Shown here piece after piece: positions 1-64,000 of a DNA stretch of 64,000 nucleotides. A program made the translations under genes and the position numbers. Below the pieces are notes generated by a model. It ran no database searches. It was not told where the DNA came from and saw nothing but the letters and a program-made list of their open reading frames with translations. Position 1 is the first letter of the stretch. The number at the start of each line of letters is the position of its first letter. The stretch comes from Achromobacter pulmonis (GTDB taxonomy: Bacteria > Pseudomonadota > Gammaproteobacteria > Burkholderiales > Burkholderiaceae_B), in assembly GCF_902859765.1 (NCBI RefSeq), contig NZ_CADIJV010000009.1, forward strand, positions 1-64,000. Direction: 5' to 3'.

Positions 1-104
1 CTTGCCCCGCGCCCCGCTAGCGGCCGATGCGACGCCCGCGGCCGGGGCACGCGCGCGGCCGCGCGCCTCGGGCGGCACCGCGCCGATACGGCACGCGCCG
101 TCGA

Positions 105-500
105 CTATTCGCCGCGTGCCTTGATATAGGCCGCCAGCACCTGCTCAATCTGGCGCTTTTCCTGCTGGCTCAAGCGCGCGCAGGTGGCGTACGACACGGT
201 TTCAAACGGCCAGGGCGGCGGCTCCGGATGCTCTCCGGCGCGGGTGACGGCTTCGGCGTAACCGGGATTGAGCATCGGCCCCTCGCCGGTGCTCAGCCAC
301 ATGGGATTGACCCGCAATGCGCGGGTCAACTTGATCAGGGCCTCGCTGGAGGGCTGCAGGCGCTGGCCGCTTTCGTAGTTGCCAATGGCGCTCTGCGACA
401 GGTTGCTTGCGACTGCCAAGTCCTTCTGTGTCCATCCCTGAAGCATTCTTGCATTGCGCAGACGATGGCTAAACGTGTCCAATCGATCAACCTGAGACAT
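105..500 (-). CDS. XRE-family helix-turn-helix regulator
   Basis: A 131-residue cytoplasmic DNA-binding protein. Residues about 9-65 form a Cro/C1-type HTH (GWTQKDLA, then SQSAIGNYESG) followed by the MWLSTGEGPM segment seen in many phage-repressor-like XRE proteins of Burkholderiales. The last 40 residues form a charged helical tail. I chose the ATG at 500 (MSQVDRLDTF) rather than the upstream ATG at 548, because the extra 16 residues are not HTH-like and lie in AT-rich leader DNA. It stands alone, with an AT-rich upstream region of about 0.7 kb. Its target cannot be told from the sequence. The family call is secure; the role is unknown. Confidence 0.85.
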   Translation of the reverse strand: MSQVDRLDTFSHRLRNARMLQGWTQKDLAVASNLSQSAIGNYESGQRLQPSSEALIKLTRALRVNPMWLSTGEGPMLNPGYAEAVTRAGEHPEPPPWPFETVSYATCARLSQQEKRQIEQVLAAYIKARGE

Positions 501-1193
501 TAATATGAATTTATTTATTTGATTAAAACATCTCAATACTGCCGCCAAATAAACCGATTACACCCCAATTCCGGGGGCTAATCCGTAAATCGCGGCAGGC
601 TCTCCCGGCCCGTCAGGCGCATGGCTTGCAGGACCTCATCCACGGCCCTGGCCCTATCGAAAAAATCCATTTCTATCATTGACTTGCGCTTGCACCGCAG
701 GCCCCCAGCGAGGCCTTCGCCCGGTTGGACGGCGGACAGCCGCCACGATAAAACCGCGCCCGAGTTTATGACCTTTCATCATGCAAAAATAGAAAATAAT
801 GTATCGGTAATACTTAATATCCTGTCGTCGCAATCGCGTAAACAAACAGCGTTTCAAGCGCTTCGCCGGAATATCCGCTCTCGGCACTGTTACCAGTAGA
901 AACTACAGAAACGTATCTTCACAAAAAAACACGCCCGTGTTTAAATGAAACACGGGCGTGACTTCCATGCGGAATCGGACCATCGGCGGCCAGAGCGCAG
1001 CGCGCTCGAGCCAAGCGCCGCCCAGACCGCGACCGCGGCTTCTGCCGCGGCCCAGACTCGGATCAATAGTTCAAGACCTTCGCCCGCCATCAGACAACAT
1101 CGCCAGATGCCGCCACATCGTGGCGCAGCACAGGGAGACGGGCATGACACGCAAGGATCGGGCGGTCGCAGGCGCAAGCACAGGCGGGCATCC
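501..1193. other. Intergenic, AT-rich segment with leftward terminator
   Basis: No convincing gene is visible on either strand in these 0.7 kb. Positions about 770-930 are clearly richer in A and T than the surrounding sequence. The open frame at 621-899 has no ribosome binding site, uses unusual codons and ends in the AT-rich part, so I do not call it. The one clear element is the hairpin at 923-960, described separately. Confidence 0.6.
923..960 (-). terminator. Strong intrinsic terminator reading leftward
   Basis: A perfect 13-bp stem (arms 930-942 and 948-960, beginning CACGCCCGTGTTT) has a 5-nt loop. On the minus strand it is followed by seven T (A-tract 923-929 on the plus strand). This is a canonical Rho-independent terminator for leftward transcription, yet no leftward gene lies to its right: the next gene (1194-2009) is rightward. 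It may end an antisense or small RNA. Confidence 0.75.
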
Positions 1194-2009
1194 ATGAACA
1201 ACACCCTGGATGTCATTTTCTTGGGCCAGGCCGACGCCCGCCATGCCCGGTTGGTCGAAGCCCTGTCCCATCTGGGCTTCGGCGTGCGGCGCTGCCACGA
1301 CCTGGCCGACGTCTACGACCGCTATTCGCGCCGGCCCAGCCCATTGATCATCCTGGAAGCCCCCCTGCCCGACATCCACAATGCGGCGGTGCGCCTGCGC
1401 GCCATCGACCGCGGACTGGGTATTGTCGCCATCGCGCCGTTCGGCAGCGAGGAAAACCGCATCCGCACCTTGCTTTGCGGCGCCGACGCCTGCCTGCCGC
1501 CGGAGGTGACCGGGCTGGAACTGGCGGCGGTGCTGCAGGCATTGGTACGGCGCGCCGTCGGCCTGGATCTGTCCGATCCGGCCGCCGAGCCGACGCCCGA
1601 GGAACCGCTGCAGGAATCCTGGCGGCTCGCCAACAAAGGCTGGACGCTGATCAGCCCCGCCGGCCACCGCCTGGGGCTGACCACGGGCGAGCGCGATTTC
1701 CTGACGCGCCTGGTCCAGGCGCCTGATCGCAAGGTCAGCCGCGACGCGTTCTATCCGGACGGCGCCGAAGACGCGGATGGCGCCATCACGCGGCGCCGTT
1801 TCGTCGACGTGATGATCAGCCGCCTGCGGCGCAAGGCCGCCGCCCAGCACATGACGCTGCCGATCCGGGCGGTACATGGCTGGGGCTACATGTTCGCGGC
1901 GGATATCGCGCTGGAACTGGAACCGCGGGAGGGGGGGGAGGAGAGCCGTCCGGACGGACTGGGAAGCTGGCGGCGCGCCGCCGTGGATGCGAACGCGTCA
2001 ACTTACTGA
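1194..2009 (+). CDS. OmpR/PhoB-like regulator with degenerate receiver
   Basis: A 271-residue protein. Residues 5-125 have the spacing of a receiver domain but lack its active site: there is no acidic pair after the first strand (VIFLGQAD), the phospho-acceptor position is Glu55 (IILEAPLPD), and the Lys position is not conserved (CLPPEV). Residues about 150-250 form a winged-helix OmpR/PhoB DNA-binding domain (LGLTTGERDFLTRL, then RRFVDVMISRLRRK and IRAVHGWGYMF). I chose the ATG at 1194; the longer frame from 945 starts inside a terminator loop. An eight-G run at 1931-1938 lies in the C-terminal coding region. No cognate kinase is adjacent. It is probably a phosphorylation-independent regulator. 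Confidence 0.8.
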   Translation: MNNTLDVIFLGQADARHARLVEALSHLGFGVRRCHDLADVYDRYSRRPSPLIILEAPLPDIHNAAVRLRAIDRGLGIVAIAPFGSEENRIRTLLCGADACLPPEVTGLELAAVLQALVRRAVGLDLSDPAAEPTPEEPLQESWRLANKGWTLISPAGHRLGLTTGERDFLTRLVQAPDRKVSRDAFYPDGAEDADGAITRRRFVDVMISRLRRKAAAQHMTLPIRAVHGWGYMFAADIALELEPREGGEESRPDGLGSWRRAAVDANASTY

Positions 2010-2432
2010 TACGCTAACGATTGGCTGGCGGCAGGCGAAAAAAACGCGGCGCTGCCCCGAAGGTAAGACGCCGCGCTAAAACAACACGTGAGCCTGGAGT
2101 CATCAGCCGGCACTGATGCCTTCTACCTGGATCACGCGATTCCAACATTCGTGCCTCATACTGCTCACGCACGGGCTGGCCGTGAGCCCGGCCAGGGTCT
2201 CTAGTCCCCGCCCAAGCTGCAGCGTGATAACGCCCGGGGATTTCGTCCGCCGCTACAACTGGCGGGCTTGTCGCCCGTATCAGCGGCGTTCCTTCCGGAT
2301 AGCCGCGTGATGAAGGAAGTTTAGGACGCCAGGCGCAATTCAAGTAATTCTTTGTTGATAGCCTTCTATACATATCAGATATAGCAAGGCCGCCGCGTGG
2401 ACCGATAGAATGCTGGCAAAGGATCCCCTGAC
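2010..2432. other. Intergenic region, possible leftward small RNA
   Basis: No protein gene is convincing here. The minus-strand frame at 2014-2373 has no good start context and runs through a terminator-like hairpin. GC-rich inverted repeats between 2150 and 2310, together with a leftward intrinsic terminator at 2038-2075, suggest a structured leftward RNA, but I do not recognise a known family (it is not tmRNA, RNase P or 6S by eye). For the K+ channel downstream, TTGATA (2355-2360) with a GATATA-like hexamer 17 bp further on is a weak sigma70 promoter candidate. Confidence 0.4.
2038..2075 (-). terminator. Intrinsic terminator reading leftward
   Basis: A 7-bp GC stem (CGCGGCG at 2045-2051 pairs with CGCCGCG at 2069-2075) is followed on the minus strand by seven T (A-run 2038-2044). 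It reads away from the K+ channel region and has no annotated leftward gene above it. It could also act weakly on readthrough from the regulator that ends at 2009. Confidence 0.5.
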
Positions 2433-3644
2433 ATGCCCAATCCCCTGACCAGCCTTGCGCGCCGCCTACGCCGCCTGCTCGCCCTCGTTCCCCCCAACTG
2501 GTGCCTTGCCGTCCTGGTGGCGCTGGACGGCTATGCCTTCATGCACCCGGTGCTGCGCGAGGTGCGCGCGCGCGAGTACTCCTTCTGGCTGGCGCTGGAT
2601 AACTGGCGCGACCTGATGCAGGTGGTGGGCCTGCTGGAAATCCCCCGGCTGGTGCTGGGCGTCGGCCTGCAGGTCATCGCCCTCGGCCTGATCCTCAAGG
2701 CGCGCATCGCCTGGGCCTTCTCGCTGGTGCTGTTGATCGGCGTGGGCACCTTCGCCATCCTGGGCGAAAGCGGACGCATCGGCCTGGGTGTCTACACGCT
2801 GGTGCTGGTGATCGCGCTGATCGCCTATTGGCGCCGCTTCGACCGTGCCAGCGTCACCGCCGGCTCGCTGTTCGCCCTGGTCAGTATGTTGTCGCTGCTG
2901 ATCTATGCAGTCTTCGGCACGCTCTACCTTGGCGAGGAATTCAAGCCGCCGATCGAGGACGCGGCCACCGCCCTGTATTTCTCCATCGTCTCGATGTCGA
3001 CCGTAGGCTATGGCGACATCACTCCTCACAGCAACGCGGCGCGCTTGTTCACCGCGTCGATTATCATTCTTGGCATCACCGTCTTCGCTACCTCCATCAG
3101 CGCTATCGCCGGCCCGGTGATAGGCGGCAACCTGAAGCGGCTGGTGAAGGGCCGGTTTTCCATCGCCATGAGAAAAAACCATATCATCATCGCCGGCGCC
3201 ACGCCCCTGGCCATGAGCGTCTACGACGGCCTGCGCCGCCGTGGCGACGAGGTCACCGTCATCGTGCCCCCGGGCCTGCCACAGGAATACCCCGCCGCCA
3301 CCGACCTGATCGAGGGTGACCCCTCCAGCGTCGAGGTGCTGCGCAGCGCTGGCGTCGCCCGCGCGCGCTACGTCCTGGCGCTACGCGAGGACGACGCGGA
3401 GAACGCGTTCATCGTGCTGGCCGCCAAGGAGGCCAGCGGCGAACAGGGCGCCAAGACGGTGGCCCTGGTCAACACCAGCAAGCACCTGGAGAAGATCCGG
3501 CGGGTGCAGCCCGACCTGGTGTTTTCGGTGCAATTGCTGGGCGCCGAGCTGCTGGCGCGCACCATCACCGGCGAGCCGCTGGACAGCCAGTCGATCACCG
3601 ACCTGTTCTTCGCCAAGGCCACGCCCCACGCCAAGGCGGGCTGA
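2433..3644 (+). CDS. Kch-type potassium channel with RCK/TrkA-N domain
   Basis: A 403-residue inner-membrane K+ channel. Several hydrophobic segments fill the first 165 residues. The pore helix and selectivity filter follow (SIVSMSTVGYGDITP, TVGYGD at residues 190-195), then a last membrane helix (LFTASIIILGITVFATSISA). From about residue 245 a cytoplasmic Rossmann-type RCK/TrkA-N domain begins (HIIIAGATPLAMSVYDGL). The layout and length match E. coli Kch (417 residues). The N-terminal segments lack a clear arginine-rich voltage sensor. It is monocistronic and convergent with the lipoprotein gene. The ligand of the RCK domain is unknown; the GATP motif differs from the usual GxGxxG. Confidence 0.92.
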   Translation: MPNPLTSLARRLRRLLALVPPNWCLAVLVALDGYAFMHPVLREVRAREYSFWLALDNWRDLMQVVGLLEIPRLVLGVGLQVIALGLILKARIAWAFSLVLLIGVGTFAILGESGRIGLGVYTLVLVIALIAYWRRFDRASVTAGSLFALVSMLSLLIYAVFGTLYLGEEFKPPIEDAATALYFSIVSMSTVGYGDITPHSNAARLFTASIIILGITVFATSISAIAGPVIGGNLKRLVKGRFSIAMRKNHIIIAGATPLAMSVYDGLRRRGDEVTVIVPPGLPQEYPAATDLIEGDPSSVEVLRSAGVARARYVLALREDDAENAFIVLAAKEASGEQGAKTVALVNTSKHLEKIRRVQPDLVFSVQLLGAELLARTITGEPLDSQSITDLFFAKATPHAKAG

Positions 3645-3697
3645 GACGGCCGGCGCGGGCCGCGCCGAGTGCGCGGCGCCGTCACGGCCAACGCCCG

Positions 3698-4078
3698 TCA
3701 GCCACAGCGATAGACGTTGCCCGACAGCGTGACATTGGTCTGTTCCACGTGATCTTTGCCGCCGGTCTGCCCGGCGCGTTGCGTCAACAGATACACCACG
3801 TTTCCCCCCATGGCCGCGGCGCGGTTCTTCAAGTCATTGCGCGCGCCGGTCTCCAGGTCGGCGTTGGAGGTGATCGCGCCGGCCAGGAAATTGCCCTGGC
3901 TGCCGGTCACATCGCCCAGGAAGACGCATTCCCTGCCGGGTTCGTTGTGGGTAATGCGCACGCTCGCGGCGGCGCCGGGCGCCAGCGCGGTGGGTGCGCA
4001 GGCCGCCAGCGTGGCGGCGCAGGCCATGAGGGAAGCGATACGCAGCGTATCGCGGGACAGCGCGAACAAGGTTTGCAT
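3698..4078 (-). CDS. DUF4156 lipoprotein
   Basis: A 126-residue envelope lipoprotein. From the ATG at 4078 there is a signal peptide ending in a lipobox (TLAAC, Cys27). The mature part has the DUF4156 pattern: C-x-FLGDV-x-G early on, then GARNDLKNRAAAMGGNVVYLL and a C-terminal YRCG. Two conserved Cys may form a disulfide. The longer frame (to 4234) adds an arginine- and proline-rich stretch without a signal and is not used. E. coli YjeI is a member of the family, whose function is unknown. It lies downstream of the DUF2975/XRE pair on the same strand, with 89 bp between, and is convergent with the K+ channel gene. Confidence 0.8.
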   Translation of the reverse strand: MQTLFALSRDTLRIASLMACAATLAACAPTALAPGAAASVRITHNEPGRECVFLGDVTGSQGNFLAGAITSNADLETGARNDLKNRAAAMGGNVVYLLTQRAGQTGGKDHVEQTNVTLSGNVYRCG

Positions 4079-4167
4079 GACAGCAGGCATCCATCGAGAA
4101 GACGTGGGAACCCGGCGCCCGGCTTCGGACCGGGCGCGCGGCGGAAATTGGCAAAGTGGAAGCGGCG

Positions 4168-4401
4168 TCAGTCGGGGTCCGCGTCGCCCGGCGCCGGGCC
4201 CGGTTGATATTCGAGCAGGTCGCCGGGCTGGCACTGCAGCACTTCGCAGATGCGCTCCAGCGTATCGAAGCGCATGCCCTTGACCTTGCCCGATTTGAGC
4301 AGCGACAGATTCGGCTCGGTAATGCCGATCTCCTGGGCCAGTTGGCGCGCCTTCATCTTGCGCTGCGCCAGCATCACATCCAGCCGTACGATGATCGCCA
4401 T
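4168..4401 (-). CDS. Small XRE/YozG-type HTH regulator
   Basis: A 77-residue DNA-binding protein that is almost entirely one HTH: MAIIVRLDVMLAQRKMKARQ begins the domain, followed by LAQEIGITEPNLSLLKSGK and RFDTLERICEVLQCQPGDLL. This is the compact XRE type that normally sits beside a DUF2975 membrane protein. Its ATG shares one base with the stop codon of the upstream DUF2975 gene (TGATG), so the two are translationally coupled. It probably regulates its own operon. The acidic tail (PAPGDADPD) is variable in the family. Confidence 0.88.
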   Translation of the reverse strand: MAIIVRLDVMLAQRKMKARQLAQEIGITEPNLSLLKSGKVKGMRFDTLERICEVLQCQPGDLLEYQPGPAPGDADPD

Positions 4402-5036
4402 CAGATGAATCCCCGGTTCTCTTCCGCGACCTGGGCCGCCTCTTCCATGGCCCAGGCCAGCGTGAACAACAGGCCGCCCAGCAAGCCGAGCAGGATGTCG
4501 CTGACGTCGATGCCGACCATCATGTAGCGCCCGCCCGGCCCGTTGGCCAGCGTGAGCGCCAACATCAACACGGTTTTCAAGGCCGGCACGGCGACGCTGA
4601 ACACCGTGACCAGCAAGGCGATGCCACGCAGGTGCCGGGCCGAGGTCACGGTCAGCACATCGCCGCGGCTGAAGTCGGAAAACATCGCATGGGCATGCGC
4701 AATGGCGCGCAACGCCAACGCCGCCACCACCCCGAACAAGACAAAGCCCAGCACCCGGTACGCAGGCCCCAGGTGCAGGCGCGGCAACGCGACAGGCGCG
4801 GCCGGTTCCGTATAGGCCGGCGCCGTGACGCCGAGAAAGGAATACAGGCCGCGGGCCAGCACGGCCTCGGGCGTGAAGAACCACATGCCGACCAGCGCCG
4901 CGACGAGGATCACCGCGGCAACGACCAGCAGGCCGCGCATCCAGCGCGACAGCCCACGAATGCGGGCCAGGCGCCGCGCGCCGCTGGCGGGGGGCGAGGT
5001 CTGCGGGGCGGATGAAGAGGTCGGCGCGGTTGTCAT
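4401..5036 (-). CDS. DUF2975 membrane protein
   Basis: A 211-residue inner-membrane protein. A Ser/Pro/Thr-rich cytoplasmic start (residues 1-30) is followed by four hydrophobic segments at about 34-55, 93-112, 140-160 and 178-195. The segment between helices 2 and 3 (FSRGDVLTVTSARHLRGIAL) is the typical DUF2975 signature, as is the closing EENRGFI. It is the first gene of a two-gene operon with the XRE regulator. DUF2975 proteins are thought to work with their HTH partner, perhaps by holding it at the membrane; that function is inferred here from gene order only. Confidence 0.85.
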   Translation of the reverse strand: MTTAPTSSSAPQTSPPASGARRLARIRGLSRWMRGLLVVAAVILVAALVGMWFFTPEAVLARGLYSFLGVTAPAYTEPAAPVALPRLHLGPAYRVLGFVLFGVVAALALRAIAHAHAMFSDFSRGDVLTVTSARHLRGIALLVTVFSVAVPALKTVLMLALTLANGPGGRYMMVGIDVSDILLGLLGGLLFTLAWAMEEAAQVAEENRGFI

Positions 5037-5134
5037 GGCGGTCTCCGGATGACATTGCTGGGGAAATTAAGTTGCTGTAGTGTAGCAATAAATTATCGTT
5101 TTACAATAATTTTTTATCCTGAAAAAGGAAAATC

Positions 5135-5332
5135 ATGCGCCTCTCCCTGGCGTTGGCATTGCTGCTCGCCGTGCTGCTGTACTTCGTGTTTTCAGCCCCA
5201 TGCGGCCACGCTGCCGACCCGGACGAACGGCCCTGCCGCGGCGCGGCCTTCGCGCCAGGCGGGCGCGGCGGGGTTCTGTGGTCGCTGGGAAACCGCTTTT
5301 CGTTATTGAACCTGCCGCTGCGCGCGCTATGA
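5135..5332 (+). CDS. Small exported protein, unknown
   Basis: A 65-residue frame with an AAGGAA ribosome binding site 4 bp before the ATG and a clear N-terminal signal sequence ([20 protein letters not shown]). This is followed by a short mature part with two or three cysteines depending on cleavage ([18 protein letters not shown]). It is divergent from the DUF2975 gene and its stop overlaps the end of the convergent EAL gene by 6 bp. I know no family for it. The signal and ribosome binding site argue for a real gene; its small size argues for caution. Confidence 0.5.
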
Positions 5333-6928
5333 CGCCGCGGGCACCGGCGGCTGCGCCGCTTTCTCGGCATACCACCGCACGAAATCGGCCGCCGGCATGG
5401 GCCGGGCAAACAGGTAACCCTGAATGAACGCCACGCCGCGCTGCGTCAGATAGTTGAACTGCTCGGGCGTTTCAACGCCTTCGGCCACCACGGCCAGGCC
5501 CAGGCGATGCGCCAGTGTGATGATCACGTCCAGCACCGGCGCCTCTTCCCCGGTGGGCTGGATGGCGTGCACAAAACCCTTGTCGATCTTCAGGTAGTCG
5601 ACCGGGAATTTCTGCAGGTACGACAGCGAGCAATGGCCCGTGCCGAAATCGTCGATGGCCACGAACACGCCCTGCGCGCGCAGCGCGTCGAGGTTGGCGC
5701 GGGCCTGGCCGTTGTCGGTGATCAGGCTGCGCTCGGTGATCTCCAGCACCATCAGGGAGGGCCGGATGGCGGCGCGAAACGCCTGTATATCCGCCACCAG
5801 CGTCGTGCTCGACAGGTGTTCGGGCGCCACATTCACGGCGATGTGGAAATCCGGCGGCGTCGCCCAGCCCTGCATGTCGCGCTGGATCAGCTTGAGCAGA
5901 TGCTGCGTCAGCGGCACGATCATATCCTCGGCCTCGGCCGCCGCGATGAAGATGTCGGGCCGCACCGGGCCCACTCCCGGGCGGTGCCAGCGCATCAGCG
6001 CCTCGACGCCTTCGCACCGGCCGGTGACCTTGCCATACACCGGCTGGTATTCAACGTGGAATTCCCCGGCCAGCATGGCGCGCCGCAATTGTTCCTTGAA
6101 CGATTGCCGGCTCACCTGCAGGCGGTAGGCGCCGAAGGCCAGCAACGCACCGCACAGCAAGGCCACTGGCAGATAGGCGATCAACAATTGCTGCCAGGCC
6201 CGCACCACGGTTTCGGCCGGCGCCATCACCGTGACGCTCAGGTCATCGCGACCGGCAATCGGCTCGGACGATGCGAACAGCCGCTCCGAAGCCGCCGCGC
6301 TCCAGGCCTCGCTGCGGATAGGCGCGCCCCGGCCCAGCGTCACCTCCAACTGGTAGGCCCCCAGTGACGACACCGCGTTGAGCAGATCCTGCACGTAGCG
6401 GCCATCGATCACCACCACCCCGCCACGGCCGTCCTCCCCGGCCATGCCCAGCAGCAGGGCCGGCCGCTCGGGGGCCAGCGGCGTCCCCGTCACGCTGACA
6501 AACCACTGCGTCGGCGGCGTGCCGACCGGCCAGCGCGGGAAAGTGCCGGTGTCATAGTCCACGTCGCCCAGCACGGAGGAACAATAGATGCGATCGCGCC
6601 GGACCAGCAGCAATGAGCGGAAATACGGGTTCAGCGTCCCCCAACGCAACAGACTGGCATGCACGGCCGGGCAAGGCTGCGCGGCCAAGGCGGTGACACG
6701 CGGCAGGATATCCAGGGCGTGCGTCAGGATCTGCTCGGTCTGGACCCGCACGATCCGCCCCACCGTGGCGGCCTGCGCGCGTTCGCTGTTCAATGCGTAC
6801 AGCCAGCTCCAGCCGATGCAGCCAAGCGCGGGCAGCACCAGGGCCAGGGCCACCGGGAAATAGCGCCAGGACGGTACGCGGACCGTCATTCCTGAGGTAG
6901 GCACATCGTCCTCGCTGCGTTCAGTCAT
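5327..6928 (-). CDS. CSS-domain EAL c-di-GMP phosphodiesterase
   Basis: A 533-residue inner-membrane enzyme that hydrolyses cyclic di-GMP. A first membrane helix near residues 23-45 is followed by a periplasmic CSS domain with the redox motif CSS in [14 protein letters not shown], a second helix ([21 protein letters not shown]), and a cytoplasmic EAL domain. The catalytic set is complete: [45 protein letters not shown] and IQGYLF. The order matches E. coli PdeC, where reduction of the CSS cysteines activates a protease-sensitive enzyme. I chose the ATG at 6928; ATGs at 6958 and 6976 are alternatives. It is monocistronic and convergent with the small exported ORF. Confidence 0.9.
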
Positions 6929-6991
6929 GGAGTGACGCAAGGATACAGGGTGACGCATCCGCTGCGCACCCCGCATCCAGGATGGCTGCCA

Positions 6992-7594
6992 TTACAGCAA
7001 GTGGCAGATCATCGCCACATGCGCCTCGCGCCGTTCGGGCAGGTTGAGACGCTCGTCCGGTCCCGGCAGCATTGCCATGAAGATGGCATGCACCACCGGC
7101 GACAGCAGCAGCCAGGGGTGCCGCAGCGCCGGGCCATCGCCGCACAGGCCGCGCTCGCGGGCCAATGCCAGCAATTGCGCGATATCGGCCAGATGCGCGT
7201 CGACGGTCGCCTGGCGCCAGCGTCGCGCCAGGTGCGGCACGCGCGCGCTCTCGGCCAGCAGCAGCCGCATGGCGGTAATCATGGCCGGATTCGCCAGGCT
7301 GGCATGGAGGTGATTGACGATACGCTCGGCCAGTTGACGGGGCGTGTCCGACCCGTCAACCAGGGCGCGGGCATCGATCCGCGGCGGACTCAGATAACGC
7401 GCCAGCAGGGCTTCGAACACCTCTTCCTTGCTGGCGAAATGCGCGTACAGGCCGCCTTTGGACAAACCGGCGCGCAAGGCGATGTCATCCATCCGTGCGC
7501 CGGCATAGCCGGCGGCCGAGAACTCCTGCAGCGCGGCGTCAAGAATCTGCTCGACGCGCACGGTCGGAGGCAGACGCAAACGTTGCGTGCTCAT
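6992..7594 (-). CDS. TetR/AcrR-family repressor of the efflux/PHA cluster
   Basis: A 200-residue TetR-type repressor. The N-terminal HTH is clear (ILDAALQEFSAAGYAGARMD, then LRAGLSKGGLYAHFASKEEV), and a helical ligand domain follows. I chose the ATG at 7594 (MSTQRLRLPP); the frame upstream of it (to 7651) would run into the operator region. It is divergent from the phaC / NodT / HlyD / RbbA / YhhJ / phasin / phaB cluster. A palindrome of the usual TetR/AcrR type lies between them at 7657-7670. Autoregulation and repression of the rightward cluster are the expected roles, by position. Confidence 0.87.
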   Translation of the reverse strand: MSTQRLRLPPTVRVEQILDAALQEFSAAGYAGARMDDIALRAGLSKGGLYAHFASKEEVFEALLARYLSPPRIDARALVDGSDTPRQLAERIVNHLHASLANPAMITAMRLLLAESARVPHLARRWRQATVDAHLADIAQLLALARERGLCGDGPALRHPWLLLSPVVHAIFMAMLPGPDERLNLPERREAHVAMICHLL

Positions 7595-7656
7595 CACCAC
7601 TGCTCCCTGTGCGAATCGACGCGTGGCCATGCCGCGCGCCGACCCCTCCATTAAAA

Positions 7657-7670
7657 ACCGACCGGTCAGT
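7657..7670. promoter_or_regulatory. TetR-type operator palindrome
   Basis: ACCGACCGGTCAGT is an inverted repeat with one mismatched pair (its reverse complement is ACTGACCGGTCGGT). It lies between the TetR gene and phaC. The pattern of a CCGG-centred palindrome next to a divergent TetR gene is common for AcrR-like repressors. It sits 63 bp before the TetR start. Confidence 0.6.
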
Positions 7671-7677
7671 CGTTATC

Positions 7678-7691
7678 TTGATCCTGATCAA
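7678..7691. promoter_or_regulatory. FNR/ANR-type box (TTGAT-N4-ATCAA)
   Basis: TTGATCCTGATCAA matches the FNR/ANR consensus TTGAT-N4-ATCAA in all ten defined positions. Its centre is at 7684.5, which for a class II activated promoter would put the transcription start near 7726, downstream of the first possible phaC start codon (7718). So either FNR represses here, or translation starts further downstream than 7718. Confidence 0.55.
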
Positions 7692-7717
7692 GGAGAGCCC
7701 AGGAGGGCGGCGGCACA

Positions 7718-9343
7718 ATGATCAAGAAGTCGGATTTGTCCGACCCCAGGGCCATCGCCCGGTTGCGCGACAAACCGTTCCTCGAGCGGCACTCCCGCCG
7801 CTCTTGCATCCCGGAGCCACCATGCCGATCATGCCCCCAGCGCCCCCCCCAGCAGCATGCGCGACCCGCAGGCCGGTTCGATGATGCGGCCTGGCAGCAG
7901 TGGCCGTTCGCGCTGTGGCGACAGGGTTTCGAGCTGGCCCAGCAGGGCTGGGATGCGTGGGCGGGCGCCCTGCCGCTGACGGACGCGCACCAGCGCCAAC
8001 TGGCGGCGTTCGCGGCGCGCCTGTGGCTGGAACCGCTGGCCCCCGACAACAATCCCTATACCAACCCCCTGGTGTGGCGCCAGACCCTGAGCGAAGGCGG
8101 CGTCAACCTGCTGCGCGGCGCCTACAACGCCTGGGAAGACGGCGTGCGGCAATGGAGCGGGCAGCCGCCCGTCGGCGCCGAACACTTCCGCCCCGGCCAT
8201 GAGGTCGCGACCACGCCGGGCAAGGTGGTGCTGCGCAATGCCTTGGCCGAACTGATCCAATACCGGCCCACCACCGGGCGCGTGCGCCCCCAGCCGATTT
8301 TCATCGTGCCGGCCTGGATCATGAAGTACTACGTGCTGGATCTGTCGCCCCACAACTCACTGATCCGCTATCTGGTCGATCAGGGGTATACGGTGTTCTG
8401 CGTGTCCTGGAAGAATCCCACGCCCGCCGACCGCGACCAGGGCCTGGACGATTACCTGCGCCTGGGCGTGCGCGAGCCGCTGGCGGCGATCGAGGCGATC
8501 GTGCCCGGCGCTGCGGTGCACGCGGTGGGGTACTGCCTGGGCGGCACCCTGCTGACCATGGCCGCCAGCGCCATGGCGCGCGACGGTGACCGGCGCCTGG
8601 CCAGCCTGAGCCTGCTGGCGGCGCAGACCGACTTCAGCGAGCCCGGCCAGTTGGGCCTGTTCATCGACGCCTACCAGGTGGCGCTGATAGAGACGGAAAT
8701 GGCGGCGCTGGGCTACTTCCCCGCGCGCCAGATGAGCGGCGCGTTCCAGTTGCTGCGCGCGCAGCAACTGCTGTGGGCGCCCATGATCTCGGAATATCTG
8801 CTGGGCCAGCGCCGCCCCATGAATGACCTGCAGGCCTGGAACGCCGATTCCACCCGCATGCCGGCGCGCATGCATGGCCAATACCTGCGCCACCTGTACC
8901 TGGACAATGACCTGGCTTCCGGCCGCTATCTCGTGGACGGCCGTCCGGTGCGGCTGCAGGACCTGCGCCTGCCGATATTCTGCGTCGGCACGGAAACCGA
9001 CCACGTCGCGCCGTGGCGTTCGGTCTACAAGCTGCATGGCCTGGCGCCGGCGCCCTTGACGTTCGTGCTGACCAGCGGCGGCCACAACGCCGGCATCGTC
9101 AGCGAGCCAGGGCATCCGCGGCGGCACTTCCGCAGCCGCTTGCGCGCGGCCGGTGAACCGGCCTTGACGCCGGACGCCTGGCTGGCCGGCGCCGCGCCGC
9201 ACGAGGGCTCATGGTGGCCGCACTGGCTCGCCTGGCTGGACGCGCGCTCTGGCAAGCCGGTCAGCCCCCCCGGCCTCGGCGCCGCGCGCAAGGGCTATCC
9301 GGCGCTGGACGATGCGCCGGGCATTTACGTCACGGAGAAATGA
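7718..9343 (+). CDS. phaC: Poly(3-hydroxyalkanoate) synthase (class I-like)
   Basis: It polymerises (R)-3-hydroxyacyl-CoA on the surface of PHA granules. The 541-residue frame has the alpha/beta-hydrolase core with a lipase-like box GYCLGG (catalytic Cys273), Asp428 (TETDHVAPW) and His456 (SGGHNAGI), plus the PHA-synthase segments RFDDAAWQQWPFALWRQGF and PAWIMKYYVLDLSPHNSLI. The first 50 residues do not look like the family and include a run read from eight C (7843-7850). A better ribosome binding site (CCGGAG) precedes an ATG at 7822, which is out of frame by one base and would join this frame if the tract had seven C. The start is therefore uncertain. It is the first gene of the cluster shared with efflux genes. 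Confidence 0.85.
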   Translation: MIKKSDLSDPRAIARLRDKPFLERHSRRSCIPEPPCRSCPQRPPQQHARPAGRFDDAAWQQWPFALWRQGFELAQQGWDAWAGALPLTDAHQRQLAAFAARLWLEPLAPDNNPYTNPLVWRQTLSEGGVNLLRGAYNAWEDGVRQWSGQPPVGAEHFRPGHEVATTPGKVVLRNALAELIQYRPTTGRVRPQPIFIVPAWIMKYYVLDLSPHNSLIRYLVDQGYTVFCVSWKNPTPADRDQGLDDYLRLGVREPLAAIEAIVPGAAVHAVGYCLGGTLLTMAASAMARDGDRRLASLSLLAAQTDFSEPGQLGLFIDAYQVALIETEMAALGYFPARQMSGAFQLLRAQQLLWAPMISEYLLGQRRPMNDLQAWNADSTRMPARMHGQYLRHLYLDNDLASGRYLVDGRPVRLQDLRLPIFCVGTETDHVAPWRSVYKLHGLAPAPLTFVLTSGGHNAGIVSEPGHPRRHFRSRLRAAGEPALTPDAWLAGAAPHEGSWWPHWLAWLDARSGKPVSPPGLGAARKGYPALDDAPGIYVTEK

Positions 9344-9345
9344 GC

Positions 9346-10908
9346 ATGACCCGCCGCCCCCTTCCGCTGCGGCGCGCCGCCCGCCTGGCGCCGGCCATCC
9401 TGGCGGCGCTGCTGGCGCAGGGCTGTGTATCGATGGCGCCGCAATACGTCCGGCCCGCGGCGCCGGTGGCCGCCGTCTATCCCGGCCAGGCCGCCTCCGC
9501 CACGCCCGGCGCCACCGCGCGGGACGCGGCGCAGATCGGCTGGCGCGACTACTTCACCGACCCCGTGCTGCAGGGCCTGATCGACGCCGCCCTGGCGTAT
9601 AACCGCGACCTGCGCGTGGCCCTGCTGCGTGTCGAGGAAGCGCGCGCGCTCTACGGCATCCAGCGCGCCGACCAGTTCCCCACGATCGGCGCGCAGGCCG
9701 AAGGCGCCCGCGCCCGCACGCCGGGCGACCTGAACCTCACCGGCCAGCCGCAAGTGACCAGCCAGTACCAGGTAGGCGTGGGCATGGCGGCCTGGGAACT
9801 GGATTTCTGGGGCCGCGTGCGCAGCCTCAAGGATGCTGCGCTGGAGAACTACCTTGCCTCCGACGCGGCCGCCAAGGCAGCCACGCTCAGCCTGGTGACG
9901 CAGGTCGCGGACAGCTACCTGTCGCTGCGCGAACTGGACGAACGGCTGGCATTGACCCGCGCCACCATTGCCTCGCGCGAGGAATCGCTGCGCATCTTCC
10001 GCCGCCGCTTCGAGGTGGGATCGATCTCGAAGCTGGACCTGACCCAGGTCGAAACGCTATGGCAGCAGGCGCGGGCGCTCGGCGCCGAGCTGGAGCAGGC
10101 CCGCGCCACGCAAGCCCATGCGCTGGAACTGCTGACCGGCGAGCCGCTGGCCCTGCCACTGCCGCGCGCGGGCCTGGACGACGACAGCGTGATGCGCGAC
10201 CTGCCAGCCGGGCTGCCCTCGGACCTGCTGGCCAACCGGCCCGACATCGTTGCCGCCGAACACCAACTGCGCGCCGCCAATGCCAACATCGGCGCGGCCC
10301 GCGCCGCCTTCTTTCCGCGCATCACGCTGACCGGCGCGTTCGGCACCGCCAGCGCCGAACTGGATGGCCTGTTCGGCGGCGGCAGCCGCGCCTGGAACTT
10401 CGCGCCCAGCCTCGACCTGCCCCTGTTCGACGCCGGGCGCCGGAGCGCGAATCTGGACCTGGCCGAGGTGCGCCGCGACCAGGCGGTGGCCGGCTACGAA
10501 CGCGCCATTCAGAGCGCCTTCAAGGATGTGGCCGATGCGCTGTCGGCACGCCGCTGGCTGGCCGAACAGGTGCAGGTATTGCGCGCCACCGTGCAGGCGC
10601 AGAGCGAGCGCGCGCGCCTGGCCAAGCTGCGCTACGACCACGGCGCCTCGCCCTACCTGGAGGTGCTGGACGCACAGCGCGACCTGCTGGCGGCGCAGCA
10701 GGCGCTGGTGCAGACGCGCCGCGCCCTGCTGGCGGCACGGGTCGGGCTGTATGCCGCGCTTGGCGGCGGCACGCGCGTGGCGACGCCGGCCGCCCCCTCG
10801 CCGCAAGCGGCATCCGCCCCGCCGGCGGGGCGCGCGACGCCAGACCGCGCCGGTGCGGCTCCCGCTGCCACCGCCCCCGCGCCGATCAATACAGGATACG
10901 CACCATGA
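9346..10908 (+). CDS. NodT-family outer-membrane efflux lipoprotein
   Basis: A 520-residue TolC-like outer-membrane channel subunit. The signal peptide ends in a lipobox (LLAQGC, Cys27). Two repeats of the outer-membrane efflux family follow, with motifs [20 protein letters not shown] and [20 protein letters not shown]. The last 45 residues are Ala/Pro-rich. I chose the ATG at 9346, since GGAG lies at a proper distance; the ATG at 9340 would overlap the phaC stop and leave no spacing. Its stop overlaps the HlyD start (ATGA), so the pump genes are coupled. It should join the HlyD protein and the ABC parts in a trans-envelope exporter. Confidence 0.92.
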
Positions 10909-11972
10909 AGCTGCCCACCCGAAAACTGATTCCCCTGCTTGCGATCGCGGTCTTGGCCGCCGCCGGCTACTATGGCTGGCGCATGCTGTCGGACACCGGC
11001 CCCGGCCCGGGCTTCATCAGCGGCAATGGCCGCATCGAGGCCACCGAGGTCGACGTTGCCACCAAACTGGCCGGACGGGTGCAGGACGTGCTGGTGGCCG
11101 AGGGCGATTTCGTCAGCGCCGGCCAGCCGCTGGCCCGCATGCAGATCGACACGCTGCAGGCGCAACGCGAAGAGGCCCGCGCCCAGTACCAGCAGGCCGT
11201 CAACAACGCCGCCAGCGCCGCCGCGCAGGTGGCGCAGCGCGAAAGCGACAAGCTCGCCGCCGAGGCCGTGGTGGTGCAGCGCGAAAGCGAACTGGACGCC
11301 GCGCGCCGGCGCCTGGCGCGGTCCGAGACCCTGTCCAAGGAAGGCGCTTCGTCGATTCAGGAGCTGGACGACGACCGCGCCCGGGTGCGCAGCGCGCAGG
11401 CCGCGGTCAACGCCGCACGCGCGCAGGTCAACGCGGCGCAGGCCGCCATTGACGCCACCCGCGCCGCGCAGGTGGGCGCCCGCTCGGCGATCGACGCGGC
11501 GCAGGCCACCATTGCCCGCATCGAGGCCGATATCGCCGACAGCGAACTGCGCGCCCCGCGCGACGGCCGCGTGCAGTATCGCGTGGCCCAGGCCGGCGAG
11601 GTGCTGGGCGCCGGCGGCAAGGTGCTGAATATGGTCGATCTGGCCGATGTCTACATGACGTTCTTCCTGCCGGAGCAGGCCGCCGGCCGCGTCGCCCTGG
11701 GCCAGGACGTGCGCATCGTGCTGGACGCGGCGCCCCAATATGTGATTCCTGCCAAGGTATCGTTCGTGGCCAGCACCGCGCAGTTCACGCCCAAGACGGT
11801 CGAGACGGCCACCGAGCGGCAGAAGCTGATGTTCCGCGTCAAGGCGCAGATCGACCCCGAGCTGCTGCGCCAGCACCTGCGCCAGGTCAAGACCGGCCTG
11901 CCCGGCGTGGCCTGGCTCAAGCTGGACGCCGATGCGCAGTGGCCCGCCAACCTTGAAGTCAAGGTGCCGTGA
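10905..11972 (+). CDS. HlyD/YhiI-type periplasmic adaptor
   Basis: A 355-residue membrane-fusion protein. One N-terminal membrane anchor ([18 protein letters not shown]) is followed by a lipoyl/biotinyl half-motif ([20 protein letters not shown]), a long Ala/Gln/Arg-rich coiled coil at about residues 90-205, the second half-motif ([20 protein letters not shown]) and a beta-barrel. It corresponds to YhiI of the yhiI-rbbA-yhhJ group. Start and stop overlap both neighbours (ATGA with nodT, TGATG with rbbA). It links the inner-membrane ABC components to the NodT channel. Confidence 0.92.
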
Positions 11973-14719
11973 TGACCGCGACCACGACGGCCTCCCCCGC
12001 TCCGGTGGTCAAGCTGTCGGGGGTATCGCTGCGCTACGGCAAGACGCTGGCGCTGGACGCCATTTCGCTGGACATCCCGGCCGGCCGCATGGTGGGCCTG
12101 ATCGGCCCGGACGGCGTGGGCAAGTCGAGCCTGCTGGCGCTGGCCGCGGGCTCGCGCGCGGTGCAGACCGGCACGGTCCAGGTGCTGGGCGGCGACATGG
12201 CCGACAAGCGCCACCGCGATGACGTCTGCCCCCGCATCGCCTACATGCCGCAGGGGCTGGGCAAGAACCTCTACCCCACCCTGTCGGTGGAAGAGAACCT
12301 GCAGTTCTTCGGCCGCCTGTTCGGCCATGGCGCGGCCGAGCGGCGCCGCCGCATCGACAGCCTGACGCAAAGCACCGGCCTGGCCGAGTTCCTGTCGCGC
12401 CCGGTCGGCAAGCTGTCCGGCGGCATGAAGCAGAAGCTGGGCCTGTGCTGCGCGCTGATCCACGACCCCGACCTGCTGATCCTGGACGAACCCACCACCG
12501 GCGTCGACCCGCTGGCGCGGGCGCAATTCTGGGACCTGATCAACCAGATCCGGCGCGACCGCCCGGGCATGAGCGTGATCGTCGCCACGGCCTACATGGA
12601 CGAGGCGCAGCGTTTCGATTGGCTCATCGCCATGGACGACGGCCGCGTGCTGGCCACCGGCACCCCGGACGAACTGCGTCAGCGCACCGGCACGGGATCG
12701 CTGGAGGCCGCCTTCATCGCCCTGCTGCCCGAGGAGAAACGGCGCGGGCACAAGCCCGTCGAGATCACGCCGCTGGCGCTGGGCGACGACGCGCCCATTG
12801 CCATCGAGGCGCGCGACCTGACCATGCGCTTCGGTGACTTCGTCGCGGTGGACCACGTCAACTTCCGTATCCGCAAGGGCGAGATCTTCGGCTTTCTCGG
12901 CTCCAACGGCTGCGGCAAGTCCACCACCATGAAGATGCTGACCGGCCTGTTGCCGGCCAGCGAGGGCCGCGCCTGGCTGTTCGGCACCGAAGTCGACCCG
13001 CGCGATCTCGACACGCGCCGGCGTGTCGGCTATATGTCGCAGGCATTCTCGCTTTATGGCGAGCTGACCGTCCGCCAGAACCTGGTGCTGCACGCGCGGC
13101 TGTTCCACGTGCCCGAGGCGCACATCCCGGCGCGCGTGGACGAAATGGTAGCGCGCTTCGATCTGGGCGAAGCGCTGGACGAACTGCCCGAGAAACTGCC
13201 CATGGGCGTGCGCCAGCGCCTGTCGCTGGCGGTGGCCATGGTGCACAAGCCCGAGCTGCTGATCCTGGACGAACCGACCTCGGGCGTGGACCCGGTGGCG
13301 CGCGACAACTTCTGGCGCCTGTTGATCGCGCTGGCGCGGCAGGACCAGGTCACCATTTTCATCTCGACCCACTTCATGAACGAGGCCCAGCGCTGCGACC
13401 GCATGTCGCTGATGCATGCGGGCAAAGTGCTGGTCAGCGCCGCGCCCGACGAGATCACCCGGATGCGCGGCGCCAGCACGCTCGAAGAGGCCTTCATCGC
13501 CTATCTGGTCGACGCCGGCGCGGGCACCCGACCCGGCGCGGCGGCAGCGGCCGGGCCGACGCAGGAGGCCGCGGAACCGGCCCAAGAAATGCGCGGCTTC
13601 AGTCTGCAGCGCATGTACAGCTATATGTGGCGTGAGGCGCTGGAACTGCGCCGCGACCCGGTGCGCGCCACCCTGGCGCTGGCCGGGTCGCTGCTGCTGA
13701 TGTTCGTGATCGGCTTCGGCATCAGCCTGGATGTCGAAGACTTGCGCTATGCCGTCATGGACCGCGACCAGACCGCGCTGAGCCAGAACTACAGCCTGAA
13801 CCTGGCGGGATCGCGCTACTTCATCGAGCAGCCCCCCATCACCAGCTACCAGGACATGGACGCGCGCATGCGCAGCGGCGAACTGTCATTGGCGATCGAG
13901 ATTCCACAGGGCTTTGCGCGCGACGCCGAACGCGGCCGCAAGGCCCAGATCGGCGTGTGGATCGATGGCGCCATGCCGCAGCGCGCCGAAACCATCCGCG
14001 GCTACGTGCTCGGCATGCACCAGGGCTGGCTGCAGCAACAGGCGCGCGAACGCCTGGGCGCGGCAGCCACCCAGCAGGTCGGCATCGAAACCCGCTTTCG
14101 CTACAACCCGGATGTGCGCAGCCTGCCGGCCATGGTGCCGGCCGTGATTCCGCTGTTGCTGCTGATGATGCCGGCAATGCTGACAGCGCTGGCGGTGGTG
14201 CGCGAGAAGGAACTGGGCTCGATCATCAACCTGTACGTCACCCCGGTGACGCGGCTGGAATTCCTGCTGGGCAAGCAAGCGCCGTACGTGGCGCTGGCGA
14301 TGCTGAATTTCCTGTTGATGGCGCTGATGGCCGTGACCCTGTTCGGAGTGCCGATCACCGGCAGCTTCGCCACCCTGCTGGCGGCGGCCTTTATCTACAA
14401 CGTGGTGGCCACCGCCATCGGTCTGCTGGCCTCGACCTTCACCCGCAGCCAGATCGCCGCGCTGTTCTTCACCATGATCGGCACGCTGGTGCCGGCGGTG
14501 CAGTTCGCCGGCCTGCTCAACCCGGTATCGTCGCTGGAAGGCGCCGGCAAGCTGATCGGCCAGGTCTACCCCGCCACGCACATGCTGACCATCAGCCGCG
14601 GCGTGTTCAGCAAGGCGCTGGACTTCTCCAATCTGCAGGGATCGTTCTGGCCGCTGCTGGTCGCCATTCCCGTGATCCTGGGCGCGTCGACACTCCTTTT
14701 GAGAAAGCAGGAGACCTGA
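11972..14719 (+). CDS. rbbA: RbbA-type ABC ATPase/permease fusion
   Basis: A 915-residue protein with two ABC ATPase domains and a C-terminal ABC2 permease. The first domain has Walker A GPDGVGKS (residues 45-52), signature LSGGMKQK (near 148) and Walker [14 protein letters not shown]. The second has Walker [10 protein letters not shown] (near 310), a degenerate signature ([10 protein letters not shown]) and Walker [14 protein letters not shown]. From about residue 560 come membrane segments ([20 protein letters not shown] and five more near the end). Length and order match E. coli RbbA/YhiH (911 residues), a ribosome-associated ATPase and putative transporter. The ATG at 11972 shares a base with the HlyD stop. 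Confidence 0.93.
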
Positions 14720-14722
14720 GCC

Positions 14723-15850
14723 ATGCCGCGACATGCCGCCAATATCTTCCGCCTGGGCGTCAAGGAACTGTGGAGCCTGGCGCGCGACCCGATGATGCTG
14801 GTGCTGATCTGCGTGTCGTTCACGCTGATGATCTACACGGCCGCCACCGCCGTGCCCGAATCGCTGCACAACGCCGCGATCGCGGTGGTGGACGAGGACG
14901 CCTCGCCCCTGTCCGCGCGCATCACCTCGGCGTTCTATCCGCCGCATTTCACCCGGCCGGCGATGGTCAACCTGGCCGAGGCCGACGCCGGCATGGACGC
15001 CGGGCGCTATACCTTCGTGGTCAACGTGCCCCCCAATTTGCAGCGCGACGTGCTGGCCGGCAGGCCGGCCGAGATCCAGCTGAACGTGGACGCCACCCGC
15101 ATGAGCCAGGCGTTCACCGGCAGCAGCTACATCCAGCAGATCATCACCGACGAGATCAACGAATTCGTCCAGCGCTACCGCAAGCCGACCGAACTGCCGG
15201 TGGACCTGGCGGTGCGCATGCGCTTCAACCCGAATCTGACCCAGGCGTGGTTCGGCAGCCTGATGGAGATCATCAACAACGTCACCATGCTGTCCATCAT
15301 CCTGACCGGCGCGGCCCTGATCCGCGAACGCGAGCACGGCACCATCGAACACCTGCTGGTCATGCCTGTTACTCCCACCGAGATCATGCTGGCGAAAGTG
15401 TGGTCCATGGGGCTGGTGGTATTGGTGTCCGCTGCGCTATCGTTGACATTCGTCGTGCGTGGCCTGCTGCACGTGCCGGTCGAGGGATCGGTGGCGCTGT
15501 TCCTGGCCGGAGTGGCGCTGCATCTGTTCGCGACCACCTCCATGGGCATCTTCATGGCCACCCTTGCGCGCAGCATGCCGCAATTCGGCATGCTGCTGGT
15601 GCTGGTGCTGCTGCCGCTGCAACTGCTGTCCGGCGGCACCACGCCGCGCGAGAGCATGCCGGAATTCGTGCAGAACATCATGCTGGCCGCCCCCACCACC
15701 CATTTCGTGGAACTCGGCCAGGCCATTCTCTTTCGCGGCGCGGGATTGAGCGTCGTCTGGCAACCGTTCCTGGCGCTGGCGCTGATCGGCAGCGTCCTGT
15801 TCGCCTTCTCGTTGACCCGTTTCCGCAAGACCCTCAGCCAGATGGCGTGA
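14723..15850 (+). CDS. yhhJ: YhhJ-type ABC-2 permease
   Basis: A 375-residue inner-membrane permease of the ABC-2 family. One N-terminal helix (MMLVLICVSFTLMIYTAATA) is followed by a large periplasmic domain (about residues 45-175) and a block of five helices from 190 to the end (VTMLSIILTGAALIREREHG is the typical ABC-2 motif). It starts 3 bp after rbbA, matching the rbbA-yhhJ order known in enterobacteria. With the HlyD and NodT proteins it forms an exporter whose substrate is not known; the phasin and PhaB genes that follow are co-directional. Confidence 0.92.
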   Translation: MPRHAANIFRLGVKELWSLARDPMMLVLICVSFTLMIYTAATAVPESLHNAAIAVVDEDASPLSARITSAFYPPHFTRPAMVNLAEADAGMDAGRYTFVVNVPPNLQRDVLAGRPAEIQLNVDATRMSQAFTGSSYIQQIITDEINEFVQRYRKPTELPVDLAVRMRFNPNLTQAWFGSLMEIINNVTMLSIILTGAALIREREHGTIEHLLVMPVTPTEIMLAKVWSMGLVVLVSAALSLTFVVRGLLHVPVEGSVALFLAGVALHLFATTSMGIFMATLARSMPQFGMLLVLVLLPLQLLSGGTTPRESMPEFVQNIMLAAPTTHFVELGQAILFRGAGLSVVWQPFLALALIGSVLFAFSLTRFRKTLSQMA

Positions 15851-15896
15851 GGCCTGTGCATTCGTTGCCCCTTACCACTCACTCTTAAAAGGACGC

Positions 15897-16370
15897 ATGA
15901 TGAAGAAGACAACCGCTTCCACGCCCCAGGACCTCGCCGGCGCCAACGCCGCCTACTGCCAACGCCTGGGCGAACTGGCGCGCGAGAGCCAGCAGCGCTG
16001 GCTGCAACTGGGCCAGCGCCTGGCCAGCGACGGCACCGGCCAGTACCTGTCAACGCTGGCGCCGCTCAAACTCGACGGCAACTGGCAGAACATCGCTCCC
16101 GCGCTGGGCGAGGTCACGCGCAAGCAATGGCAGAGCCAGCTCGAGGCCAGCCAGGCCATCACCCACGCCGCGCTGGAAGACCAGGCGGCGCTGGCCGCGG
16201 GCGTCAGCGAAGCCGTCAGCGGCTGGTTGCGCAGCGCCTCGGCCGCGGCCAGCGGCGGCCTGGCCGAATCGCCGCTGACGCGCATGTGGTCCTCCTATTT
16301 CGACCAGATGACCTCGGCCTGCTCGGCCATGCGCGAAGCCAGCCAGTTCGGAGCACGCCATGGCGACTAA
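15897..16370 (+). CDS. Phasin-like granule-associated protein
   Basis: A 157-residue helical protein rich in Ala, Gln and Ser with no cysteine-based active site, typical in size and composition of phasins, which coat PHA granules. Recognisable parts are LGELARESQQRWLQLGQRLA and KQWQSQLEASQAITHAALED. The sequence family is weakly conserved, so context carries weight: it lies in a cluster with phaC and overlaps phaB by 11 bp. Two adjacent ATGs (15897 and 15900) follow AAAGGA; either could be used. A PHA-synthesis-associated DUF is the main alternative. Confidence 0.65.
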   Translation: MMKKTTASTPQDLAGANAAYCQRLGELARESQQRWLQLGQRLASDGTGQYLSTLAPLKLDGNWQNIAPALGEVTRKQWQSQLEASQAITHAALEDQAALAAGVSEAVSGWLRSASAAASGGLAESPLTRMWSSYFDQMTSACSAMREASQFGARHGD

Positions 16371-17106
16371 ACGCACCGCGCTCGTCACCGGCGGCACCGG
16401 CTGCCTGGGACGCGCCATCGCCCTGGCCTTGCACGACGCCGGCCACGACGTCATCGTCACCTATCACTCGGACGAAGCCGGCGCCCGGGCCTGGATCGAC
16501 GAGGAGGCCCGCCAGGGACGCCGCTTCGACCAGGTCAAGATCGACGTGGCCGACTACGATGCATGCCAGGCGCTGGCGCGGCGCCTGGCCGACGATGGCC
16601 GCCAGATCGACATCCTGGTCAACAACGCCGGCATCACCCGCGACGCCAGCCTGCGCAAGATGAGCTACGAAAACTGGCACGACGTCCTGCACAGCAATCT
16701 CGACTCGATGTTCAACATGACGCAACCCCTGTGCGGGCCGATGGCCGACCGCGGCTGGGGACGCATCGTCAACATCTCGTCGGTGAACGGTTCCAAGGGC
16801 GCTTTCGGCCAGACCAACTACGCCGCATCGAAAGCCGGCATCCATGGCTTCACCAAGTCGCTGGCGCTGGAGCTGGCCAGGAAGGGCGTCACGGTCAACA
16901 CCGTATCGCCGGGGTACCTGGCCACGCGCATGGTCGAGGCGGTGCCCGAGGACGTGCTCAAGGAGAAGATCCTGCCGCAGATCCCGCTGGGCCGGCTGGG
17001 CCAGCCCGCCGAAATCGCCGCGCTGGTGGCATTTATCTGCAGCGACGCGGCGGCGTTCATGACCGGCAGCAATGTCGCCATGAACGGCGGGCAGCACATG
17101 TATTGA
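16360..17106 (+). CDS. phaB: Acetoacetyl-CoA reductase (SDR)
   Basis: A 248-residue NADPH-type short-chain reductase that should convert acetoacetyl-CoA to (R)-3-hydroxybutyryl-CoA, the precursor for PhaC. The cofactor loop is TGGTGCLG, followed by NNAGITRD and the catalytic triad Ser-Tyr-Lys in ISSVNGSKGAFGQTNYAASK. The residues NGSKGAFGQTNYAASKAGIHG are close to PhaB enzymes rather than to FabG. It is the last gene of the cluster and overlaps the phasin-like gene. It is convergent with a LysR gene. Confidence 0.88.
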   Translation: MATKRTALVTGGTGCLGRAIALALHDAGHDVIVTYHSDEAGARAWIDEEARQGRRFDQVKIDVADYDACQALARRLADDGRQIDILVNNAGITRDASLRKMSYENWHDVLHSNLDSMFNMTQPLCGPMADRGWGRIVNISSVNGSKGAFGQTNYAASKAGIHGFTKSLALELARKGVTVNTVSPGYLATRMVEAVPEDVLKEKILPQIPLGRLGQPAEIAALVAFICSDAAAFMTGSNVAMNGGQHMY

Positions 17107-17140
17107 TGCGGGCCGCGCAACGCTGGCGCCGCCGCCGGCC

Positions 17141-18037
17141 TCAGGCTGCCGGCGACGCCATTTCCTCGATCAGGAAGTCGACCAGCGCGCGCACTTTCGC
17201 CACCATGTGGCGGCGCGAGGGATAGACCACGTAGACGTCGGTTTTCGCCGGCGTCCAGTCGGATAACACACGGCGCAGCGCGCCGCTTTCCAGGTCGGCC
17301 TGCACGTAGACGCGCGGCACCAGGCTCACGCCCAATCCGGCGCGCAACGCATCCCGCACCGCCAGGCTGGAATTGACCTTGTAGCGTCCCCGCACCTGCA
17401 CCCGTTCGAGCTGGCCGCCGCGCTGGAAGGTCCATTCATCGGCATGCCCGGACAGCGTGAAGCGCACGCACTCCAGGCGCCGCAGGTCGGCGGGCTGCTG
17501 CGGTTCACCGTGCTCGCGCAGGTAGGCCGGCGCGCCGCACAGCACATGTTCCAGCGTCATCAGCTTGCGCGCCACCAGGCTCGATTCTTCCAGCCGGTCG
17601 CTGCCCCGGATGGCTACGTCGAATCCTTCCCGCACCAGGTCGATGCGACGATCCTCCAGATGCAGGTCCAGCGACAGGCGCGGATGGCGCGCCAGGAAGC
17701 GCGGCATGGCGGTCGACAACAGCGTCAGGCTCAACGACATGGGCGCGCTGACGCGCAGCGTGCCGGTGGGTTCATGCTGCAATGGCCCAAGGGACATCTC
17801 GGCTTCGTGCAGGTCATCCAGGACGCGGACAATCTGCTCGTAGTATTGCCGCCCCGCCTCGGTCAGGCTCATGCGACGGGTGGTGCGGTTCAGCAGGCGC
17901 ACCGCCACGTGCGCCTCGAGTTCGGCGATGTTCTTGCTGACGGCGGCGGGCGACAACCCCACCTGGCGCGAGGCGGCGGCAAAGCCGCCTTGCTCGACCA
18001 CTTGGCGGAAGACCTTGAGGGCGGTGAGATGGTCCAT
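17141..18037 (-). CDS. LysR-family regulator (of the divergent exporter)
   Basis: A 298-residue LysR regulator. The N-terminal winged HTH is complete (GGFAAASRQVGLSPAAVSKN, then LLNRTTRRMSLTEAG), and a periplasmic-binding-protein-like effector domain follows (residues 90-290). The ATG at 18037 puts the HTH at the usual place. It is divergent from a DMT-type exporter gene, and an inverted repeat lies 8 bp from its start. It probably controls the exporter; the ligand is unknown. Confidence 0.9.
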   Translation of the reverse strand: MDHLTALKVFRQVVEQGGFAAASRQVGLSPAAVSKNIAELEAHVAVRLLNRTTRRMSLTEAGRQYYEQIVRVLDDLHEAEMSLGPLQHEPTGTLRVSAPMSLSLTLLSTAMPRFLARHPRLSLDLHLEDRRIDLVREGFDVAIRGSDRLEESSLVARKLMTLEHVLCGAPAYLREHGEPQQPADLRRLECVRFTLSGHADEWTFQRGGQLERVQVRGRYKVNSSLAVRDALRAGLGVSLVPRVYVQADLESGALRRVLSDWTPAKTDVYVVYPSRRHMVAKVRALVDFLIEEMASPAA

Positions 18038-18044
18038 GGGCGCT

Positions 18045-18067
18045 ATTATTTACCAGCGGTGAATTAT
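18045..18067. promoter_or_regulatory. Putative LysR operator
   Basis: The segment is an imperfect inverted repeat centred on TTTACC-AGC-GGTGAA and flanked by ATTA/TTAT. It fits the T-N11-A LysR pattern and lies between the divergent LysR and DMT genes. A second inverted pair, ATTGAA (18074-18079) and TTCAAT (18104-18109), lies toward the exporter. Confidence 0.45.
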
Positions 18068-18163
18068 CTAACGATTGAAATGCATATTATCGCCATGAAG
18101 CGATTCAATTAGCCTGTCGGTACTGCCTCTGGCGCCACGCGCGCCCGCCTGAAGGAACGCCTT

Positions 18164-19102
18164 ATGAACCGCAGCACCGACCTGCTCCTGACCGCCACCG
18201 CCCCCGCCATCTGGGGCAGCACCTACGTCGTCACCACCCTGATGCTGCCGCAGGGCTATCCCCTGACCGTGGCGATGCTGCGCGCCCTGCCCGCCGGCAT
18301 CCTGCTGCTGCTGGCCGTGCGCCAGCTCCCGCACGGCATCTGGTGGCTGCGCACCGCGATCCTGGGCGCGCTGAACTTCTCCGTGTTCTGGGCGCTGCTG
18401 TTCGTGGCCGCCTACCGCCTGCCGGGCGGCGTGGCCGCGACCCTGGGCGCGATACAGCCGCTGGTGGTGATCCTGCTGGCGCGCGCCTTGCTTGGGTCGC
18501 CGGTGCGCGGGCTGGCGGTGCTGGCGGCGCTGGCCGGCATCGGCGGCGTGGCGCTGCTGGTGCTCGGCCCCAAAGCGGCGCTCGATCCGGTGGGCGTGGC
18601 CGCCGGGCTGGCCAGCGCCGCGTCAATGGCGCTGGGCACCGTGCTGAGCCGCCGCTGGCAGCCGCCGGTGTCGGCGCTGACGTTCACCTCCTGGCAATTG
18701 ACGGCGGGCGGCGTGCTGCTCGTGCCCCTCGCTTTGCTGGCCGAACCGGCGCTGCCCGCGCCGACCATGCTGAACGTGCTGGGCATCGCCTACCTGGGAC
18801 TCATCGGCGCCGCGCTGACCTACGTCATCTGGTTCCGCGGCCTGGCGCGGCTGGAGCCCGCGGTGGTGTCGTCGCTGGGCTTTTTAAGCCCGGTGTCGGC
18901 GGTGCTGCTGGGCTGGGCGCTGCTGGACCAGCGCCTGAGCGCGGCGCAGACAGCCGGCATGGCGATCGTGGTGGCCAGCGTGTGGCTGAGCCAACGCGTG
19001 CAACGGCGCGCGGCGCTCACGGGCGCAGGCGTTCCAGCAGAAAATCCACGAACGTCCGCACCCGCAGCGACACATGGCGCACATGGGGATAAAGCAGGGT
19101 GA
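18164..19102 (+). CDS. DMT-superfamily (EamA) transporter
   Basis: A 312-residue inner-membrane protein with about ten hydrophobic helices in two EamA repeats (starting ATAPAIWGSTYVVTTLMLPQ and ASMALGTVLSRRWQPPVSAL). The RhaT/PecM-like motif WGSTYVVT is typical of the family. Members export amino acids or metabolites; the substrate is unknown here. The last 28 residues overlap the end of the convergent LysR gene by 86 bp, so the tail is constrained by both frames. It is divergent from, and probably controlled by, the LysR gene on its left. Confidence 0.88.
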   Translation: MNRSTDLLLTATAPAIWGSTYVVTTLMLPQGYPLTVAMLRALPAGILLLLAVRQLPHGIWWLRTAILGALNFSVFWALLFVAAYRLPGGVAATLGAIQPLVVILLARALLGSPVRGLAVLAALAGIGGVALLVLGPKAALDPVGVAAGLASAASMALGTVLSRRWQPPVSALTFTSWQLTAGGVLLVPLALLAEPALPAPTMLNVLGIAYLGLIGAALTYVIWFRGLARLEPAVVSSLGFLSPVSAVLLGWALLDQRLSAAQTAGMAIVVASVWLSQRVQRRAALTGAGVPAENPRTSAPAATHGAHGDKAG

Positions 19103-19928
19103 ATGCGCGCGAGGCGCCACCGAACGCCGGCATGATTTCAAGCAGATCGCCGCGCCGCAGGTCGTCCTGCACCACGAAGCGATAAGTCTGGAACAAGCCG
19201 GCGCCATGGCGCGCCAGGCTGACGCCGCCCAGCACGTCGCCCGAACAGCGGGTGCCGCCGGTGGTCGGCAGCTCGATCTGGCGGCCATCGCGCATGAAGA
19301 TCCATGGGATGTCGCGGCCGGTGCTGGGTAGTTCGAACTGGATGCAGTCGTGCTCGCGCAGGTCCTCCAGCGTACGCGGCGTGCCCGCCCGCCGCAGATA
19401 GCCGGGCGCGGCGACCAGCACCACCTCCGCGTCCTCGAGCTTGCGCGCCACCAGGTTGGAATCGGGCGGCAGGCGTCCACGGATCGCCAGGTCGTAGCCT
19501 TCCTCGGCAAAATCGATGTTGCGGTTGCTGATGTGGACGTCGACCTGCACCAGCGGATAGCGTTGGCGGAACTCGCCCAGCAGCGGCAGCACGCGGTGAT
19601 GGGCATACGGCGTCGGCAGGCTGATGCGCAGCTTGCCGGCCGGCTCGGCCTGCTGGCCGGTGACCTCGCGCTCGGCCTCGTTCAACAGGGCCAGGGCCGA
19701 ACGGCATTGCTCCATGTAGCGCTGGCCGGCGGCGGTCAGGCGGATCTGGCGCGTGGTGCGCACGAACAACCGCACACCCAGGCGCTCTTCCAGCCGCGAC
19801 ACGGAACGGCTGACCGCGGCCGGCGTCACGCCCGCGGCATTGGCGGCGGCGGTGAAGCTCTGCAGTTCGGCCGCCAGACAGAACAGTTCGACGCTGCCCA
19901 GCATCAGGTCTTCAAAACGGCGCTGCAT
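19017..19928 (-). CDS. LysR-family regulator (divergent from SDR/4-OT)
   Basis: A 303-residue LysR regulator with an N-terminal HTH (QSFTAAANAAGVTPAAVSRS, then LFVRTTRQIRLTAAG) and an effector-binding domain. An internal ATG at 19904 (MLGSVELF) is also possible as start. It is divergent from the SDR and tautomerase genes and is likely their regulator. Its 3' end overlaps the convergent exporter gene by 86 bp. Confidence 0.88.
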   Translation of the reverse strand: MQRRFEDLMLGSVELFCLAAELQSFTAAANAAGVTPAAVSRSVSRLEERLGVRLFVRTTRQIRLTAAGQRYMEQCRSALALLNEAEREVTGQQAEPAGKLRISLPTPYAHHRVLPLLGEFRQRYPLVQVDVHISNRNIDFAEEGYDLAIRGRLPPDSNLVARKLEDAEVVLVAAPGYLRRAGTPRTLEDLREHDCIQFELPSTGRDIPWIFMRDGRQIELPTTGGTRCSGDVLGGVSLARHGAGLFQTYRFVVQDDLRRGDLLEIMPAFGGASRAFTLLYPHVRHVSLRVRTFVDFLLERLRP

Positions 19929-20043
19929 GACATGTCCTCGTGCATGACGGAACCGCGCGCGGGGTTCACCGCGGCGGTTCGGCCGCGCGTCGAACCGGCC
20001 GAAGCGCGGCCACCCAATTCATTACATGGTGTATTCATTGATT

Positions 20044-20064
20044 TGATATTTGATGTGTTTATCA
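20044..20064. promoter_or_regulatory. Putative LysR-type operator
   Basis: TGATA (20044-20048) and TATCA (20060-20064) form an inverted repeat in the AT-rich DNA between the LysR gene and the SDR gene, about 55 bp before the SDR start. It is short and in AT-rich sequence, so the support is weak. Confidence 0.3.
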
Positions 20065-20118
20065 CGTTTCGAGTCATAAGTAGAGTGGCGCTACCCCCTC
20101 TTATCTCGGAGTCCACAC

Positions 20119-20856
20119 ATGTCCAAGCAAACCAAGACCATCATCGTGACCGGCGCCTCCAGCGGCATCGGCCTGGCCATCGCCCGCGCCTACCTGGAGC
20201 GCGGCGACAACGTGGTGGGCAATGCCCGCAGCGCCGAACGCCTGGCCCACGCCGCCCGCCAGTTGGGCAACCCGCCGCGCTTTCTGGGCGTGGCCGGCGA
20301 CATCGGCCACCCCGACACCGCGCGCGCCCTGTTCGAACGCGCCACGCAGGCCTTCGGCAAGGTCGACGTGCTGGTCAACAATGCCGGCATCTTCATCGCC
20401 AAGCCGCTGGGCGAGTACACCACCGACGACGCCGACGCGCTGTTCAGCACCAACCTCAAGGGCTTTTTCTACCCGTCGCAGCAGGCCGCCGCGCACATGG
20501 CGGCGCACGGCGGCGGCCACATCGTCAACATCACCGCCAGCATCGCGCTGCAACCGCAGCAACAGGTGCCCGCGCTGCTGCCGGTCCTGGTCAAGGGCGG
20601 CCTGAACCAGGCCACCGAAGCGCTGGCGCTGGAACTGGCGCCGCACAACATCCGCGTCAACGCGGTCGCCCCGGGTATCATCGAGACGCCCATGCATGAC
20701 GGCGGCGACACGGATTTCCTGGACCGCCTGTCGCCGTCCGGCCGCCGCGGCAACACCCGCGACGTGGTCGATGCGGTGCTGTACCTGACCGATTCGTCGT
20801 TCACGTCCGGCGCCATCCTGCCCGTCGATGGCGGCGCCGCGGCCGGTCGTTGGTAA
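20119..20856 (+). CDS. SDR-fold protein lacking the catalytic Tyr
   Basis: A 245-residue short-chain dehydrogenase fold. The cofactor loop TGASSGIG and the NNAGI motif are intact, with Ser141 (NITAS) and Lys159 present, but the YxxxK tyrosine position is Pro155 (residues around it read PALLPVLVKGG). A small SDR subgroup with a similar xxxTKGGL block is known to me, so this may be a family trait and not decay. C-terminal PGIIETPMH and LPVDGG are normal. It is followed by a 4-OT tautomerase gene and faces a LysR gene. Classical SDR oxidoreductase chemistry is doubtful. Confidence 0.85.
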   Translation: MSKQTKTIIVTGASSGIGLAIARAYLERGDNVVGNARSAERLAHAARQLGNPPRFLGVAGDIGHPDTARALFERATQAFGKVDVLVNNAGIFIAKPLGEYTTDDADALFSTNLKGFFYPSQQAAAHMAAHGGGHIVNITASIALQPQQQVPALLPVLVKGGLNQATEALALELAPHNIRVNAVAPGIIETPMHDGGDTDFLDRLSPSGRRGNTRDVVDAVLYLTDSSFTSGAILPVDGGAAAGRW

Positions 20857-20873
20857 GCCCTTTGACAAGCCCC

Positions 20874-20891
20874 GCCGGCGCGCGCGCCGGC
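20874..20891. repeat. Perfect GC palindrome between SDR and tautomerase genes
   Basis: An 18-bp perfect palindrome (GCCGGCGCG and its complement) lies in the 53-bp gap between the two co-directional genes. There is no T-tract. It may be a processing or attenuation hairpin. Confidence 0.4.
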
Positions 20892-20909
20892 CTACATCGA
20901 GGAATCCGC

Positions 20910-21128
20910 ATGCCTTACATCAACATCCAGATCACCCGCGAAGGCGCCACACGCGAGCAGAAGGCCGAGCTGATCAAGGGCGCCACCGACCTGGTGGTCC
21001 GTGTGCTCGGCAAGGACCCGCAGGCCACGTTCGTGGTCATCGAGGAAGTCGACACCGACAGCTGGGGCGTGGCCGGCGAAACCGTCACGGCGCTGCGCCA
21101 GCGACAGCGCGCCGCGCAGGCAACCTGA
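20910..21128 (+). CDS. 4-oxalocrotonate tautomerase-family protein
   Basis: A 72-residue member of the 4-OT family. After removal of Met it starts with the catalytic Pro1 (MPYINIQITREGATREQKAE), and the conserved FVVIEEVDTDSWGVAGE segment is present. I chose the ATG at 20910 behind GAGGAA, because a longer frame would bury the essential N-terminal Pro. It is co-directional with the SDR gene and probably works on the same small keto/enol substrate. Several subfamilies share this size, so the exact reaction is open. Confidence 0.87.
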   Translation: MPYINIQITREGATREQKAELIKGATDLVVRVLGKDPQATFVVIEEVDTDSWGVAGETVTALRQRQRAAQAT

Positions 21129-21171
21129 CGGGGCCCGCCGCCAGTTGCCCCTGCGCGGCGGCCGGATCGAG

Positions 21172-21203
21172 CGGCGCAGCCTCACCGCTGCGCCGTTTTT
21201 TTT
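21172..21203 (+). terminator. Intrinsic terminator after the tautomerase gene
   Basis: A perfect 9-bp stem (CGGCGCAGC, loop CTCACC, GCTGCGCCG) is followed by eight T (21196-21203). It ends the SDR/tautomerase transcript and separates it from the bd oxidase operon. Confidence 0.88.
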
Positions 21204-21430
21204 GTAACGCCGTCATCTGCCCCCCTCATCGCATCCACCTCGTTTTCCCTATGGGAATCCGGATCGAGGCGTGACCGCCGCGCCAAACTGATCCGCTTTT
21301 TTCGTCGCCGTCTGAATCTGTACTGCACAGTGTCACGGACCTATTCTGGCGCGGCAGGCATCGGCCTGTCCGCGCGCGCCGCCCCTCGGCGGCAGGATCG
21401 CGCGGGCCTTGAAGTCAGGAATCACCCGCC

Positions 21431-22867
21431 ATGGATAGCGACGCGCTACTACTTGCCCGGATACAGTTCGGGTTCACCATTTCCTTCCACATCCTCTTTC
21501 CGGCCATCACCATCGGCCTGGCCAGCTACCTGGCCGTGCTCGAAGGCTGCTGGCTGCGCACCCGCAACACCGTCTACCGCGACCTCTACCACTTCTGGAC
21601 CAAGATCTTCGCCGTCAACTTCGGCATGGGCGTGGTGTCCGGCCTGGTGATGGCGTACCAGTTCGGCACCAACTGGAGCTTCTTTTCCGATTTCGCCGGC
21701 AGCATCACCGGCCCCCTGCTGGCCTACGAAGTGTTGACCGCGTTCTTCCTGGAAGCCGGCTTTCTGGGCGTGATGCTGTTCGGCTGGTCGCGCGTGGGCC
21801 CGGGCCTGCACTTCTTCTCGACCATCATGGTGGCGCTGGGCACGCTGGTCTCGGCCACCTGGATCCTGGCGTCCAACAGCTGGATGCAGACCCCCGCGGG
21901 TTACGAGATCCTGGACGGCCGCGTGGTGCCGACCGACTGGCTGGCGGTGATCTTCAACCCCTCGTTCCCCTACCGGCTGGCGCACATGGGTATCGCCGCG
22001 TTTCTGGCCACCGCGCTGATGGTGGGCGCGTCCGGCGCCTGGCATCTGCTGCGCGGCGACCGCGGCCCGGCCGTGAAGAAGATGTTCGCGATGGCGATGG
22101 CCATGCTGGCGATTTGCGCGCCGCTGCAGGCGCTGGTGGGCGACTTCCACGGCCTGAACACGCTCAGGCACCAGCCCGCCAAGATCGCCGCGATCGAAGG
22201 CCATTGGGACAACGAGCCCGGCGCGGGCGTGCCGCTGACCCTGTTCGGCATTCCCGACATGGCACGCGAGGAGACCCGCTACGCGCTCAACCTGCCGCGC
22301 CTGGGCAGCCTGATCCTCACGCACAGCTGGGACGGCCAGTTTCCCGGCCTGAAATCGTATCCGCCCGAGGACCGTCCCAACGCCACCGTGGTGTTCTGGT
22401 CATTCCGTGTCATGGCGGGCCTGGGCATGCTGATGATCCTGCTGGCCGGCTGGGCGCTGTGGGCGCGCTGGCGCGGCCGCCTGTACCAGTCGCGCGCGCT
22501 GCAACGCTTCGCGCTGTGGATGGGGCCGTCCGGCCTGGTGGCGATCCTGGCCGGCTGGTATGTCACCGAGATCGGCCGCCAGCCGTGGATCGTCTACGGC
22601 GTGATGCGCACGGCCGACGCCGCCACCCGCCACGGCCTGGGCGAATTGACGCTGACGCTGGCGCTGTTCGTGGCGGTGTACCTGTTCGTGTTCGGCGCCG
22701 GCGTGTCGTACATGCTGCGCCTGATCCGCATGGGCCCGACCCCGGCGCCCGGCCACGCGCCGCTGTCCGGCGGCCCGGGCGAGCCGCGCCAACCGTCGCG
22801 GCCGCTGTCGGCCGCGTCCACCTCGGCGGACGCGACGTCCGCCCAACCCGGATTCAAAGGAGCCTGA
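21431..22867 (+). CDS. cydA: Cytochrome bd oxidase subunit I, cyanide-insensitive type
   Basis: A 478-residue membrane subunit that carries the hemes and oxidises ubiquinol. His20 (FTISFHILFP) is the heme ligand near the N-terminus, and the conserved GRQPWIVYGVMRTADA block is present late in the protein. The Q-loop region after GDFHGLNTLRHQPAKIAAIEGHW is short, and the protein is shorter than E. coli CydA (522 residues), which is the pattern of CioA of cyanide-insensitive oxidases. The C-terminal 40 residues are Ser/Pro-rich. It is first in an operon with subunit II and a small DUF2474 protein. I see no FNR-type box in the 300 bp upstream. Confidence 0.93.
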   Translation: MDSDALLLARIQFGFTISFHILFPAITIGLASYLAVLEGCWLRTRNTVYRDLYHFWTKIFAVNFGMGVVSGLVMAYQFGTNWSFFSDFAGSITGPLLAYEVLTAFFLEAGFLGVMLFGWSRVGPGLHFFSTIMVALGTLVSATWILASNSWMQTPAGYEILDGRVVPTDWLAVIFNPSFPYRLAHMGIAAFLATALMVGASGAWHLLRGDRGPAVKKMFAMAMAMLAICAPLQALVGDFHGLNTLRHQPAKIAAIEGHWDNEPGAGVPLTLFGIPDMAREETRYALNLPRLGSLILTHSWDGQFPGLKSYPPEDRPNATVVFWSFRVMAGLGMLMILLAGWALWARWRGRLYQSRALQRFALWMGPSGLVAILAGWYVTEIGRQPWIVYGVMRTADAATRHGLGELTLTLALFVAVYLFVFGAGVSYMLRLIRMGPTPAPGHAPLSGGPGEPRQPSRPLSAASTSADATSAQPGFKGA

Positions 22868-22871
22868 CGCC

Positions 22872-23879
22872 ATGGGCATCGACCTTGCATTGATATGGGC
22901 CGTCATCATCCTGTTCGGCGTGATGATGTACGTGGTGATGGATGGCTTCGACCTGGGCATCGGCATCCTCTTTCCCCTGGTCGCCGACGCCGAGGAGCGC
23001 GACGCCATGGTCAACACCGTCGCCCCCGTGTGGGACGGCAACGAGACCTGGCTGGTGCTGGGCGGCGCGGGGCTGTTGGCGGCGTTTCCGCTGGCCTACT
23101 CGGTGATCCTGAGCGCGCTGCACCTGCCGCTGGTGTTCATGCTGCTGGGGCTGATCTTTCGCGGCGTGGCGTTCGAGTTCCGCTTCAAGGCCGACCCGCG
23201 CCACCGCGCGCTGTGGGACCGCGCCTTCGTGCTGGGATCGCTGTGCGCCACCTTCTTCCAGGGCGTGACGCTGGGCGCCTACATCGAGGGCATCCCGATG
23301 GTCGGCCGCGCCTACCAGGGCGGGCCGTGGGACTGGATCAGCCCGTTCTCGCTGTTCACCGGCATGGGCCTGGTGGCGGCCTACGCGCTGCTGGGCTGCA
23401 CCTGGCTCATCATGAAGACCGAAGGCCGCCTGCACCGCCACATGTGCGCGCTGGCGCGGCCGCTGACGCTGGCGCTGCTGGCGGTGATCGCCGCGATCAG
23501 CCTGTGGACGCCGCTGGCGCAGCCGCACATCGCGCAGCGCTGGTTCAGCCTGCCCAATATGTTCTGGTTCCTGCCGGTGCCGCTGCTGGTGGCGGCCGCC
23601 GGCATCGACCTGATGCGGCGCGTGCGCGGCACGCCCGGCGCGGGGCCGTTCGTGCTGGCGCTGTGCCTGGTTTTCCTGGGCTACAGCGGCCTGGGCATCA
23701 GCATCTGGCCCGCCGTGATCCCGCCCGACGTGTCGATCTGGACCGCGGCCGCGCCGCCGCAGAGCCTGGGCTTCGCGCTGGTCGGCGCGCTCGCCATCAT
23801 TCCGATTATCCTGATGTATACCGCCTGGTCCTACTATGTGTTCCGCGGCAAGGTGCGCACCGGCGAGGCGTTTCACTGA
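22872..23879 (+). CDS. cydB: Cytochrome bd oxidase subunit II
   Basis: A 335-residue membrane protein with about eight hydrophobic helices. Diagnostic parts are YVVMDGFDLGIGILFPLV near the start and WDGNETWLVLGGAGLLAAFP. It starts 4 bp after cydA and its stop shares one base with the start of the next small gene. It pairs with subunit I to make the quinol oxidase (CioB type given the partner). The ATG at 22872 follows GGAG. Confidence 0.94.
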   Translation: MGIDLALIWAVIILFGVMMYVVMDGFDLGIGILFPLVADAEERDAMVNTVAPVWDGNETWLVLGGAGLLAAFPLAYSVILSALHLPLVFMLLGLIFRGVAFEFRFKADPRHRALWDRAFVLGSLCATFFQGVTLGAYIEGIPMVGRAYQGGPWDWISPFSLFTGMGLVAAYALLGCTWLIMKTEGRLHRHMCALARPLTLALLAVIAAISLWTPLAQPHIAQRWFSLPNMFWFLPVPLLVAAAGIDLMRRVRGTPGAGPFVLALCLVFLGYSGLGISIWPAVIPPDVSIWTAAAPPQSLGFALVGALAIIPIILMYTAWSYYVFRGKVRTGEAFH

Positions 23880-24019
23880 TGGCCGCGCCGACCTCCCTGC
23901 CTTCCTGGCGCAGCCGGTTGCTGTGGCTGCTGTTGATCTGGGCCGGCGGCGTGGCGGCGCTGGGCCTGGCCGCCGGCGCGCTGCGGCTGGTGATGCGCGC
24001 CATCGGCATGTCGACCTGA
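23879..24019 (+). CDS. DUF2474 small bd-oxidase-associated protein
   Basis: A 46-residue single-pass membrane protein (helix about residues 14-38, LLWLLLIWAGGVAALGLAAG) with the DUF2474 pattern: a basic start ending in WRSRLLWL, a helix, then LRLVMRAIGM. Its ATG overlaps the cydB stop (TGATG). Such proteins follow cioAB in many proteobacteria and may play the assembly or stability role that CydX has in E. coli; that function is inferred. It is short enough to be missed by routine annotation. Confidence 0.8.
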   Translation: MAAPTSLPSWRSRLLWLLLIWAGGVAALGLAAGALRLVMRAIGMST

Positions 24020-24044
24020 ACCGCCGTACTCCCCGGCCCCCCTC

Positions 24045-25454
24045 ATGAAACGCTACGAACGGCTGACCGAAGAAATCACCGCCTCGATCCTGTCAGGGCT
24101 GCTGCGGGCGGGCGACCGCCTGCCCTCGGTGCGCCAGACCAGCGCCAGCCGGGGCGTCAGCCCGTCGACGGTGTTCAAGGCCTACTACCTGCTGGAAGCG
24201 CGCGGCCTGATCCGCGCGCGCGACCGTTCCGGCTACTACGTGCTGCGCGACCCGCAGGCCGCGCTGCCCGAACCCGACGATCTGTCCAGCGCCGCCGCCG
24301 GCCGCCACCCGGTGGACGTCAGCGACAACGTGCTGCAGGTGCTCAACGCCACCTTGCGGCGCGATATGCTGCCGTTCGGCTCCGCGTTTCCCAGCCCATC
24401 GCTGCTGCCCTATGGCCGGCTGGCGCGCTTCATGGCGGCCACCGTGCAGCAACTGGACCCGTGGGGATCAATCGACGACCTCAGTCCCGGCGACGCTGCG
24501 CTGCGCCGCGCCATCGCCTTGCGCTACCTGGCCGACGGCCTGTCGGTGCCGGTGGACGACATCATCATCACCAACGGCGCGCTCGATGCGCTCAACTTGT
24601 GCCTGAGCGCGGTCACGCGGCCCGGCGACGCGGTGATCGTAGAATCGCCCACGTTCTACGCCGCCCTGCAATCGCTCGAACGCAACCAGCTGCACGCCAT
24701 CGAAGTGGCCACGCATCCGCGCGAAGGCATCGACCTGCAGGCGCTGGAACAGGCCATCGTTCAGCACCAGCCGCGCGCCTGCTGGCTGATGACGACTTTC
24801 CAGAATCCGCTCGGCAGCCTGATGCCCGAGGCCAAGAAGGAGGCGCTGGTCAAGCTGCTGACGCGCCACGGCGTGGCGCTGATCGAGGACGACGTCTACG
24901 GTGAGCTGTATTTCGGCGCCAACCGGCCGCGGCCGGCCAAGGCCTTCGACACCGACGGCATGGTGATGCACTGCGCCTCGTTCTCGAAGACGCTGGCGCC
25001 GGGCTACCGCGTCGGCTGGGTCGCGGCCGGGCGCTACACCCGCGCCATCATGCGCAACAAGCTCACCACCAGCCTGGCCACCGCCGCGCCGACGCAGGCC
25101 GCCATCGCCGCCTACCTGGCGCAAGGCGGCTACGACCGCCACCTGCGCCAATTCCGCCAGACGCTGGCCCTGCAGCAGGGCGAAATGCTGCAAGCGGTGG
25201 CGCGCTACTTTCCCGAGGGCACGCGCGCCACGCGGCCGCTGGGCGGCTACTTCACCTGGGTCGAACTGCCCACGCGCATAGACACCCTGCGCCTGCACCG
25301 CGCGGCGCTCGGCCACGGCATCAGCATCGCGCCGGGGCCGCTGTTCTCGCCATCCGGCGCGTTCGGCAATTTCCTGCGGCTCAACTACGGGCATCCCTGG
25401 AACGACGCGATGGAACAGGGCATGGCGACATTGGGCAAACTGATGGCGACATGA
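24045..25454 (+). CDS. MocR-type PLP-dependent GntR regulator
   Basis: A 469-residue fusion regulator. Residues 1-70 are a GntR winged helix (LTEEITASILSGLLRAGDRL, then PSVRQTSASRGVSPSTVFKA). Residues 105-465 are a fold-type I aminotransferase domain with the PLP lysine at Lys315 in CASFSKTLAPGYRVGW and the conserved YFTWVELP. MocR proteins use PLP and an amino ligand to regulate, not to catalyse. It starts 25 bp after the small oxidase protein; its target may be elsewhere, since the neighbours do not form an obvious PLP pathway. It is convergent with the FmdB gene. Confidence 0.9.
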   Translation: MKRYERLTEEITASILSGLLRAGDRLPSVRQTSASRGVSPSTVFKAYYLLEARGLIRARDRSGYYVLRDPQAALPEPDDLSSAAAGRHPVDVSDNVLQVLNATLRRDMLPFGSAFPSPSLLPYGRLARFMAATVQQLDPWGSIDDLSPGDAALRRAIALRYLADGLSVPVDDIIITNGALDALNLCLSAVTRPGDAVIVESPTFYAALQSLERNQLHAIEVATHPREGIDLQALEQAIVQHQPRACWLMTTFQNPLGSLMPEAKKEALVKLLTRHGVALIEDDVYGELYFGANRPRPAKAFDTDGMVMHCASFSKTLAPGYRVGWVAAGRYTRAIMRNKLTTSLATAAPTQAAIAAYLAQGGYDRHLRQFRQTLALQQGEMLQAVARYFPEGTRATRPLGGYFTWVELPTRIDTLRLHRAALGHGISIAPGPLFSPSGAFGNFLRLNYGHPWNDAMEQGMATLGKLMAT

Positions 25455-25546
25455 ATGGCGCGCGCGGCCGGCAATCCGCGACCGCGCCGCCGCCCTGCTC
25501 GGTCAGCCCCTCCCCTTTCGGAGCCGGCGACGATCGCGGCCCGCTT

Positions 25547-25879
25547 TCAGTGACTGATCATCCACGGCCGGGCGCCGGCGAAGGTCTTGCCGCCGTCGGC
25601 CGTCTGGCGTGTCCGGCCAGTGGCTTTGGCGCCCGAGCAGCAACCGCACCCCATGCCATGGCCGCCGCGGGTGCTGCGGGGCTCATGGGCGGCGCGTTCG
25701 TTGACGGCGCGGGCGCGGTTGATGGCCGAAGACAGCGCCGATACCGCCGGCGCGCCGCTGACGCAACGCTCGCAGGCGCTGCCGCAATCGGGGCACGGCG
25801 CGGGATCGCGCCATTGCGACAAGGGCCTGAGCACGGAGAACTCGCCGCAGTCCTGGCAGCGATAGTCATAGAGCGGCAT
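25547..25879 (-). CDS. fmdB: FmdB-family zinc-ribbon protein
   Basis: A 110-residue protein with the FmdB zinc ribbon: C-x2-C in YDYRCQDCGEFS and C-x2-C in PAPCPDCGSACERC, about residues 8-39. A Gly/Cys-rich part follows (MGCGCCSGAK). It is the last gene of the urt-fmd operon, 9 bp after formamidase. In Methylophilus, FmdB was proposed to regulate amide use; its role remains uncertain. The four ribbon cysteines and the gene order make the name safe. Confidence 0.88.
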   Translation of the reverse strand: MPLYDYRCQDCGEFSVLRPLSQWRDPAPCPDCGSACERCVSGAPAVSALSSAINRARAVNERAAHEPRSTRGGHGMGCGCCSGAKATGRTRQTADGGKTFAGARPWMISH

Positions 25880-25888
25880 GCCGGCTCC

Positions 25889-27118
25889 TCAAAGGTCTTT
25901 GGCGATGGGCATGTCCATGCCACGCTGTATCTGCGGCACCTCGCCCAGCGCATTCGGCTGGATGTCGATCTCGAAGATCTCGGTCGGCAGCCACAACGTG
26001 GCGCAGGCGTTGGGAATGTCCACCACGCCGCTGATATGGCCCTGCACCGGCGCCGTGCCCAATATCGAGTACGCCTGCGCGCCCGAATAGCCGAACTTCT
26101 TCAGATATTCGATGGCATTCAGGCAGGCCTGGCGATAGGCGATGTGCACGTCCAGATAGTGCTGCTTGCCGCCCTCATCGACCGAAATGCCTTCGAAGAT
26201 CAGGTAGTCCTTGTAGTTGGGCGTGATGGGACTGGGCTTGAAGATGGGATTGCGGATGCCGTACTTGGCCATGCCGCCCTTGATGAGCGACACCCGCATA
26301 TGCACCCAGCCAGCCATCTCGATGGCGCCGCAGAAGGTGATCTCGCCATCGCCCTGCGAGAAGTGCAGATCGCCCACGGACAGGCCGCCCCCTTTGACGT
26401 ACACCGGGAAGAACACTCGGGAACCGCGCGACAGATCCTTGATGTCGCAGTTGCCGCCATGCTCGCGCGGCGGTACCGTGCGCGCGCCGGTGGCGGCGGC
26501 GCGATCGCGCTCAGCCCCCTTGAGCTTGCCCATGTGCGCCGTCTTGGGCGCCGGCGGATTGGCCAGGGGCGGAACGCGCTGCGGATCGCTGTCTATCAGC
26601 TTCTGTTCACGCTCGTTCCACTTGTCCAGCAGCGCCTGATCCGGCAGGCAGCCGATCAGGCCCGGATGGATCAGGCCGGCGAAGCGCACGCCGGGAATAT
26701 GGCGCGAGGTCGTGAACATGCCTTCGAAATCCCAGATCGATTTCTGCGCCGAGGGAAAGTGCTCGGTCAAAAAACCGCCGCCGTTGTTCTTGCTGAAAAA
26801 ACCATTGAAGCCCCACAGGCTCTCCTGCTTGGCGCCGATATCCAGCAGGTCCACCACCAACAGGTCGCCAGGCTCGGCGCCTTCGACACCGACCGGGCCG
26901 GACAGGAAGTGCACCGTGGACAAGTCCACATCGCGCACATCGGAGGCATCGTCATCGTTCTTGATCGCGCCGCCGGTCCAGTCGTAGGTTTCGAGCACGA
27001 AATCATCGCCCGGCCTGACCCACGTCGCCATGGGAATATCGGGATGCCAGCGATTGTGCACGCCTTCGTTTTCGTAGGGGGATTGGGCCAGATCGACCTT
27101 GATCAGGGTTTCGGGCAT
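25889..27118 (-). CDS. fmdA: Formamidase
   Basis: A 409-residue cytoplasmic amidohydrolase of the FmdA/AmdA family that splits formamide (and some short amides) to ammonia and the acid. Typical blocks are HNRWHPDIPMATWVRPGDDF near the start, FPVYVKGGGLSVGDLHFSQG and MAGWVHMRVSLIKGGM. Length matches known formamidases (about 407). I chose the ATG at 27118 behind AAAGGAG, not the longer frame that runs into urtE. It lies 28 bp after urtE, so the operon imports urea or short amides and releases nitrogen from them. Confidence 0.94.
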   Translation of the reverse strand: MPETLIKVDLAQSPYENEGVHNRWHPDIPMATWVRPGDDFVLETYDWTGGAIKNDDDASDVRDVDLSTVHFLSGPVGVEGAEPGDLLVVDLLDIGAKQESLWGFNGFFSKNNGGGFLTEHFPSAQKSIWDFEGMFTTSRHIPGVRFAGLIHPGLIGCLPDQALLDKWNEREQKLIDSDPQRVPPLANPPAPKTAHMGKLKGAERDRAAATGARTVPPREHGGNCDIKDLSRGSRVFFPVYVKGGGLSVGDLHFSQGDGEITFCGAIEMAGWVHMRVSLIKGGMAKYGIRNPIFKPSPITPNYKDYLIFEGISVDEGGKQHYLDVHIAYRQACLNAIEYLKKFGYSGAQAYSILGTAPVQGHISGVVDIPNACATLWLPTEIFEIDIQPNALGEVPQIQRGMDMPIAKDL

Positions 27119-27146
27119 GTCATGCTCCTTTGAGATGGACAGCGAC

Positions 27147-27839
27147 TTAGACAGACAGGTATTTGCTGATCGTCTGCTCGTCAACGCGCTCGCGCGGGTC
27201 TTCGTGCACGAAGCGGCCCTTGTCGATCACGATGAGCCGGTCGGCGATCTGCATGGTGAAACTCAAGACTTGTTCGGACACCACAATCGCCAGATGGCGC
27301 AGCTTGCGGATCTCCAGCAGACTGCGGGCGATGTCCTTGATGATGGACGGCTGGATCCCCTCGGTGGGCTCGTCCAGCAGCAGCACGCGCGGATTGGTGA
27401 CCAGCGCGCGGGCGATGGCGAGCTGCTGTTGCTGCCCGCCCGACAGATCGCCGCCACGCCGGCCGCGCATGTCGTGCAACACCGGGAACAGGGCATAGAT
27501 GTCCTCCGGAATGGTGTTGCGCAGCGCCCGCCCGCGCATACCGGTGCGGATGTTCTCTTCGACGGTCAGCGTCGGGAAGATCATGCGGCCCTGCGGCACG
27601 TAAGCCACCCCACTGCGCACGCGCTGATGGCTCTCCAGGCGTTCGAGCGCCTTGCCGTCCAGCGAGATCGAGCCGTGCATGGCGGGCAGCATGCCCATCA
27701 TGGTTTTGAAGAGCGTGGTCTTGCCCATGCCGTTGCGGCCCATCACGGCGACGATTTCACCGGGAGCCACGGCAAGGTCGACACCGTGGATGACCTTGCT
27801 TTGGCCATAGCCTGAGACCAGGCCAGCGATATTGAACAT
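27147..27839 (-). CDS. urtE: Urea ABC transporter ATPase UrtE
   Basis: A 230-residue ATPase of the branched-chain amino acid type. Walker A is GRNGMGKTT, signature LSGGQQQQLAIARAL, Walker B VLLLDEPTEGIQP. The EGIQPSIIKDI wording after Walker B is characteristic of UrtE. It follows urtD by 14 bp and precedes fmdA in the same operon. It energises uptake with UrtD through the UrtBC permease. Confidence 0.95.
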   Translation of the reverse strand: MFNIAGLVSGYGQSKVIHGVDLAVAPGEIVAVMGRNGMGKTTLFKTMMGMLPAMHGSISLDGKALERLESHQRVRSGVAYVPQGRMIFPTLTVEENIRTGMRGRALRNTIPEDIYALFPVLHDMRGRRGGDLSGGQQQQLAIARALVTNPRVLLLDEPTEGIQPSIIKDIARSLLEIRKLRHLAIVVSEQVLSFTMQIADRLIVIDKGRFVHEDPRERVDEQTISKYLSV

Positions 27840-27853
27840 ACTGCCTCCTGGCC

Positions 27854-28597
27854 TCAGTGGCCGAGATAGACTTCAACCACGCGCGGGTCGGACTGCACCT
27901 TGTCCATGCTGCCCTCGGCCAATACCCGCCCCTGATGCAGCACCGTGACCTTGTGCGCGATGTTCTTGACGAACTCCATGTCATGCTCGATCACGATGAG
28001 CGACCGATTGCGGCTGATTCGATTGAGCAGGTCGGCGGTGCGTTCGCGCTCGGACACGCTCATGCCGGCCACCGGCTCGTCCAGCATCATCAGCTCGGGT
28101 TCCTGCATCAGCAGCATGCCGATCTCCAGCCATTGCTTCTGGCCATGCGAGAGCAGCTCTGCCGAGCGGTCGAGTTGATCGGCGAGAAAGATCTCCTCGG
28201 CCACCTGCTCGACCCGTTCGAGCACCGCCGGGCTGCGTCTGAAGGTCAGCGCGCCCAGCACGCTGCGCCCGGCCGGAAACGACACTTCCAGGTTTTCGCG
28301 GACGGACAGGGTTTCATAGATGGAGGGCGTCTGGAATTTGCGGCCGACCCCGGCGCGCACGATTTCATACTCGGCCAGGCCAGTCAGTTCCGTGTCCTTG
28401 AAGCGGATGGAGCCGGCGGTGGCCTTGGTGCGGCCGCAGATCAGATCCAGCAGCGTGGTCTTGCCGGCGCCATTGGGGCCGATGACCACGCGCAGCTCTC
28501 CCTGATCGACATACAGGTTGAGGTCGTTGACGGCGACAAAGCCGTTGAACGAGACGGTCAGGCCTTCGATGTACAACGCGAACGCTGAGGGGTTCAT
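27854..28597 (-). CDS. urtD: Urea ABC transporter ATPase UrtD
   Basis: A 247-residue ATPase. Walker A is GPNGAGKTT, and the signature region reads LLSHGQKQWLEIGMLLMQEP, with the Ser-His-Gly variant common in UrtD. Walker B is LMMLDEPVAGMSV. Its ATG overlaps the urtC stop by 4 bp. The KDTELTGLAEYEIVRAGVGR block is close to UrtD proteins from other betaproteobacteria as I know them. Confidence 0.95.
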   Translation of the reverse strand: MNPSAFALYIEGLTVSFNGFVAVNDLNLYVDQGELRVVIGPNGAGKTTLLDLICGRTKATAGSIRFKDTELTGLAEYEIVRAGVGRKFQTPSIYETLSVRENLEVSFPAGRSVLGALTFRRSPAVLERVEQVAEEIFLADQLDRSAELLSHGQKQWLEIGMLLMQEPELMMLDEPVAGMSVSERERTADLLNRISRNRSLIVIEHDMEFVKNIAHKVTVLHQGRVLAEGSMDKVQSDPRVVEVYLGH

Positions 28598-29715
28598 GCT
28601 GCCTCCGTGGCGCCATCGGCCTGACGGCGCAATGCCTTGCGTGCCTGGCGTTTCTGGGTGTATTGGTTGTACAGGCCGGCCAGCCCGTTGGGAAAGGCCA
28701 TCACGACCGCAATGAACAGGCCGCCCATCAGGAACAGCCAGAGCTGCGGAAAACTCTCGGAGAAATAGCTCTTGCCGAAGTTGACCAGCAGCGTGCCGTA
28801 GACCGCCCCCAGCAGGGACAGGCGGCCGCCGACCGCGGCGAAGATGACCATTTCGATGGAGGGCACGATGCCCACGAACGAAGGCGACATGAAGCCGACC
28901 TGCAAGGTGAACATGGCTCCGCCTATGGCCGAGAAGACGGCGGCCACGCAGAAGACGAAGACCTTGAAGCTGGCGACGTCGTAGCCCGAGAAACGCACCC
29001 GTTCCTCTTTGTCGCGCATGGCCATCAACAGCTTGCCCAGTTTGGACGAGAGCAGGTAACGGCCGAACAGGATGCAGGCGAACAGCAGCGCGCCGTTGAC
29101 GAAGTACAGGATCAGCCGGGCGCTGTCGGTGCGGATATCCCAGCCCAGCAGCGTCTTCAGATCAGTGATGCCATTGACGCCGCCGGTCCAGCCCTGCTGG
29201 CCGATGATGAGCACCGACAGGATCAGCGCCACGGCCTGCGTCACGATGGCGAAGTAGGTGTCGCCGACGCGGCGCTTGAACATGGCCACGCCCAGGATCA
29301 ACGCCAGCAGGCAGGGCAGCACCGGCACCGCCATCAGGGTGAACCAGAAGCTCTTGAAGGGCACCCAGAACCACGGCAACGCGGTCAGCTGGTTCCAGTC
29401 CATGAAGTCCGGGATGCCGGGCGTGGACTGAATCCGGGTAGCCTCGGGCGTCGAGGCTTCCAGCTTCAGGAACATGGCCATGCAATAGCCGCCCAAGCCG
29501 AAGAACACTCCCTGGCCCAGGCTCAGGATGCCGCCATAGCCCCAGCACAGCACCAGGCCCAGCGCGACAAAGGCATAAGAAAGGTATTTGCCGACGAGAT
29601 TGAGCCGGAAGACGTCCAGGCCCAGCGGAAACACCACAAAGAGCAGCAGCGCCAGAATCGCCAGCCCGGCCAGCCCTTCGCGCCCGCCCACGACGTTGCG
29701 AAAGAATTTCTGCAT
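28594..29715 (-). CDS. urtC: Urea ABC transporter permease UrtC
   Basis: A 373-residue permease with about ten hydrophobic helices. The GYGGILSLGQGVFFGLGGYC motif near residue 58 is typical of LivM/UrtC permeases, and the UrtC-type extracellular insert (PGIPDFMDWNQLTALPWFW) is present. The basic C-terminal tail (QKRQARKALRRQADGATEAA) is cytoplasmic. It sits 13 bp after urtB. Confidence 0.95.
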   Translation of the reverse strand: MQKFFRNVVGGREGLAGLAILALLLFVVFPLGLDVFRLNLVGKYLSYAFVALGLVLCWGYGGILSLGQGVFFGLGGYCMAMFLKLEASTPEATRIQSTPGIPDFMDWNQLTALPWFWVPFKSFWFTLMAVPVLPCLLALILGVAMFKRRVGDTYFAIVTQAVALILSVLIIGQQGWTGGVNGITDLKTLLGWDIRTDSARLILYFVNGALLFACILFGRYLLSSKLGKLLMAMRDKEERVRFSGYDVASFKVFVFCVAAVFSAIGGAMFTLQVGFMSPSFVGIVPSIEMVIFAAVGGRLSLLGAVYGTLLVNFGKSYFSESFPQLWLFLMGGLFIAVVMAFPNGLAGLYNQYTQKRQARKALRRQADGATEAA

Positions 29716-29728
29716 GATGCGCGGCCTC

Positions 29729-30646
29729 CTACTTGCGTACCTTGATGCTGAACAGGCCTTGCGGGCGCAGCATCAGAATGATCACGATGGCCGACAGTGT
29801 CAGCACCTTGGCCATCGAACCCGTCATGAAGAACTCCGAGATCGATTGGGTCTGCGCGATGACAAAAGCCGAGGCGATGGTGCCGAAAAGACTGGCCGCG
29901 CCGCCGAACACCACGGTCAGGAAGGTGTCGACGATATAGAGCGAGCCGCTGGTCGGACCGGTGGAACCGATGGTCGTGAAGGCCGCGCCGGCAATGCCGG
30001 CGATCCCGCAACCCAGCGAGAACGTCACGCGGTCCACGCGCTTCGTATCGATACCGACCGCGCCGCTCATGGCGCGGTTTTGCACCGTGGCGCGCACGTG
30101 CAGGCCCCAGGTCGACCGATACAAGGCCAAGAGCAGCGCGCCGGTCAGCAGAATGCTGATGGACATGACGAACAGGCCGTTGATGGGGATGTCCACGCCG
30201 TCCAGCGGTTGCCAGGAGCCCATCAGCCAGTCGGGCAGCGTGGGGCTGACTTCACGCGGGCCGAACAGCGAGCGCAGCGTTTGTTGCAGCACCAGCGACA
30301 GGCCCCAGGTCGCCAGCAGCGTATCCAGCGGCCGGCGGTAGAGATGGCGGATCATCAGCCACTCGACCAGCCAGCCCAGGCTGAAGGTCACGGCGAAGGC
30401 CAGCATGATGGCGACGAAGAAGTAGGCCGGCATCAGGCCGGGCGCGTATTGCTGGACCAGTTCGGAACAGAGATAGGTGCAGTAGGCGCCCACCGCCAGG
30501 AACTCGCCATGGGCCATATTGATGACGCCCATCTGGCCAAAGATGATCGCCAGGCCCAAGGCCATCAGCAAGAGCACGCTGAAGACCGACAGACCGTTGA
30601 AGCCCTGCATCAGCAGGATGGCCCCGAGATCGGAGAAGGATTCCAT
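29729..30646 (-). CDS. urtB: Urea ABC transporter permease UrtB
   Basis: A 305-residue permease of the LivH/UrtB family. It has a short N-terminus, unlike the long periplasmic form of some UrtB proteins, and about eight helices. Typical parts are MGVINMAHGEFLAVGAYCTY and the VFGGAASLFGTIASAF region near the end. It follows urtA after 54 bp that contain a stable hairpin, which would allow more binding protein than permease to be made. Confidence 0.94.
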   Translation of the reverse strand: MESFSDLGAILLMQGFNGLSVFSVLLLMALGLAIIFGQMGVINMAHGEFLAVGAYCTYLCSELVQQYAPGLMPAYFFVAIMLAFAVTFSLGWLVEWLMIRHLYRRPLDTLLATWGLSLVLQQTLRSLFGPREVSPTLPDWLMGSWQPLDGVDIPINGLFVMSISILLTGALLLALYRSTWGLHVRATVQNRAMSGAVGIDTKRVDRVTFSLGCGIAGIAGAAFTTIGSTGPTSGSLYIVDTFLTVVFGGAASLFGTIASAFVIAQTQSISEFFMTGSMAKVLTLSAIVIILMLRPQGLFSIKVRK

Positions 30647-30668
30647 GAATGGCTCCCGGCAGTGGAAA

Positions 30669-30688
30669 GGGCGCCGCGCGCGGCGCCC
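30669..30688 (-). repeat. Intercistronic hairpin between urtA and urtB
   Basis: A perfect palindrome (GGGCGCCG, CGCG, CGGCGCCC) lies in the urtA-urtB gap. Only three T follow on the minus strand, so it is more likely an mRNA-stabilising or partial attenuator structure than a full terminator. Such hairpins often follow binding-protein genes. Confidence 0.5.
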
Positions 30689-30700
30689 GGATCGAGGTGA

Positions 30701-31963
30701 TTACTGATAACCCTTGGGGAAGGGATCGGGTTTGATCAGCTCCGGGGTTTCGAAGATCACGTCGAACTGGCCATCCTTGCGAATCTGGCCGATGCGGGTC
30801 TTGCTCCACAGGTGGTGGTTGGGGTCGACCTTGACGTAGCCTTCGGGCGCTTCCTTGAATTCCAGCCCGGCCGAGGCGGCGACCACTTTGTCGACATCGA
30901 AGCTGCCGGCCTTCTCCACCGCCATCTTCCACAACCAGGGGCCCAGATAGGCCGCCTGGGTCACATCGCCGATGACGGCATTGGCGCCGTACTTGGCCTT
31001 GAAGGCCTCGACGAATTTCTTGTTGTTGGCGTTGTCCAGGCTCTGGAAGTACTTCATGCACGACCAGAAGCCTTCGGCGTTTTCACCGCCGATGCCCAGC
31101 AGCTCATCCTCGGTCACCGAGATGGTCAGGAGCTTTTGCTTGCCGCTGGTGACGCCGGCGGCCTTGAGCTGTTTGTAGAAGGACACATTGCTGCCGCCCA
31201 CCACCACGGCGAAGACGACATCGGGCTTTTTCAGCTTGATCTTGTTGATCAGCGAGCCGAATTGCGTGTGGCCCAGCGGGTAGTATTCCTCGCCCACCAC
31301 TTCGCCCTTGAGCACGTTCTCGATATGCTTGCGGGCGATCTTGTTCGAGGTGCGCGGCCAGATGTAATCGGAGCCGATCAGGTAGTAGGAGCGCGCCTTC
31401 TTCTCGCGCGCCAGCCAGTCCAGGCTGGACAGGATCTGCTGCGTGGCCTCCTGGCCGGTATAGAAGACGTTCTTGGACTGTTCCAGGCCTTCATAGAAGG
31501 TCGGGTAGTAGAGCAGGCCGTTTTCTTTCTCGAATACCGGCAGGACCGCCTTGCGCGAGGCCGAGGTCCAGCAGCCGAACACGGTGGCGACCTTGTCGCT
31601 GACCAGCAGTTTGCGGGCCTTTTCGGCAAAAGTCGGCCAGTCGGAGGCGCCGTCTTCCTGGATGATCTTGATCTTGCGGCCAAGGATGCCGCCCATGGCG
31701 TTGATCTGCTCGATGGCCAGACGCTCGGACTGAATCGACCCCGTTTCGCTGATGGCCATGGTGCCGGTCGCCGAGTGCAACTGGCCGACCGTGACTTCGG
31801 TGTCGGTAATGGCCAGGCCGGTGGTGTTGATGGCCGAGGTGGCCGGGGCGGCCGCGCGCGACAGCGCCGGTATGCCCAACAGCGGCAGGGAGGCAAAAGC
31901 CAAGGCCAGGCGCCGGCGCGAGGGCAGTTCCGGGGCAGTATCAAAAGGGGGTTTGCCAGACAT
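30701..31963 (-). CDS. urtA: Urea ABC transporter substrate-binding protein UrtA
   Basis: A 420-residue periplasmic receptor of the Leu/Ile/Val-binding fold. The N-terminal signal has a twin-arginine-like run (SRRRLALAFASLPLLGIPAL). The mature part carries UrtA hallmarks: VGQLHSATGTMAISETGSIQ near the start, FGCWTSASRKAVLPVFE and DYIWPRTSNKIA. It is first in the operon urtABCDE-fmdAB and is divergent from the permease-kinase gene. The ligand may be urea or a short amide such as formamide, given fmdA in the operon and no urease nearby. Confidence 0.95.
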   Translation of the reverse strand: MSGKPPFDTAPELPSRRRLALAFASLPLLGIPALSRAAAPATSAINTTGLAITDTEVTVGQLHSATGTMAISETGSIQSERLAIEQINAMGGILGRKIKIIQEDGASDWPTFAEKARKLLVSDKVATVFGCWTSASRKAVLPVFEKENGLLYYPTFYEGLEQSKNVFYTGQEATQQILSSLDWLAREKKARSYYLIGSDYIWPRTSNKIARKHIENVLKGEVVGEEYYPLGHTQFGSLINKIKLKKPDVVFAVVVGGSNVSFYKQLKAAGVTSGKQKLLTISVTEDELLGIGGENAEGFWSCMKYFQSLDNANNKKFVEAFKAKYGANAVIGDVTQAAYLGPWLWKMAVEKAGSFDVDKVVAASAGLEFKEAPEGYVKVDPNHHLWSKTRIGQIRKDGQFDVIFETPELIKPDPFPKGYQ

Positions 31964-32067
31964 CGATGACTCCTCAGTGGATCACGACCAGGGAAACCGA
32001 GCATGCGCGGCACATGCCGCAGCCCGGAGGGTGAGGGCATACTAGGGGCCTATGACGCAGTGCAACA

Positions 32068-32083
32068 TACGTTGATTGACGTA
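32068..32083. promoter_or_regulatory. TACGT-N6-ACGTA operator copy 1
   Basis: TACGTTGATTGACGTA has perfect 5-bp inverted arms. It lies 105 bp upstream of urtA, between it and the divergent permease-kinase gene. Its centre is 52 bp from that of copy 2, about five helical turns. It is the best candidate site for the LuxR-type response regulator at 35521-36429. Confidence 0.6.
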
Positions 32084-32119
32084 GAGGCAGGCCAGCCCCC
32101 CCGGCGTTACAACGGCAAC

Positions 32120-32135
32120 TACGTTCAATGACGTA
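32120..32135. promoter_or_regulatory. TACGT-N6-ACGTA operator copy 2
   Basis: TACGTTCAATGACGTA repeats the palindromic arms of copy 1 and ends 24 bp before the TTG start of the permease-kinase gene. Between it and the ribosome binding site lies a run of seven C (32143-32149). Its position would suit autoregulation of the kinase as well as control of urtA. Confidence 0.6.
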
Positions 32136-32159
32136 TCCCCTACCCCCCCGGAGCCCGAT

Positions 32160-35100
32160 TTGTCAGCCAGCGCGCCTCAACGCATTGTCAAGATCCGCCG
32201 CGACTACAACACCTGGGTCGCCAATGAGACGCTGGAAGACTATGCCCTGCGTTTCACGCCGGTGTCGTTTCGCAAATGGTCGGAGTTCCGCGTCGCCAAT
32301 ACCGCTTTGGGGGCCGTGTCCTTCCTGGCGCTGGAAGCGATCGGCGGCGCGCTGGCGCTGAACTACGGCTTTGTGAATGCCTTCTGGGCCATCATTGCCG
32401 TGGCCCTGGTCACCTTCCTGACCGGCTTGCCGATCGCCTATTACGCCGCGCGCCATGGCCTGGACATGGATCTGCTGACGCGCGGGGCCGGCTTTGGCTA
32501 TATCGGCTCGACCATCACTTCGCTGATCTACGCCTCCTTTACCTTTATCTTTTTTGCGCTGGAGGCGGCCATCATGGCGCTGGCCATCGAACTGGCCACT
32601 GGCTTGCCGCTGTCCATCGGCTATCTCCTGTGCGCCGTGGTCATCCTGCCCATGGTGGCTTATGGCATCACCTTCATCAGCCGGCTGCAGTCGTGGACGC
32701 AGCCGCTCTGGCTGGTGCTGCTGCTCCTGCCCTATGCCTTCATCGCCTTCCGCGATCCCGGAACGCTGGGGGAATTTCTGCGGTTTCCGGGCCATGACGG
32801 CCGGGGCGGCAGCTTCAACCTGCTGATGTTTGGCTCGGCGGTGGCGGTGGCCGCCTCGCTGGTGACGCAGATCGGTGAACAGGTCGACTTCCTGCGCTTT
32901 CTGCCCGAACGCACGGCGGCCAACCGCCGGCGCTGGTGGCTCGCCCTGGTCTGCGCGGGTCCGGGCTGGATCCTGCCGGGCGCGGCCAAGATCCTGGGCG
33001 GCGCCTTTCTGGCCTGGCTGGCTTTGTCGCTGGGCGCGCCGGCCGACAAAGCCGGCGACCCCACCCATATGTATCTGGCGGCCTATACCTATGTGGTCAG
33101 CGACCCCGCGCTCGCGCTGGCGCTGGTGACGGCCTTTGTGGTGGTCTCGCAGGTCAAGATCAATGTGACCAATGCCTATGCCGGCTCGCTGGCCTGGTCC
33201 AACTTCTTTGCCCGCATCACGCACAGCCATCCGGGCCGCGTGGTGTGGCTGGTGTTCAACGTGCTGATCGCCGTGGTCCTGATGGAGATGGGCGTGTTCG
33301 GCGCGCTGGAGCATGTGCTGGCAGTGTTCTCGCACGTTGCGCTGGCCTGGATCGGCGCGCTGGTGGCGGACCTGGTGATCAACAAGCCCCTGGGCCTGTC
33401 GCCGGACCGCATCGAGTTTCGCCGCGCCTATCTGTATGACATCAACCCGGTCGGGGTGGGCAGCATGCTGATCGCCATGACACTCGGCCTGCTGGCCTTT
33501 GCCGGCGTGTTTCCGGGCACCGCGGGCGCGCTGGCGCAGGCGTTGTCGCCCTTCGTGGCCTTGCTGGCGGCCTTTGTCTGCGCGCCGGTGATCGCCTGGC
33601 GCACGCGGGGACGCTACAACCTGGCGCGCACGCCGGTCGACGTCGCCGGATCGGATCACGTCTGTGTGATCTGCGCCAACCGTTTCGAACAGCCGGACAT
33701 GGCCCATTGTCCGGCCTATAACGGCGCCATCTGTTCCTTGTGCTGCACGCTGGATGCGCGCTGCCAGGATCGCTGCAAACAGCAAGGCCGCTTGAAGGAC
33801 CAGGTGCAGGCGGTGTTGGGCCGGCTGTTGCCGGCGCGTATCACGCCGCTGCTGCACAGCCGCCTGGGCCATTACCTCTTGATCGTGGCGGGGATGGGGA
33901 CGCTGCTGGCCGGCATTCTGGGCTTGATCTACTACCAGGAGTACGCCAGTCACATGCGGGCCGGCCTGGACCCCTCGGGTCTGCGGCCCACCTTCTTCAA
34001 GCTGTATGCCGCCTTGTCGCTGATCGGCGGCGTAGCCGCCTGGTGGCTGGTGCTGGCGCATGAGAGCCGGCGCGTGGCGCAAGAGGAATCGGATCGCCAG
34101 ACCCATCTGCTGCTGCGCGAAATCGAGGCGCACAAACAGACCGACGCGCAGTTGCAGCAGGCCAAGGAGGCGGCCGAAAGCGCCAATCTTGCCAAGAGCC
34201 GTTTCATGGGCGGCATGAGCCATGAGTTGCGCGCGCCCTTGAACAGCATCCTGGGTTACGCCCAGATTCTGCAGCGCGACCCGGCCTTGCCGCCGGCGCG
34301 GCGCGAGGCCATCGATGTGATTCACCGCAGCGGCAAGCATTTGATTGGCCTGATCGATGGCTTGCTGGACATTGCCCGCATCGAGGCGGGCAGGCTGAGG
34401 CTGGAGAACAGCGAACTGCGCCTGCCGGAGTTCCTGGAGCAGATCGTGCAGATGTTCCGGCCGCAGAGCGCGCTGAAAGGGCTGACCTTTTGCTACGAGG
34501 CGACGGAACTGCCATCCATCGTGCATATCGATGAGAAGCGGCTGCGGCAGATTCTGATCAATCTGTTGAGCAATGCGCTGAAGTTCACCTCGGCCGGGCG
34601 GGTGTCGATGCGCGTGAAGTCGGCGGCCGATATGGTGCTGTTCGAAGTGGAGGACAGCGGCCGGGGCATACCGGCCGAGGACCTGGAACGCATCTTTCTG
34701 CCCTTTGAACGCAGCTGGGCGGCGGCTGAGCAAGCCGATTCCGGCACCGGCCTGGGCCTGACCATCTGCCGCATGCTGACCGGCATCATGGGTGGCGAGT
34801 TGACGGTGCGCAGCGCGGTCGGCCGCGGCAGTGTGTTTACGCTCAAGCTGTTTTTGCCGGAGGTGCGTTCGCCGCGCAGCGATGCCCGACCCTCGGGGCT
34901 GGTAGTGGGCTATCGCGGAGAGCGGCTGCGGATCCTGACGGTGGATGATCAGCCTTCGCAGCGGCGCCTGGTGCGCGATCTGCTGGAGCCGCTGGGCTTT
35001 GAGGTGCATGAGGCGCCGCACGGCGCGGCTTGCCTGGCCTGCGTGCACACGCTGCGGCCGGCCCTGATATTGATGGACGTCTCGATGCCGGACATGACGG

Positions 35101-35552
35101 GATGGGAAGTGCTGCGGTGCTTGCGCGAAGCGGGCGTGGCCGTGCCCATTGTGATGCTGTCGGCCAATATCCTGGGGCTGGATCCGAAAGACCCGGCGCA
35201 GAGCGGGCATAACGCATTCATCGCCAAGCCGGTGATGTACGAAGACTTGCTCAACCAGCTCGGCAGTTTGCTCAAGCTGGACTGGCAGGTGGCCCAGGTG
35301 GAGGCGGCGCTGCCGGCGGGCGATCTGCACCGGGTGGCGCTGGAACGCGAGGATGCCGAGGCGCTGCTGGAACTGGGGGCCATGGGCTATATCAAGGGCA
35401 TACAGGCCAAGCTGGAAGAAATACAGGGCCGCCGGGCCGAGGCGCGTGAGTTGACGGCGCACCTGCGGGCGCTGGCGGGCGAGTTTCAACTGAGTGAGTT
35501 CAATCAGGTGCTCAAACACCATGTACAGCGTCACCATGCCCACGCCCGATAA
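32160..35552 (+). CDS. NCS1 permease-like / histidine kinase / receiver fusion
   Basis: An 1130-residue membrane sensor. Residues 20-480 resemble an NCS1 nucleobase permease (CodB type; NETLEDYALRFTP, then SFLALEAIGGALALNYGFVN), with about twelve helices. Residues 502-539 hold a cysteine cluster (CVIC, C517, C525, C528, C529, C535, C539). Two further helices follow (about 570-590 and 612-633), then a coiled coil. The kinase has His688 (MGGMSHELRAPLNSILGYAQ), N box (NLLSNALKF), and G boxes (DSGRGIP, GTGLGL). The receiver has Asp929/Asp930, acceptor Asp973 and Lys1023. The C-terminal 80 residues are helical. It starts at TTG behind GGAG. The LuxR-type regulator gene overlaps its end, and urtA is divergent. 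It probably senses a nucleobase, hydantoin or amide; whether it also transports is unknown. Confidence 0.93.
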   Translation: MSASAPQRIVKIRRDYNTWVANETLEDYALRFTPVSFRKWSEFRVANTALGAVSFLALEAIGGALALNYGFVNAFWAIIAVALVTFLTGLPIAYYAARHGLDMDLLTRGAGFGYIGSTITSLIYASFTFIFFALEAAIMALAIELATGLPLSIGYLLCAVVILPMVAYGITFISRLQSWTQPLWLVLLLLPYAFIAFRDPGTLGEFLRFPGHDGRGGSFNLLMFGSAVAVAASLVTQIGEQVDFLRFLPERTAANRRRWWLALVCAGPGWILPGAAKILGGAFLAWLALSLGAPADKAGDPTHMYLAAYTYVVSDPALALALVTAFVVVSQVKINVTNAYAGSLAWSNFFARITHSHPGRVVWLVFNVLIAVVLMEMGVFGALEHVLAVFSHVALAWIGALVADLVINKPLGLSPDRIEFRRAYLYDINPVGVGSMLIAMTLGLLAFAGVFPGTAGALAQALSPFVALLAAFVCAPVIAWRTRGRYNLARTPVDVAGSDHVCVICANRFEQPDMAHCPAYNGAICSLCCTLDARCQDRCKQQGRLKDQVQAVLGRLLPARITPLLHSRLGHYLLIVAGMGTLLAGILGLIYYQEYASHMRAGLDPSGLRPTFFKLYAALSLIGGVAAWWLVLAHESRRVAQEESDRQTHLLLREIEAHKQTDAQLQQAKEAAESANLAKSRFMGGMSHELRAPLNSILGYAQILQRDPALPPARREAIDVIHRSGKHLIGLIDGLLDIARIEAGRLRLENSELRLPEFLEQIVQMFRPQSALKGLTFCYEATELPSIVHIDEKRLRQILINLLSNALKFTSAGRVSMRVKSAADMVLFEVEDSGRGIPAEDLERIFLPFERSWAAAEQADSGTGLGLTICRMLTGIMGGELTVRSAVGRGSVFTLKLFLPEVRSPRSDARPSGLVVGYRGERLRILTVDDQPSQRRLVRDLLEPLGFEVHEAPHGAACLACVHTLRPALILMDVSMPDMTGWEVLRCLREAGVAVPIVMLSANILGLDPKDPAQSGHNAFIAKPVMYEDLLNQLGSLLKLDWQVAQVEAALPAGDLHRVALEREDAEALLELGAMGYIKGIQAKLEEIQGRRAEARELTAHLRALAGEFQLSEFNQVLKHHVQRHHAHAR

Positions 35553-36429
35553 AAACCTCGTCATGCTGGTCGATGATGCGCCGGACAATCTGAAAATGCT
35601 CTCCACCGCGCTGGACGAGGCGGGTTATCAGGTGCTGGTGGCAACCGATGGCCAGTCGGCGATAGAACGGGTGGACTTCGTGGTGCCCGACATCGTGCTG
35701 CTCGATGCGGTGATGCCGGGGATGGATGGGTTCGAGACCTGCGCGCGCCTGAAGGCGCATCCGGCGGCGGGCCAGGTTCCGGTGGTGTTCATGACGGGCC
35801 TGACCGAGCCCGAGCACGTATTGAAAGGGTTCCGGGTGGGCGGCGTGGATTATGTGACCAAGCCGCTGGACCCGGATGTGGTGGTGGCCAGGCTGCAGAC
35901 GCATCTGCGCAATGCGCGCAGCCTGTCGGCGGCCTTCGATGCAATCGATGCGGCGGCGCGTGCCGTGGTGGCGCTGGATGCGCGCGGGCGGCCGATCTGG
36001 AAGACCGGCAAGGCACGGCTCTGGTTGGCGGCGTATTTCGGGTGCGCGGAGGAGGCGGCGGAGCTGCCGGTGCCCTTGGCGGATTGGGTGGCGGGCAATC
36101 TGGCGGCCGGGCCGGCCGCCGCGCCCCTGGAGATCGTCGCCGCGCGGGGCCGCCTGACCTTGAGCCTGTCGGCATCGCGGCGCAGCGGCGAGACCTTGCT
36201 GCTGTTGCAGGAAACGGCGCCCCTGGCGCCGGCCTACGGCCTGACGCCGCGCGAGGCCGACGTGCTGCGCTGGTTGGCCAAGGGCAAGACCAATCGGGAT
36301 ATCGCCGAGATCCTGGGTATGGCGCCCCGCACGGTCAACAAGCATCTGGAACACATCTACGTCAAACTCGGCGTGGAAACCCGCGCGGCGGCGGCGGCGC
36401 TGGCGGTGCGGCAGGGGGAAACGTTCTGA
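35521..36429 (+). CDS. Response regulator with LuxR-type HTH
   Basis: A 302-residue regulator. The N-terminal receiver has the acidic pair in VMLVDDAPDN, phospho-acceptor Asp in PDIVLLDAVMPGMDGFE, and Lys in VTKPLDPD. A middle segment (about 145-235) has PAS-like length without clear motifs. The C-terminal LuxR/FixJ HTH is clear (LTPREADVLRWLAKGKTNRD, then IAEILGMAPRTVNKHLEHIY). Its start overlaps the 3' end of the permease-kinase gene by 32 bp (ATG at 35521, with 35536 as alternative). It is the natural partner of that kinase and the likely binder of the palindromes before urtA. Confidence 0.93.
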   Translation: MYSVTMPTPDKNLVMLVDDAPDNLKMLSTALDEAGYQVLVATDGQSAIERVDFVVPDIVLLDAVMPGMDGFETCARLKAHPAAGQVPVVFMTGLTEPEHVLKGFRVGGVDYVTKPLDPDVVVARLQTHLRNARSLSAAFDAIDAAARAVVALDARGRPIWKTGKARLWLAAYFGCAEEAAELPVPLADWVAGNLAAGPAAAPLEIVAARGRLTLSLSASRRSGETLLLLQETAPLAPAYGLTPREADVLRWLAKGKTNRDIAEILGMAPRTVNKHLEHIYVKLGVETRAAAAALAVRQGETF

Positions 36430-36579
36430 AGCGCCGCGCGGCAGGTCGATGCCCGGCACGCGGATGACGACATGAAATCCGCGATATTGATACAGATGGA
36501 AACCCCGAGCTGCCGGCCATCGCCTTAGAGTGCGAAACCTTCAAAGTTCAGGACGGTGCCGCGTCGCGGTCCGACTCCC

Positions 36580-37299
36580 ATGACGGTTTCATTTCCTCGT
36601 GTTCTTCCGCGCCACGCGCTGGGTTGCTACCTGGGCGCGGCGGCGCTGCTCTATCTGTTCGCCGCGCAACTGCTGGCCGTCATCGACATCTGGCTGCTGC
36701 CGCGCCGCCTGCTGGTCGAGATGCTGCGCTATCGCGCCATGTGGCTGGTCTTTTTCCTGACGCTGCCCACCGTGGGCTATCTGCTGTGGCGCGGCGCCGA
36801 CCTGGTCGCGTGGTGGCGCGCGCCGGCCGCGCTGACGCTGGATGAGCGCGCGCTGCATCTGGGCACGCTTACGGTGCCCTACGCCGACATCGCCTCGATG
36901 CGCCATCGGCACAACCGCGATCACCTGCTGCTGACGCTGGCCGACGGCCGGCGCGTACGCCTGCGCCTGGCGATCTGGGGCCATGCCGAGGCGCTGCTGG
37001 AGCAATTGGATGCGCGCGTGGGCGGCAATCTCGAAGCCGACGCCCGACGCCGCATCGACGCCGGCGCCACCGTCGACTTCGGCACGCTCGGCATGAACAC
37101 GGCCGGCCTGGTCTACAAGGGCCGGTCGATTCCATGGTCCAGCATCGACACCATCCGCACGCAATCCGACAGCGAAGGCATGGAAACCGACGAGACGCTG
37201 ATCATCGTCGCCCAAGGCAAGACCCACAAAGTCGACCGATCCGGCATCGACAACGAGCCGGTGCTGCTGGCCTGCCTACGGCACTATCTGCCCGCCTGA
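36580..37299 (+). CDS. Membrane protein with PH-like soluble domain
   Basis: A 239-residue protein of unknown function. Two hydrophobic helices (about residues 12-38 and 53-70) are followed by a soluble part with two similar beta-rich halves. Each contains a short motif of the bacterial PH-like kind: LTVPYADIASMR and RSIPWSSIDTIR. I chose the ATG at 36580; the upstream GTG frame adds only eight residues. It is followed after 54 bp by another small membrane protein of similar design. No enzyme motif is visible. Confidence 0.7.
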   Translation: MTVSFPRVLPRHALGCYLGAAALLYLFAAQLLAVIDIWLLPRRLLVEMLRYRAMWLVFFLTLPTVGYLLWRGADLVAWWRAPAALTLDERALHLGTLTVPYADIASMRHRHNRDHLLLTLADGRRVRLRLAIWGHAEALLEQLDARVGGNLEADARRRIDAGATVDFGTLGMNTAGLVYKGRSIPWSSIDTIRTQSDSEGMETDETLIIVAQGKTHKVDRSGIDNEPVLLACLRHYLPA

Positions 37300-37353
37300 C
37301 GCCGAAATCCCGCCCCTGGCGGCCCCTCCTCCTTTCGCACGCAACCTCTCGAC

Positions 37354-37830
37354 ATGGAAATCTACAGCTCCACCTCGCACCAAGCCCAGACCCTGGCCGA
37401 CCGCCCGGTGTACTACTCGCGCAACCGCCTCATTACCGGCGCCGTCATCTGGACGGTGGCCGCGCTGGCGTTCGGCGCCATGGCCGTTCGCGCACGGGAC
37501 AATCTCGGCGGCATGGCGTTCTTCGCCGCCATCGCGGCCATCGGCGTCTGGCTGGTGATCCGCTGCCTGATGCGCGCCTTCGGCCCCGCCAAGCCGGTGA
37601 TCACTTTCACGCGCGAAGGTCTGCGGCTGACGGACGGCGCCGTCATTCCGTGGCACGCCATCAACGAAAACACTTACGTCAATCAGACCTACGTCGGCAT
37701 CCCCACCGCGCGGCAGATCCAGCTCAAGACCTCGCTGCCGGACCGCAAGCGGGTGCTGGTCCAGGCGATGGCGCTGGAAATCAGCGGCGACGAATACCTG
37801 GCCCTGTGCGACGCCTATCAGGCGCGCTGA
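37354..37830 (+). CDS. Membrane protein with PH-like soluble domain, short form
   Basis: A 158-residue protein. A short polar start (residues 1-25) is followed by two helices (about 28-45 and 52-72) and a beta-rich domain with the motif GAVIPWHAINEN. The layout is like that of its upstream neighbour but with one soluble half instead of two. The pair is co-directional. Function is unknown, and the family is known only as hypothetical membrane proteins. Confidence 0.7.
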   Translation: MEIYSSTSHQAQTLADRPVYYSRNRLITGAVIWTVAALAFGAMAVRARDNLGGMAFFAAIAAIGVWLVIRCLMRAFGPAKPVITFTREGLRLTDGAVIPWHAINENTYVNQTYVGIPTARQIQLKTSLPDRKRVLVQAMALEISGDEYLALCDAYQAR

Positions 37831-37880
37831 ACGCCCCCGCCTGACGGGCGCGGCCATGCCGCGCTGCGTCGGCGCCGGGC

Positions 37881-38855
37881 TCAGTTCACGGTGGCGCCGG
37901 AATCCTTCACTGCCCGCGCCCAGGCCGCGATCTCCTGCTGGATGAACTCGCCGAAGGCCGCGGTGTGCAGCGTCGACGCCTGCGCCCCTTCCTCCATCAG
38001 GCGCTGCTTGACCGCCGGCGCGGCCAACGCGCCGCTCAAGGCCTCGTTCAGGCGGGCCACCACCGCATCCGGCGTGCCCGCTGGCGCCACCACCCCATGC
38101 CACGACAGGGCCTGGAAACCCGCCAGACCGGACTCCGCCATGGTGGGAATCCCAGCCAGGGCGGGCGAGCGCTGCGGCGAGGTCACCGCCAGCGCCCGCA
38201 GGGTGCCGGCCTTCACGTGCGGCAGCACGCCCGGAATCGTGGTGAACATGAAGTCGATCTGGCCGCCGATCAGGTCGGTGATGGCCGGGCTGCCGCCCTT
38301 GTACGGCACATGCGTGAACTGCAGCCCCGCCTCGCGCTTGAACATCTCGCCGGCCAGGTGGCCCGGCGTGCCGGCCCCGGCCGAGCCCATGTTGATGCGA
38401 TCGCCCTGGCTCTTGATGTAGGCGATCAGCTCCTGCACGCTGTTCACTTTCAGATTGGGGCCGACCACCAGCACATTGGGCACGGTCGCCAGCAACGTGA
38501 CCGGCTTGAAGTCCTTGACCGCGTCGTACGAGATGCGGGAGTACAGCGAGGGATTGATGCCATGGGTGCTGGCGGTCGCCAGCAACAGCGTATAGCCATC
38601 CGGCGCGGCCGACGCCACCTGCTTGGCGGCGATGGTGCCGTTGGCGCCCCCCTTGTTGTCGACCACGATGGTCTGGCCGAGCGATTTGGCGGCCTCGGCC
38701 GCCACCGTGCGCGCCAGGATGTCCGAGGTGCCGCCGGCCGAATGCGGCACCACCAGGGTGATCGGCTTGGCGGGAAACGACTGCGCGTGGGCCGCCGGCA
38801 GGGCTGACACGAGACAGGCGGCGAGCGCCAGGCGGGCAAGGCAATGAGGGAACAT
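37881..38855 (-). CDS. Bug-family (TctC-type) periplasmic binding protein
   Basis: A 324-residue exported solute-binding protein of the tripartite tricarboxylate transporter family. The signal peptide ends near AHAQ (MFPHCLARLALAACLVSALP at the start). The mature start FPAKPITLVVPHSAGGTSDI and the later GTPGHLAGEMFK are family hallmarks. No TctA or TctB genes are adjacent. It lies just downstream of tcuB on the same strand (92 bp), so a tricarboxylate ligand such as tricarballylate or citrate is plausible. Confidence 0.9.
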   Translation of the reverse strand: MFPHCLARLALAACLVSALPAAHAQSFPAKPITLVVPHSAGGTSDILARTVAAEAAKSLGQTIVVDNKGGANGTIAAKQVASAAPDGYTLLLATASTHGINPSLYSRISYDAVKDFKPVTLLATVPNVLVVGPNLKVNSVQELIAYIKSQGDRINMGSAGAGTPGHLAGEMFKREAGLQFTHVPYKGGSPAITDLIGGQIDFMFTTIPGVLPHVKAGTLRALAVTSPQRSPALAGIPTMAESGLAGFQALSWHGVVAPAGTPDAVVARLNEALSGALAAPAVKQRLMEEGAQASTLHTAAFGEFIQQEIAAWARAVKDSGATVN

Positions 38856-38947
38856 GCAAGTCTCCTGAAGAATATTGGAATCGCGGCGCCTTCGAGGGCG
38901 CCGTCATGCGAACGCGTGGGCCCCGCGCGCGGCGGCAGGCAATCGCC

Positions 38948-40153
38948 TCAGTCGGCGCCCGTGCGCAGGGTGTCGGGCTGGCGCTTCTCGATCGACCACT
39001 TCAGCAACGCCGCGCAGCGGTAGATGCCGTGCGCGAACTTGCCGTAAGGCAGGGTCAGGAACAGCGCCATCACCACGCCCAGATGCACCGCCAGCAGCAA
39101 CGCCATGGCGCCGGTATCGCGGCCGGCCAGCAGCGCCAGGCCCGTGGCGCTGGTCAACAGCAGCAAGGCGATGAAGCCCCGATCCATCGGCTTCTGCGCC
39201 GCGTCACCCTGCAACGGGTGGCGCTTCAGGTTCAGCCACAGCAGTCCCGCCGGCCCGATCAACAGGCCGATGCCGCCCGCGGTGCCCAGCAGCACCGGCG
39301 CGCTCCAGAACGGATACGGCGCCTGCTCGCCCAGCAGGTAGTGATAGAGCGTGGCCACGCAGGTGGCGGCAAAGCACAACATGAAGCCGTAGAAGGTAAA
39401 GTGGTGGAAGCGCCGGCGCCACAGCGTAAAGGCGTCGTCGGCGTTGTTGCAGCCCTTCCCATGGCCGCCATCCAGGTAACGCAGGCGCAGCGCGTCGTGC
39501 GCGGCCTCGGCCACCGCCGCGCCGCTGGCCGCCCCTGGGCTGACATCGCGCCAGAAGCGCGCCGCGCCGATGCCAAGCGCCAGCATGGCGAAGCCGAACA
39601 CCGCGCCGAACATCAGCGCCAGCGTGTTGTGCGGAAACACCGCATAGAAATTGCCCGCCAGCGGCGCGTGCCACAGGCCGCCCGTCAGCATCACGGTCAG
39701 GGCCAGGAACAGCGCCAAGGCGGCCGCCGCGGCCAGCGACAGCGTCAGCCCGTTGCGCCGGTACAGCTTGCCCAGCGCCGCCGGGAAGGCGTATTCCGTA
39801 TAGGTCTGCAACCGCACCTTGGCCATGGCCTGCGGCACGTTCACCGCGAACTCGTGCGGCGGCGCGTACTGACAGGCATGCAGGCAGGCGCCACAGTTGT
39901 GGCACAGGTTGGCCAGGTAGTTCAGATCGGCCTTGCCGAACTCCAGGCGCCGGGTCATCGCCGGGAAAACGGCGCAAAAGCCCTCGCAGTAGCGGCAGGC
40001 ATTGCAGATCTGCATGACCCGCGCCACCTCGGTTTCGTCCTGACTGAGGGCGGCGGCGCCCCGGCCATGCCAGCGCACCGGCTGTTCGATCATGGCCGGC
40101 GCCGACTGCGCCAAAGATTCGGCCTCGCGGGCCAGGGTCTCAAGCTGCCGCAT
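38948..40153 (-). CDS. tcuB: TcuB, tricarballylate electron-transfer protein
   Basis: A 401-residue membrane iron-sulfur protein that takes electrons from TcuA-bound FADH2 to the quinone pool. Two [4Fe-4S] motifs are visible: [11 protein letters not shown] and [11 protein letters not shown] (residues about 50-95). Hydrophobic helices follow from about 145 with conserved His residues that could hold heme. Its start overlaps the end of tcuA by 14 bp. TcuB of Salmonella is of similar length and architecture. Confidence 0.9.
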
Positions 40154-41555
40154 GCTGGGCTCCGTTGCGGTGGGTACGTTGAGCGGCGGCGGCGGCGCGG
40201 GTGCCGGCGATACGGCCGAAGGCGGTGCCGATGGACATGCCGACCCCTGCCGTATAGCCCTTGCCCAACACGTTGCCGGCCATCATCTCGCCCGCCACGA
40301 ACAGGTTGTCGCTGGGCACGCCGTCGAAACGCACCGCGGCGGTTTCGTCGACTTTCAGACCCAGGTAAGTGAAGGTGATGCCGGGCCGCAGCGCGTAGCC
40401 GTAGAACGGCGCGGTGTCGATGGGCCGGGCCCAGTGGGTCTTGGCGGGCGCGAGACCCTCGGTGCGGCAGTCGTCCAGCACCGTGTGGTCGAAGGTGCCG
40501 GCGCGACAGGCCTGGTTGTATTCGCGGATGGTGTGCTCGAATGCCACCGGGTCCAGGCCCAGGCGGCGCCCCAGTTCGGGCACGGAATCGGCGGTGACGC
40601 CGGGAAACACCGGCGGCATGAAGCGGCCGACGGCCTTGGCATCAATGATGGAATAAGCGATCTGCCCCGGCTGCATCGCCGTCAGGCGGCCCCAGATGGC
40701 ATAGCGCTTGGGCCAGAAATCCTCGCCCTCGTCGTAGAAACGGCGCGCCTCGCGATTGACCACCACACCCAGCGAGACGCAGTCGATGCGGGTACAGATG
40801 CCGCCGTCGTACAGCGGCGCGCGCGCGTCGATGGCCACGCAATGCGACTGCGACGGATCGCCGATGCGGTCGGCGCCCGCGTCCAGCATGAACTTGAGCA
40901 GCACGCCCTGGTTGTAGCGTGTGCCGCGAATCAGGAAGTTGTCCGCCGGCCATTCGCCGCGCTCGTCCTGGCCCCAGGCCTCGCGCAGCCATTCGCGGTT
41001 GGATTCGAAGCCGCCGGCCGCCAGCACACAGGCGCGCGCCTCGATGCGCTCGGCGCCGATGCGGGCGGCCTTGAAACGGCCGCCCTCCAGTTCCAGCGCG
41101 TCCACCGGCGCGTCATAGCGGATGCGCACGCCCAGGGCCTCGGCGCTGCGGTAATAGGCATTGACCAGCGCCTTGCCGCCGCCCATGAAGAAGGCGTTGG
41201 TGCGGGCCACGTGCAGCGCGCCCGACAGCGGCGGCTGAAAATTGACACCATGGCGCCGCATCCAGCCGCGACAGGTGGCGGACTCGCGGATCACCAGCCG
41301 CGCCAGCTTCTCGTCGGTCTGGCCGCCGGTGACCTTGAGCAGGTCCTGCCAGTATTCCTCTTCCGGATAGGCGTCCACCAGCACGTCCTGCGGCGCGTCA
41401 TGCATGCAGCGCAGGTTGCGCGTGTGCTGCGAATTGCCGCCGCGCCATGCGCGCGGCGCGGCTTCCAGCAGCAATACACTGGCGCCCGCCTCGCGCGCCA
41501 TCAGCGCCGCGCACAGCGCCGCATTGCCCCCGCCTATCACCAATACATCGACCAT
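40140..41555 (-). CDS. tcuA: FAD-dependent tricarballylate dehydrogenase TcuA
   Basis: A 471-residue flavoprotein that oxidises tricarballylate to cis-aconitate. The N-terminal FAD-binding motif is [20 protein letters not shown], and the FRD/SDH-type blocks [14 protein letters not shown] and [17 protein letters not shown] are present. The dinucleotide-binding C-terminal part reads [17 protein letters not shown]. It overlaps tcuB, and a LysR gene lies upstream on the same strand, as in Salmonella tcuRABC, but no tcuC transporter gene follows. Other FAD-type substrates cannot be ruled out by sequence alone. Confidence 0.9.
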
Positions 41556-41630
41556 GTCATCGTTCCCGGATCAAGGAACGGACTGTAGGCCGGCGCCGCG
41601 CGCCGCGATATCAGCGCGGCGTCAACAGGT

Positions 41631-41647
41631 CTTCATGATTCGTGAAG
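41631..41647. promoter_or_regulatory. Putative LysR operator before tcuA
   Basis: CTTCA-TGATTCG-TGAAG is an inverted repeat with a T-N11-A core, in the gap between the LysR gene and tcuA. It is a reasonable binding site for the adjacent regulator. Confidence 0.4.
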
Positions 41648-41661
41648 GGCGCGGCATCCGC

Positions 41662-42588
41662 TCAGCCGGTATGCAGCGCCCTCACCGCCCACTTGCCCTC
41701 GCGCGCCAGGGTGCGCGACACGTCGGCCAGCACCAGGCGCGCGGCCAGCGCCGCCGGTGACAGCTCGTCATCCGACAGGCTGGCCAGCAGATTGGGCCGG
41801 AACAGGTTAGCGTCGTCGATCCGCGCCATGACCAGCTGCCCGGGTGCGATGCGGGCGGTGGCGGAACTGGGCTGGATGGTGGCGGCGTAGCCCAGCTGCA
41901 CCACATCCATCAGCAACGCCAGGCCATCGACCTCGGCCACCACGCGGGGCGCCAGGCCCAGTTGCTGGAAGGCCTGGTTGACCGAGGCGCGCAGTCCGTG
42001 GCGGCCGCTGGGCAGCACCAGCGGCAGGCCGGCGATCTCCTCCAGGCGGGTGTTCGGACCGGCGGGCAGGCCGGCCATGCCGCGCCCGGCGCACAGGTAC
42101 AGCGGCTCGTCCAGCAACGGCGTCACGCTCCAGCGCCGCGCCGCCTCGGCATGGAACACGATGGCCAGGTCGAGCTGACGGCCGTTGAGCATATCGGCCA
42201 GGTGGCCCGACAGCGCCTCGACCAGGTGCAGGCGAATATCCGGATAGCGGACGTTCATGGCCTGCACGAACGGCGCCCCCAGGATGGAGGCGGTGGTGGA
42301 CGACAGGCCGACACTGACGTGGCCGGCCAGGCGCGCCTGCTGCGCGGCCTGGACCGCATCGTCGGCATGGCGCAGGGCCAGTTGGGCCTGGCGAAAGAAC
42401 GCCAGCCCGGCGTCGGTGGGCACCACGCCGCTGGCGCTGCGTTGCAGCAGCCGCGTGGCCAGTTCGCCTTCGAGCCGGCTGATCTGCTGGCTGAGCGCGG
42501 ACGTCACCATGCCCAGCGACATGGCCGCGCGGCCAATGCTGCCCGCTTCGACGACACGAACGAAATAACGAAGCTGGCGCAGTTCCAT
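41662..42588 (-). CDS. tcuR: LysR-family regulator of tcuAB
   Basis: A 308-residue LysR regulator. The HTH lies at residues 3-62 (LRYFVRVVEAGSIGRAAMSL, then SALSQQISRLEGELATRLLQ) and the effector domain follows. The frame extends upstream to 42807, but the added 73 residues are arginine-rich antisense sequence of the cytochrome gene, so I use the ATG at 42588. It is directly upstream of tcuAB on the same strand, unlike the divergent order common for LysR genes. The name tcuR rests on context. Confidence 0.85.
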   Translation of the reverse strand: MELRQLRYFVRVVEAGSIGRAAMSLGMVTSALSQQISRLEGELATRLLQRSASGVVPTDAGLAFFRQAQLALRHADDAVQAAQQARLAGHVSVGLSSTTASILGAPFVQAMNVRYPDIRLHLVEALSGHLADMLNGRQLDLAIVFHAEAARRWSVTPLLDEPLYLCAGRGMAGLPAGPNTRLEEIAGLPLVLPSGRHGLRASVNQAFQQLGLAPRVVAEVDGLALLMDVVQLGYAATIQPSSATARIAPGQLVMARIDDANLFRPNLLASLSDDELSPAALAARLVLADVSRTLAREGKWAVRALHTG

Positions 42589-42661
42589 GGCGGGCCCGGA
42601 CAAAGGAAGATCCGCCGATTGTAGGCTGCGGGGCGAGCCGGCGGCCCGCTCCCGGCGGGCC

Positions 42662-43558
42662 TCAGTAGCGCGCGTCCTTGGGCTTCTTGCCGTCCGGCCA
42701 GTCCTTGTCCTTGGGCGGGAAATCCGGCCGTGGCATATGCGTGAAGTACTCCGCCACGTCGACCGCGTCCTGGTCGGACAACACCTTGCCCTCGCCCCAA
42801 TTGCCATGGGTGTTCACGCCCATCGGCATGCTGTTGCGGATGAACGCGGCCGCCTTGTAGGTGCGCGCCAGGCCCGCGCCGATATTGAACGACTCGTCGC
42901 CCCACAACGGCGGGAACACGATGTTGCCCGCGCGGTCACGCTTGCCCTCGCCGGCCGCGCCATGGCAGGAAGCGCATTGCGCCGCGTACAGGTGCTTGCC
43001 GCGCGCCGGATCCGGAACCAGTTTGGTATCGATCGGCCAGGCGTTCTTGATCTGCACCTTGGCGCCGTGCGGCACGTCCTGCGCCAGCCACTTCATGTAC
43101 GCCAGCATCGCCGCCATTTCGGGCGAATCCTTGTCCAGCGGCTTGCCGTTCATGGAACGCTGGAAACAGCCATTGATGCGGTCCGCCAGTGTGACATCGC
43201 GGCCGGCGCGCGGATTGAACTGCGGGAACGAGTTGAACGAATTGATGTAAGGCGCGCCCAACGGCTTCTTGCCCTGTTGCACGTGGCAGCTGCTGCAATT
43301 GAGGCTGGCGCCGGTGTTGTGCGGCAGCAGGCGGCGGGTTTCGTTGAGCAGCCGCTGGCCGTAGCGGATCTGCTCGGCGTTGGGCGCGCTGTCGATCAGG
43401 GTGTCGGACGGAATGGTGTAGTCGGGCAGCCGCTTGCCATCCTTGTCGAGCACCGCGAAGGTCTGGGTGTCCGCCGGCGCGGGCGTGGCGGCCAGCGCGG
43501 CCGTGCCGCCCGCGGCCACCAGCGCCAGCGCGGCGGCAATCTTGTGCAGGTTATTCAT
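42662..43558 (-). CDS. TsdA-like diheme cytochrome c
   Basis: A 298-residue periplasmic protein with a Sec signal (MNNLHKIAAALALVAAGGTA) and two heme motifs, CSSCH (88-92) and CASCH (195-199). The stretch RINGCFQRSMNGKPLDKDSP (around residues 127-146) is typical of the thiosulfate dehydrogenase TsdA family, which couples thiosulfate to tetrathionate formation. An extra Cys131 lies in that motif. Its start overlaps the end of the upstream cytochrome gene by 8 bp, so the two are made together. The substrate is not proven; a plain electron carrier is the alternative. Confidence 0.82.
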   Translation of the reverse strand: MNNLHKIAAALALVAAGGTAALAATPAPADTQTFAVLDKDGKRLPDYTIPSDTLIDSAPNAEQIRYGQRLLNETRRLLPHNTGASLNCSSCHVQQGKKPLGAPYINSFNSFPQFNPRAGRDVTLADRINGCFQRSMNGKPLDKDSPEMAAMLAYMKWLAQDVPHGAKVQIKNAWPIDTKLVPDPARGKHLYAAQCASCHGAAGEGKRDRAGNIVFPPLWGDESFNIGAGLARTYKAAAFIRNSMPMGVNTHGNWGEGKVLSDQDAVDVAEYFTHMPRPDFPPKDKDWPDGKKPKDARY

Positions 43559-44903
43559 GCTTGCCTCCCGACACGATGTTGGGCTTCTTGCCGGCCAGGA
43601 AATCGCGGATGTGCGCCACCTCGTCGCTGGCGATCGGCGGCGCCTGGTTGGTCCAGGCCGTGCGGATGAAATTGATGACGTCGGCGATGTCCCGATCGTT
43701 CAGGTGGTTGAAGCGCGGCATGGCGAAGGCCATGGTGTCGTGCTCGGTGGCCGGCATGCTGCCGCCCTCCAGGGTGATCTGGATGATGGACTGCGGGTTC
43801 TGCGCGAAGACGGCCGAATTGCCGGCGAGCGCCGGGAAGATGCGCGGCATGCCCTGGCCGTCGGCGCGGCGGCAGATGACGCAGTGCTCCATGTAGATCA
43901 CCGCGCCGCGCGAATCATAGCGGCCGGCCAGCAACGACGCCGTGGTGGTGTCTGCCTTGGCTGGGAACACCGGCGCCTTGCCCGGCGCCGGCGGCAGCTG
44001 CTTCAGGTAGGCCGCGATGCTGGCCAGGTCGTCATCGGTGAAATAGCGCGTGCTGTGCTCGACCACGTCGGCCATGGCGCCGAACACCGCCACCCTGTCG
44101 GTGCGGCCGGTCTTGAGAAACAGGGCGATGTCGTCCGCGCGCCAGGAGGCCAGGCCGCGGGCTTCGCCGCGCAGGCTCTTGGCGCGCCAGCCGTCGATCA
44201 CCGCGCCCGAGAGGAAGGCATCGCCGTCGGCCAGGGACAGCGCCTTTTCCTGGTAGGCCAGGCCGCGCGGCGTATGGCAGGCGCCGCAATGGCCCGGGCC
44301 CTCCACCAGGTAGGCGCCGCGCGTCACTTTCTCGTCCGCGCCAACCGGCGCGGCGAAGTCGCGCTTGCCGGCGAACAGCAACTGCCACCAGGCCATGGGC
44401 CAGCGCATGTTCAACGGCCAGGGAATGGTGGAATCGGCGCTGGGCTTGTCGACCGGCTCGACCTGCGACATGAAATAGGCGTAGAGCGCCTGGATGTCGG
44501 CGTCGGGCATGATGGCGTACGACGGATAGGGCATGGCGGGATAAAGCGCCGCGCCGTCCTTGCGGATGCCGTACTGCACCGCGTTCTTGAAATCGGCGTA
44601 GCTGTAGGCGCCGATGCCGGCGGCCTTGTCGGGCGTGATGTTTGAAGAATAGAGGGTACCCACCGGCGTCTGCATTGCCAGGCCGCCCGAGAAAGACTTG
44701 TCGCCCGGCGCGGTGTGACAGGCGACACAGTCGGCGGTGCGCGCGATGTAGGCGCCGGCCTCGGCCAGCCTTCGATCCTGCGTATCGACGACGACCGTGC
44801 TGTCCGTCTTGCGGATGGCGGTCAACAGATGGGCGCCGCCGATACCGCCGCCCAGTCCCGCCAGCGCCAGCAGCGCCACCGCCTTGATCCCGAAATGCTT
44901 CAT
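43551..44903 (-). CDS. Dehydrogenase-type cytochrome c with CxxCR third motif
   Basis: A 450-residue membrane-anchored cytochrome of the alcohol/gluconate dehydrogenase subunit type. An N-terminal anchor (VALLALAGLGGGIGGAHLLT) is followed by three cytochrome domains. The first two motifs are normal: CVACH (59-63) and CGACH (206-210). The third reads CVICR (341-345), with CGC in place of the expected CAC for the heme-ligand His. The flanking YMEHC and RADGQGMPRIFPALAGN are otherwise normal. One transition would explain it. It is co-transcribed with the TsdA-like gene and no dehydrogenase gene is adjacent, so it may serve as electron acceptor for that protein. Confidence 0.9.
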   Translation of the reverse strand: MKHFGIKAVALLALAGLGGGIGGAHLLTAIRKTDSTVVVDTQDRRLAEAGAYIARTADCVACHTAPGDKSFSGGLAMQTPVGTLYSSNITPDKAAGIGAYSYADFKNAVQYGIRKDGAALYPAMPYPSYAIMPDADIQALYAYFMSQVEPVDKPSADSTIPWPLNMRWPMAWWQLLFAGKRDFAAPVGADEKVTRGAYLVEGPGHCGACHTPRGLAYQEKALSLADGDAFLSGAVIDGWRAKSLRGEARGLASWRADDIALFLKTGRTDRVAVFGAMADVVEHSTRYFTDDDLASIAAYLKQLPPAPGKAPVFPAKADTTTASLLAGRYDSRGAVIYMEHCVICRRADGQGMPRIFPALAGNSAVFAQNPQSIIQITLEGGSMPATEHDTMAFAMPRFNHLNDRDIADVINFIRTAWTNQAPPIASDEVAHIRDFLAGKKPNIVSGGKHE

Positions 44904-45023
44904 TCAACCCTCCGTTGCCGCCGGCCAGCGCGCACGTCGGGGGTTCGTACTGCGTGGTCCAGCTTATGGAGGCAGCTTACGCCTTTCAGTAATAAGCATA
45001 TGACCAAGAGGCATGAGTGCGCC

Positions 45024-45039
45024 GACGTTGTTTGACGTG
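45024..45039. promoter_or_regulatory. ACGT-N6-ACGT site similar to the urt operators
   Basis: GACGTTGTTTGACGTG lies 120 bp upstream of the cytochrome operon. Its central 14 bases differ at one position from those of the palindrome at 32068-32083. This suggests that the same or a related LuxR-type regulator binds here. The 251-bp gap (44904-45154) holds no gene. Confidence 0.4.
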
Positions 45040-45154
45040 GCGCAAACCGGTCCGATTCCTCAGACTAGTTAACAGGGAAGCCATTGTGCGGAAGCGGGAT
45101 CCATCCGGTCCGGCGCACCGCGATGCGCTGCCGGACCGGCGCCTACGCAGGCCC

Positions 45155-45853
45155 TCAGGCCGGAATCGTCAGGCCCTTGATCACGGCCGGACGCGCCACG
45201 AAGGCTTCCAGCACGCGGGCGACATTCTTGAACTGCGGGAACTCGACCAGATCACCGGCGCCGTAGAAACCGACAAGGTTGCGCACCCACGGCAGGATGG
45301 CGATATCGGCAATGGTGTATTGCTCGCCCATGACCCAGTCACGCCCTTCCAGGCGCTTGTCCAGCACGCCCAGCAGGCGCTTGGATTCGGCCACGTAGCG
45401 GTCGCGCGGACGCTTGTCCTCGTAGTCCTTGCCAGCGAATTTATGGAAAAAGCCCAGTTGGCCGAACATCGGGCCGATGCCGCCCATCTGGAACATCACC
45501 CATTGCAGCGTCTCGAAACGGCCGGCGGTATCGGCGGGGATGAGCTGGCCGGTCTTGCTGGCCAGGTAGACCAGGATGGCGCCGGACTCGAACAGTGCCA
45601 GCGGCTTGCCGTCAGGACCATTGGGATCGAGGATCGCGGGGATCTTGTTGTTCGGGCTGAGCGACAGGAATTCCGGCGAAAACTGGTCCTGCGAATCGAA
45701 ACTGACGCGGTGCGGTTCATAGGGCAGGCCCAGCTCTTCCAACAGGATCGACACCTTGACGCCATTGGGCGTGGGCAGCGAATACAGTTGGATGCGGTCG
45801 GGATGGCGGGCGGGCCATTTCCGAGTGATGGCGAACGAGTCTAGGGAGGACAT
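45155..45853 (-). CDS. Glutathione S-transferase (YghU/YfcG-like)
   Basis: A 232-residue GST. The N-terminal thioredoxin-like domain carries YSLPTPNGVKVSILLEELGL and the glutathione-binding NNKIPAILDP and ESGAILVYLA. The C-terminal helical domain has MFQMGGIGPMFGQLGFF, a pattern of the disulfide-bond oxidoreductase YfcG/YghU branch with TPNG in place of the usual Ser/Tyr/Cys. I chose the ATG at 45853 behind AGGAG. It stands alone between the cytochrome genes and a membrane protein. Confidence 0.9.
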   Translation of the reverse strand: MSSLDSFAITRKWPARHPDRIQLYSLPTPNGVKVSILLEELGLPYEPHRVSFDSQDQFSPEFLSLSPNNKIPAILDPNGPDGKPLALFESGAILVYLASKTGQLIPADTAGRFETLQWVMFQMGGIGPMFGQLGFFHKFAGKDYEDKRPRDRYVAESKRLLGVLDKRLEGRDWVMGEQYTIADIAILPWVRNLVGFYGAGDLVEFPQFKNVARVLEAFVARPAVIKGLTIPA

Positions 45854-46025
45854 GCGGGGGGACTCCTGGAGATCCGGGTGGCGATGAGAGGCCGCGCTCG
45901 CGGCGGCTGCCGGCCGGCGGCGCGTCGGGCAAATGTAGCGCAAATCACCCGCCTGCAAGCGTCATGCGGCCGCCGTTCAGCGCGCCGTGCCGCCATCCGC
46001 CCAGACCGTCTGGATCGGGCCATAG

Positions 46026-46103
46026 CCGAGGGCGCAGTGGCTGGACGACACGCGCGTGCTGTACCAGACCGTGCGGGAGCTGGATCGCAGGTTGCGCGGC
46101 TAG
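46026..46103 (+). pseudogene. Possible C-terminal gene remnant
   Basis: A short open stretch ends at the stop at 46101-46103. It reads as a charged amphipathic helix (AQWLDDTRVLYQTVRELDRR) with natural codon use, preceded in the same frame by a stop. It looks like the 3' end of a lost rightward gene. I cannot name the family, and chance is possible at this length. Confidence 0.2.
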
Positions 46104-46540
46104 CGCCGCGATCCGGCCGTCTGCCGCATGAGGCCGCGTACGGCCGCGGCGGCCAACGCCAGCGGCAGCGCGATATCCCACTGGCCCAGGAACAGCTCGA
46201 CCGTCGCCTCCCAGGGCGCCCAGGTGTTGCCGAACAGCCGCGGGTCCGGCGGCCCGAGATAGATGGCAAGCAACGCCGCCACGGCGAAGCGCGCGGCGCG
46301 CCCCGGCGACGAAAGCGTGGCCCGCGACAACCGCTCCGCCAGCGCCAGGGCCGCCGTCGCAACCAGCCCGGCGAATATCGCATCCAGGAAGAAATCGGCG
46401 CGCTCGTACATATAGGGCGCCTGGGGAATTTCCAGCCCATAGCTGCCCGTGCGCAGCTTGGCGGTGAGACAGGCGCCGAACAACGACGCCGTGGCGAAGA
46501 GCAACAGGAAATCGCACAGGCGCGACAGCAATCTGGACAT
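46100..46540 (-). CDS. Membrane protein, unknown
   Basis: A 146-residue protein with four hydrophobic segments at about residues 7-25, 50-66, 83-97 and 119-135, so probably four membrane passes. The polar loop RTGSYGLEIPQAPYMYERAD lies between the first two, and PPDPRLFGNTWAPWE precedes the last. I chose the ATG at 46540; the longer frame adds unlikely residues. No family is recognised, and there is no operon partner. Confidence 0.55.
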   Translation of the reverse strand: MSRLLSRLCDFLLLFATASLFGACLTAKLRTGSYGLEIPQAPYMYERADFFLDAIFAGLVATAALALAERLSRATLSSPGRAARFAVAALLAIYLGPPDPRLFGNTWAPWEATVELFLGQWDIALPLALAAAAVRGLMRQTAGSRR

Positions 46541-46739
46541 GGGAAAAACCGGTAAACGGCGGGCAGCCCGCAGCATGCCACAAAGCCGCCCCGCGTCGCC
46601 CGCGCACGCGGCCACTGGGCGACATTACCCGGCGTGCGCCTCCCAAGCCGCACAAACCACGCCCCCCGCGCCGGGCGTAAACTGGCAACAGCACCATACG
46701 CTGCATGTGGCCGCCGAGGGGCGGCCACCGGAGATGACC

Positions 46740-46907
46740 ATGCATGCCACCCCCATACGCGCATTTGCCTTGCTGGCCGCCCTGCTGATCCTGGGCGGCT
46801 GTTCCTCGCTGGGCCCGGGCGGTCCGCCCCATCCGGGCGCCGTCAACCCGTACAGCAGCGGCGGTTTCCACGATGCCGGTCCGAACTATCCGGACACCGG
46901 TCCCTGA
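46740..46907 (+). CDS. Small lipoprotein
   Basis: A 55-residue protein with a signal peptide and lipobox (MHATPIRAFALLAALLILGG, then Cys21). The mature part is short and Gly/Pro-rich (SSLGPGGPPHPGAVNPYSSG). GGAG lies 6 bp before this ATG (46740); the ATG at 46734 lies within the ribosome binding region. Such tiny lipoproteins are common in this family of bacteria and have no known role. Confidence 0.6.
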   Translation: MHATPIRAFALLAALLILGGCSSLGPGGPPHPGAVNPYSSGGFHDAGPNYPDTGP

Positions 46908-46971
46908 CCGCCTCCGGGCAGCATGAACCGTCGGCCACGGTCCGGCAGCCGGCCCAGGCCAGGCTGCCCGG

Positions 46972-47112
46972 CTACTTGTGCTTGGCCCCGCCCTGGCGCG
47001 CCTTGAAGCGCGGATTGGATTTGCAGATCACGTAGATGCGCCCGCGGCGCTTGACCACCTGGCAGTCGCGATGGCGGGTCTTGGCGTCTTTGAGCGAGGA
47101 AAGGACTTTCAT
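46972..47112 (-). CDS. rpmJ: Ribosomal protein L36, zinc-independent paralogue
   Basis: A 46-residue L36 of the C- (type B) form: [20 protein letters not shown], then [20 protein letters not shown]. The Cys/Cys/Cys/His zinc ribbon of the normal form is not complete (only Cys17 and Cys30 remain). This paralogue replaces the zinc-binding L36 during zinc shortage in many proteobacteria. A Zur-type palindrome lies 67 bp upstream (47179-47197), which fits that role. Outside the large ribosomal operons, as here, is the usual place for it. Confidence 0.93.
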
Positions 47113-47178
47113 GCGGAAGGCTCCGGCAAGGGGGTGGAACGAGTCTGGCCGCCCATCGCAGGCGGCAGCCAGACTGCA

Positions 47179-47197
47179 AATGATATGTAATAACATT
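47179..47197 (-). promoter_or_regulatory. Zur box before the L36 paralogue
   Basis: On the minus strand the site reads AATGTTAT-TAC-ATATCATT, an 8-3-8 inverted repeat with 7 of 8 pairs, very close to the AATGTTATA..-type Zur consensus of proteobacteria. It overlaps the promoter region of the L36 gene. Repression with zinc and release during zinc starvation is expected. Confidence 0.7.
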
Positions 47198-47254
47198 ACT
47201 ATTGTCACGCCGGGATTACCAAGGCCGCTTGCAGCGCTCCCGGACCAAGGGTAA

Positions 47255-47266
47255 ATTGTTGACAAT
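47255..47266. promoter_or_regulatory. GntR-type operator 1
   Basis: ATTGTTGACAAT is a perfect inverted repeat (ATTGT-TG-ACAAT) upstream of the GntR gene. TTGACA within it could be a -35 element, so binding would block transcription. Confidence 0.55.
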
Positions 47267-47316
47267 CGAACGCCGAACAGCGTCCAAACCCGGGTTTTCA
47301 CCTGGAAAAACATCCG

Positions 47317-47326
47317 ATTGTTGACA
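47317..47326. promoter_or_regulatory. GntR-type operator 2 (partial)
   Basis: ATTGTTGACA repeats ten of the twelve bases of operator 1 and ends three bases before the GntR start codon at 47330. The centres of the two sites are about 62 bp apart, near six helical turns, which would suit autorepression by looping. Confidence 0.45.
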
Positions 47327-47328
47327 CC

Positions 47329-48039
47329 ATGAGCAAAGTGCTGACCCTTCCCGGCGCCCTGCCCGACGACAGCGAGACCCTGGCGGAACAGATTTTCCGC
47401 AAGATCCAGGCCGCCATCGTCAAGGGCGAGATCGCCCCCGGCAGCAAAATCTCCGAACCGGAACTGGCGCGCGAGCATGGCGTCAGCCGCGGCCCGCTGC
47501 GCGAGGCGCTGCACCGCCTGGAAGGCCAGCGGCTGCTGGTGCGGGTGCCGCATGCCGGCGCCCGGGTGGTATCGCTCAGTCCGCAGGAACTGGCCGAACT
47601 CTACGAAATCCGCGAATCGCTCGAAGGCATGGCCTGTCGCCTGGCGGCCGAGCGCATGGCGCCGGCCGAGGTCGAGCAGGTGCGCCAGGTGCTGCACGCC
47701 CACGAAAAGGACGAGGCCTTCCAGGCCGGCATCGGCTACTACCAGCAGGAGGGCGACTACGACTTCCACTACCGTATCGTCAAAGGCAGCGGCAACCAGA
47801 TGCTGTTCCGCATGCTGTGCGACGAACTCTATCAACTGGCGCGGATGTACCGTATCCAGTACTCGACCACCCCCAACCGCCCGCGGCAGTCGTATGCCGA
47901 GCACCACCGCATTCTCGACGCCATCGCCGACCGCGATGGCGAGCTGGCTGAACTCCTGATGCGCCGCCACATCCGCGCATCCCGTCTCAACATTGAAAAA
48001 CAGATCGCTCAGGGCAACCTGAAGCGCACCGAGGCATGA
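47329..48039 (+). CDS. GntR/FCD-family regulator of acnD-prpF
   Basis: A 236-residue GntR regulator. The winged HTH covers residues 15-80 ([20 protein letters not shown], then [20 protein letters not shown]). The FCD domain follows, with possible metal ligands Asp and His in [10 protein letters not shown] in EHHRILDAI, and H in RRHIRASRL. It overlaps the start of acnD by 4 bp, so it is co-transcribed with the methylcitrate genes. Regulators of prp genes in betaproteobacteria often are of this type and respond to methylcitrate-cycle intermediates. Confidence 0.9.
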
Positions 48040-50654
48040 ACAAATCCTATCGCAAGCCCCTGCAAGGCACCCGCCTGGACTATTTCGATGCGCGCGCCGC
48101 CGTGGACGCCATCGCCCCCGGCGCCTACGACCGCCTGCCCTACACCTCGCGCGTGCATGCCGAGAACCTGGTGCGCCGCTGCGATCCGGCGCTGCTGACG
48201 GATGCGCTCAAACAGCTGATCGAACGCCGCCGCGACCTGGACTTTCCGTGGTATCCGGCGCGCGTGGTCTGTCATGACATCCTCGGCCAGACCGCGCTGG
48301 TCGACCTGGCCGGCCTGCGCGACGCCATCGCCGACAAGGGCGGCGACCCCGCCAAGGTCAACCCGGTGGTGCCGGTGCAGTTGATCGTCGACCACTCGCT
48401 GGCCGTGGAATACGGCGGCAACGACCCCGACGCCTTCGCCAAGAACCGCGCGGTGGAAGACCGCCGCAACGAAGACCGCTTCCACTTCATCGACTGGACC
48501 AAGCAGGCCTTCCGCAACATCGAAGTGGTGCCCCCGGGCAACGGCATCATGCACCAGATCAACCTGGAACGCATGTCGCCGGTGATCTACACGCAGGACG
48601 GCGTGGCCTTCCCCGACACGCTGGTCGGCACCGACAGCCACACCCCGCACGTCGACGCGCTGGGCGTGATCGCCATCGGCGTGGGCGGCCTGGAAGCCGA
48701 AAACGTGATGCTGGGCCGCGCCTCGTGGATGCGCCTGCCCGACATCATCGGCGTCGAACTGACCGGCCGCGCCGGCCCCGGCATCACCGCCACCGACGTG
48801 GTGCTGACGCTGACCGAATTCCTGCGCAAGGAAAAAGTGGTCGGCGCCTACCTGGAATTCCACGGCGAAGGCGCCGCCAGCCTGACGCTGGGCGACCGCG
48901 CCACCATCTCGAACATGGCGCCTGAATACGGCGCCACCGCCGCGATGTTCGCCATCGACCAGCAGACCATCGACTACCTGCGCCTGACCGGCCGCGAGGA
49001 CGAGCAGATCGCCCTGGTGGAAACCTACGCCAAGACCGCCGGCCTGTGGGCCGACAGCATGAAGACCGCCGAATACGAGCGCGTGCTGCGCTTTGACCTG
49101 TCGACCGTGGTGCGCACCCTGGCCGGCCCGTCCAACCCACACCGCCGCCTGCCGGTGGCCGACCTGGCCGAGCGCGGCATCGCCGGTACGGTCGAGAACC
49201 AGCCGGGCCAGATGCCCGACGGCGCCGTCATCATCGCCGCCATCACCAGCTGCACCAACACCAGCAACCCGCGCAACGTCATCGCCGCCGGCCTGCTGGC
49301 GCGCAACGCCAACCGCGCCGGCCTGACGCGCAAGCCGTGGGTCAAGAGCTCGCTGGCGCCCGGTTCCAAGGCCGTGGCCCTGTACCTGGACGAAGCCGGC
49401 CTGACCGAAGACCTGGAAAAGCTCGGCTTCGGCGTGGTGGCGTTTGCCTGTACCACCTGCAACGGCATGTCGGGCGCGCTCGATCCGAAGATCCAGCAGG
49501 AAATCATCGACCGCGACCTGTACGCCACCGCGGTGCTGTCCGGCAACCGCAACTTCGACGGCCGCATCCACCCCTACGCCAAGCAGGCCTTCCTGGCCTC
49601 GCCGCCGTTGGTGGTGGCCTACGCCATCGCCGGCACCATCCGCTTCGACATCGAACGCGACGTGCTCGGCACGGACGCCAACGGCCGCGAGATCCGCCTC
49701 AAGGACATCTGGCCCAGCGACGAAGAGATCGACGCCATGGTCAAGGCCGCCGTCAAGCCGGAGCAATTCCGCAAGGTCTACGCGCCCATGTTCGGCCTGC
49801 GCAATGAGCGCGATGCCGCCGTCGATCCGCTGTACGCCTGGCGCCCGCAAAGCACCTACATCCGCCGCCCGCCCTACTGGGAAGGCGCGCTGGCCGGCGA
49901 ACGCACCCTGCGCGGCATGCGCCCCCTGGCCGTCCTGGGCGACAACATCACCACCGACCACCTGTCGCCGTCCAACGCCATCCTGATGGACAGCGCCGCC
50001 GGCGAATACCTGCACAAGATGGGCCTGCCGGAAGAGGACTTCAACTCCTACGCCACCCACCGCGGCGACCACCTGACCGCGCAGCGCGCCACCTTCGCCA
50101 ATCCGAAGCTGTTCAACGAGATGGTCAGGAACGCCGACGGCACGGTCAAGCAGGGCTCGCTGGCCCGCGTCGAACCCGAAGGCCAGGAAATGCGCATGTG
50201 GGAAGCCATCGAGACCTACATGAACCGCAAGCAGCCGCTCATCATCGTGGCCGGCGCCGACTACGGCCAGGGCTCGTCGCGCGACTGGGCCGCCAAGGGC
50301 GTGCGCCTGGCCGGGGTCGAGGCCATCGCCGCCGAAGGTTTCGAACGCATCCACCGCACCAACCTGATCGGCATGGGCGTGCTGCCGCTGGAATTCAAGC
50401 CGGGCGTGAACCGCAAGACGCTGGCGCTGGACGGCACCGAGACCTACGACGTGACGGGCGAGCGCAAGCCGCGCGCCGACCTGACGCTGGTGATCCACCG
50501 CCGCAACGGCGAAACGCTGGAAGTGCCGATGACCTGCCGCCTGGACACTGCGGAAGAAGTGTCGATCTACGAGGCCGGCGGCGTGCTGCAACGCTTCGCG
50601 CAGGACTTCCTGGAAGCCGAATCGGCCGCCGGCGCGGCCAAGCAGGCCGGCTGA
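48036..50654 (+). CDS. acnD: 2-methylcitrate dehydratase AcnD (Fe/S type)
   Basis: An 872-residue aconitase-family enzyme that dehydrates 2-methylcitrate to 2-methylaconitate in propionate breakdown. Cluster cysteines are in [10 protein letters not shown] and [10 protein letters not shown], and substrate-binding blocks [13 protein letters not shown] and [13 protein letters not shown] are intact. AcnD makes the trans or 4-methyl isomer that needs PrpF, whose gene follows after 66 bp. The length matches AcnD (about 860) rather than AcnB. No prpB or prpC genes are in this window. Confidence 0.94.
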
Positions 50655-50720
50655 CGCACCTTCGCATGGCGGGCGCCAAGGCGCCCGCCTTCCCCACCCA
50701 AGACATCAGGACTGCCCCCC

Positions 50721-51905
50721 ATGGCCCATGCCCCCCAGATCAAGATTCCCGCCACGTACATGCGCGGCGGCACCAGCAAAGGCGTGTTCTTCAAGCTCGA
50801 CGACCTGCCCGAATCCGCCCGCGTGCCGGGCCCGGCGCGCGATGCGCTGCTGCTGCGCGTCATCGGCAGCCCCGACCCCTACGGCAAACAGATCGACGGC
50901 ATGGGCGCGGCCACCTCCAGCACCAGCAAGACCGTCATCATCGGCAAGAGCAGCCGGCCGGAACACGACGTCGACTACCTGTTCGGCCAGGTCTCGATCG
51001 ACCAGGCCTTCGTTGACTGGAGCGGCAACTGCGGCAACCTGTCGGCCGCCGTCGGCCCCTTCGCCATCACCAATGGCCTGGTCGATCCGGCCCGCGTGCC
51101 GCACGACGGCATCGCCGTGGTGCGCATCTGGCAGGCCAACATCCAGAAGACCATCATCGCCCACGTGCCCATCACCGACGGCGCGGTGCAGGAGACCGGC
51201 GACTTCGAACTGGACGGCGTGACCTTCCCGGCCGCCGAACTGCAACTGGAATTCATGAACCCGGCCGAAGAAGGCGACGGCGGCTCGATGTTCCCCACCG
51301 GCAACCTGGTGGACGACCTGGAAGTGCCCGGCGTGGGCACCTTCAAGGCCACCATGATCAACTCCGGCATTCCCACCATCTTCCTGGACGCCGAAGCCCT
51401 GGGCTACTCCGGCACCGAGCTGCAGGACGACATCAACGGCGATGCCGCCGCGCTGGCGCGCTTCGAGACCATCCGCGCCCACGGCGCCCTGCGCATGGGC
51501 CTGATCAAGACCCTGGAGGAAGCGGCCGCGCGCCAGCACACGCCCAAGGTGGCGTTCGTGGCCCGCCCCAAGGCCTACACGGCCTCCAGCGGCAAGCCGA
51601 TCGGCGCCGGCGACATCGACGTGCTGGTGCGCGCCCTGTCCATGGGCAAGCTGCACCACGCCATGATGGGCACCGCCTCGGTCGCCATCGCCACTGCCGC
51701 CGCCGTGCCGGGCACGCTGGTCAACCTGGCCGCAGGCGGCGGACAGCGCGACCAGGTCAACTTCGGCCATCCCTCGGGCACGCTGCGCGTCGGCGCCCAG
51801 GCCCAGCTGATCGACGGCGAATGGACCGTCACCAAGGCCATCATGAGCCGCAGCGCGCGCGTGCTGATGGAAGGCCGGGTGCACGTGCCGCAGTCCGGCT
51901 TCTGA
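50721..51905 (+). CDS. prpF: 2-methylaconitate isomerase PrpF
   Basis: A 394-residue diaminopimelate-epimerase-like protein that isomerises the product of AcnD so that aconitase can act on it. The N-terminal block IPATYMRGGTSKGVFFKLDD (with the catalytic Lys in GTSKG) and WSGNCGNLSAAVGPFAI are diagnostic. Length agrees with Shewanella PrpF. It is last in the GntR-acnD-prpF unit. A GC-rich hairpin follows and the next gene is convergent. Confidence 0.94.
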   Translation: MAHAPQIKIPATYMRGGTSKGVFFKLDDLPESARVPGPARDALLLRVIGSPDPYGKQIDGMGAATSSTSKTVIIGKSSRPEHDVDYLFGQVSIDQAFVDWSGNCGNLSAAVGPFAITNGLVDPARVPHDGIAVVRIWQANIQKTIIAHVPITDGAVQETGDFELDGVTFPAAELQLEFMNPAEEGDGGSMFPTGNLVDDLEVPGVGTFKATMINSGIPTIFLDAEALGYSGTELQDDINGDAAALARFETIRAHGALRMGLIKTLEEAAARQHTPKVAFVARPKAYTASSGKPIGAGDIDVLVRALSMGKLHHAMMGTASVAIATAAAVPGTLVNLAAGGGQRDQVNFGHPSGTLRVGAQAQLIDGEWTVTKAIMSRSARVLMEGRVHVPQSGF

Positions 51906-51934
51906 GGCGCGGGCCGGCGCACGCCGGCCGCGCC
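51906..51934. terminator. GC-rich hairpin between convergent genes
   Basis: An almost perfect stem (GGCGC, bulged G, GGCCGGCG, loop CA, and complement) fills the 29 bp between prpF and the convergent lyase gene. There is no long T-tract on either side. It may work as a bidirectional stop for transcription or protect mRNA ends. Confidence 0.5.
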
Positions 51935-53473
51935 TTACTGGCGCTTGTCTTCCGGCGCGCTGGCCGCCAGGGCGTCGAAATCCTTATCCAGCCTGGCCAG
52001 CGAGTCGGCGATGTGCGCGCGGCGTGCCTTGATCCACTTGTCCTGCGCGGCCAGTTGCGCGCGCGCCTCATTGATCATGCGCTCCATTTCCGCCGGCTGC
52101 GGACCGCCGATGGTGGCGCGGTTCTTGACGATGGCCACCGGGTCCAGCGTCGAACGGAACTCGGCCTCGCTCATCGGCAGTTCGTTCGGATACTTGGAGC
52201 CCTTCATCGCCTCGGCGTAGATGCGCCGTGCCTGGTCGTAGGGGAAGTCCAGCGGCTTGATGTTGTTGGCCTTGGCGTAACTCACCACCTCCGAGGCGAA
52301 GTGATGGCCGTCGCGGAACGGCAGCTTGTACTTGCGCATCAGCACGTCGGCCAGTTCCTGAGAGGCGGTCCAGTCGCTGTTCAGTTCCTCCAGCGCACGC
52401 TCGGGGCTGATCACCAGGGCCTTGAGCACGCGGTCCCAGCGCTTGAGCGCGGAAATGCCGGCATCGACCATCGCCGAGTTCTGCTTGACGTCCTTCGGAT
52501 CGCTCATGCCCGGGGTGATGTTGTGCGTCTGGATCACCGGCCCCATGGCCAGCGTCACCGCGGTCGAGGCGTCGCTACGCGTGCCGTTGAGCAGGCCCGG
52601 GTTGCGTTTTTGCGGCATGGCGCTGGACACATAGGTGTTGCCGCCGCCCTCTTCGAGCAGGATCCAGGGCCGCGGCTGCGCGTACTGCGTCATCACGTCT
52701 TCGACGAAGTTGCCGGTGCGCAGCGCGATGCTGGTGACGATCGACGCCACTTCCACCGGCTGATCCATCGACGAGATCTGCGAGGCGTCATAGCCATTGT
52801 CGACCAGCGCGGTAAAGCCCAGGTACTGCGCCATGCGCTTGCGGTCCAGCGGCCAACTGGTGCCATTGAGCACCGTGGTGCCCATGGGCGAGCGGTCGAT
52901 GCGCGCGTAGGCCTCGCGGATGCGCTGGGCATCGCGCGCCATTCCGGCGGCCTGCCCCAGCAGATAGTGGCCATAACTGTTGGGCTGCGCCGCCACGCCA
53001 TTGGTGTAGTTCGGCACGATGGTGGCGCGGTGCCTGGCGGCCAGTTCCACCAGCGTGGTCGAGGTGGCATTGAGCTGATCGGCCAGGTCCAGCAGCTTGT
53101 CGCGCAGGATGGCGCTGCGGTAGGTGGCGTGCATGTCCTGGCTGGAACGGCCGGCGTGCAGCAGCGTGACATCCTCCCCCGCCGCCTTGATCAGCAGCGG
53201 CTCGAAGGTGATGACCGTGGCCGGCCGCTTGGCGCCCGGCTGGTTGCCGTCATGGATCACCTTGGCCACGCCCGCCGCCAGGCGCGGCGCCATGGACTTG
53301 TCGAGCAGTCCCTGGTCGGTATTGATCACGGCCGTGGCCTTGTTGATCTCGCCCAGCCAGAAAAAAGGATCGTGCGGCGGCCTGGCGGCGGCGGGCGCCT
53401 GCTGGGCCGAGGCGGCGTGGGCGCCGAGGGACAAAACAAGGGCAGCGCCCAGGGCGGGCAGGAAATGTCTCAT
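51935..53473 (-). CDS. Exported argininosuccinate-lyase-family protein
   Basis: A 512-residue protein of the fumarase/argininosuccinate lyase superfamily. The signature SSAMPQKRNP (SSxMPxKxNP) near residue 290 and LNGTSWPLDRKRMAQYLGF show the fold, and the HxT-type loop (AGRSSQDMHATYRS) carries catalytic-type polar residues. Unlike ArgH, it begins with a cleavable signal (MRHFLPALGAALVLSLGAHA, SAQQ). So it acts in the periplasm. The reaction is probably release of fumarate from an amino-succinate adduct, but this is inferred. It stands alone between convergent and co-directional catabolic genes. Confidence 0.85.
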   Translation of the reverse strand: MRHFLPALGAALVLSLGAHAASAQQAPAAARPPHDPFFWLGEINKATAVINTDQGLLDKSMAPRLAAGVAKVIHDGNQPGAKRPATVITFEPLLIKAAGEDVTLLHAGRSSQDMHATYRSAILRDKLLDLADQLNATSTTLVELAARHRATIVPNYTNGVAAQPNSYGHYLLGQAAGMARDAQRIREAYARIDRSPMGTTVLNGTSWPLDRKRMAQYLGFTALVDNGYDASQISSMDQPVEVASIVTSIALRTGNFVEDVMTQYAQPRPWILLEEGGGNTYVSSAMPQKRNPGLLNGTRSDASTAVTLAMGPVIQTHNITPGMSDPKDVKQNSAMVDAGISALKRWDRVLKALVISPERALEELNSDWTASQELADVLMRKYKLPFRDGHHFASEVVSYAKANNIKPLDFPYDQARRIYAEAMKGSKYPNELPMSEAEFRSTLDPVAIVKNRATIGGPQPAEMERMINEARAQLAAQDKWIKARRAHIADSLARLDKDFDALAASAPEDKRQ

Positions 53474-53635
53474 GGTGTTCTCGTTATGAGGGGAAAATCA
53501 CTAAGGCAACCCCCTGTATCAGACACCATTTTTGCCCGTTTCGCGTCCCGAAATGCAAGCCGGCGGCTCAGGGATGACCCGGATATCCCGCCCCCTTGAG
53601 CTCGGCGCGCCCGCGCGTGCCACGGCGCAGCCGCG

Positions 53636-54412
53636 TCACCCCAGGTATTCGACGTTGCCGCAAACCGAAATGCTCTGGCCGCTGATCATCGCCCCCTCGT
53701 CCGAACACAGGAACGCCACCTGATTGGCGATGTCCTCGGGCTGGGTCATCTTGCGCAGCGACACCTTTTCCACCAGTTGCGCGCGCATGGCGTCGTTGCT
53801 GACGCCTGCCGCCGCCGCGCGCGCGGCGATGATGCGTTCGACCCGCTCGCCCGCCACCACGCCCGGCAGCACCGAATTGACGCGGATGTTCGACGGCCCA
53901 AGCTCCATCGCCCAGGTCTGCGTCAACCCGGCCAACCCGAACTTGCTGGCGCTGTAGGGGCTGCGCAGCGAAAAACCCAGCCGGCCCGCGACCGACGAGA
54001 TGTTGATGATCGCCCCGCCCCCCGCCTCGCGCAGCAGCGGCACCGCGCTGCGCGCGCACAGGAAGGTCCCCGTCAGGTTGACGTCCAGCGTGGCCTGCCA
54101 GGCCGCCAGATCCGTGTCTTCGAGCCGGCTGGTGGGGCCCGAGACGCCGGCGTTGTTCACCAGCGCGTCCAGCTTGCCCCAGCGCCCCGCCAGGTCCCCG
54201 AACATGGCCAGCACCTGGGCTTCATCGGCCACGTCCGTGACGCTGCCGCTCAAGCCGGAATGCGCCCGCACCGCCGCCTGCACCGCTTCCGCGGCCACAT
54301 CGCAGATATGCACCTGCGCGCCCGAGGCCAGGAACTTGCGCGCGATGGCCAGGCCGATGCCCCCCGCGCCCGCGGTGATCAGGACCCGCTTGCCCTTCAA
54401 CGATTCGATCAT
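53636..54412 (-). CDS. SDR-family oxidoreductase
   Basis: A 258-residue short-chain dehydrogenase with an intact active site: ITAGAGGIGLAIA cofactor loop, NNAGVSGP, Ser in INISSVAGRLG, and Tyr-Lys in SPYSASKFGL. RBS AGGAGG lies before the ATG at 54412. It is 35 bp from the BKACE-type gene upstream on the same strand. By context it should oxidise a 3-hydroxy acid to the 3-keto acid that the cleavage enzyme uses; that link is inferred. Confidence 0.88.
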   Translation of the reverse strand: MIESLKGKRVLITAGAGGIGLAIARKFLASGAQVHICDVAAEAVQAAVRAHSGLSGSVTDVADEAQVLAMFGDLAGRWGKLDALVNNAGVSGPTSRLEDTDLAAWQATLDVNLTGTFLCARSAVPLLREAGGGAIINISSVAGRLGFSLRSPYSASKFGLAGLTQTWAMELGPSNIRVNSVLPGVVAGERVERIIAARAAAAGVSNDAMRAQLVEKVSLRKMTQPEDIANQVAFLCSDEGAMISGQSISVCGNVEYLG

Positions 54413-54447
54413 CAGGCTACCCTCCTAGAGACACCCCGCATCATGGC

Positions 54448-55362
54448 CTACAGCGCGAATTCCGGCCGCACGCCGCTGCGCAGCGGCAAGCCCATGATCT
54501 CGCGCGCCTCGGCGGGCGTCGCGGGTTCCATGTCCAGTTCGCGGATGATGCGCACGATGCGCTCGGTCAGCTGCACGTTGGTCGCCAGTTCGCCATGGCG
54601 GTAATACAGGTTGTCCTCCAGCCCCACCCGCGCATGCCCGCCCAGCAGCAGTGCGCTGATGTTGGCTTCCAGCTGCGACGGCCCGATGCCGCTGACGCAA
54701 AAGATGCTGTTCTTGGGCAGCAGGTCCACCATCATCTGCAAGTGGCGCGGCGAGAACGGCATCGCGTTCTGGAAGTTGCGGTGCACGTTCATCACCAGGT
54801 TGATGAAATGCGGCGCCTCGTCCAGCCCCTCGTTGATCAGCGTGGTCGCGTCCTGCAGGATGTGCGTCGGGCTGAACACCTCCCACTCGGGCTTGATGCC
54901 GCGCGCCTTCATGCCGGCCGCCAGCTCGCGCGCGCGGGTCAAGGGCGTGTTCATCAGATATTCGCGGTCGCCGAAAGCCAGGTTCAGCGTGGTGGCGTCC
55001 AGCGTGCACATCTCGGCGCCGGCATCCATGCCCTTGAGCCGCTCTTCCCACAGGATCTCCCAGGTGCCCGGCGTGGTCTCCTTGACCATGTCGCCATGCA
55101 CGCCGCCGCCAGTGGAGTTGTTCAGCACGATGTCGCAGCGCTCGCGGATGCGTTGGTTCATGTCGCGATAGATCGCCGCATCGCAGGTGGCCTGGTCGTC
55201 GGGACGGCGCGCATGCAACGCCACCACACTGGCCCCGGCGTTGTAGCAGCGGTAGACGTCCTCGGCAATCTCGGCCGGCTGGGTCGGCAGGTGCGGATTC
55301 TGGCTCTTGAACGCCATGCCCCCGGTGGGGGCAATGGTGACGATCACTTTGCGTTTTGCCAT
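54448..55362 (-). CDS. BKACE-family beta-keto acid cleavage enzyme
   Basis: A 304-residue TIM-barrel protein of the DUF849/Kce family (3-keto-5-aminohexanoate cleavage type), which transfers acetyl-CoA to a beta-keto acid to give acetoacetate and an acyl-CoA. Typical parts are VIVTIAPTGG at the start, GASVVALHARR (metal-site His), NNSTGGGVHG and GGHARVGLEDNLYYRHGELA near the end. I chose the ATG at 55362 (MAKRKVIVTI) and not the longer frame that runs into the binding-protein gene. The exact keto acid is unknown. It sits between an ABC binding protein gene and an SDR gene. Confidence 0.88.
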   Translation of the reverse strand: MAKRKVIVTIAPTGGMAFKSQNPHLPTQPAEIAEDVYRCYNAGASVVALHARRPDDQATCDAAIYRDMNQRIRERCDIVLNNSTGGGVHGDMVKETTPGTWEILWEERLKGMDAGAEMCTLDATTLNLAFGDREYLMNTPLTRARELAAGMKARGIKPEWEVFSPTHILQDATTLINEGLDEAPHFINLVMNVHRNFQNAMPFSPRHLQMMVDLLPKNSIFCVSGIGPSQLEANISALLLGGHARVGLEDNLYYRHGELATNVQLTERIVRIIRELDMEPATPAEAREIMGLPLRSGVRPEFAL

Positions 55363-55372
55363 GGCGGTTCTC

Positions 55373-56596
55373 TTATTTCCAAAGGGCGCAGCGGGTTTCG
55401 GCCTTGGTGGTGAAGGCCTCGTTGCCGTCGATGGTCTGCACCACCTTGAAGTAGTCCCAGGGCGCCTTCGATTCCTCGGGCGTCTTGACCTGCAACAGGT
55501 ACATGTCATGCACCACGCGGCCGTCAGGACGCACCACGCCGTTCTTGATGTACACGTCGTTGAGCTTGTTCCCGCGCAGGTAGGCCAGCACCTTGTCGGC
55601 GTCGTCCGTGCCAGTGGCCTTGACCGCGCGCAGGTACTGGATGGCCGCCGAATAGTCGGCCGCCTGCAGCGAGGACGGCATGGCGTTGCGGCGCTCGTAG
55701 AACTTCTGCGCCCAGGCCCGCGTCTCGTCCGACGCATTCCAGTACCAGCTGTCGGTCAGGTACATGCCCTGCGCCGTTTGCAGGCCCATGGCATGGATGT
55801 CATTGATGAACATGATCATGCCGGCCAGCCGCATCGTCTTGGTCAGGCCGAATTCATTGGCCGCCTTGATCGCATTGGTGGCGTCGGCGCCGGCATTGGC
55901 CAGCGCCAGGATTTCGGCCTTGCTGGCCTGCGCCTGCAACAGGAACGATGAGAAATCGCTGGTCGACAGCGGATGCTTGACCGACCCGATCACCTTGCCG
56001 CCGCCGGCCTCGACCACCTTGGTGGTATCGGCCTGCAGCGCATGGCCGAAGGCGTAGTCGGCCGTCAGGATGTACCAGCTCTTGCCGCCCGCCTTCACCA
56101 CCGCGCCCCCGGTGCCGCGCGCCTGCGCCACGGTGTCGTAGGCATAGTTCAGCGTGTACGGCGTGCACTGTTCGTTGGTCAGGGCCGGCGCGCCCGCCCC
56201 CACCACGATGATGGGCTTCTTCTTGTCGGCCGCCACCTTGGACATGGCCAGCGCGGTGCTCGAATTGGTGCCGCCGATCAGCAGGTCCAGGCCGCGCTGA
56301 TCGAACCACTCGCGCGCCTTGGCCGAGGCGATGTCCGCCTTGTTCTGGTGGTCGGCCGTCAACAGCTCGATCTTCTTGCCGTTGACCTCGCCGCCCATCT
56401 CCTCGATCGCCATCTTGATGGCTTCCGCGCCGCCAGGGCCATCGGGGCCGGAATACACGCCCGACATGTCGGTAATGAAGCCGATCCGGATCACATCGTC
56501 GGAAATCTGCGCCTGGGCCGCGCCCGCTTGCAATAGCGCGCCTGCGATGGCGCCGGCCAGGACAGCGCGTGAAAACCTGCGTGGCATTGACAACAT
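55373..56596 (-). CDS. Branched-chain-type ABC substrate-binding protein
   Basis: A 407-residue periplasmic binding protein of the LivJ fold. The signal peptide ends at AAQA (SRAVLAGAIAGALLQAGAAQ). The mature start ISDDVIRIGFITDMSGVYSG and DLLIGGTNSSTALAMSKVAA are typical. An RBS (GAGGAG) precedes the ATG at 56596. No permease or ATPase gene is adjacent, so it must use components encoded elsewhere. It is first in the leftward unit with BKACE and SDR, so its ligand probably feeds that pathway. Confidence 0.9.
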   Translation of the reverse strand: MLSMPRRFSRAVLAGAIAGALLQAGAAQAQISDDVIRIGFITDMSGVYSGPDGPGGAEAIKMAIEEMGGEVNGKKIELLTADHQNKADIASAKAREWFDQRGLDLLIGGTNSSTALAMSKVAADKKKPIIVVGAGAPALTNEQCTPYTLNYAYDTVAQARGTGGAVVKAGGKSWYILTADYAFGHALQADTTKVVEAGGGKVIGSVKHPLSTSDFSSFLLQAQASKAEILALANAGADATNAIKAANEFGLTKTMRLAGMIMFINDIHAMGLQTAQGMYLTDSWYWNASDETRAWAQKFYERRNAMPSSLQAADYSAAIQYLRAVKATGTDDADKVLAYLRGNKLNDVYIKNGVVRPDGRVVHDMYLLQVKTPEESKAPWDYFKVVQTIDGNEAFTTKAETRCALWK

Positions 56597-56734
56597 ACCT
56601 GTCTCCTCTTATGGTTTTTTGGCTCTGGGGCCCCGAATATTCTCGGACTGGCCCCAAATGCGAACAGTCATCATGTTGACAAAGCGCCCTAGGGTTTACC
56701 TGGGCGCTCTCACCACGGCGGAACGGGGACAACC

Positions 56735-57511
56735 ATGCGCGCACCGGCAGCCGGAACCGGCCATGAACCTGCCAGCCCGAAGCGGCGGGCCAAGCCAGAC
56801 CCGGTGGACCGGATGCTGGCCGTCGTGCCCTGGTACAACGGCCTGCCGCGCCTGGAGCGCGACATGGTGCGGGCCGAACTGCGGGTGGTGTCGTTGCGGG
56901 CGGGCGAACGCCTGTTCCGCGAGGGGTCCAAGTCGCTGGGCTGGTACGGCGTGGTGGACGGCCTGGTGAAATGGTCGTCGCGCGGCTCGGACGGCCGATC
57001 GCTGTCGCTGGCCGGCTTCAGCACCGGCAGCTGGTTCGGCGAGGCCACCATGATCCGCCGTGAGCCGTTCGAATACGAAGTGGTGGCGCTACGGCCCAGC
57101 CAGGTCGTGATCCTGCCGCGCGACACCTGCGAGCGCCTGTGGAACAACAATATCGCGTTCACCAAGGCGCTGATGACCCACCTGGCGCAACGCGTCAACT
57201 GGCTGATGGCCAGCTACACCGGCAACGTGCTGCTGGACGTCGACACCACCGTGGCCCGCGCCGTCGCCGCGCAACTGAACGCCGAGCAACATTCCGATAA
57301 CAACGGCCGGCTCAAGATATCCCAGGAGGAAATCGCCAGCCTGTGCGGCGTGTCGCGGCAACGCTGTAACGCCGCCCTGACCCGGCTGGCGCGGCTGGGC
57401 GTGCTACAGACGCATTATCGGGGGATGACGATCCTGGACCGGGAGGGCCTGTACCGGCACGCGAAGCTGAACCGGGAACCCGCGGACCATCCGGCCGACA
57501 TGCCGGCATAG
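56735..57511 (+). CDS. Crp/Fnr-family regulator
   Basis: A 258-residue regulator. Residues about 30-150 are a cyclic-nucleotide-binding fold (LRAGERLFREGSKSLGWYGV), and residues 180-245 are the Crp-type HTH (ISQEEIASLCGVSRQRCNAA). The FNR cluster cysteines are missing from the N-terminus, so oxygen sensing through [4Fe-4S] is unlikely. It is divergent from the binding-protein gene and may control that unit. The signal is not known. Confidence 0.9.
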   Translation: MRAPAAGTGHEPASPKRRAKPDPVDRMLAVVPWYNGLPRLERDMVRAELRVVSLRAGERLFREGSKSLGWYGVVDGLVKWSSRGSDGRSLSLAGFSTGSWFGEATMIRREPFEYEVVALRPSQVVILPRDTCERLWNNNIAFTKALMTHLAQRVNWLMASYTGNVLLDVDTTVARAVAAQLNAEQHSDNNGRLKISQEEIASLCGVSRQRCNAALTRLARLGVLQTHYRGMTILDREGLYRHAKLNREPADHPADMPA

Positions 57512-57514
57512 CCT

Positions 57515-57533
57515 GCCGGCCGGGGCGGCCGGC
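57515..57533. terminator. Hairpin after the Crp/Fnr gene
   Basis: A 7-bp stem (GCCGGCC and GGCCGGC with a five-base loop) begins 4 bp after the stop codon. No T-tract follows, so support as an intrinsic terminator is modest. Confidence 0.35.
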
Positions 57534-57603
57534 GCCACGCATTTCCGCCGTTCACCCATCCGCGGTATCTTTGCGCCTTCCGCTGCTCCCCCTCCGTCGA
57601 CCC

Positions 57604-58176
57604 ATGATCCCCGCGCCCACGGCACCGGCCCGTCCCCTGCTCACGCCACGCCTGTCGCTGCGGCCGGCGATTCGCCAGCATGCCCCCGCCTTGCTGGCAT
57701 ACCATCTTGCCAACCGGGCCCACCTGCAGCCTTGGGAACCCGCCCGGTCCGACGCGTTCTACACCGCCCCGTCGACCGAAGAACGGCTTGCCGCGATGGA
57801 GATGAACACCGCCGCCGGGCAGGCGGTGCACCTGCTGCTGTTCGACAGGACCGACGACAGTCTGGTCGGCACCTGCAACTTCACCAATATCGTGCGGGGG
57901 GTTTTCCAGGCCTGCCATCTCGGCTTCTCACTCGCGCAAGATCGCGAAGGGCACGGACTGATGCGCGAATGCCTCGTCGCCGCGACACATTTCATGTTTA
58001 CCGAACACGGCCTGCACCGCATCATGGCGAACCACCGGCCCGAGAACGCCCGCAGCGCCCGTCTGCTGAAGGGCCTGGGGTTCGAGCGCGAAGGCATGGC
58101 GCGCGCCTATCTGAAGATCAACGGCGCCTGGACGGACCACGTGCTGACTTCGCTGATCAATCCCGCGCACGCGTGA
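57604..58176 (+). CDS. GNAT acetyltransferase (RimJ-like)
   Basis: A 190-residue N-acetyltransferase of the RimJ/RimL type. Acceptor side: RLSLRPAIRQHAPALLAYHL; acetyl-CoA loop region: LGFSLAQDREGHGLMRECL; then LHRIMANHRPENARSARLLK and LGFEREGMAR. I chose the ATG at 57604; the TTG start of the longer frame has no advantage. The substrate is either a ribosomal-protein N-terminus or a small amine. It is co-directional with the Crp/Fnr gene and convergent with the RlmN-like gene. Confidence 0.88.
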   Translation: MIPAPTAPARPLLTPRLSLRPAIRQHAPALLAYHLANRAHLQPWEPARSDAFYTAPSTEERLAAMEMNTAAGQAVHLLLFDRTDDSLVGTCNFTNIVRGVFQACHLGFSLAQDREGHGLMRECLVAATHFMFTEHGLHRIMANHRPENARSARLLKGLGFEREGMARAYLKINGAWTDHVLTSLINPAHA

Positions 58177-58218
58177 TCGGCCGCGACGACGCGCCACCGC
58201 GTTGCAGGCAAGGCCGGT

Positions 58219-59274
58219 CTACGCGGCTTCCCGCCTGGCCGCGCGATTGCGGCGCAGTTCGACCACCTGCTCCGCTCCCACGGCGCGGGCGCGCAACTGG
58301 CCGCAGCCGCCATCCACGTCCTGCCCGGCGCTGTTCCGGATCTTGGTCAGCACGCCACGGCGATGCAGCGTGCGCACGATCTCGCGGATGCGTTCGGCTT
58401 CGGGTCGCTGGTAGTCGTCGCCTTCCAGGCTGTTGAAGGGAATCACATTGAGCACGCCGAACTTGCCCTTGAGCAGGCGCGGGATCGCATCGAGTTCGTC
58501 GTCGCCGTCATTGATGCCCTTGAGCAGCGTCCATTGGTACTGGATCGGGTAGCCGGTATCGCGGGCGTAGCGTTCGCCCAGTTCCACCAGTTCCTGTGGC
58601 GCGATCTTCGGCGCGCGCGGCAGCAGGTGCTCGCGCAGCTCGGCCCGGGTCGTATGCAGCGACAGCGCCAGGGCCGGCTTGACCGCTTGCCGCGGCAGCG
58701 CCTCGAATACACGGGGGTCCCCCACGGTGGAGAACACCAGGTTCTTGTGGCCGATGTTGCCTTCGGTGCCGAGCAGGTTGATGGCTTCCAGCACGTTTTC
58801 CAGATTGTGCGCCGGTTCACCCATGCCCATGAAAACCACTTTCCTGACCGCGCGCAAGCGCCGCGCCAGCACCACCTGCGCCAGGATCTCCATGCTGGCG
58901 ACCTGGCGGATCAGGCCGCTCTTGCCGGTCATGCAAAACCGGCAGCCGACCGCGCAGCCGACCTGGGTCGACACACACAGCCCATCGCGCGGCAGCAGCA
59001 CGCTTTCCACCATCTGGCCGTCGGCCAGATCGACCAGCAGGCGCGAACCGTCATTGCCGGCATGCTCGGAACGGACGCGGGCCAGACCGTCCAGGTCCGC
59101 CGCCAGGGCGGGCAGCGCCTGGCGCAGCGCCAGCGGCAGATAGTTGTCGAAGCGCCGCCGCCACGCGGCGCTGTCGAACGCCTGCCCGCTCAGCCAGGCG
59201 CGCATGACCCGCCCGCGATGAGCTGGCTGGGCGCCTAAGGCGGCGAGGCGTTGGTCGAAATCGGAGTGGCGCAT
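58219..59274 (-). CDS. RlmN/Cfr-family radical SAM methyltransferase
   Basis: A 351-residue enzyme. The radical SAM cluster is CAVGCRFC (Cys107, 111, 114). Both methyl-transfer cysteines are present: Cys100 (LCVSTQVG) and Cys324 (DVDGGCGQL), equivalent to E. coli RlmN Cys118 and Cys355. The MGMGEP motif is also kept. The region after the cluster (MTGKSGLIRQV) differs from the STAQQGFNR of canonical RlmN, so this is a divergent second member, not the house-keeping gene. The target is probably an adenine C2 or C8 of 23S rRNA or tRNA. It starts at the ATG at 59274. Confidence 0.85.
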   Translation of the reverse strand: MRHSDFDQRLAALGAQPAHRGRVMRAWLSGQAFDSAAWRRRFDNYLPLALRQALPALAADLDGLARVRSEHAGNDGSRLLVDLADGQMVESVLLPRDGLCVSTQVGCAVGCRFCMTGKSGLIRQVASMEILAQVVLARRLRAVRKVVFMGMGEPAHNLENVLEAINLLGTEGNIGHKNLVFSTVGDPRVFEALPRQAVKPALALSLHTTRAELREHLLPRAPKIAPQELVELGERYARDTGYPIQYQWTLLKGINDGDDELDAIPRLLKGKFGVLNVIPFNSLEGDDYQRPEAERIREIVRTLHRRGVLTKIRNSAGQDVDGGCGQLRARAVGAEQVVELRRNRAARREAA

Positions 59275-59349
59275 GGGGAGCGGATTTTACCCCGCCCGGC
59301 ACAGCCGCCGGCCGGGCTCAGCGCCCCGGCATGCCGAGCCGGGCAGGCC

Positions 59350-60405
59350 CTACCCCGCAATGGCCTGGGCCAGTTTCAGGATGGACAGCGGCGCGCAGCC
59401 CTCGGCATCGTTGCTGACCGTCACGTAGGCCGGCTGGCCCGCGCCCGTGATACCGCGGATCGTGCGCGCCAGCACCGTGCGCGTGGGGATGTCCTCGCTG
59501 AGCAGGGCATTGAACGGATCATGCTTCTTCTGCGCATCGGCATAGCCATAGGGGCCGAAAACGCGGTTCAGGTTCCAGCGGCAGACCAGCGGTCCCGGCC
59601 ACAACGCGCGCAGCATCGGCAGTTGCGCGTCGATCGGCGGCATCTTGCCATGCAGCCCCAGACAGAAAGTGGCCCCATGCGCCTTGAGCGTGTCAACCAT
59701 CGCCTGGCCCAACAGTTCCGGGTCGCGTACTTCCACCGCGACGATCACGGCCTCATGTGCGGACAATGCCTCCCGCACGGCCGCCAGCATGTGCCCCAGT
59801 TTCTCCAACAGCGATGCCGAGCGACTCAGCCAGCCCAGCGGCAGCGGACTCAGCTGGAACACCAGGACCCCGAGCTTGGCCCCCAGGCCTTCCAGCGCCG
59901 GCCGCACGAATTCCTGGACCGCTAGCGACGGATCGAGGAAGACCGGGTTGGCCTCGCGCGTCCTGCCTTCTTCGCCACGCACCTGGGCGTCGGTAATGCT
60001 GGAGGGGCATTTGACGACGAACCGGAAATCATCGTCGACCTGTCCCGCGTAACCGGCATACTGGCTCGCCGTCAACGGCTGCCAGAAAGTCCGGTCCACG
60101 CAAACCGTGCGCAAAAGCGGATGCCGGTGGTAGGCGCCCAGGCCATGCCGGGACAGCGTGCTCGAATCGTATTCGCCGTCCCAGACCAGCCCTTCCCAGC
60201 CGGGGTATGACCAGGTGGAGACGCCAAAGCGCAACGGCGCCGGCAACTGGCCCGCGAGCGCGCGCCATTCCTGCCCCGCAGGAGCGGGCAGCACCCTGGC
60301 CATGCCGCGAAGGGCGGAAAGATCGGGATTGGCACGAGACTTGGCATGATCCGGCGTGTTAGCCGGCGGCAAGGGTAGCGCATCGCCGAAAAGATCGTCT
60401 TGCAT
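59350..60405 (-). CDS. DUF72 TIM-barrel protein
   Basis: A 351-residue DUF72 protein (E. coli YecE type). Family blocks are FGVSTWSYPGWEGLVWDGEY, RTFWQPLTASQYAGYAGQVD and FRFVVKCP. The C-terminal half has VAVEVRDPELL and CRWNLNRVFGPYGYADAQKK. A 60-residue N-terminal part is more polar than usual. I chose the ATG at 60405 (MQDDLFGDALP). Its biochemical role is unknown; a nuclease or phosphoesterase role has been suggested only from the fold. It stands alone, co-directional with the amidase gene. Confidence 0.85.
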   Translation of the reverse strand: MQDDLFGDALPLPPANTPDHAKSRANPDLSALRGMARVLPAPAGQEWRALAGQLPAPLRFGVSTWSYPGWEGLVWDGEYDSSTLSRHGLGAYHRHPLLRTVCVDRTFWQPLTASQYAGYAGQVDDDFRFVVKCPSSITDAQVRGEEGRTREANPVFLDPSLAVQEFVRPALEGLGAKLGVLVFQLSPLPLGWLSRSASLLEKLGHMLAAVREALSAHEAVIVAVEVRDPELLGQAMVDTLKAHGATFCLGLHGKMPPIDAQLPMLRALWPGPLVCRWNLNRVFGPYGYADAQKKHDPFNALLSEDIPTRTVLARTIRGITGAGQPAYVTVSNDAEGCAPLSILKLAQAIAG

Positions 60406-60457
60406 ACGTGGGGTTCTGGCACGGGGATGGGCTATAGGGTACTTGAATCGCGCCGGC

Positions 60458-61918
60458 TCAATTGTTCCCCGTCGACACCCACTCGCCTGGCTGCCGTGCC
60501 GCCCAAGGCAGGCTGCGCTCCAGCTGGCCGGCCACCCGGAACAGCACATCCTCGCGGCCGGCCGGCGCAACGAACTGCATGCCAATCGGCAGGCCGGTCG
60601 CGGCGTCCTGGAACAACGGCACCGACATGGCCGGCAGTCCGGCTGCGTTGAAAACCGGGGTGAACGGCGAACGGCCAAAGACGCGGTCGGTCCATTGGTG
60701 GCCGTCCATCGTGTCTGCGCCGACGGCATAGGTCCCCAAGGCCGGAGCCAGGTCGGGCAACGTGGGGGTCAACAGCAGGTCGTAGCGCGAGAAGAACGCC
60801 GCCACGCCGCGGGTCACGGCATTGCGCAGATCGAGGGCATGGAGCATCTCGATGGCGCCGATCGAGCGCCCCGTCCGATAGACCGCGAGCGTCTGCGGCT
60901 CCAGGGTTGCCAGGTCGGGCTGGCGCCCCGTGGCGCCCGCGATGCCGTCGATCCATGCGGCGATGTTGGCGGACCACAGCACCGAGCTGGCATGCACGAA
61001 CGCCTCCCAACTGACGCCCAGCGGCGCCTCGGCCTCTTCGACCTCGTGGCCGAGCGAGGCGCACAGCCGCACCGCCTCGGCGAGGCGCTCCAGGATGGGC
61101 GCCTGGGTGCGCTGGCCTCCCCAGGCCTGCGGCATGACGCCGATGCGCAGCTTGCCGGGCTCGATGCCGACTTGCGCCAGGTAACGGCCAACCGGCGGCG
61201 CAATCGCATACGGCTCGCCATCGGCCGCGCCGTGCACCGCGTCCAGCAGCGCGGCGCTGTCACGGACCGAACGGCTGACGCCAAGCTGCGCCGCCAGGCC
61301 GTTGATGGCCTCTTCCAGCCCGGCCCCATTGGACACGCGGCCGCGCGTCGGCTTGAGCCCGAACACGCCGCAAGCCGCCGAGGGAATGCGGATCGAGCCG
61401 GCCGCGTCGGTGGCATGGGCCAACGGCGCGATGCCGGCGGCAACCGCCGCCGCGGCGCCGCCGCTCGATCCGCCCGCGCCATGGGCCACATTCCAGGGGT
61501 TGCGCGTCGGGCCGCACAGCGTGGATTCGGTCGTGCCGCTCCAGGCGAACTCTGGCGTCGCGGTGCGCCCCAGGGTCACCAGCCCGGCCTCGCGAAAGCG
61601 CCGCATCAGCAGCGAATCGGCCGCGGCCGTGAAGCCTTGCGCCAGCCTGCTGCCGAACTCGTTTTTCCTGCCGGCCATCGCGACCCCCACATCCTTGATC
61701 AGGAAGGGGACGCCCGCCAGAGGCGAATTTCTGTCCCTCGCGGCGTCAACGTCGGCCAGGTCCGGCGACCAGCTTTCGATCACCGCGTTGATGCGCGGAT
61801 TGATCCGCGCGCACGCTCGAAGCGCCGTGTCGGCAAGCTCCCGGGGACTCACCTCGCCTTGCGCGATGAGGCCGCCAAGCCCGACCGCGTCGTATTGCAC
61901 GTACTCTGAGAGCTTCAT
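60458..61918 (-). CDS. Amidase-signature hydrolase
   Basis: A 486-residue enzyme of the amidase signature family with Ser-cisSer-Lys catalysis: Lys75 (PFLIKDVG), Ser152 (GAGGSSGGAAAAVAAG) and Ser175 (DAAGSIRIPS). The wording GGSSGG and GVFGLKPTRGRVS is close to 6-aminohexanoate-cyclic-dimer hydrolase-type amidases. It lacks a signal, so it is cytoplasmic. It is divergent from a TetR gene with two palindromic operators between them, which points to induction by its substrate or a related amide. The substrate is unknown. Confidence 0.9.
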   Translation of the reverse strand: MKLSEYVQYDAVGLGGLIAQGEVSPRELADTALRACARINPRINAVIESWSPDLADVDAARDRNSPLAGVPFLIKDVGVAMAGRKNEFGSRLAQGFTAAADSLLMRRFREAGLVTLGRTATPEFAWSGTTESTLCGPTRNPWNVAHGAGGSSGGAAAAVAAGIAPLAHATDAAGSIRIPSAACGVFGLKPTRGRVSNGAGLEEAINGLAAQLGVSRSVRDSAALLDAVHGAADGEPYAIAPPVGRYLAQVGIEPGKLRIGVMPQAWGGQRTQAPILERLAEAVRLCASLGHEVEEAEAPLGVSWEAFVHASSVLWSANIAAWIDGIAGATGRQPDLATLEPQTLAVYRTGRSIGAIEMLHALDLRNAVTRGVAAFFSRYDLLLTPTLPDLAPALGTYAVGADTMDGHQWTDRVFGRSPFTPVFNAAGLPAMSVPLFQDAATGLPIGMQFVAPAGREDVLFRVAGQLERSLPWAARQPGEWVSTGNN

Positions 61919-61962
61919 TACTGTTTCCTATCGACCAGGGGTGGCATAGAATCGCCACTGAG

Positions 61963-61980
61963 TGATACTGATCAGTATCA
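61963..61980. promoter_or_regulatory. TetR-type operator 1 (perfect palindrome)
   Basis: TGATACTGATCAGTATCA is a perfect 18-bp palindrome between the amidase gene and the divergent TetR gene. It lies 45 bp from the amidase start. Confidence 0.7.
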
Positions 61981-61995
61981 ACGGAATCCGAATGA

Positions 61996-62013
61996 TGATA
62001 CCGATCGGTATCG
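61996..62013. promoter_or_regulatory. TetR-type operator 2
   Basis: The inner 16 bases GATACCGATCGGTATC form a perfect palindrome with the same outer GATAC/GTATC as operator 1. The two centres are 33 bp apart, about three helical turns, and this one is 14 bp from the TetR start, so two dimers could bind on one face of the DNA. Confidence 0.7.
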
Positions 62014-62026
62014 ACGTCAAGAACCC

Positions 62027-62647
62027 ATGACAAGAAAACAGAGCGACAACCAGAACGAGGCCGTGCCCGCCCCCACTCCCGCGCCGCGCGAACGCGTGCT
62101 CGCGGCGGCCGGCGAGCTGTTCTACAACGATGGCATCCGGGCGACCGGCGTCGATGCCATCGCCGCCCGCGGCAACACGACGAAGATGGCGATCTACCGC
62201 CATTTCCAATCAAAAGATGTGCTGGTGACCGAATGGCTGCGCCAGGTGATCGACGACTACTGGCGCGCGCTCGATGCCATCGAGGCCGCGCATCCGGACG
62301 ATCCTCGCGCGCAGATCCTTGGGTGGGTCACCTATTTTTCGGACGAAGCGCGAGCCTGGTCGCACCGCGGCTGCGCGTTCATCAACTCGATCGCGGAGCT
62401 GCCCGATCCGGAACATCCCGGCCGCAAACTGATCGAGGAACACAAGGCGCGGCAATGGCGGCGGCTGGCCAGCCTGTGCGAGCGGGCGGGCCTGGCGTCG
62501 CCGGAAGACACGGCAAGCGAACTCACGTTCATATTCGAGGGCGCGCAGGTGTCCGCGCAGAACCGGTCAATCCGCGACGCCGACCGGCAGTTGCGGCGGA
62601 TCGTCGATGCCGTCATCGCGCGGCAGGCTACGGCTGGTCGTCGGTGA
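62027..62647 (+). CDS. TetR-family repressor of the amidase gene
   Basis: A 206-residue TetR regulator. After a 20-residue polar start comes the HTH: VLAAAGELFYNDGIRATGVD, then ARGNTTKMAIYRHFQSKDVL. The C-terminal ligand domain has CAFINSIAELPDPEHPGRKL, typical of the TetR_C subfamily with small-ligand binding. It is divergent from the amidase gene, and two palindromes lie between. Its stop codon is one base away from the 3' end of the convergent tRNA gene, leaving no room for a separate terminator. Confidence 0.9.
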   Translation: MTRKQSDNQNEAVPAPTPAPRERVLAAAGELFYNDGIRATGVDAIAARGNTTKMAIYRHFQSKDVLVTEWLRQVIDDYWRALDAIEAAHPDDPRAQILGWVTYFSDEARAWSHRGCAFINSIAELPDPEHPGRKLIEEHKARQWRRLASLCERAGLASPEDTASELTFIFEGAQVSAQNRSIRDADRQLRRIVDAVIARQATAGRR

Positions 62648-62648
62648 A

Positions 62649-62722
62649 TGGAGCGGGTGAAGGGAATCGAACCCTCGTATGAAGCTTGGGAAGCTGCCGT
62701 TCTACCATTGAACTACACCCGC
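62649..62722 (-). tRNA. tRNA-Gly (anticodon CCC)
   Basis: A 74-base tRNA gene with CCA encoded. The acceptor stem is GCGGGTG with CACCCGC and discriminator T. The D stem (GTTC/GAAC) and T arm (GAGGG TTCGATT CCCTT) are sound, and the anticodon loop is TTCCCAA. The anticodon stem reads GCAGC against GCTTC, which leaves a C28-U42 mismatch where close relatives would pair. It lies between the TetR gene and a Bug-type binding-protein gene. tRNA-Gly genes are frequent integration sites, but no integrase is seen within this window. Confidence 0.95.
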
Positions 62723-62799
62723 TCGGGTGTCGTGCCCCGGCGCAAAACCGGGGCAGAGGCGAAGATTATAGCCTGGGTTTTTCTCCCCGGCTGCCGCGG

Positions 62800-63789
62800 T
62801 CAGTTGGCCTTGATGCCCGCCGCCTTCACCACCTTGCCCCAGCGCTCAAGTTCGGACTGGGTGTAGGCGCCCAGCGTCTTCGGCCCCATGAATTCCGCCT
62901 CGGCGCCCTGCTCGGCCGCCTTCTTGCGGAAGGCATCGGTCTGCATGATCTTCTGGATTTCACCGGCGATCTTGTCCACCACCGGCGCGGGCGTGTCCTT
63001 GGGCGCGTACATGGCGAACCAGGACGAGACAATCAGATCGGGATAGCCGGCTTCGGCGGCGGTGGGCACGTCCGGCAGCGACGCCAGGCGCGTGCTGCCG
63101 GTGACTGCCAGCGCGCGCAGCTTGCCGGCGGCGATCTGGCCCAGCAGCGGCGGCGGCGTGGTGATGGTCATGTCGACGGCGCCGCCCAACAGGTCGTTCA
63201 GCGCGGGGCCGGTGCCCTTGTACGGGATGTGCGTGATTTGCGTGCCGGCCATCTGGTTGAGCAGCTCGGTGGCGACCTGCTGCAATGAACCGTTGCCGGA
63301 CGAGGCGTAGTTGAGCTTGCCCGGATTCGCCTTGGCGTACGCGACCAGCTCCTTCAGGGATTTGATCGGCAGGTCCGGGCGCACCACCACGACCTGCGGC
63401 GCGGACAGCACATTGGCGACGGGAGCAAAGTCCTTGATCGGGTCCCAGCCGGAGGTCGGCGTGACGTGCGGCGTGATGACCTGGAAGCCCGAGTATTGCA
63501 ACAGCAGCGTGTAGCCGTCAGGCTTGGCGCGGGCCACCGCCTGGGCGGCGATGCCGCCCGAGGCGCCGGGCTTGTTCTCGACCACGACACTCTGGCCCAG
63601 GGCGGCGCCCAGCGGCTGCGCGATGAGGCGGGCGGCGATGTCGGTGGTGCCGCCGGGCGCGGCCGATACGATCAGCGTGATCGGACGGTTGGGAAAATCC
63701 GCCTGCGCGTGCGCGGCGCCGGTGGCGGCCAGGCCCAGCGCGACGGCGGCGCAGGCGCGTAGAACGGGAACGGGACGAAAAGCGGTCAT
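62800..63789 (-). CDS. Bug-family (TctC-type) periplasmic binding protein
   Basis: A 329-residue exported solute-binding protein. The signal peptide ends near AHAQA (ACAAVALGLAATGAAHAQAD). The mature part begins FPNRPITLIVSAAPGGTTDI, with PGASGGIAAQAVARAKPDGY and YASSGNGSLQQVATELLNQM. An RBS AAGGAG precedes the ATG at 63789. No TctAB genes are adjacent. It may form a unit with the unidentified leftward gene at the window edge, 70 bp upstream. The ligand is unknown. Confidence 0.92.
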   Translation of the reverse strand: MTAFRPVPVLRACAAVALGLAATGAAHAQADFPNRPITLIVSAAPGGTTDIAARLIAQPLGAALGQSVVVENKPGASGGIAAQAVARAKPDGYTLLLQYSGFQVITPHVTPTSGWDPIKDFAPVANVLSAPQVVVVRPDLPIKSLKELVAYAKANPGKLNYASSGNGSLQQVATELLNQMAGTQITHIPYKGTGPALNDLLGGAVDMTITTPPPLLGQIAAGKLRALAVTGSTRLASLPDVPTAAEAGYPDLIVSSWFAMYAPKDTPAPVVDKIAGEIQKIMQTDAFRKKAAEQGAEAEFMGPKTLGAYTQSELERWGKVVKAAGIKAN

Positions 63790-63858
63790 GCGGTTGTCTC
63801 CTTGCTGTTTTTGTAGGAAGCGCCCGCGGGCGGGCGCGTGGTGTGAATCGGAAAAAAG

Positions 63859-64000
63859 CTATGCCGCCGGCGGCGCGGCGCCGAAACGTTCCGCCAGCCA
63901 GGCGGGCGGCGGATGCGCGGCCAGGCGCGGCCCGGCGCGCAGCAGCGCCGTGGACAGTTCGCGGCCGACCACCGCGGGCAATCCGCGCAGGATGGCGAGC
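63859..64000 (-). CDS. Partial gene, C-terminus only
   Basis: A leftward frame enters from the right edge and ends at the TAG at 63859-63861. The visible 46 residues read LAILRGLPAVVGRELSTALL, RAGPRLAAHPPPAWLAERFG and a short Ala/Pro tail. Codon use is like that of the neighbours. The LRGLPAV stretch resembles some glycosyltransferase ends, but this is not enough to name it. A GC palindrome (63820-63837) lies between it and the binding-protein gene. Confidence 0.5.
   Translation of the reverse strand, partial: LAILRGLPAVVGRELSTALLRAGPRLAAHPPPAWLAERFGAAPPAA

Follow-up and report, generated by a model that had tools for sequence, protein, structure and literature searches.

We analyzed a 64,000-nucleotide stretch of Achromobacter pulmonis DNA (the window), in which a hybrid histidine kinase with a permease-like N-terminal module lies beside genes for urea and formamide use. 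Our preferred reading, to which we give a probability of roughly 0.6 from sequence comparisons, is that this protein is a transceptor kinase of the NCS1 type that senses short amides or urea, with formamide the leading candidate, and activates the urt-fmd genes. If so, bacterial formamide and urea use would have a dedicated regulator whose DNA site is readable. SLC5 and Amt are the fused transporter modules in the literature that we searched, and an NCS1-type module would add another; because the NCS1 family has solved structures, the coupling of ligand to kinase could be probed by design.

Kinase, partner regulator, and adjoining operon

The open reading frame (ORF), Pfam matches, and hydropathy agree with the earlier note, which described about twelve helices joined to a complete kinase (H688, N and G boxes), a receiver with D973, and a LuxR-type partner. 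The kinase contains HisKA, HATPase, and receiver domains, the adjoining regulator is of the REC-GerE type (Table 1), and the N and G boxes read NLLSNA at residue 801 and GTGLGL at residue 862. By hydropathy, the first 479 residues contain 12 segments, a further pair follows at 572-590 and 615-633, and the loop charges of the membrane part alternate as with an inside N terminus. The Cys-rich segment, the second helix pair, the FmdB-like ORF, and the two intergenic palindromes are features that the earlier note did not contain. Whole-protein homologs are common, so the fusion is not a product of chance. Among the best 80 of 582 confirmed kinase loci, 72 have a regulator match by tblastn, and the median identity to the window, from the best tblastn piece, is 65% for the module (80 loci), 57% for the kinase (75 loci), 49% for the regulator (72 loci), and 41% for the receiver (73 loci).

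Table 1. Features of the window discussed in the text
Feature	Coordinates	Strand	Basis and remarks
FmdB-like small Cys-rich protein, 110 aa	25547..25879	-	Recognized by eye
fmdA formamidase	25889..27184	-	NF045496, 763.1 bits (cut-off 500); match from ORF residue 25
urtE	27147..27839	-	TIGR03410, 333.2 bits (cut-off 285.8)
urtD	27854..28597	-	TIGR03411, 375.1 bits (cut-off 304.1)
urtC	28594..29715	-	TIGR03408, 439.8 bits (cut-off 296.2)
urtB	29729..30646	-	TIGR03409, 401.7 bits (cut-off 250.3)
urtA	30701..31963	-	TIGR03407, 537.6 bits (cut-off 492.75)
Palindrome TACGTTGATTGACGTA	32068..32083		105 bases from urtA ATG
Palindrome TACGTTCAATGACGTA	32120..32135		25 bases 5' of kinase start codon
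Hybrid histidine kinase, 1130 aa	32160..35552	+	ORF and Pfam HisKA, HATPase_c, Response_reg; TTG start assumed
NCS1-like 12-helix module, residues 23-485	32226..33614	+	hhalign, hydropathy, positions common to NCS1
Cys-rich segment, residues 502-540	33663..33779	+	Eight Cys: C-x2-C-x11-C-x7-C-x2-CC-x5-C-x3-C
Extra two-helix hairpin, residues 572-633	33873..34058	+	Hydropathy; little conserved
HisKA, H688, residues 678-744	34191..34391	+	Pfam
HATPase_c, residues 791-899	34530..34856	+	Pfam
Receiver, D973, residues 925-1033	34932..35258	+	Pfam Response_reg
REC-GerE (LuxR-type) response regulator, 311 aa	35494..36429	+	Pfam Response_reg and GerE; GTG start assumed; overlaps kinase 3' end

The urtABCDE-fmdA genes diverge from the kinase gene, and UrtA to UrtE all score above their NCBIfam cut-offs. 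The true start of fmdA probably lies inside its ORF, and the small Cys-rich ORF beyond it is presumably FmdB. The host genome carries two FmdA genes. A sigma-70 promoter scan of positions 31900-32200 found none.

Affiliation of the permease-like module and the Cys-rich segment

The earlier note placed the N-terminal module in NCS1. Profile-profile comparison and a bridging permease uphold this at the superfamily level, whereas direct Pfam scanning does not: at E values up to 0.1, the Pfam NCS1 model (PF02133) matched none of the 49 members scanned, and residues 1-497 of the window protein gave no NCS1 match up to E 10. In hhalign, the kinase module reached a probability of 94.7% with NCS1 (PF02133 set; pairwise E 5.8e-8, 415 columns), compared to 0.44% with SLC5 (PF00474 set) and 0.27% with UrtC; the control pair, NCS1 versus SLC5, gave 68.45%. 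The probabilities for the kinase module were 99.88 with the stand-alone permease L167 and 98.75 with 5-oxoprolinase-linked permeases. The hhalign sets excluded L105, L132, L133, and all SLC5 frames of ≥640 aa, and the module alignment contained 49 of 81 modules (the window plus the 80 sampled loci). The profile comparison rules out an SLC5-type fusion like that of CbrA, and SSF was also unmatched in Pfam. A PDB sequence search with the module returned nothing usable.

L167 serves as the bridge. It exceeds the Pfam NCS1 cut-off (36.4 versus 23.5 bits), shares 28-34% identity with the kinases, and is the closest stand-alone relative found in a search that scored up to three candidates per genome. 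On a phylogenetic tree without L211, the 22 kinase modules formed one clade (100/100), which grouped with nine permeases, L167 among them (98/96). Residues F112, G113, G116, D243, and R246 of the module are identical in all seven NCS1 rows of the alignment, and R108 and N338 in six of them; a gap of the alignment in TM8 obscures the Na2-site residues. The most conserved stretches measured, residues 100-145 (TM3) and 325-360 (TM8), with mean majorities of 0.91 and 0.92, correspond to the helices that contact substrate in CodB and Mhp1 (PMC9379551, in part). Membership of the module in NCS1 is supported at the superfamily level only.

As ligands, the earlier note had proposed allantoin, hydantoin, uracil, and cytosine, classical NCS1 substrates that the module would sense as upstream nitrogen, turning on the uptake of urea and amides ahead of need. 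The NCS1 likeness seen by hhalign accords with this idea, and more distant stand-alone relatives adjoin genes resembling parts of 5-oxoprolinase or hydantoinase, which keeps cyclic amides among the candidate ligands. However, matching catabolic genes were not recognized among the recurrent neighbors, which were judged by reading and include several unannotated clusters. L167 itself lies in an amidase-type gene row of permease, double CN-hydrolase, AmiC-like, and AmiR-like genes, where the name AmiC is our own presumption. Moreover, Glu135, which is invariant across the 22 kinase rows together with Gln237 and Glu240, is replaced by Gln in three of the seven NCS1 rows. We therefore consider the classical substrates unlikely ligands.

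The Cys-rich segment raises a second alternative, in which this cytoplasmic segment senses metal or redox state and the permease module has degenerated into a membrane anchor. Its eight Cys are invariant in the 49 members and in a set of 19. Among 299 genomes, its 42 strong matches each fell within a frame of 894-1247 aa, and just two weak fragments were found outside kinase-sized frames; up to 20 first-look candidates were scored per genome, making absences soft. On the other hand, the mean majority of the whole segment, 0.77, is exceeded by those of TM3 and TM8, and the module is therefore not drifting. In addition, the host genome gave no match to urease alpha, so nickel supply for urease offers no reason here. 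A Cys sensor on a mere anchor thus appears improbable. As to the nature of the segment, Pfam gave no match above noise in the 49 members, and zinc-finger homology was not accepted: the PDB matches were short, the best reaching E 0.0012 over 14 positions.

Gene neighborhoods and the intergenic palindrome

The system is widespread. Module matches were found in 36 of 200 genomes of the order and in 57 of 398 genomes of the phylum; up to three first-look candidates per genome were scored in the phylum search, and because some candidates only were scored, absences in the genome searches are soft. Five of the 57 phylum genomes (G443, G491, G286, G405, and G318) have partial matches only, that of G405 in a 489-residue frame without a kinase. 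Our locus sample comprises the top 80 among 582 confirmed loci and for that reason leans to close relatives. Within it, 67 of the 80 kinase loci, and 46 of the 53 with wide flanks, have urt, fmdA, or urease genes in their vicinity. The remaining 13 loci are without these genes in the locus DNA examined; seven of them had wide flanks, among them two loci from one cyanobacterium.

FmdA above 500 bits occurs in 25 of the 36 kinase-bearing genomes of the order versus 5 of the 164 others, and in 23 of these 25 genomes it is on the same contig as the kinase, ≤20 kb away. Nine of the 36 lack both of the genes assessed within 20 kb, FmdA above 500 bits and a strong match to urease alpha; the assemblies of five of these nine have at least 160 contigs. 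At L168, a locus from a different bacterial class, the kinase adjoins FmdA without urt in 14 kb. Two further loci, L169 and L170, matched neither urt nor fmdA nor urease at E 1e-20, and the L169 regulator is of the HD-domain type.

The palindrome TACGT-N6-ACGTA is present in 42 of 44 divergent urtA/kinase intergenic regions, L077 and L081 being the exceptions. Matches to its matrix also lie 73-124 bases before a second type of urtA in L034, L068, and L069 and before the kinase in the urease-linked loci L029, L057, L064, L065, and L073; in L068, the urtA site scores 10.1 and the best score, 11.5, falls elsewhere. Scores never exceed 10.4 in the examined DNA of L032, L035, L040-L042, L045, L049, and L063, and one shuffled control locus reached 18.0.

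In the 5.67-Mb host genome, TACGTNNNNTGACGTA occurs exactly twice, both times in the urtA/kinase intergenic region. With one mismatch allowed, it has three matches versus seven for the reversed control, so only exact matches are informative; at this tolerance, 3 of 100 window shuffles reached two matches. The strict form TACGTYRWWYRACGTA was found in 15 of 36 kinase-bearing genomes (21 are without it) versus 1 of 164 others (Fisher 5e-12, a kind of value that overstates, because the strict form and the 500-bit threshold for FmdA are post hoc and the genomes are related). Its reversed control was found in 1 of 36 and 10 of 164, respectively (P = 0.69). Eighteen of the 21 strict sites are ≤6 kb from the kinase. 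Palindromes far from the kinase (G171 C26 and G025 C14) and that of the kinase-negative genome G183 had no match to urt, fmdA, or urease at E 1e-20 in the surrounding stretches examined, and we therefore treat them as chance. A palindrome shared by the DNA upstream of urt and of the kinase suggests that the partner regulator controls these genes. Along with the gene linkage at the sampled loci, it favors the earlier note's proposal that the output is urea and amide uptake.

Formamidase and urease release ammonia, a product that would suit a kinase whose signal is ammonium or the general nitrogen status and not an organic amide. A transporter-fused ammonium sensor is known, Ks-Amt5 (PMC5764959, in part), but Amt was unmatched in the full-length Pfam scan and in the 49 modules, and the tie to one kind of operon and the two exact host sites favor a pathway-specific switch, making this reading very unlikely.

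Proposed signaling route and known systems

In the amide-sensing kinase that we favor, the divergent NCS1-type module would be the sensor. Its ligand would be a small amide or ureide, with formamide, urea, and short-chain amides as the most probable candidates in view of the linked urt, fmdA, and urease genes, the amidase-type row around L167, and a host with two FmdA genes and no urease alpha match. A conformational change in the module would reach the HisKA/HATPase core by way of the Cys-rich segment in the cytoplasm and the extra helix pair, and the domain makeup suggests that phosphate would then pass to the LuxR-type regulator, directly or through the internal receiver. Conservation, co-occurrence, and position of the palindromes in the urtA/kinase intergenic region suggest that the regulator may bind them and activate urtABCDE-fmdA and its own genes. 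A more far-reaching version, which we advance tentatively, is that the module is a true NCS1 transceptor that uses a LeuT-type mechanism to import, or only to bind, formamide, urea, or some related amide, that occupancy is passed to its own kinase via a new metal- or redox-binding Cys domain, and that one palindrome controls urt, fmd, and ure; such a protein would be a dedicated bacterial sense organ for amides and urea.

Like CbrA and CrbS, the SLC5-STAC kinases, the protein combines a transporter-like N-terminal module and a histidine kinase in one chain and has a partner response regulator (PMC5715377 and PMC13022988, both in part); CrbR is of the LuxR family and acts via an imperfect inverted repeat (PMC5715377, in part). 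Unlike in those systems, the module is NCS1-like, the linked genes are for urea and formamide, and a Cys-rich segment and a helix pair separate module and kinase. The general full-length Pfam scan gave no STAC match. Ks-Amt5 is a similar case, a nutrient transporter fold that senses for the histidine kinase fused to it and has lost transport while keeping binding (PMC5764959, in part), but its transporter family is different, and the present kinase is a hybrid that carries a receiver of its own. With the NCS1 transporters CodB, Mhp1, and MetT, the module shares twelve predicted helices and R108, F112, G113, G116, D243, R246, and N338; it differs in falling below Pfam recognition, in its invariant Glu135, Gln237, and Glu240, and in being fused to a kinase. 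MetT carries metformin, extending NCS1 substrates past nucleobases (PMC13390362, in part). Control of short-amide use also recalls the ligand-binding regulator AmiC and the antiterminator AmiR (PMC13209695, in part), relatives of which the L167 row appears to contain, although AmiC/AmiR is no two-component system. GrtK of Burkholderia glumae, a 427-residue kinase with six helices (PMC12918730, in part), was rejected as an equivalent.

The earlier note regarded an NCS1-kinase fusion next to urt-fmd genes as, to its knowledge, not described, and our literature search likewise found no account of an NCS1-histidine kinase fusion. A 2026 genome paper (PMC13296017) mentions, without analysis, a urtABCDE locus with a hybrid kinase and a LuxR regulator that, by its description, looks similar.

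The urt-fmd-linked hybrid kinase

The fusion of a permease-like module (residues 23-485) to a hybrid histidine kinase is real and widespread. In the window, ORFs, Pfam domains, catalytic residues, and NCBIfam matches confirm the arrangement proposed in the earlier note, a permease-like module on a hybrid kinase with a LuxR-type partner beside urt-fmd genes. The kinase has H688, D973, and both the N and the G box; the divergent genes pass the NCBIfam cutoffs for urtABCDE-fmdA and are followed by an FmdB-like ORF recognized by eye. Hydropathy reveals 12 helices ending by residue 479, then a 92-residue loop, two further helices, and the kinase part; alternating loop charges in the membrane part fit an N terminus inside. 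In the best 80 of 582 confirmed loci, Achromobacter sp. MYb9 and A. ruhlandii come closest among named records (98% across the module). The operon's fmd end and the MocR-type gene converge, and this gene scores below the NCBIfam cutoffs of the named subtypes shown.

Locations of features in the window, the source genome (G000), and related loci
Feature	Location	Strand	Content
Hybrid histidine kinase	window 32160-35552	+	ORF, 1130 residues; Pfam HisKA, HATPase_c, receiver
LuxR-type regulator	window 35494-36429	+	ORF, 311 residues; Pfam receiver and GerE domain
MocR-type regulator	window 24045-25454	+	GntR-aminotransferase
Tricarballylate genes	window 37881-41555	-	tcuB, tcuA, TctC-like receptor gene
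Second formamidase-family gene	G000:C17:25649-26779		full length
Permease row L167	G404:C40, 7949-12984		permease, double carbon-nitrogen hydrolase, Peripla_BP_5 protein, AmiR_N/ANTAR protein
Permease L172	G000:C12, 6528-8000		5-oxoprolinase/hydantoinase-linked; others: L209, L212-L217
Variant locus L168	2156-8156		kinase without receiver, then a REC-histidine kinase protein and a formamidase (FmdA) gene

Unlike this NCS1-like module, the transceptor CbrA combines SLC5 and kinase domains (PMC13022988, PMC7096432), and Ks-Amt5 binds ammonium with transport lost (PMC5764959). The word NCS1 is absent from a 2021 kinase review (PMC8534201), and a 2026 genome paper names, without analyzing it further, a locus of urtABCDE, a hybrid kinase, and a LuxR regulator whose neighbors by locus tag include fmdA (PMC13296017). 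The claim that an NCS1-kinase fusion is undescribed holds within the literature searched, where text searches, with most subscription papers outside their reach, found no description.

Pseudomonas veronii uses formamide and acetamide as nitrogen sources, and its urtABCDE was suggested as a possible formamide uptake system (PMC13209695). Because the source genome has two FmdA genes and no urease alpha match, formamide would be favored over urea in this host. We infer the ligand and mechanism of the kinase, and somewhat favor a module that perceives an amide or urea ligand.

Identity and conservation of the membrane module

Residues 1-497 had no Pfam match up to an E value of 10, none of 49 aligned members matched the Pfam NCS1 model at E 0.1, and PDB sequence searches with the module gave no usable match. 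Profile-profile comparison sides with NCS1: the module matched 21 PF02133 proteins with a probability of 94.7% (pairwise E value of 5.8e-8, 415 columns), versus 0.44% for 17 SLC5 proteins and 0.27% for 23 UrtC proteins. The NCS1 and SLC5 sets reach 68.45% with each other, so SLC5 is a related fold and hence not a blank control.

Among 398 phylum genomes searched with a profile, a single strong stand-alone relative emerged (E 1.4e-45): the permease of locus L167, which exceeds the Pfam NCS1 cutoff (36.4 versus 23.5 bits) and is 28 to 34% identical to kinases. On a tree of 43 proteins, which has several long branches and unsure inner placements, 22 kinase modules form a single clade (support, 100/100) that joins this permease and eight others (98/96). 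F112, G113, G116, D243, and R246 are identical in all seven NCS1 rows, and R108 and N338 match six of the seven. E135 is common to kinases, L167, another locus (L207), and the eight 5-oxoprolinase-linked permeases; Q237 is found outside the kinases in L167 alone, and E240 in no nonkinase row compared. Thus, the earlier assignment to NCS1 stands at the superfamily level, where we put the probability that the module is a divergent branch at about 0.93, a rough judgement like our other gradings; we do not place it in PF02133 proper because it falls short of the Pfam cutoff.

Median identity to the window falls from 65% in the module (80 loci) to 57% in the kinase (75 loci), 49% in the regulator (72 loci), and 41% in the receiver (73 loci). 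The most conserved parts of the module are TM3 and TM8, the helices that hold substrate contacts in CodB and Mhp1 (PMC9379551). Such conservation is not what one would expect of a decaying membrane anchor. The Cys-rich segment, whose eight cysteines are invariant in 49/49 members, gave 42 strong matches in 299 genomes, each in an open frame of 894 to 1,247 residues, and two weak ones that are short fragments. From its position after the 12-helix module and before the two added helices, it may be a cytoplasmic coupler of a metal- or redox-binding kind.

Distribution and a shared palindrome

At an E value of 0.001, the module profile hit 36 of 200 order genomes, in 28 of 108 genera, and 57 of 398 phylum genomes, five with partial matches only. 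Among the 80 loci, 34 have window-type urt and fmdA, nine window-type urt alone with flanks cut, six urt and urease, 15 a second urt type, two urease, and one urease with the second urt type; 13 have no urt, fmdA, or urease gene in the DNA examined. Where flanks are wide, at least one of these genes is present at 46 of 53 loci. FmdA above 500 bits occurs in 25/36 kinase-bearing versus 5/164 other order genomes, and in 23 of the 25 it lies no more than 20 kb from the kinase. Weaker matches of the FmdA family are more frequent (67/200 genomes in all). Strong urease alpha matches occur in 33/36 versus 48/164.

The urtA/kinase intergenic regions share [TC]ACGT-N6-ACG[TC]A in 42 of 44 cases, window included, with near relatives among the 44. 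The window carries two copies, one at a distance of 105 bases from urtA, the other 25 bases away from where the kinase ORF starts. Exact matches to TACGTNNNNTGACGTA in the 5.67-Mb host genome occur only at these palindromes; with one mismatch allowed, there are three, versus seven for a reversed control. A stricter motif, chosen after related loci had been viewed, occurs in 15/36 kinase-bearing versus 1/164 other order genomes (Fisher, 5e-12, uncorrected for kinship), with 18 of 21 sites within 6 kb of the kinase; its reversed control occurs in 1/36 and 10/164.

A scoring matrix derived from these 44 regions found sites 73 to 124 bases before the second urtA type at L034 (15.8), L068 (10.1), and L069 (10.4), about 1.2 to 1.4 kb before it at L023, L055, L066, and L080 (17.4 to 28.9), and before the kinase at L029, L057, L064, L065, and L073 (14.6 to 24.2). 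The weak sites rest on position, since maxima of shuffled controls (one sequence per locus; median, 4.8) reach 18.0 and L068 scores higher (11.5) elsewhere than before urtA. CrbR works via an inverted repeat (PMC5715377) and, by analogy, the LuxR-type partner would be the natural candidate binder. The proposed output on urea/amide uptake is well supported computationally by the palindrome and gene linkage, and the palindrome very probably mediates urt-fmd control.

Stand-alone relatives and variant kinases

In the L167 row, we take the Peripla_BP_5 protein to be AmiC-like and the AmiR_N/ANTAR protein to be AmiR-like; the permease is possibly an unstudied amide permease. The eight other permeases, of which L172 has no Pfam match, lie near genes resembling 5-oxoprolinase or hydantoinase parts (named by eye) and are possible 5-oxoproline transporters. 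Together, these gene settings point to amides and cyclic amides as candidate substrates.

At L033, L075, and L078 (Thiotrichaceae and cyanobacterial records), which have no urt, fmdA, or urease gene in the flanking DNA examined, the module and Cys segment are found on differently built kinases. L168, from a genome of another class, has its kinase near a formamidase gene.
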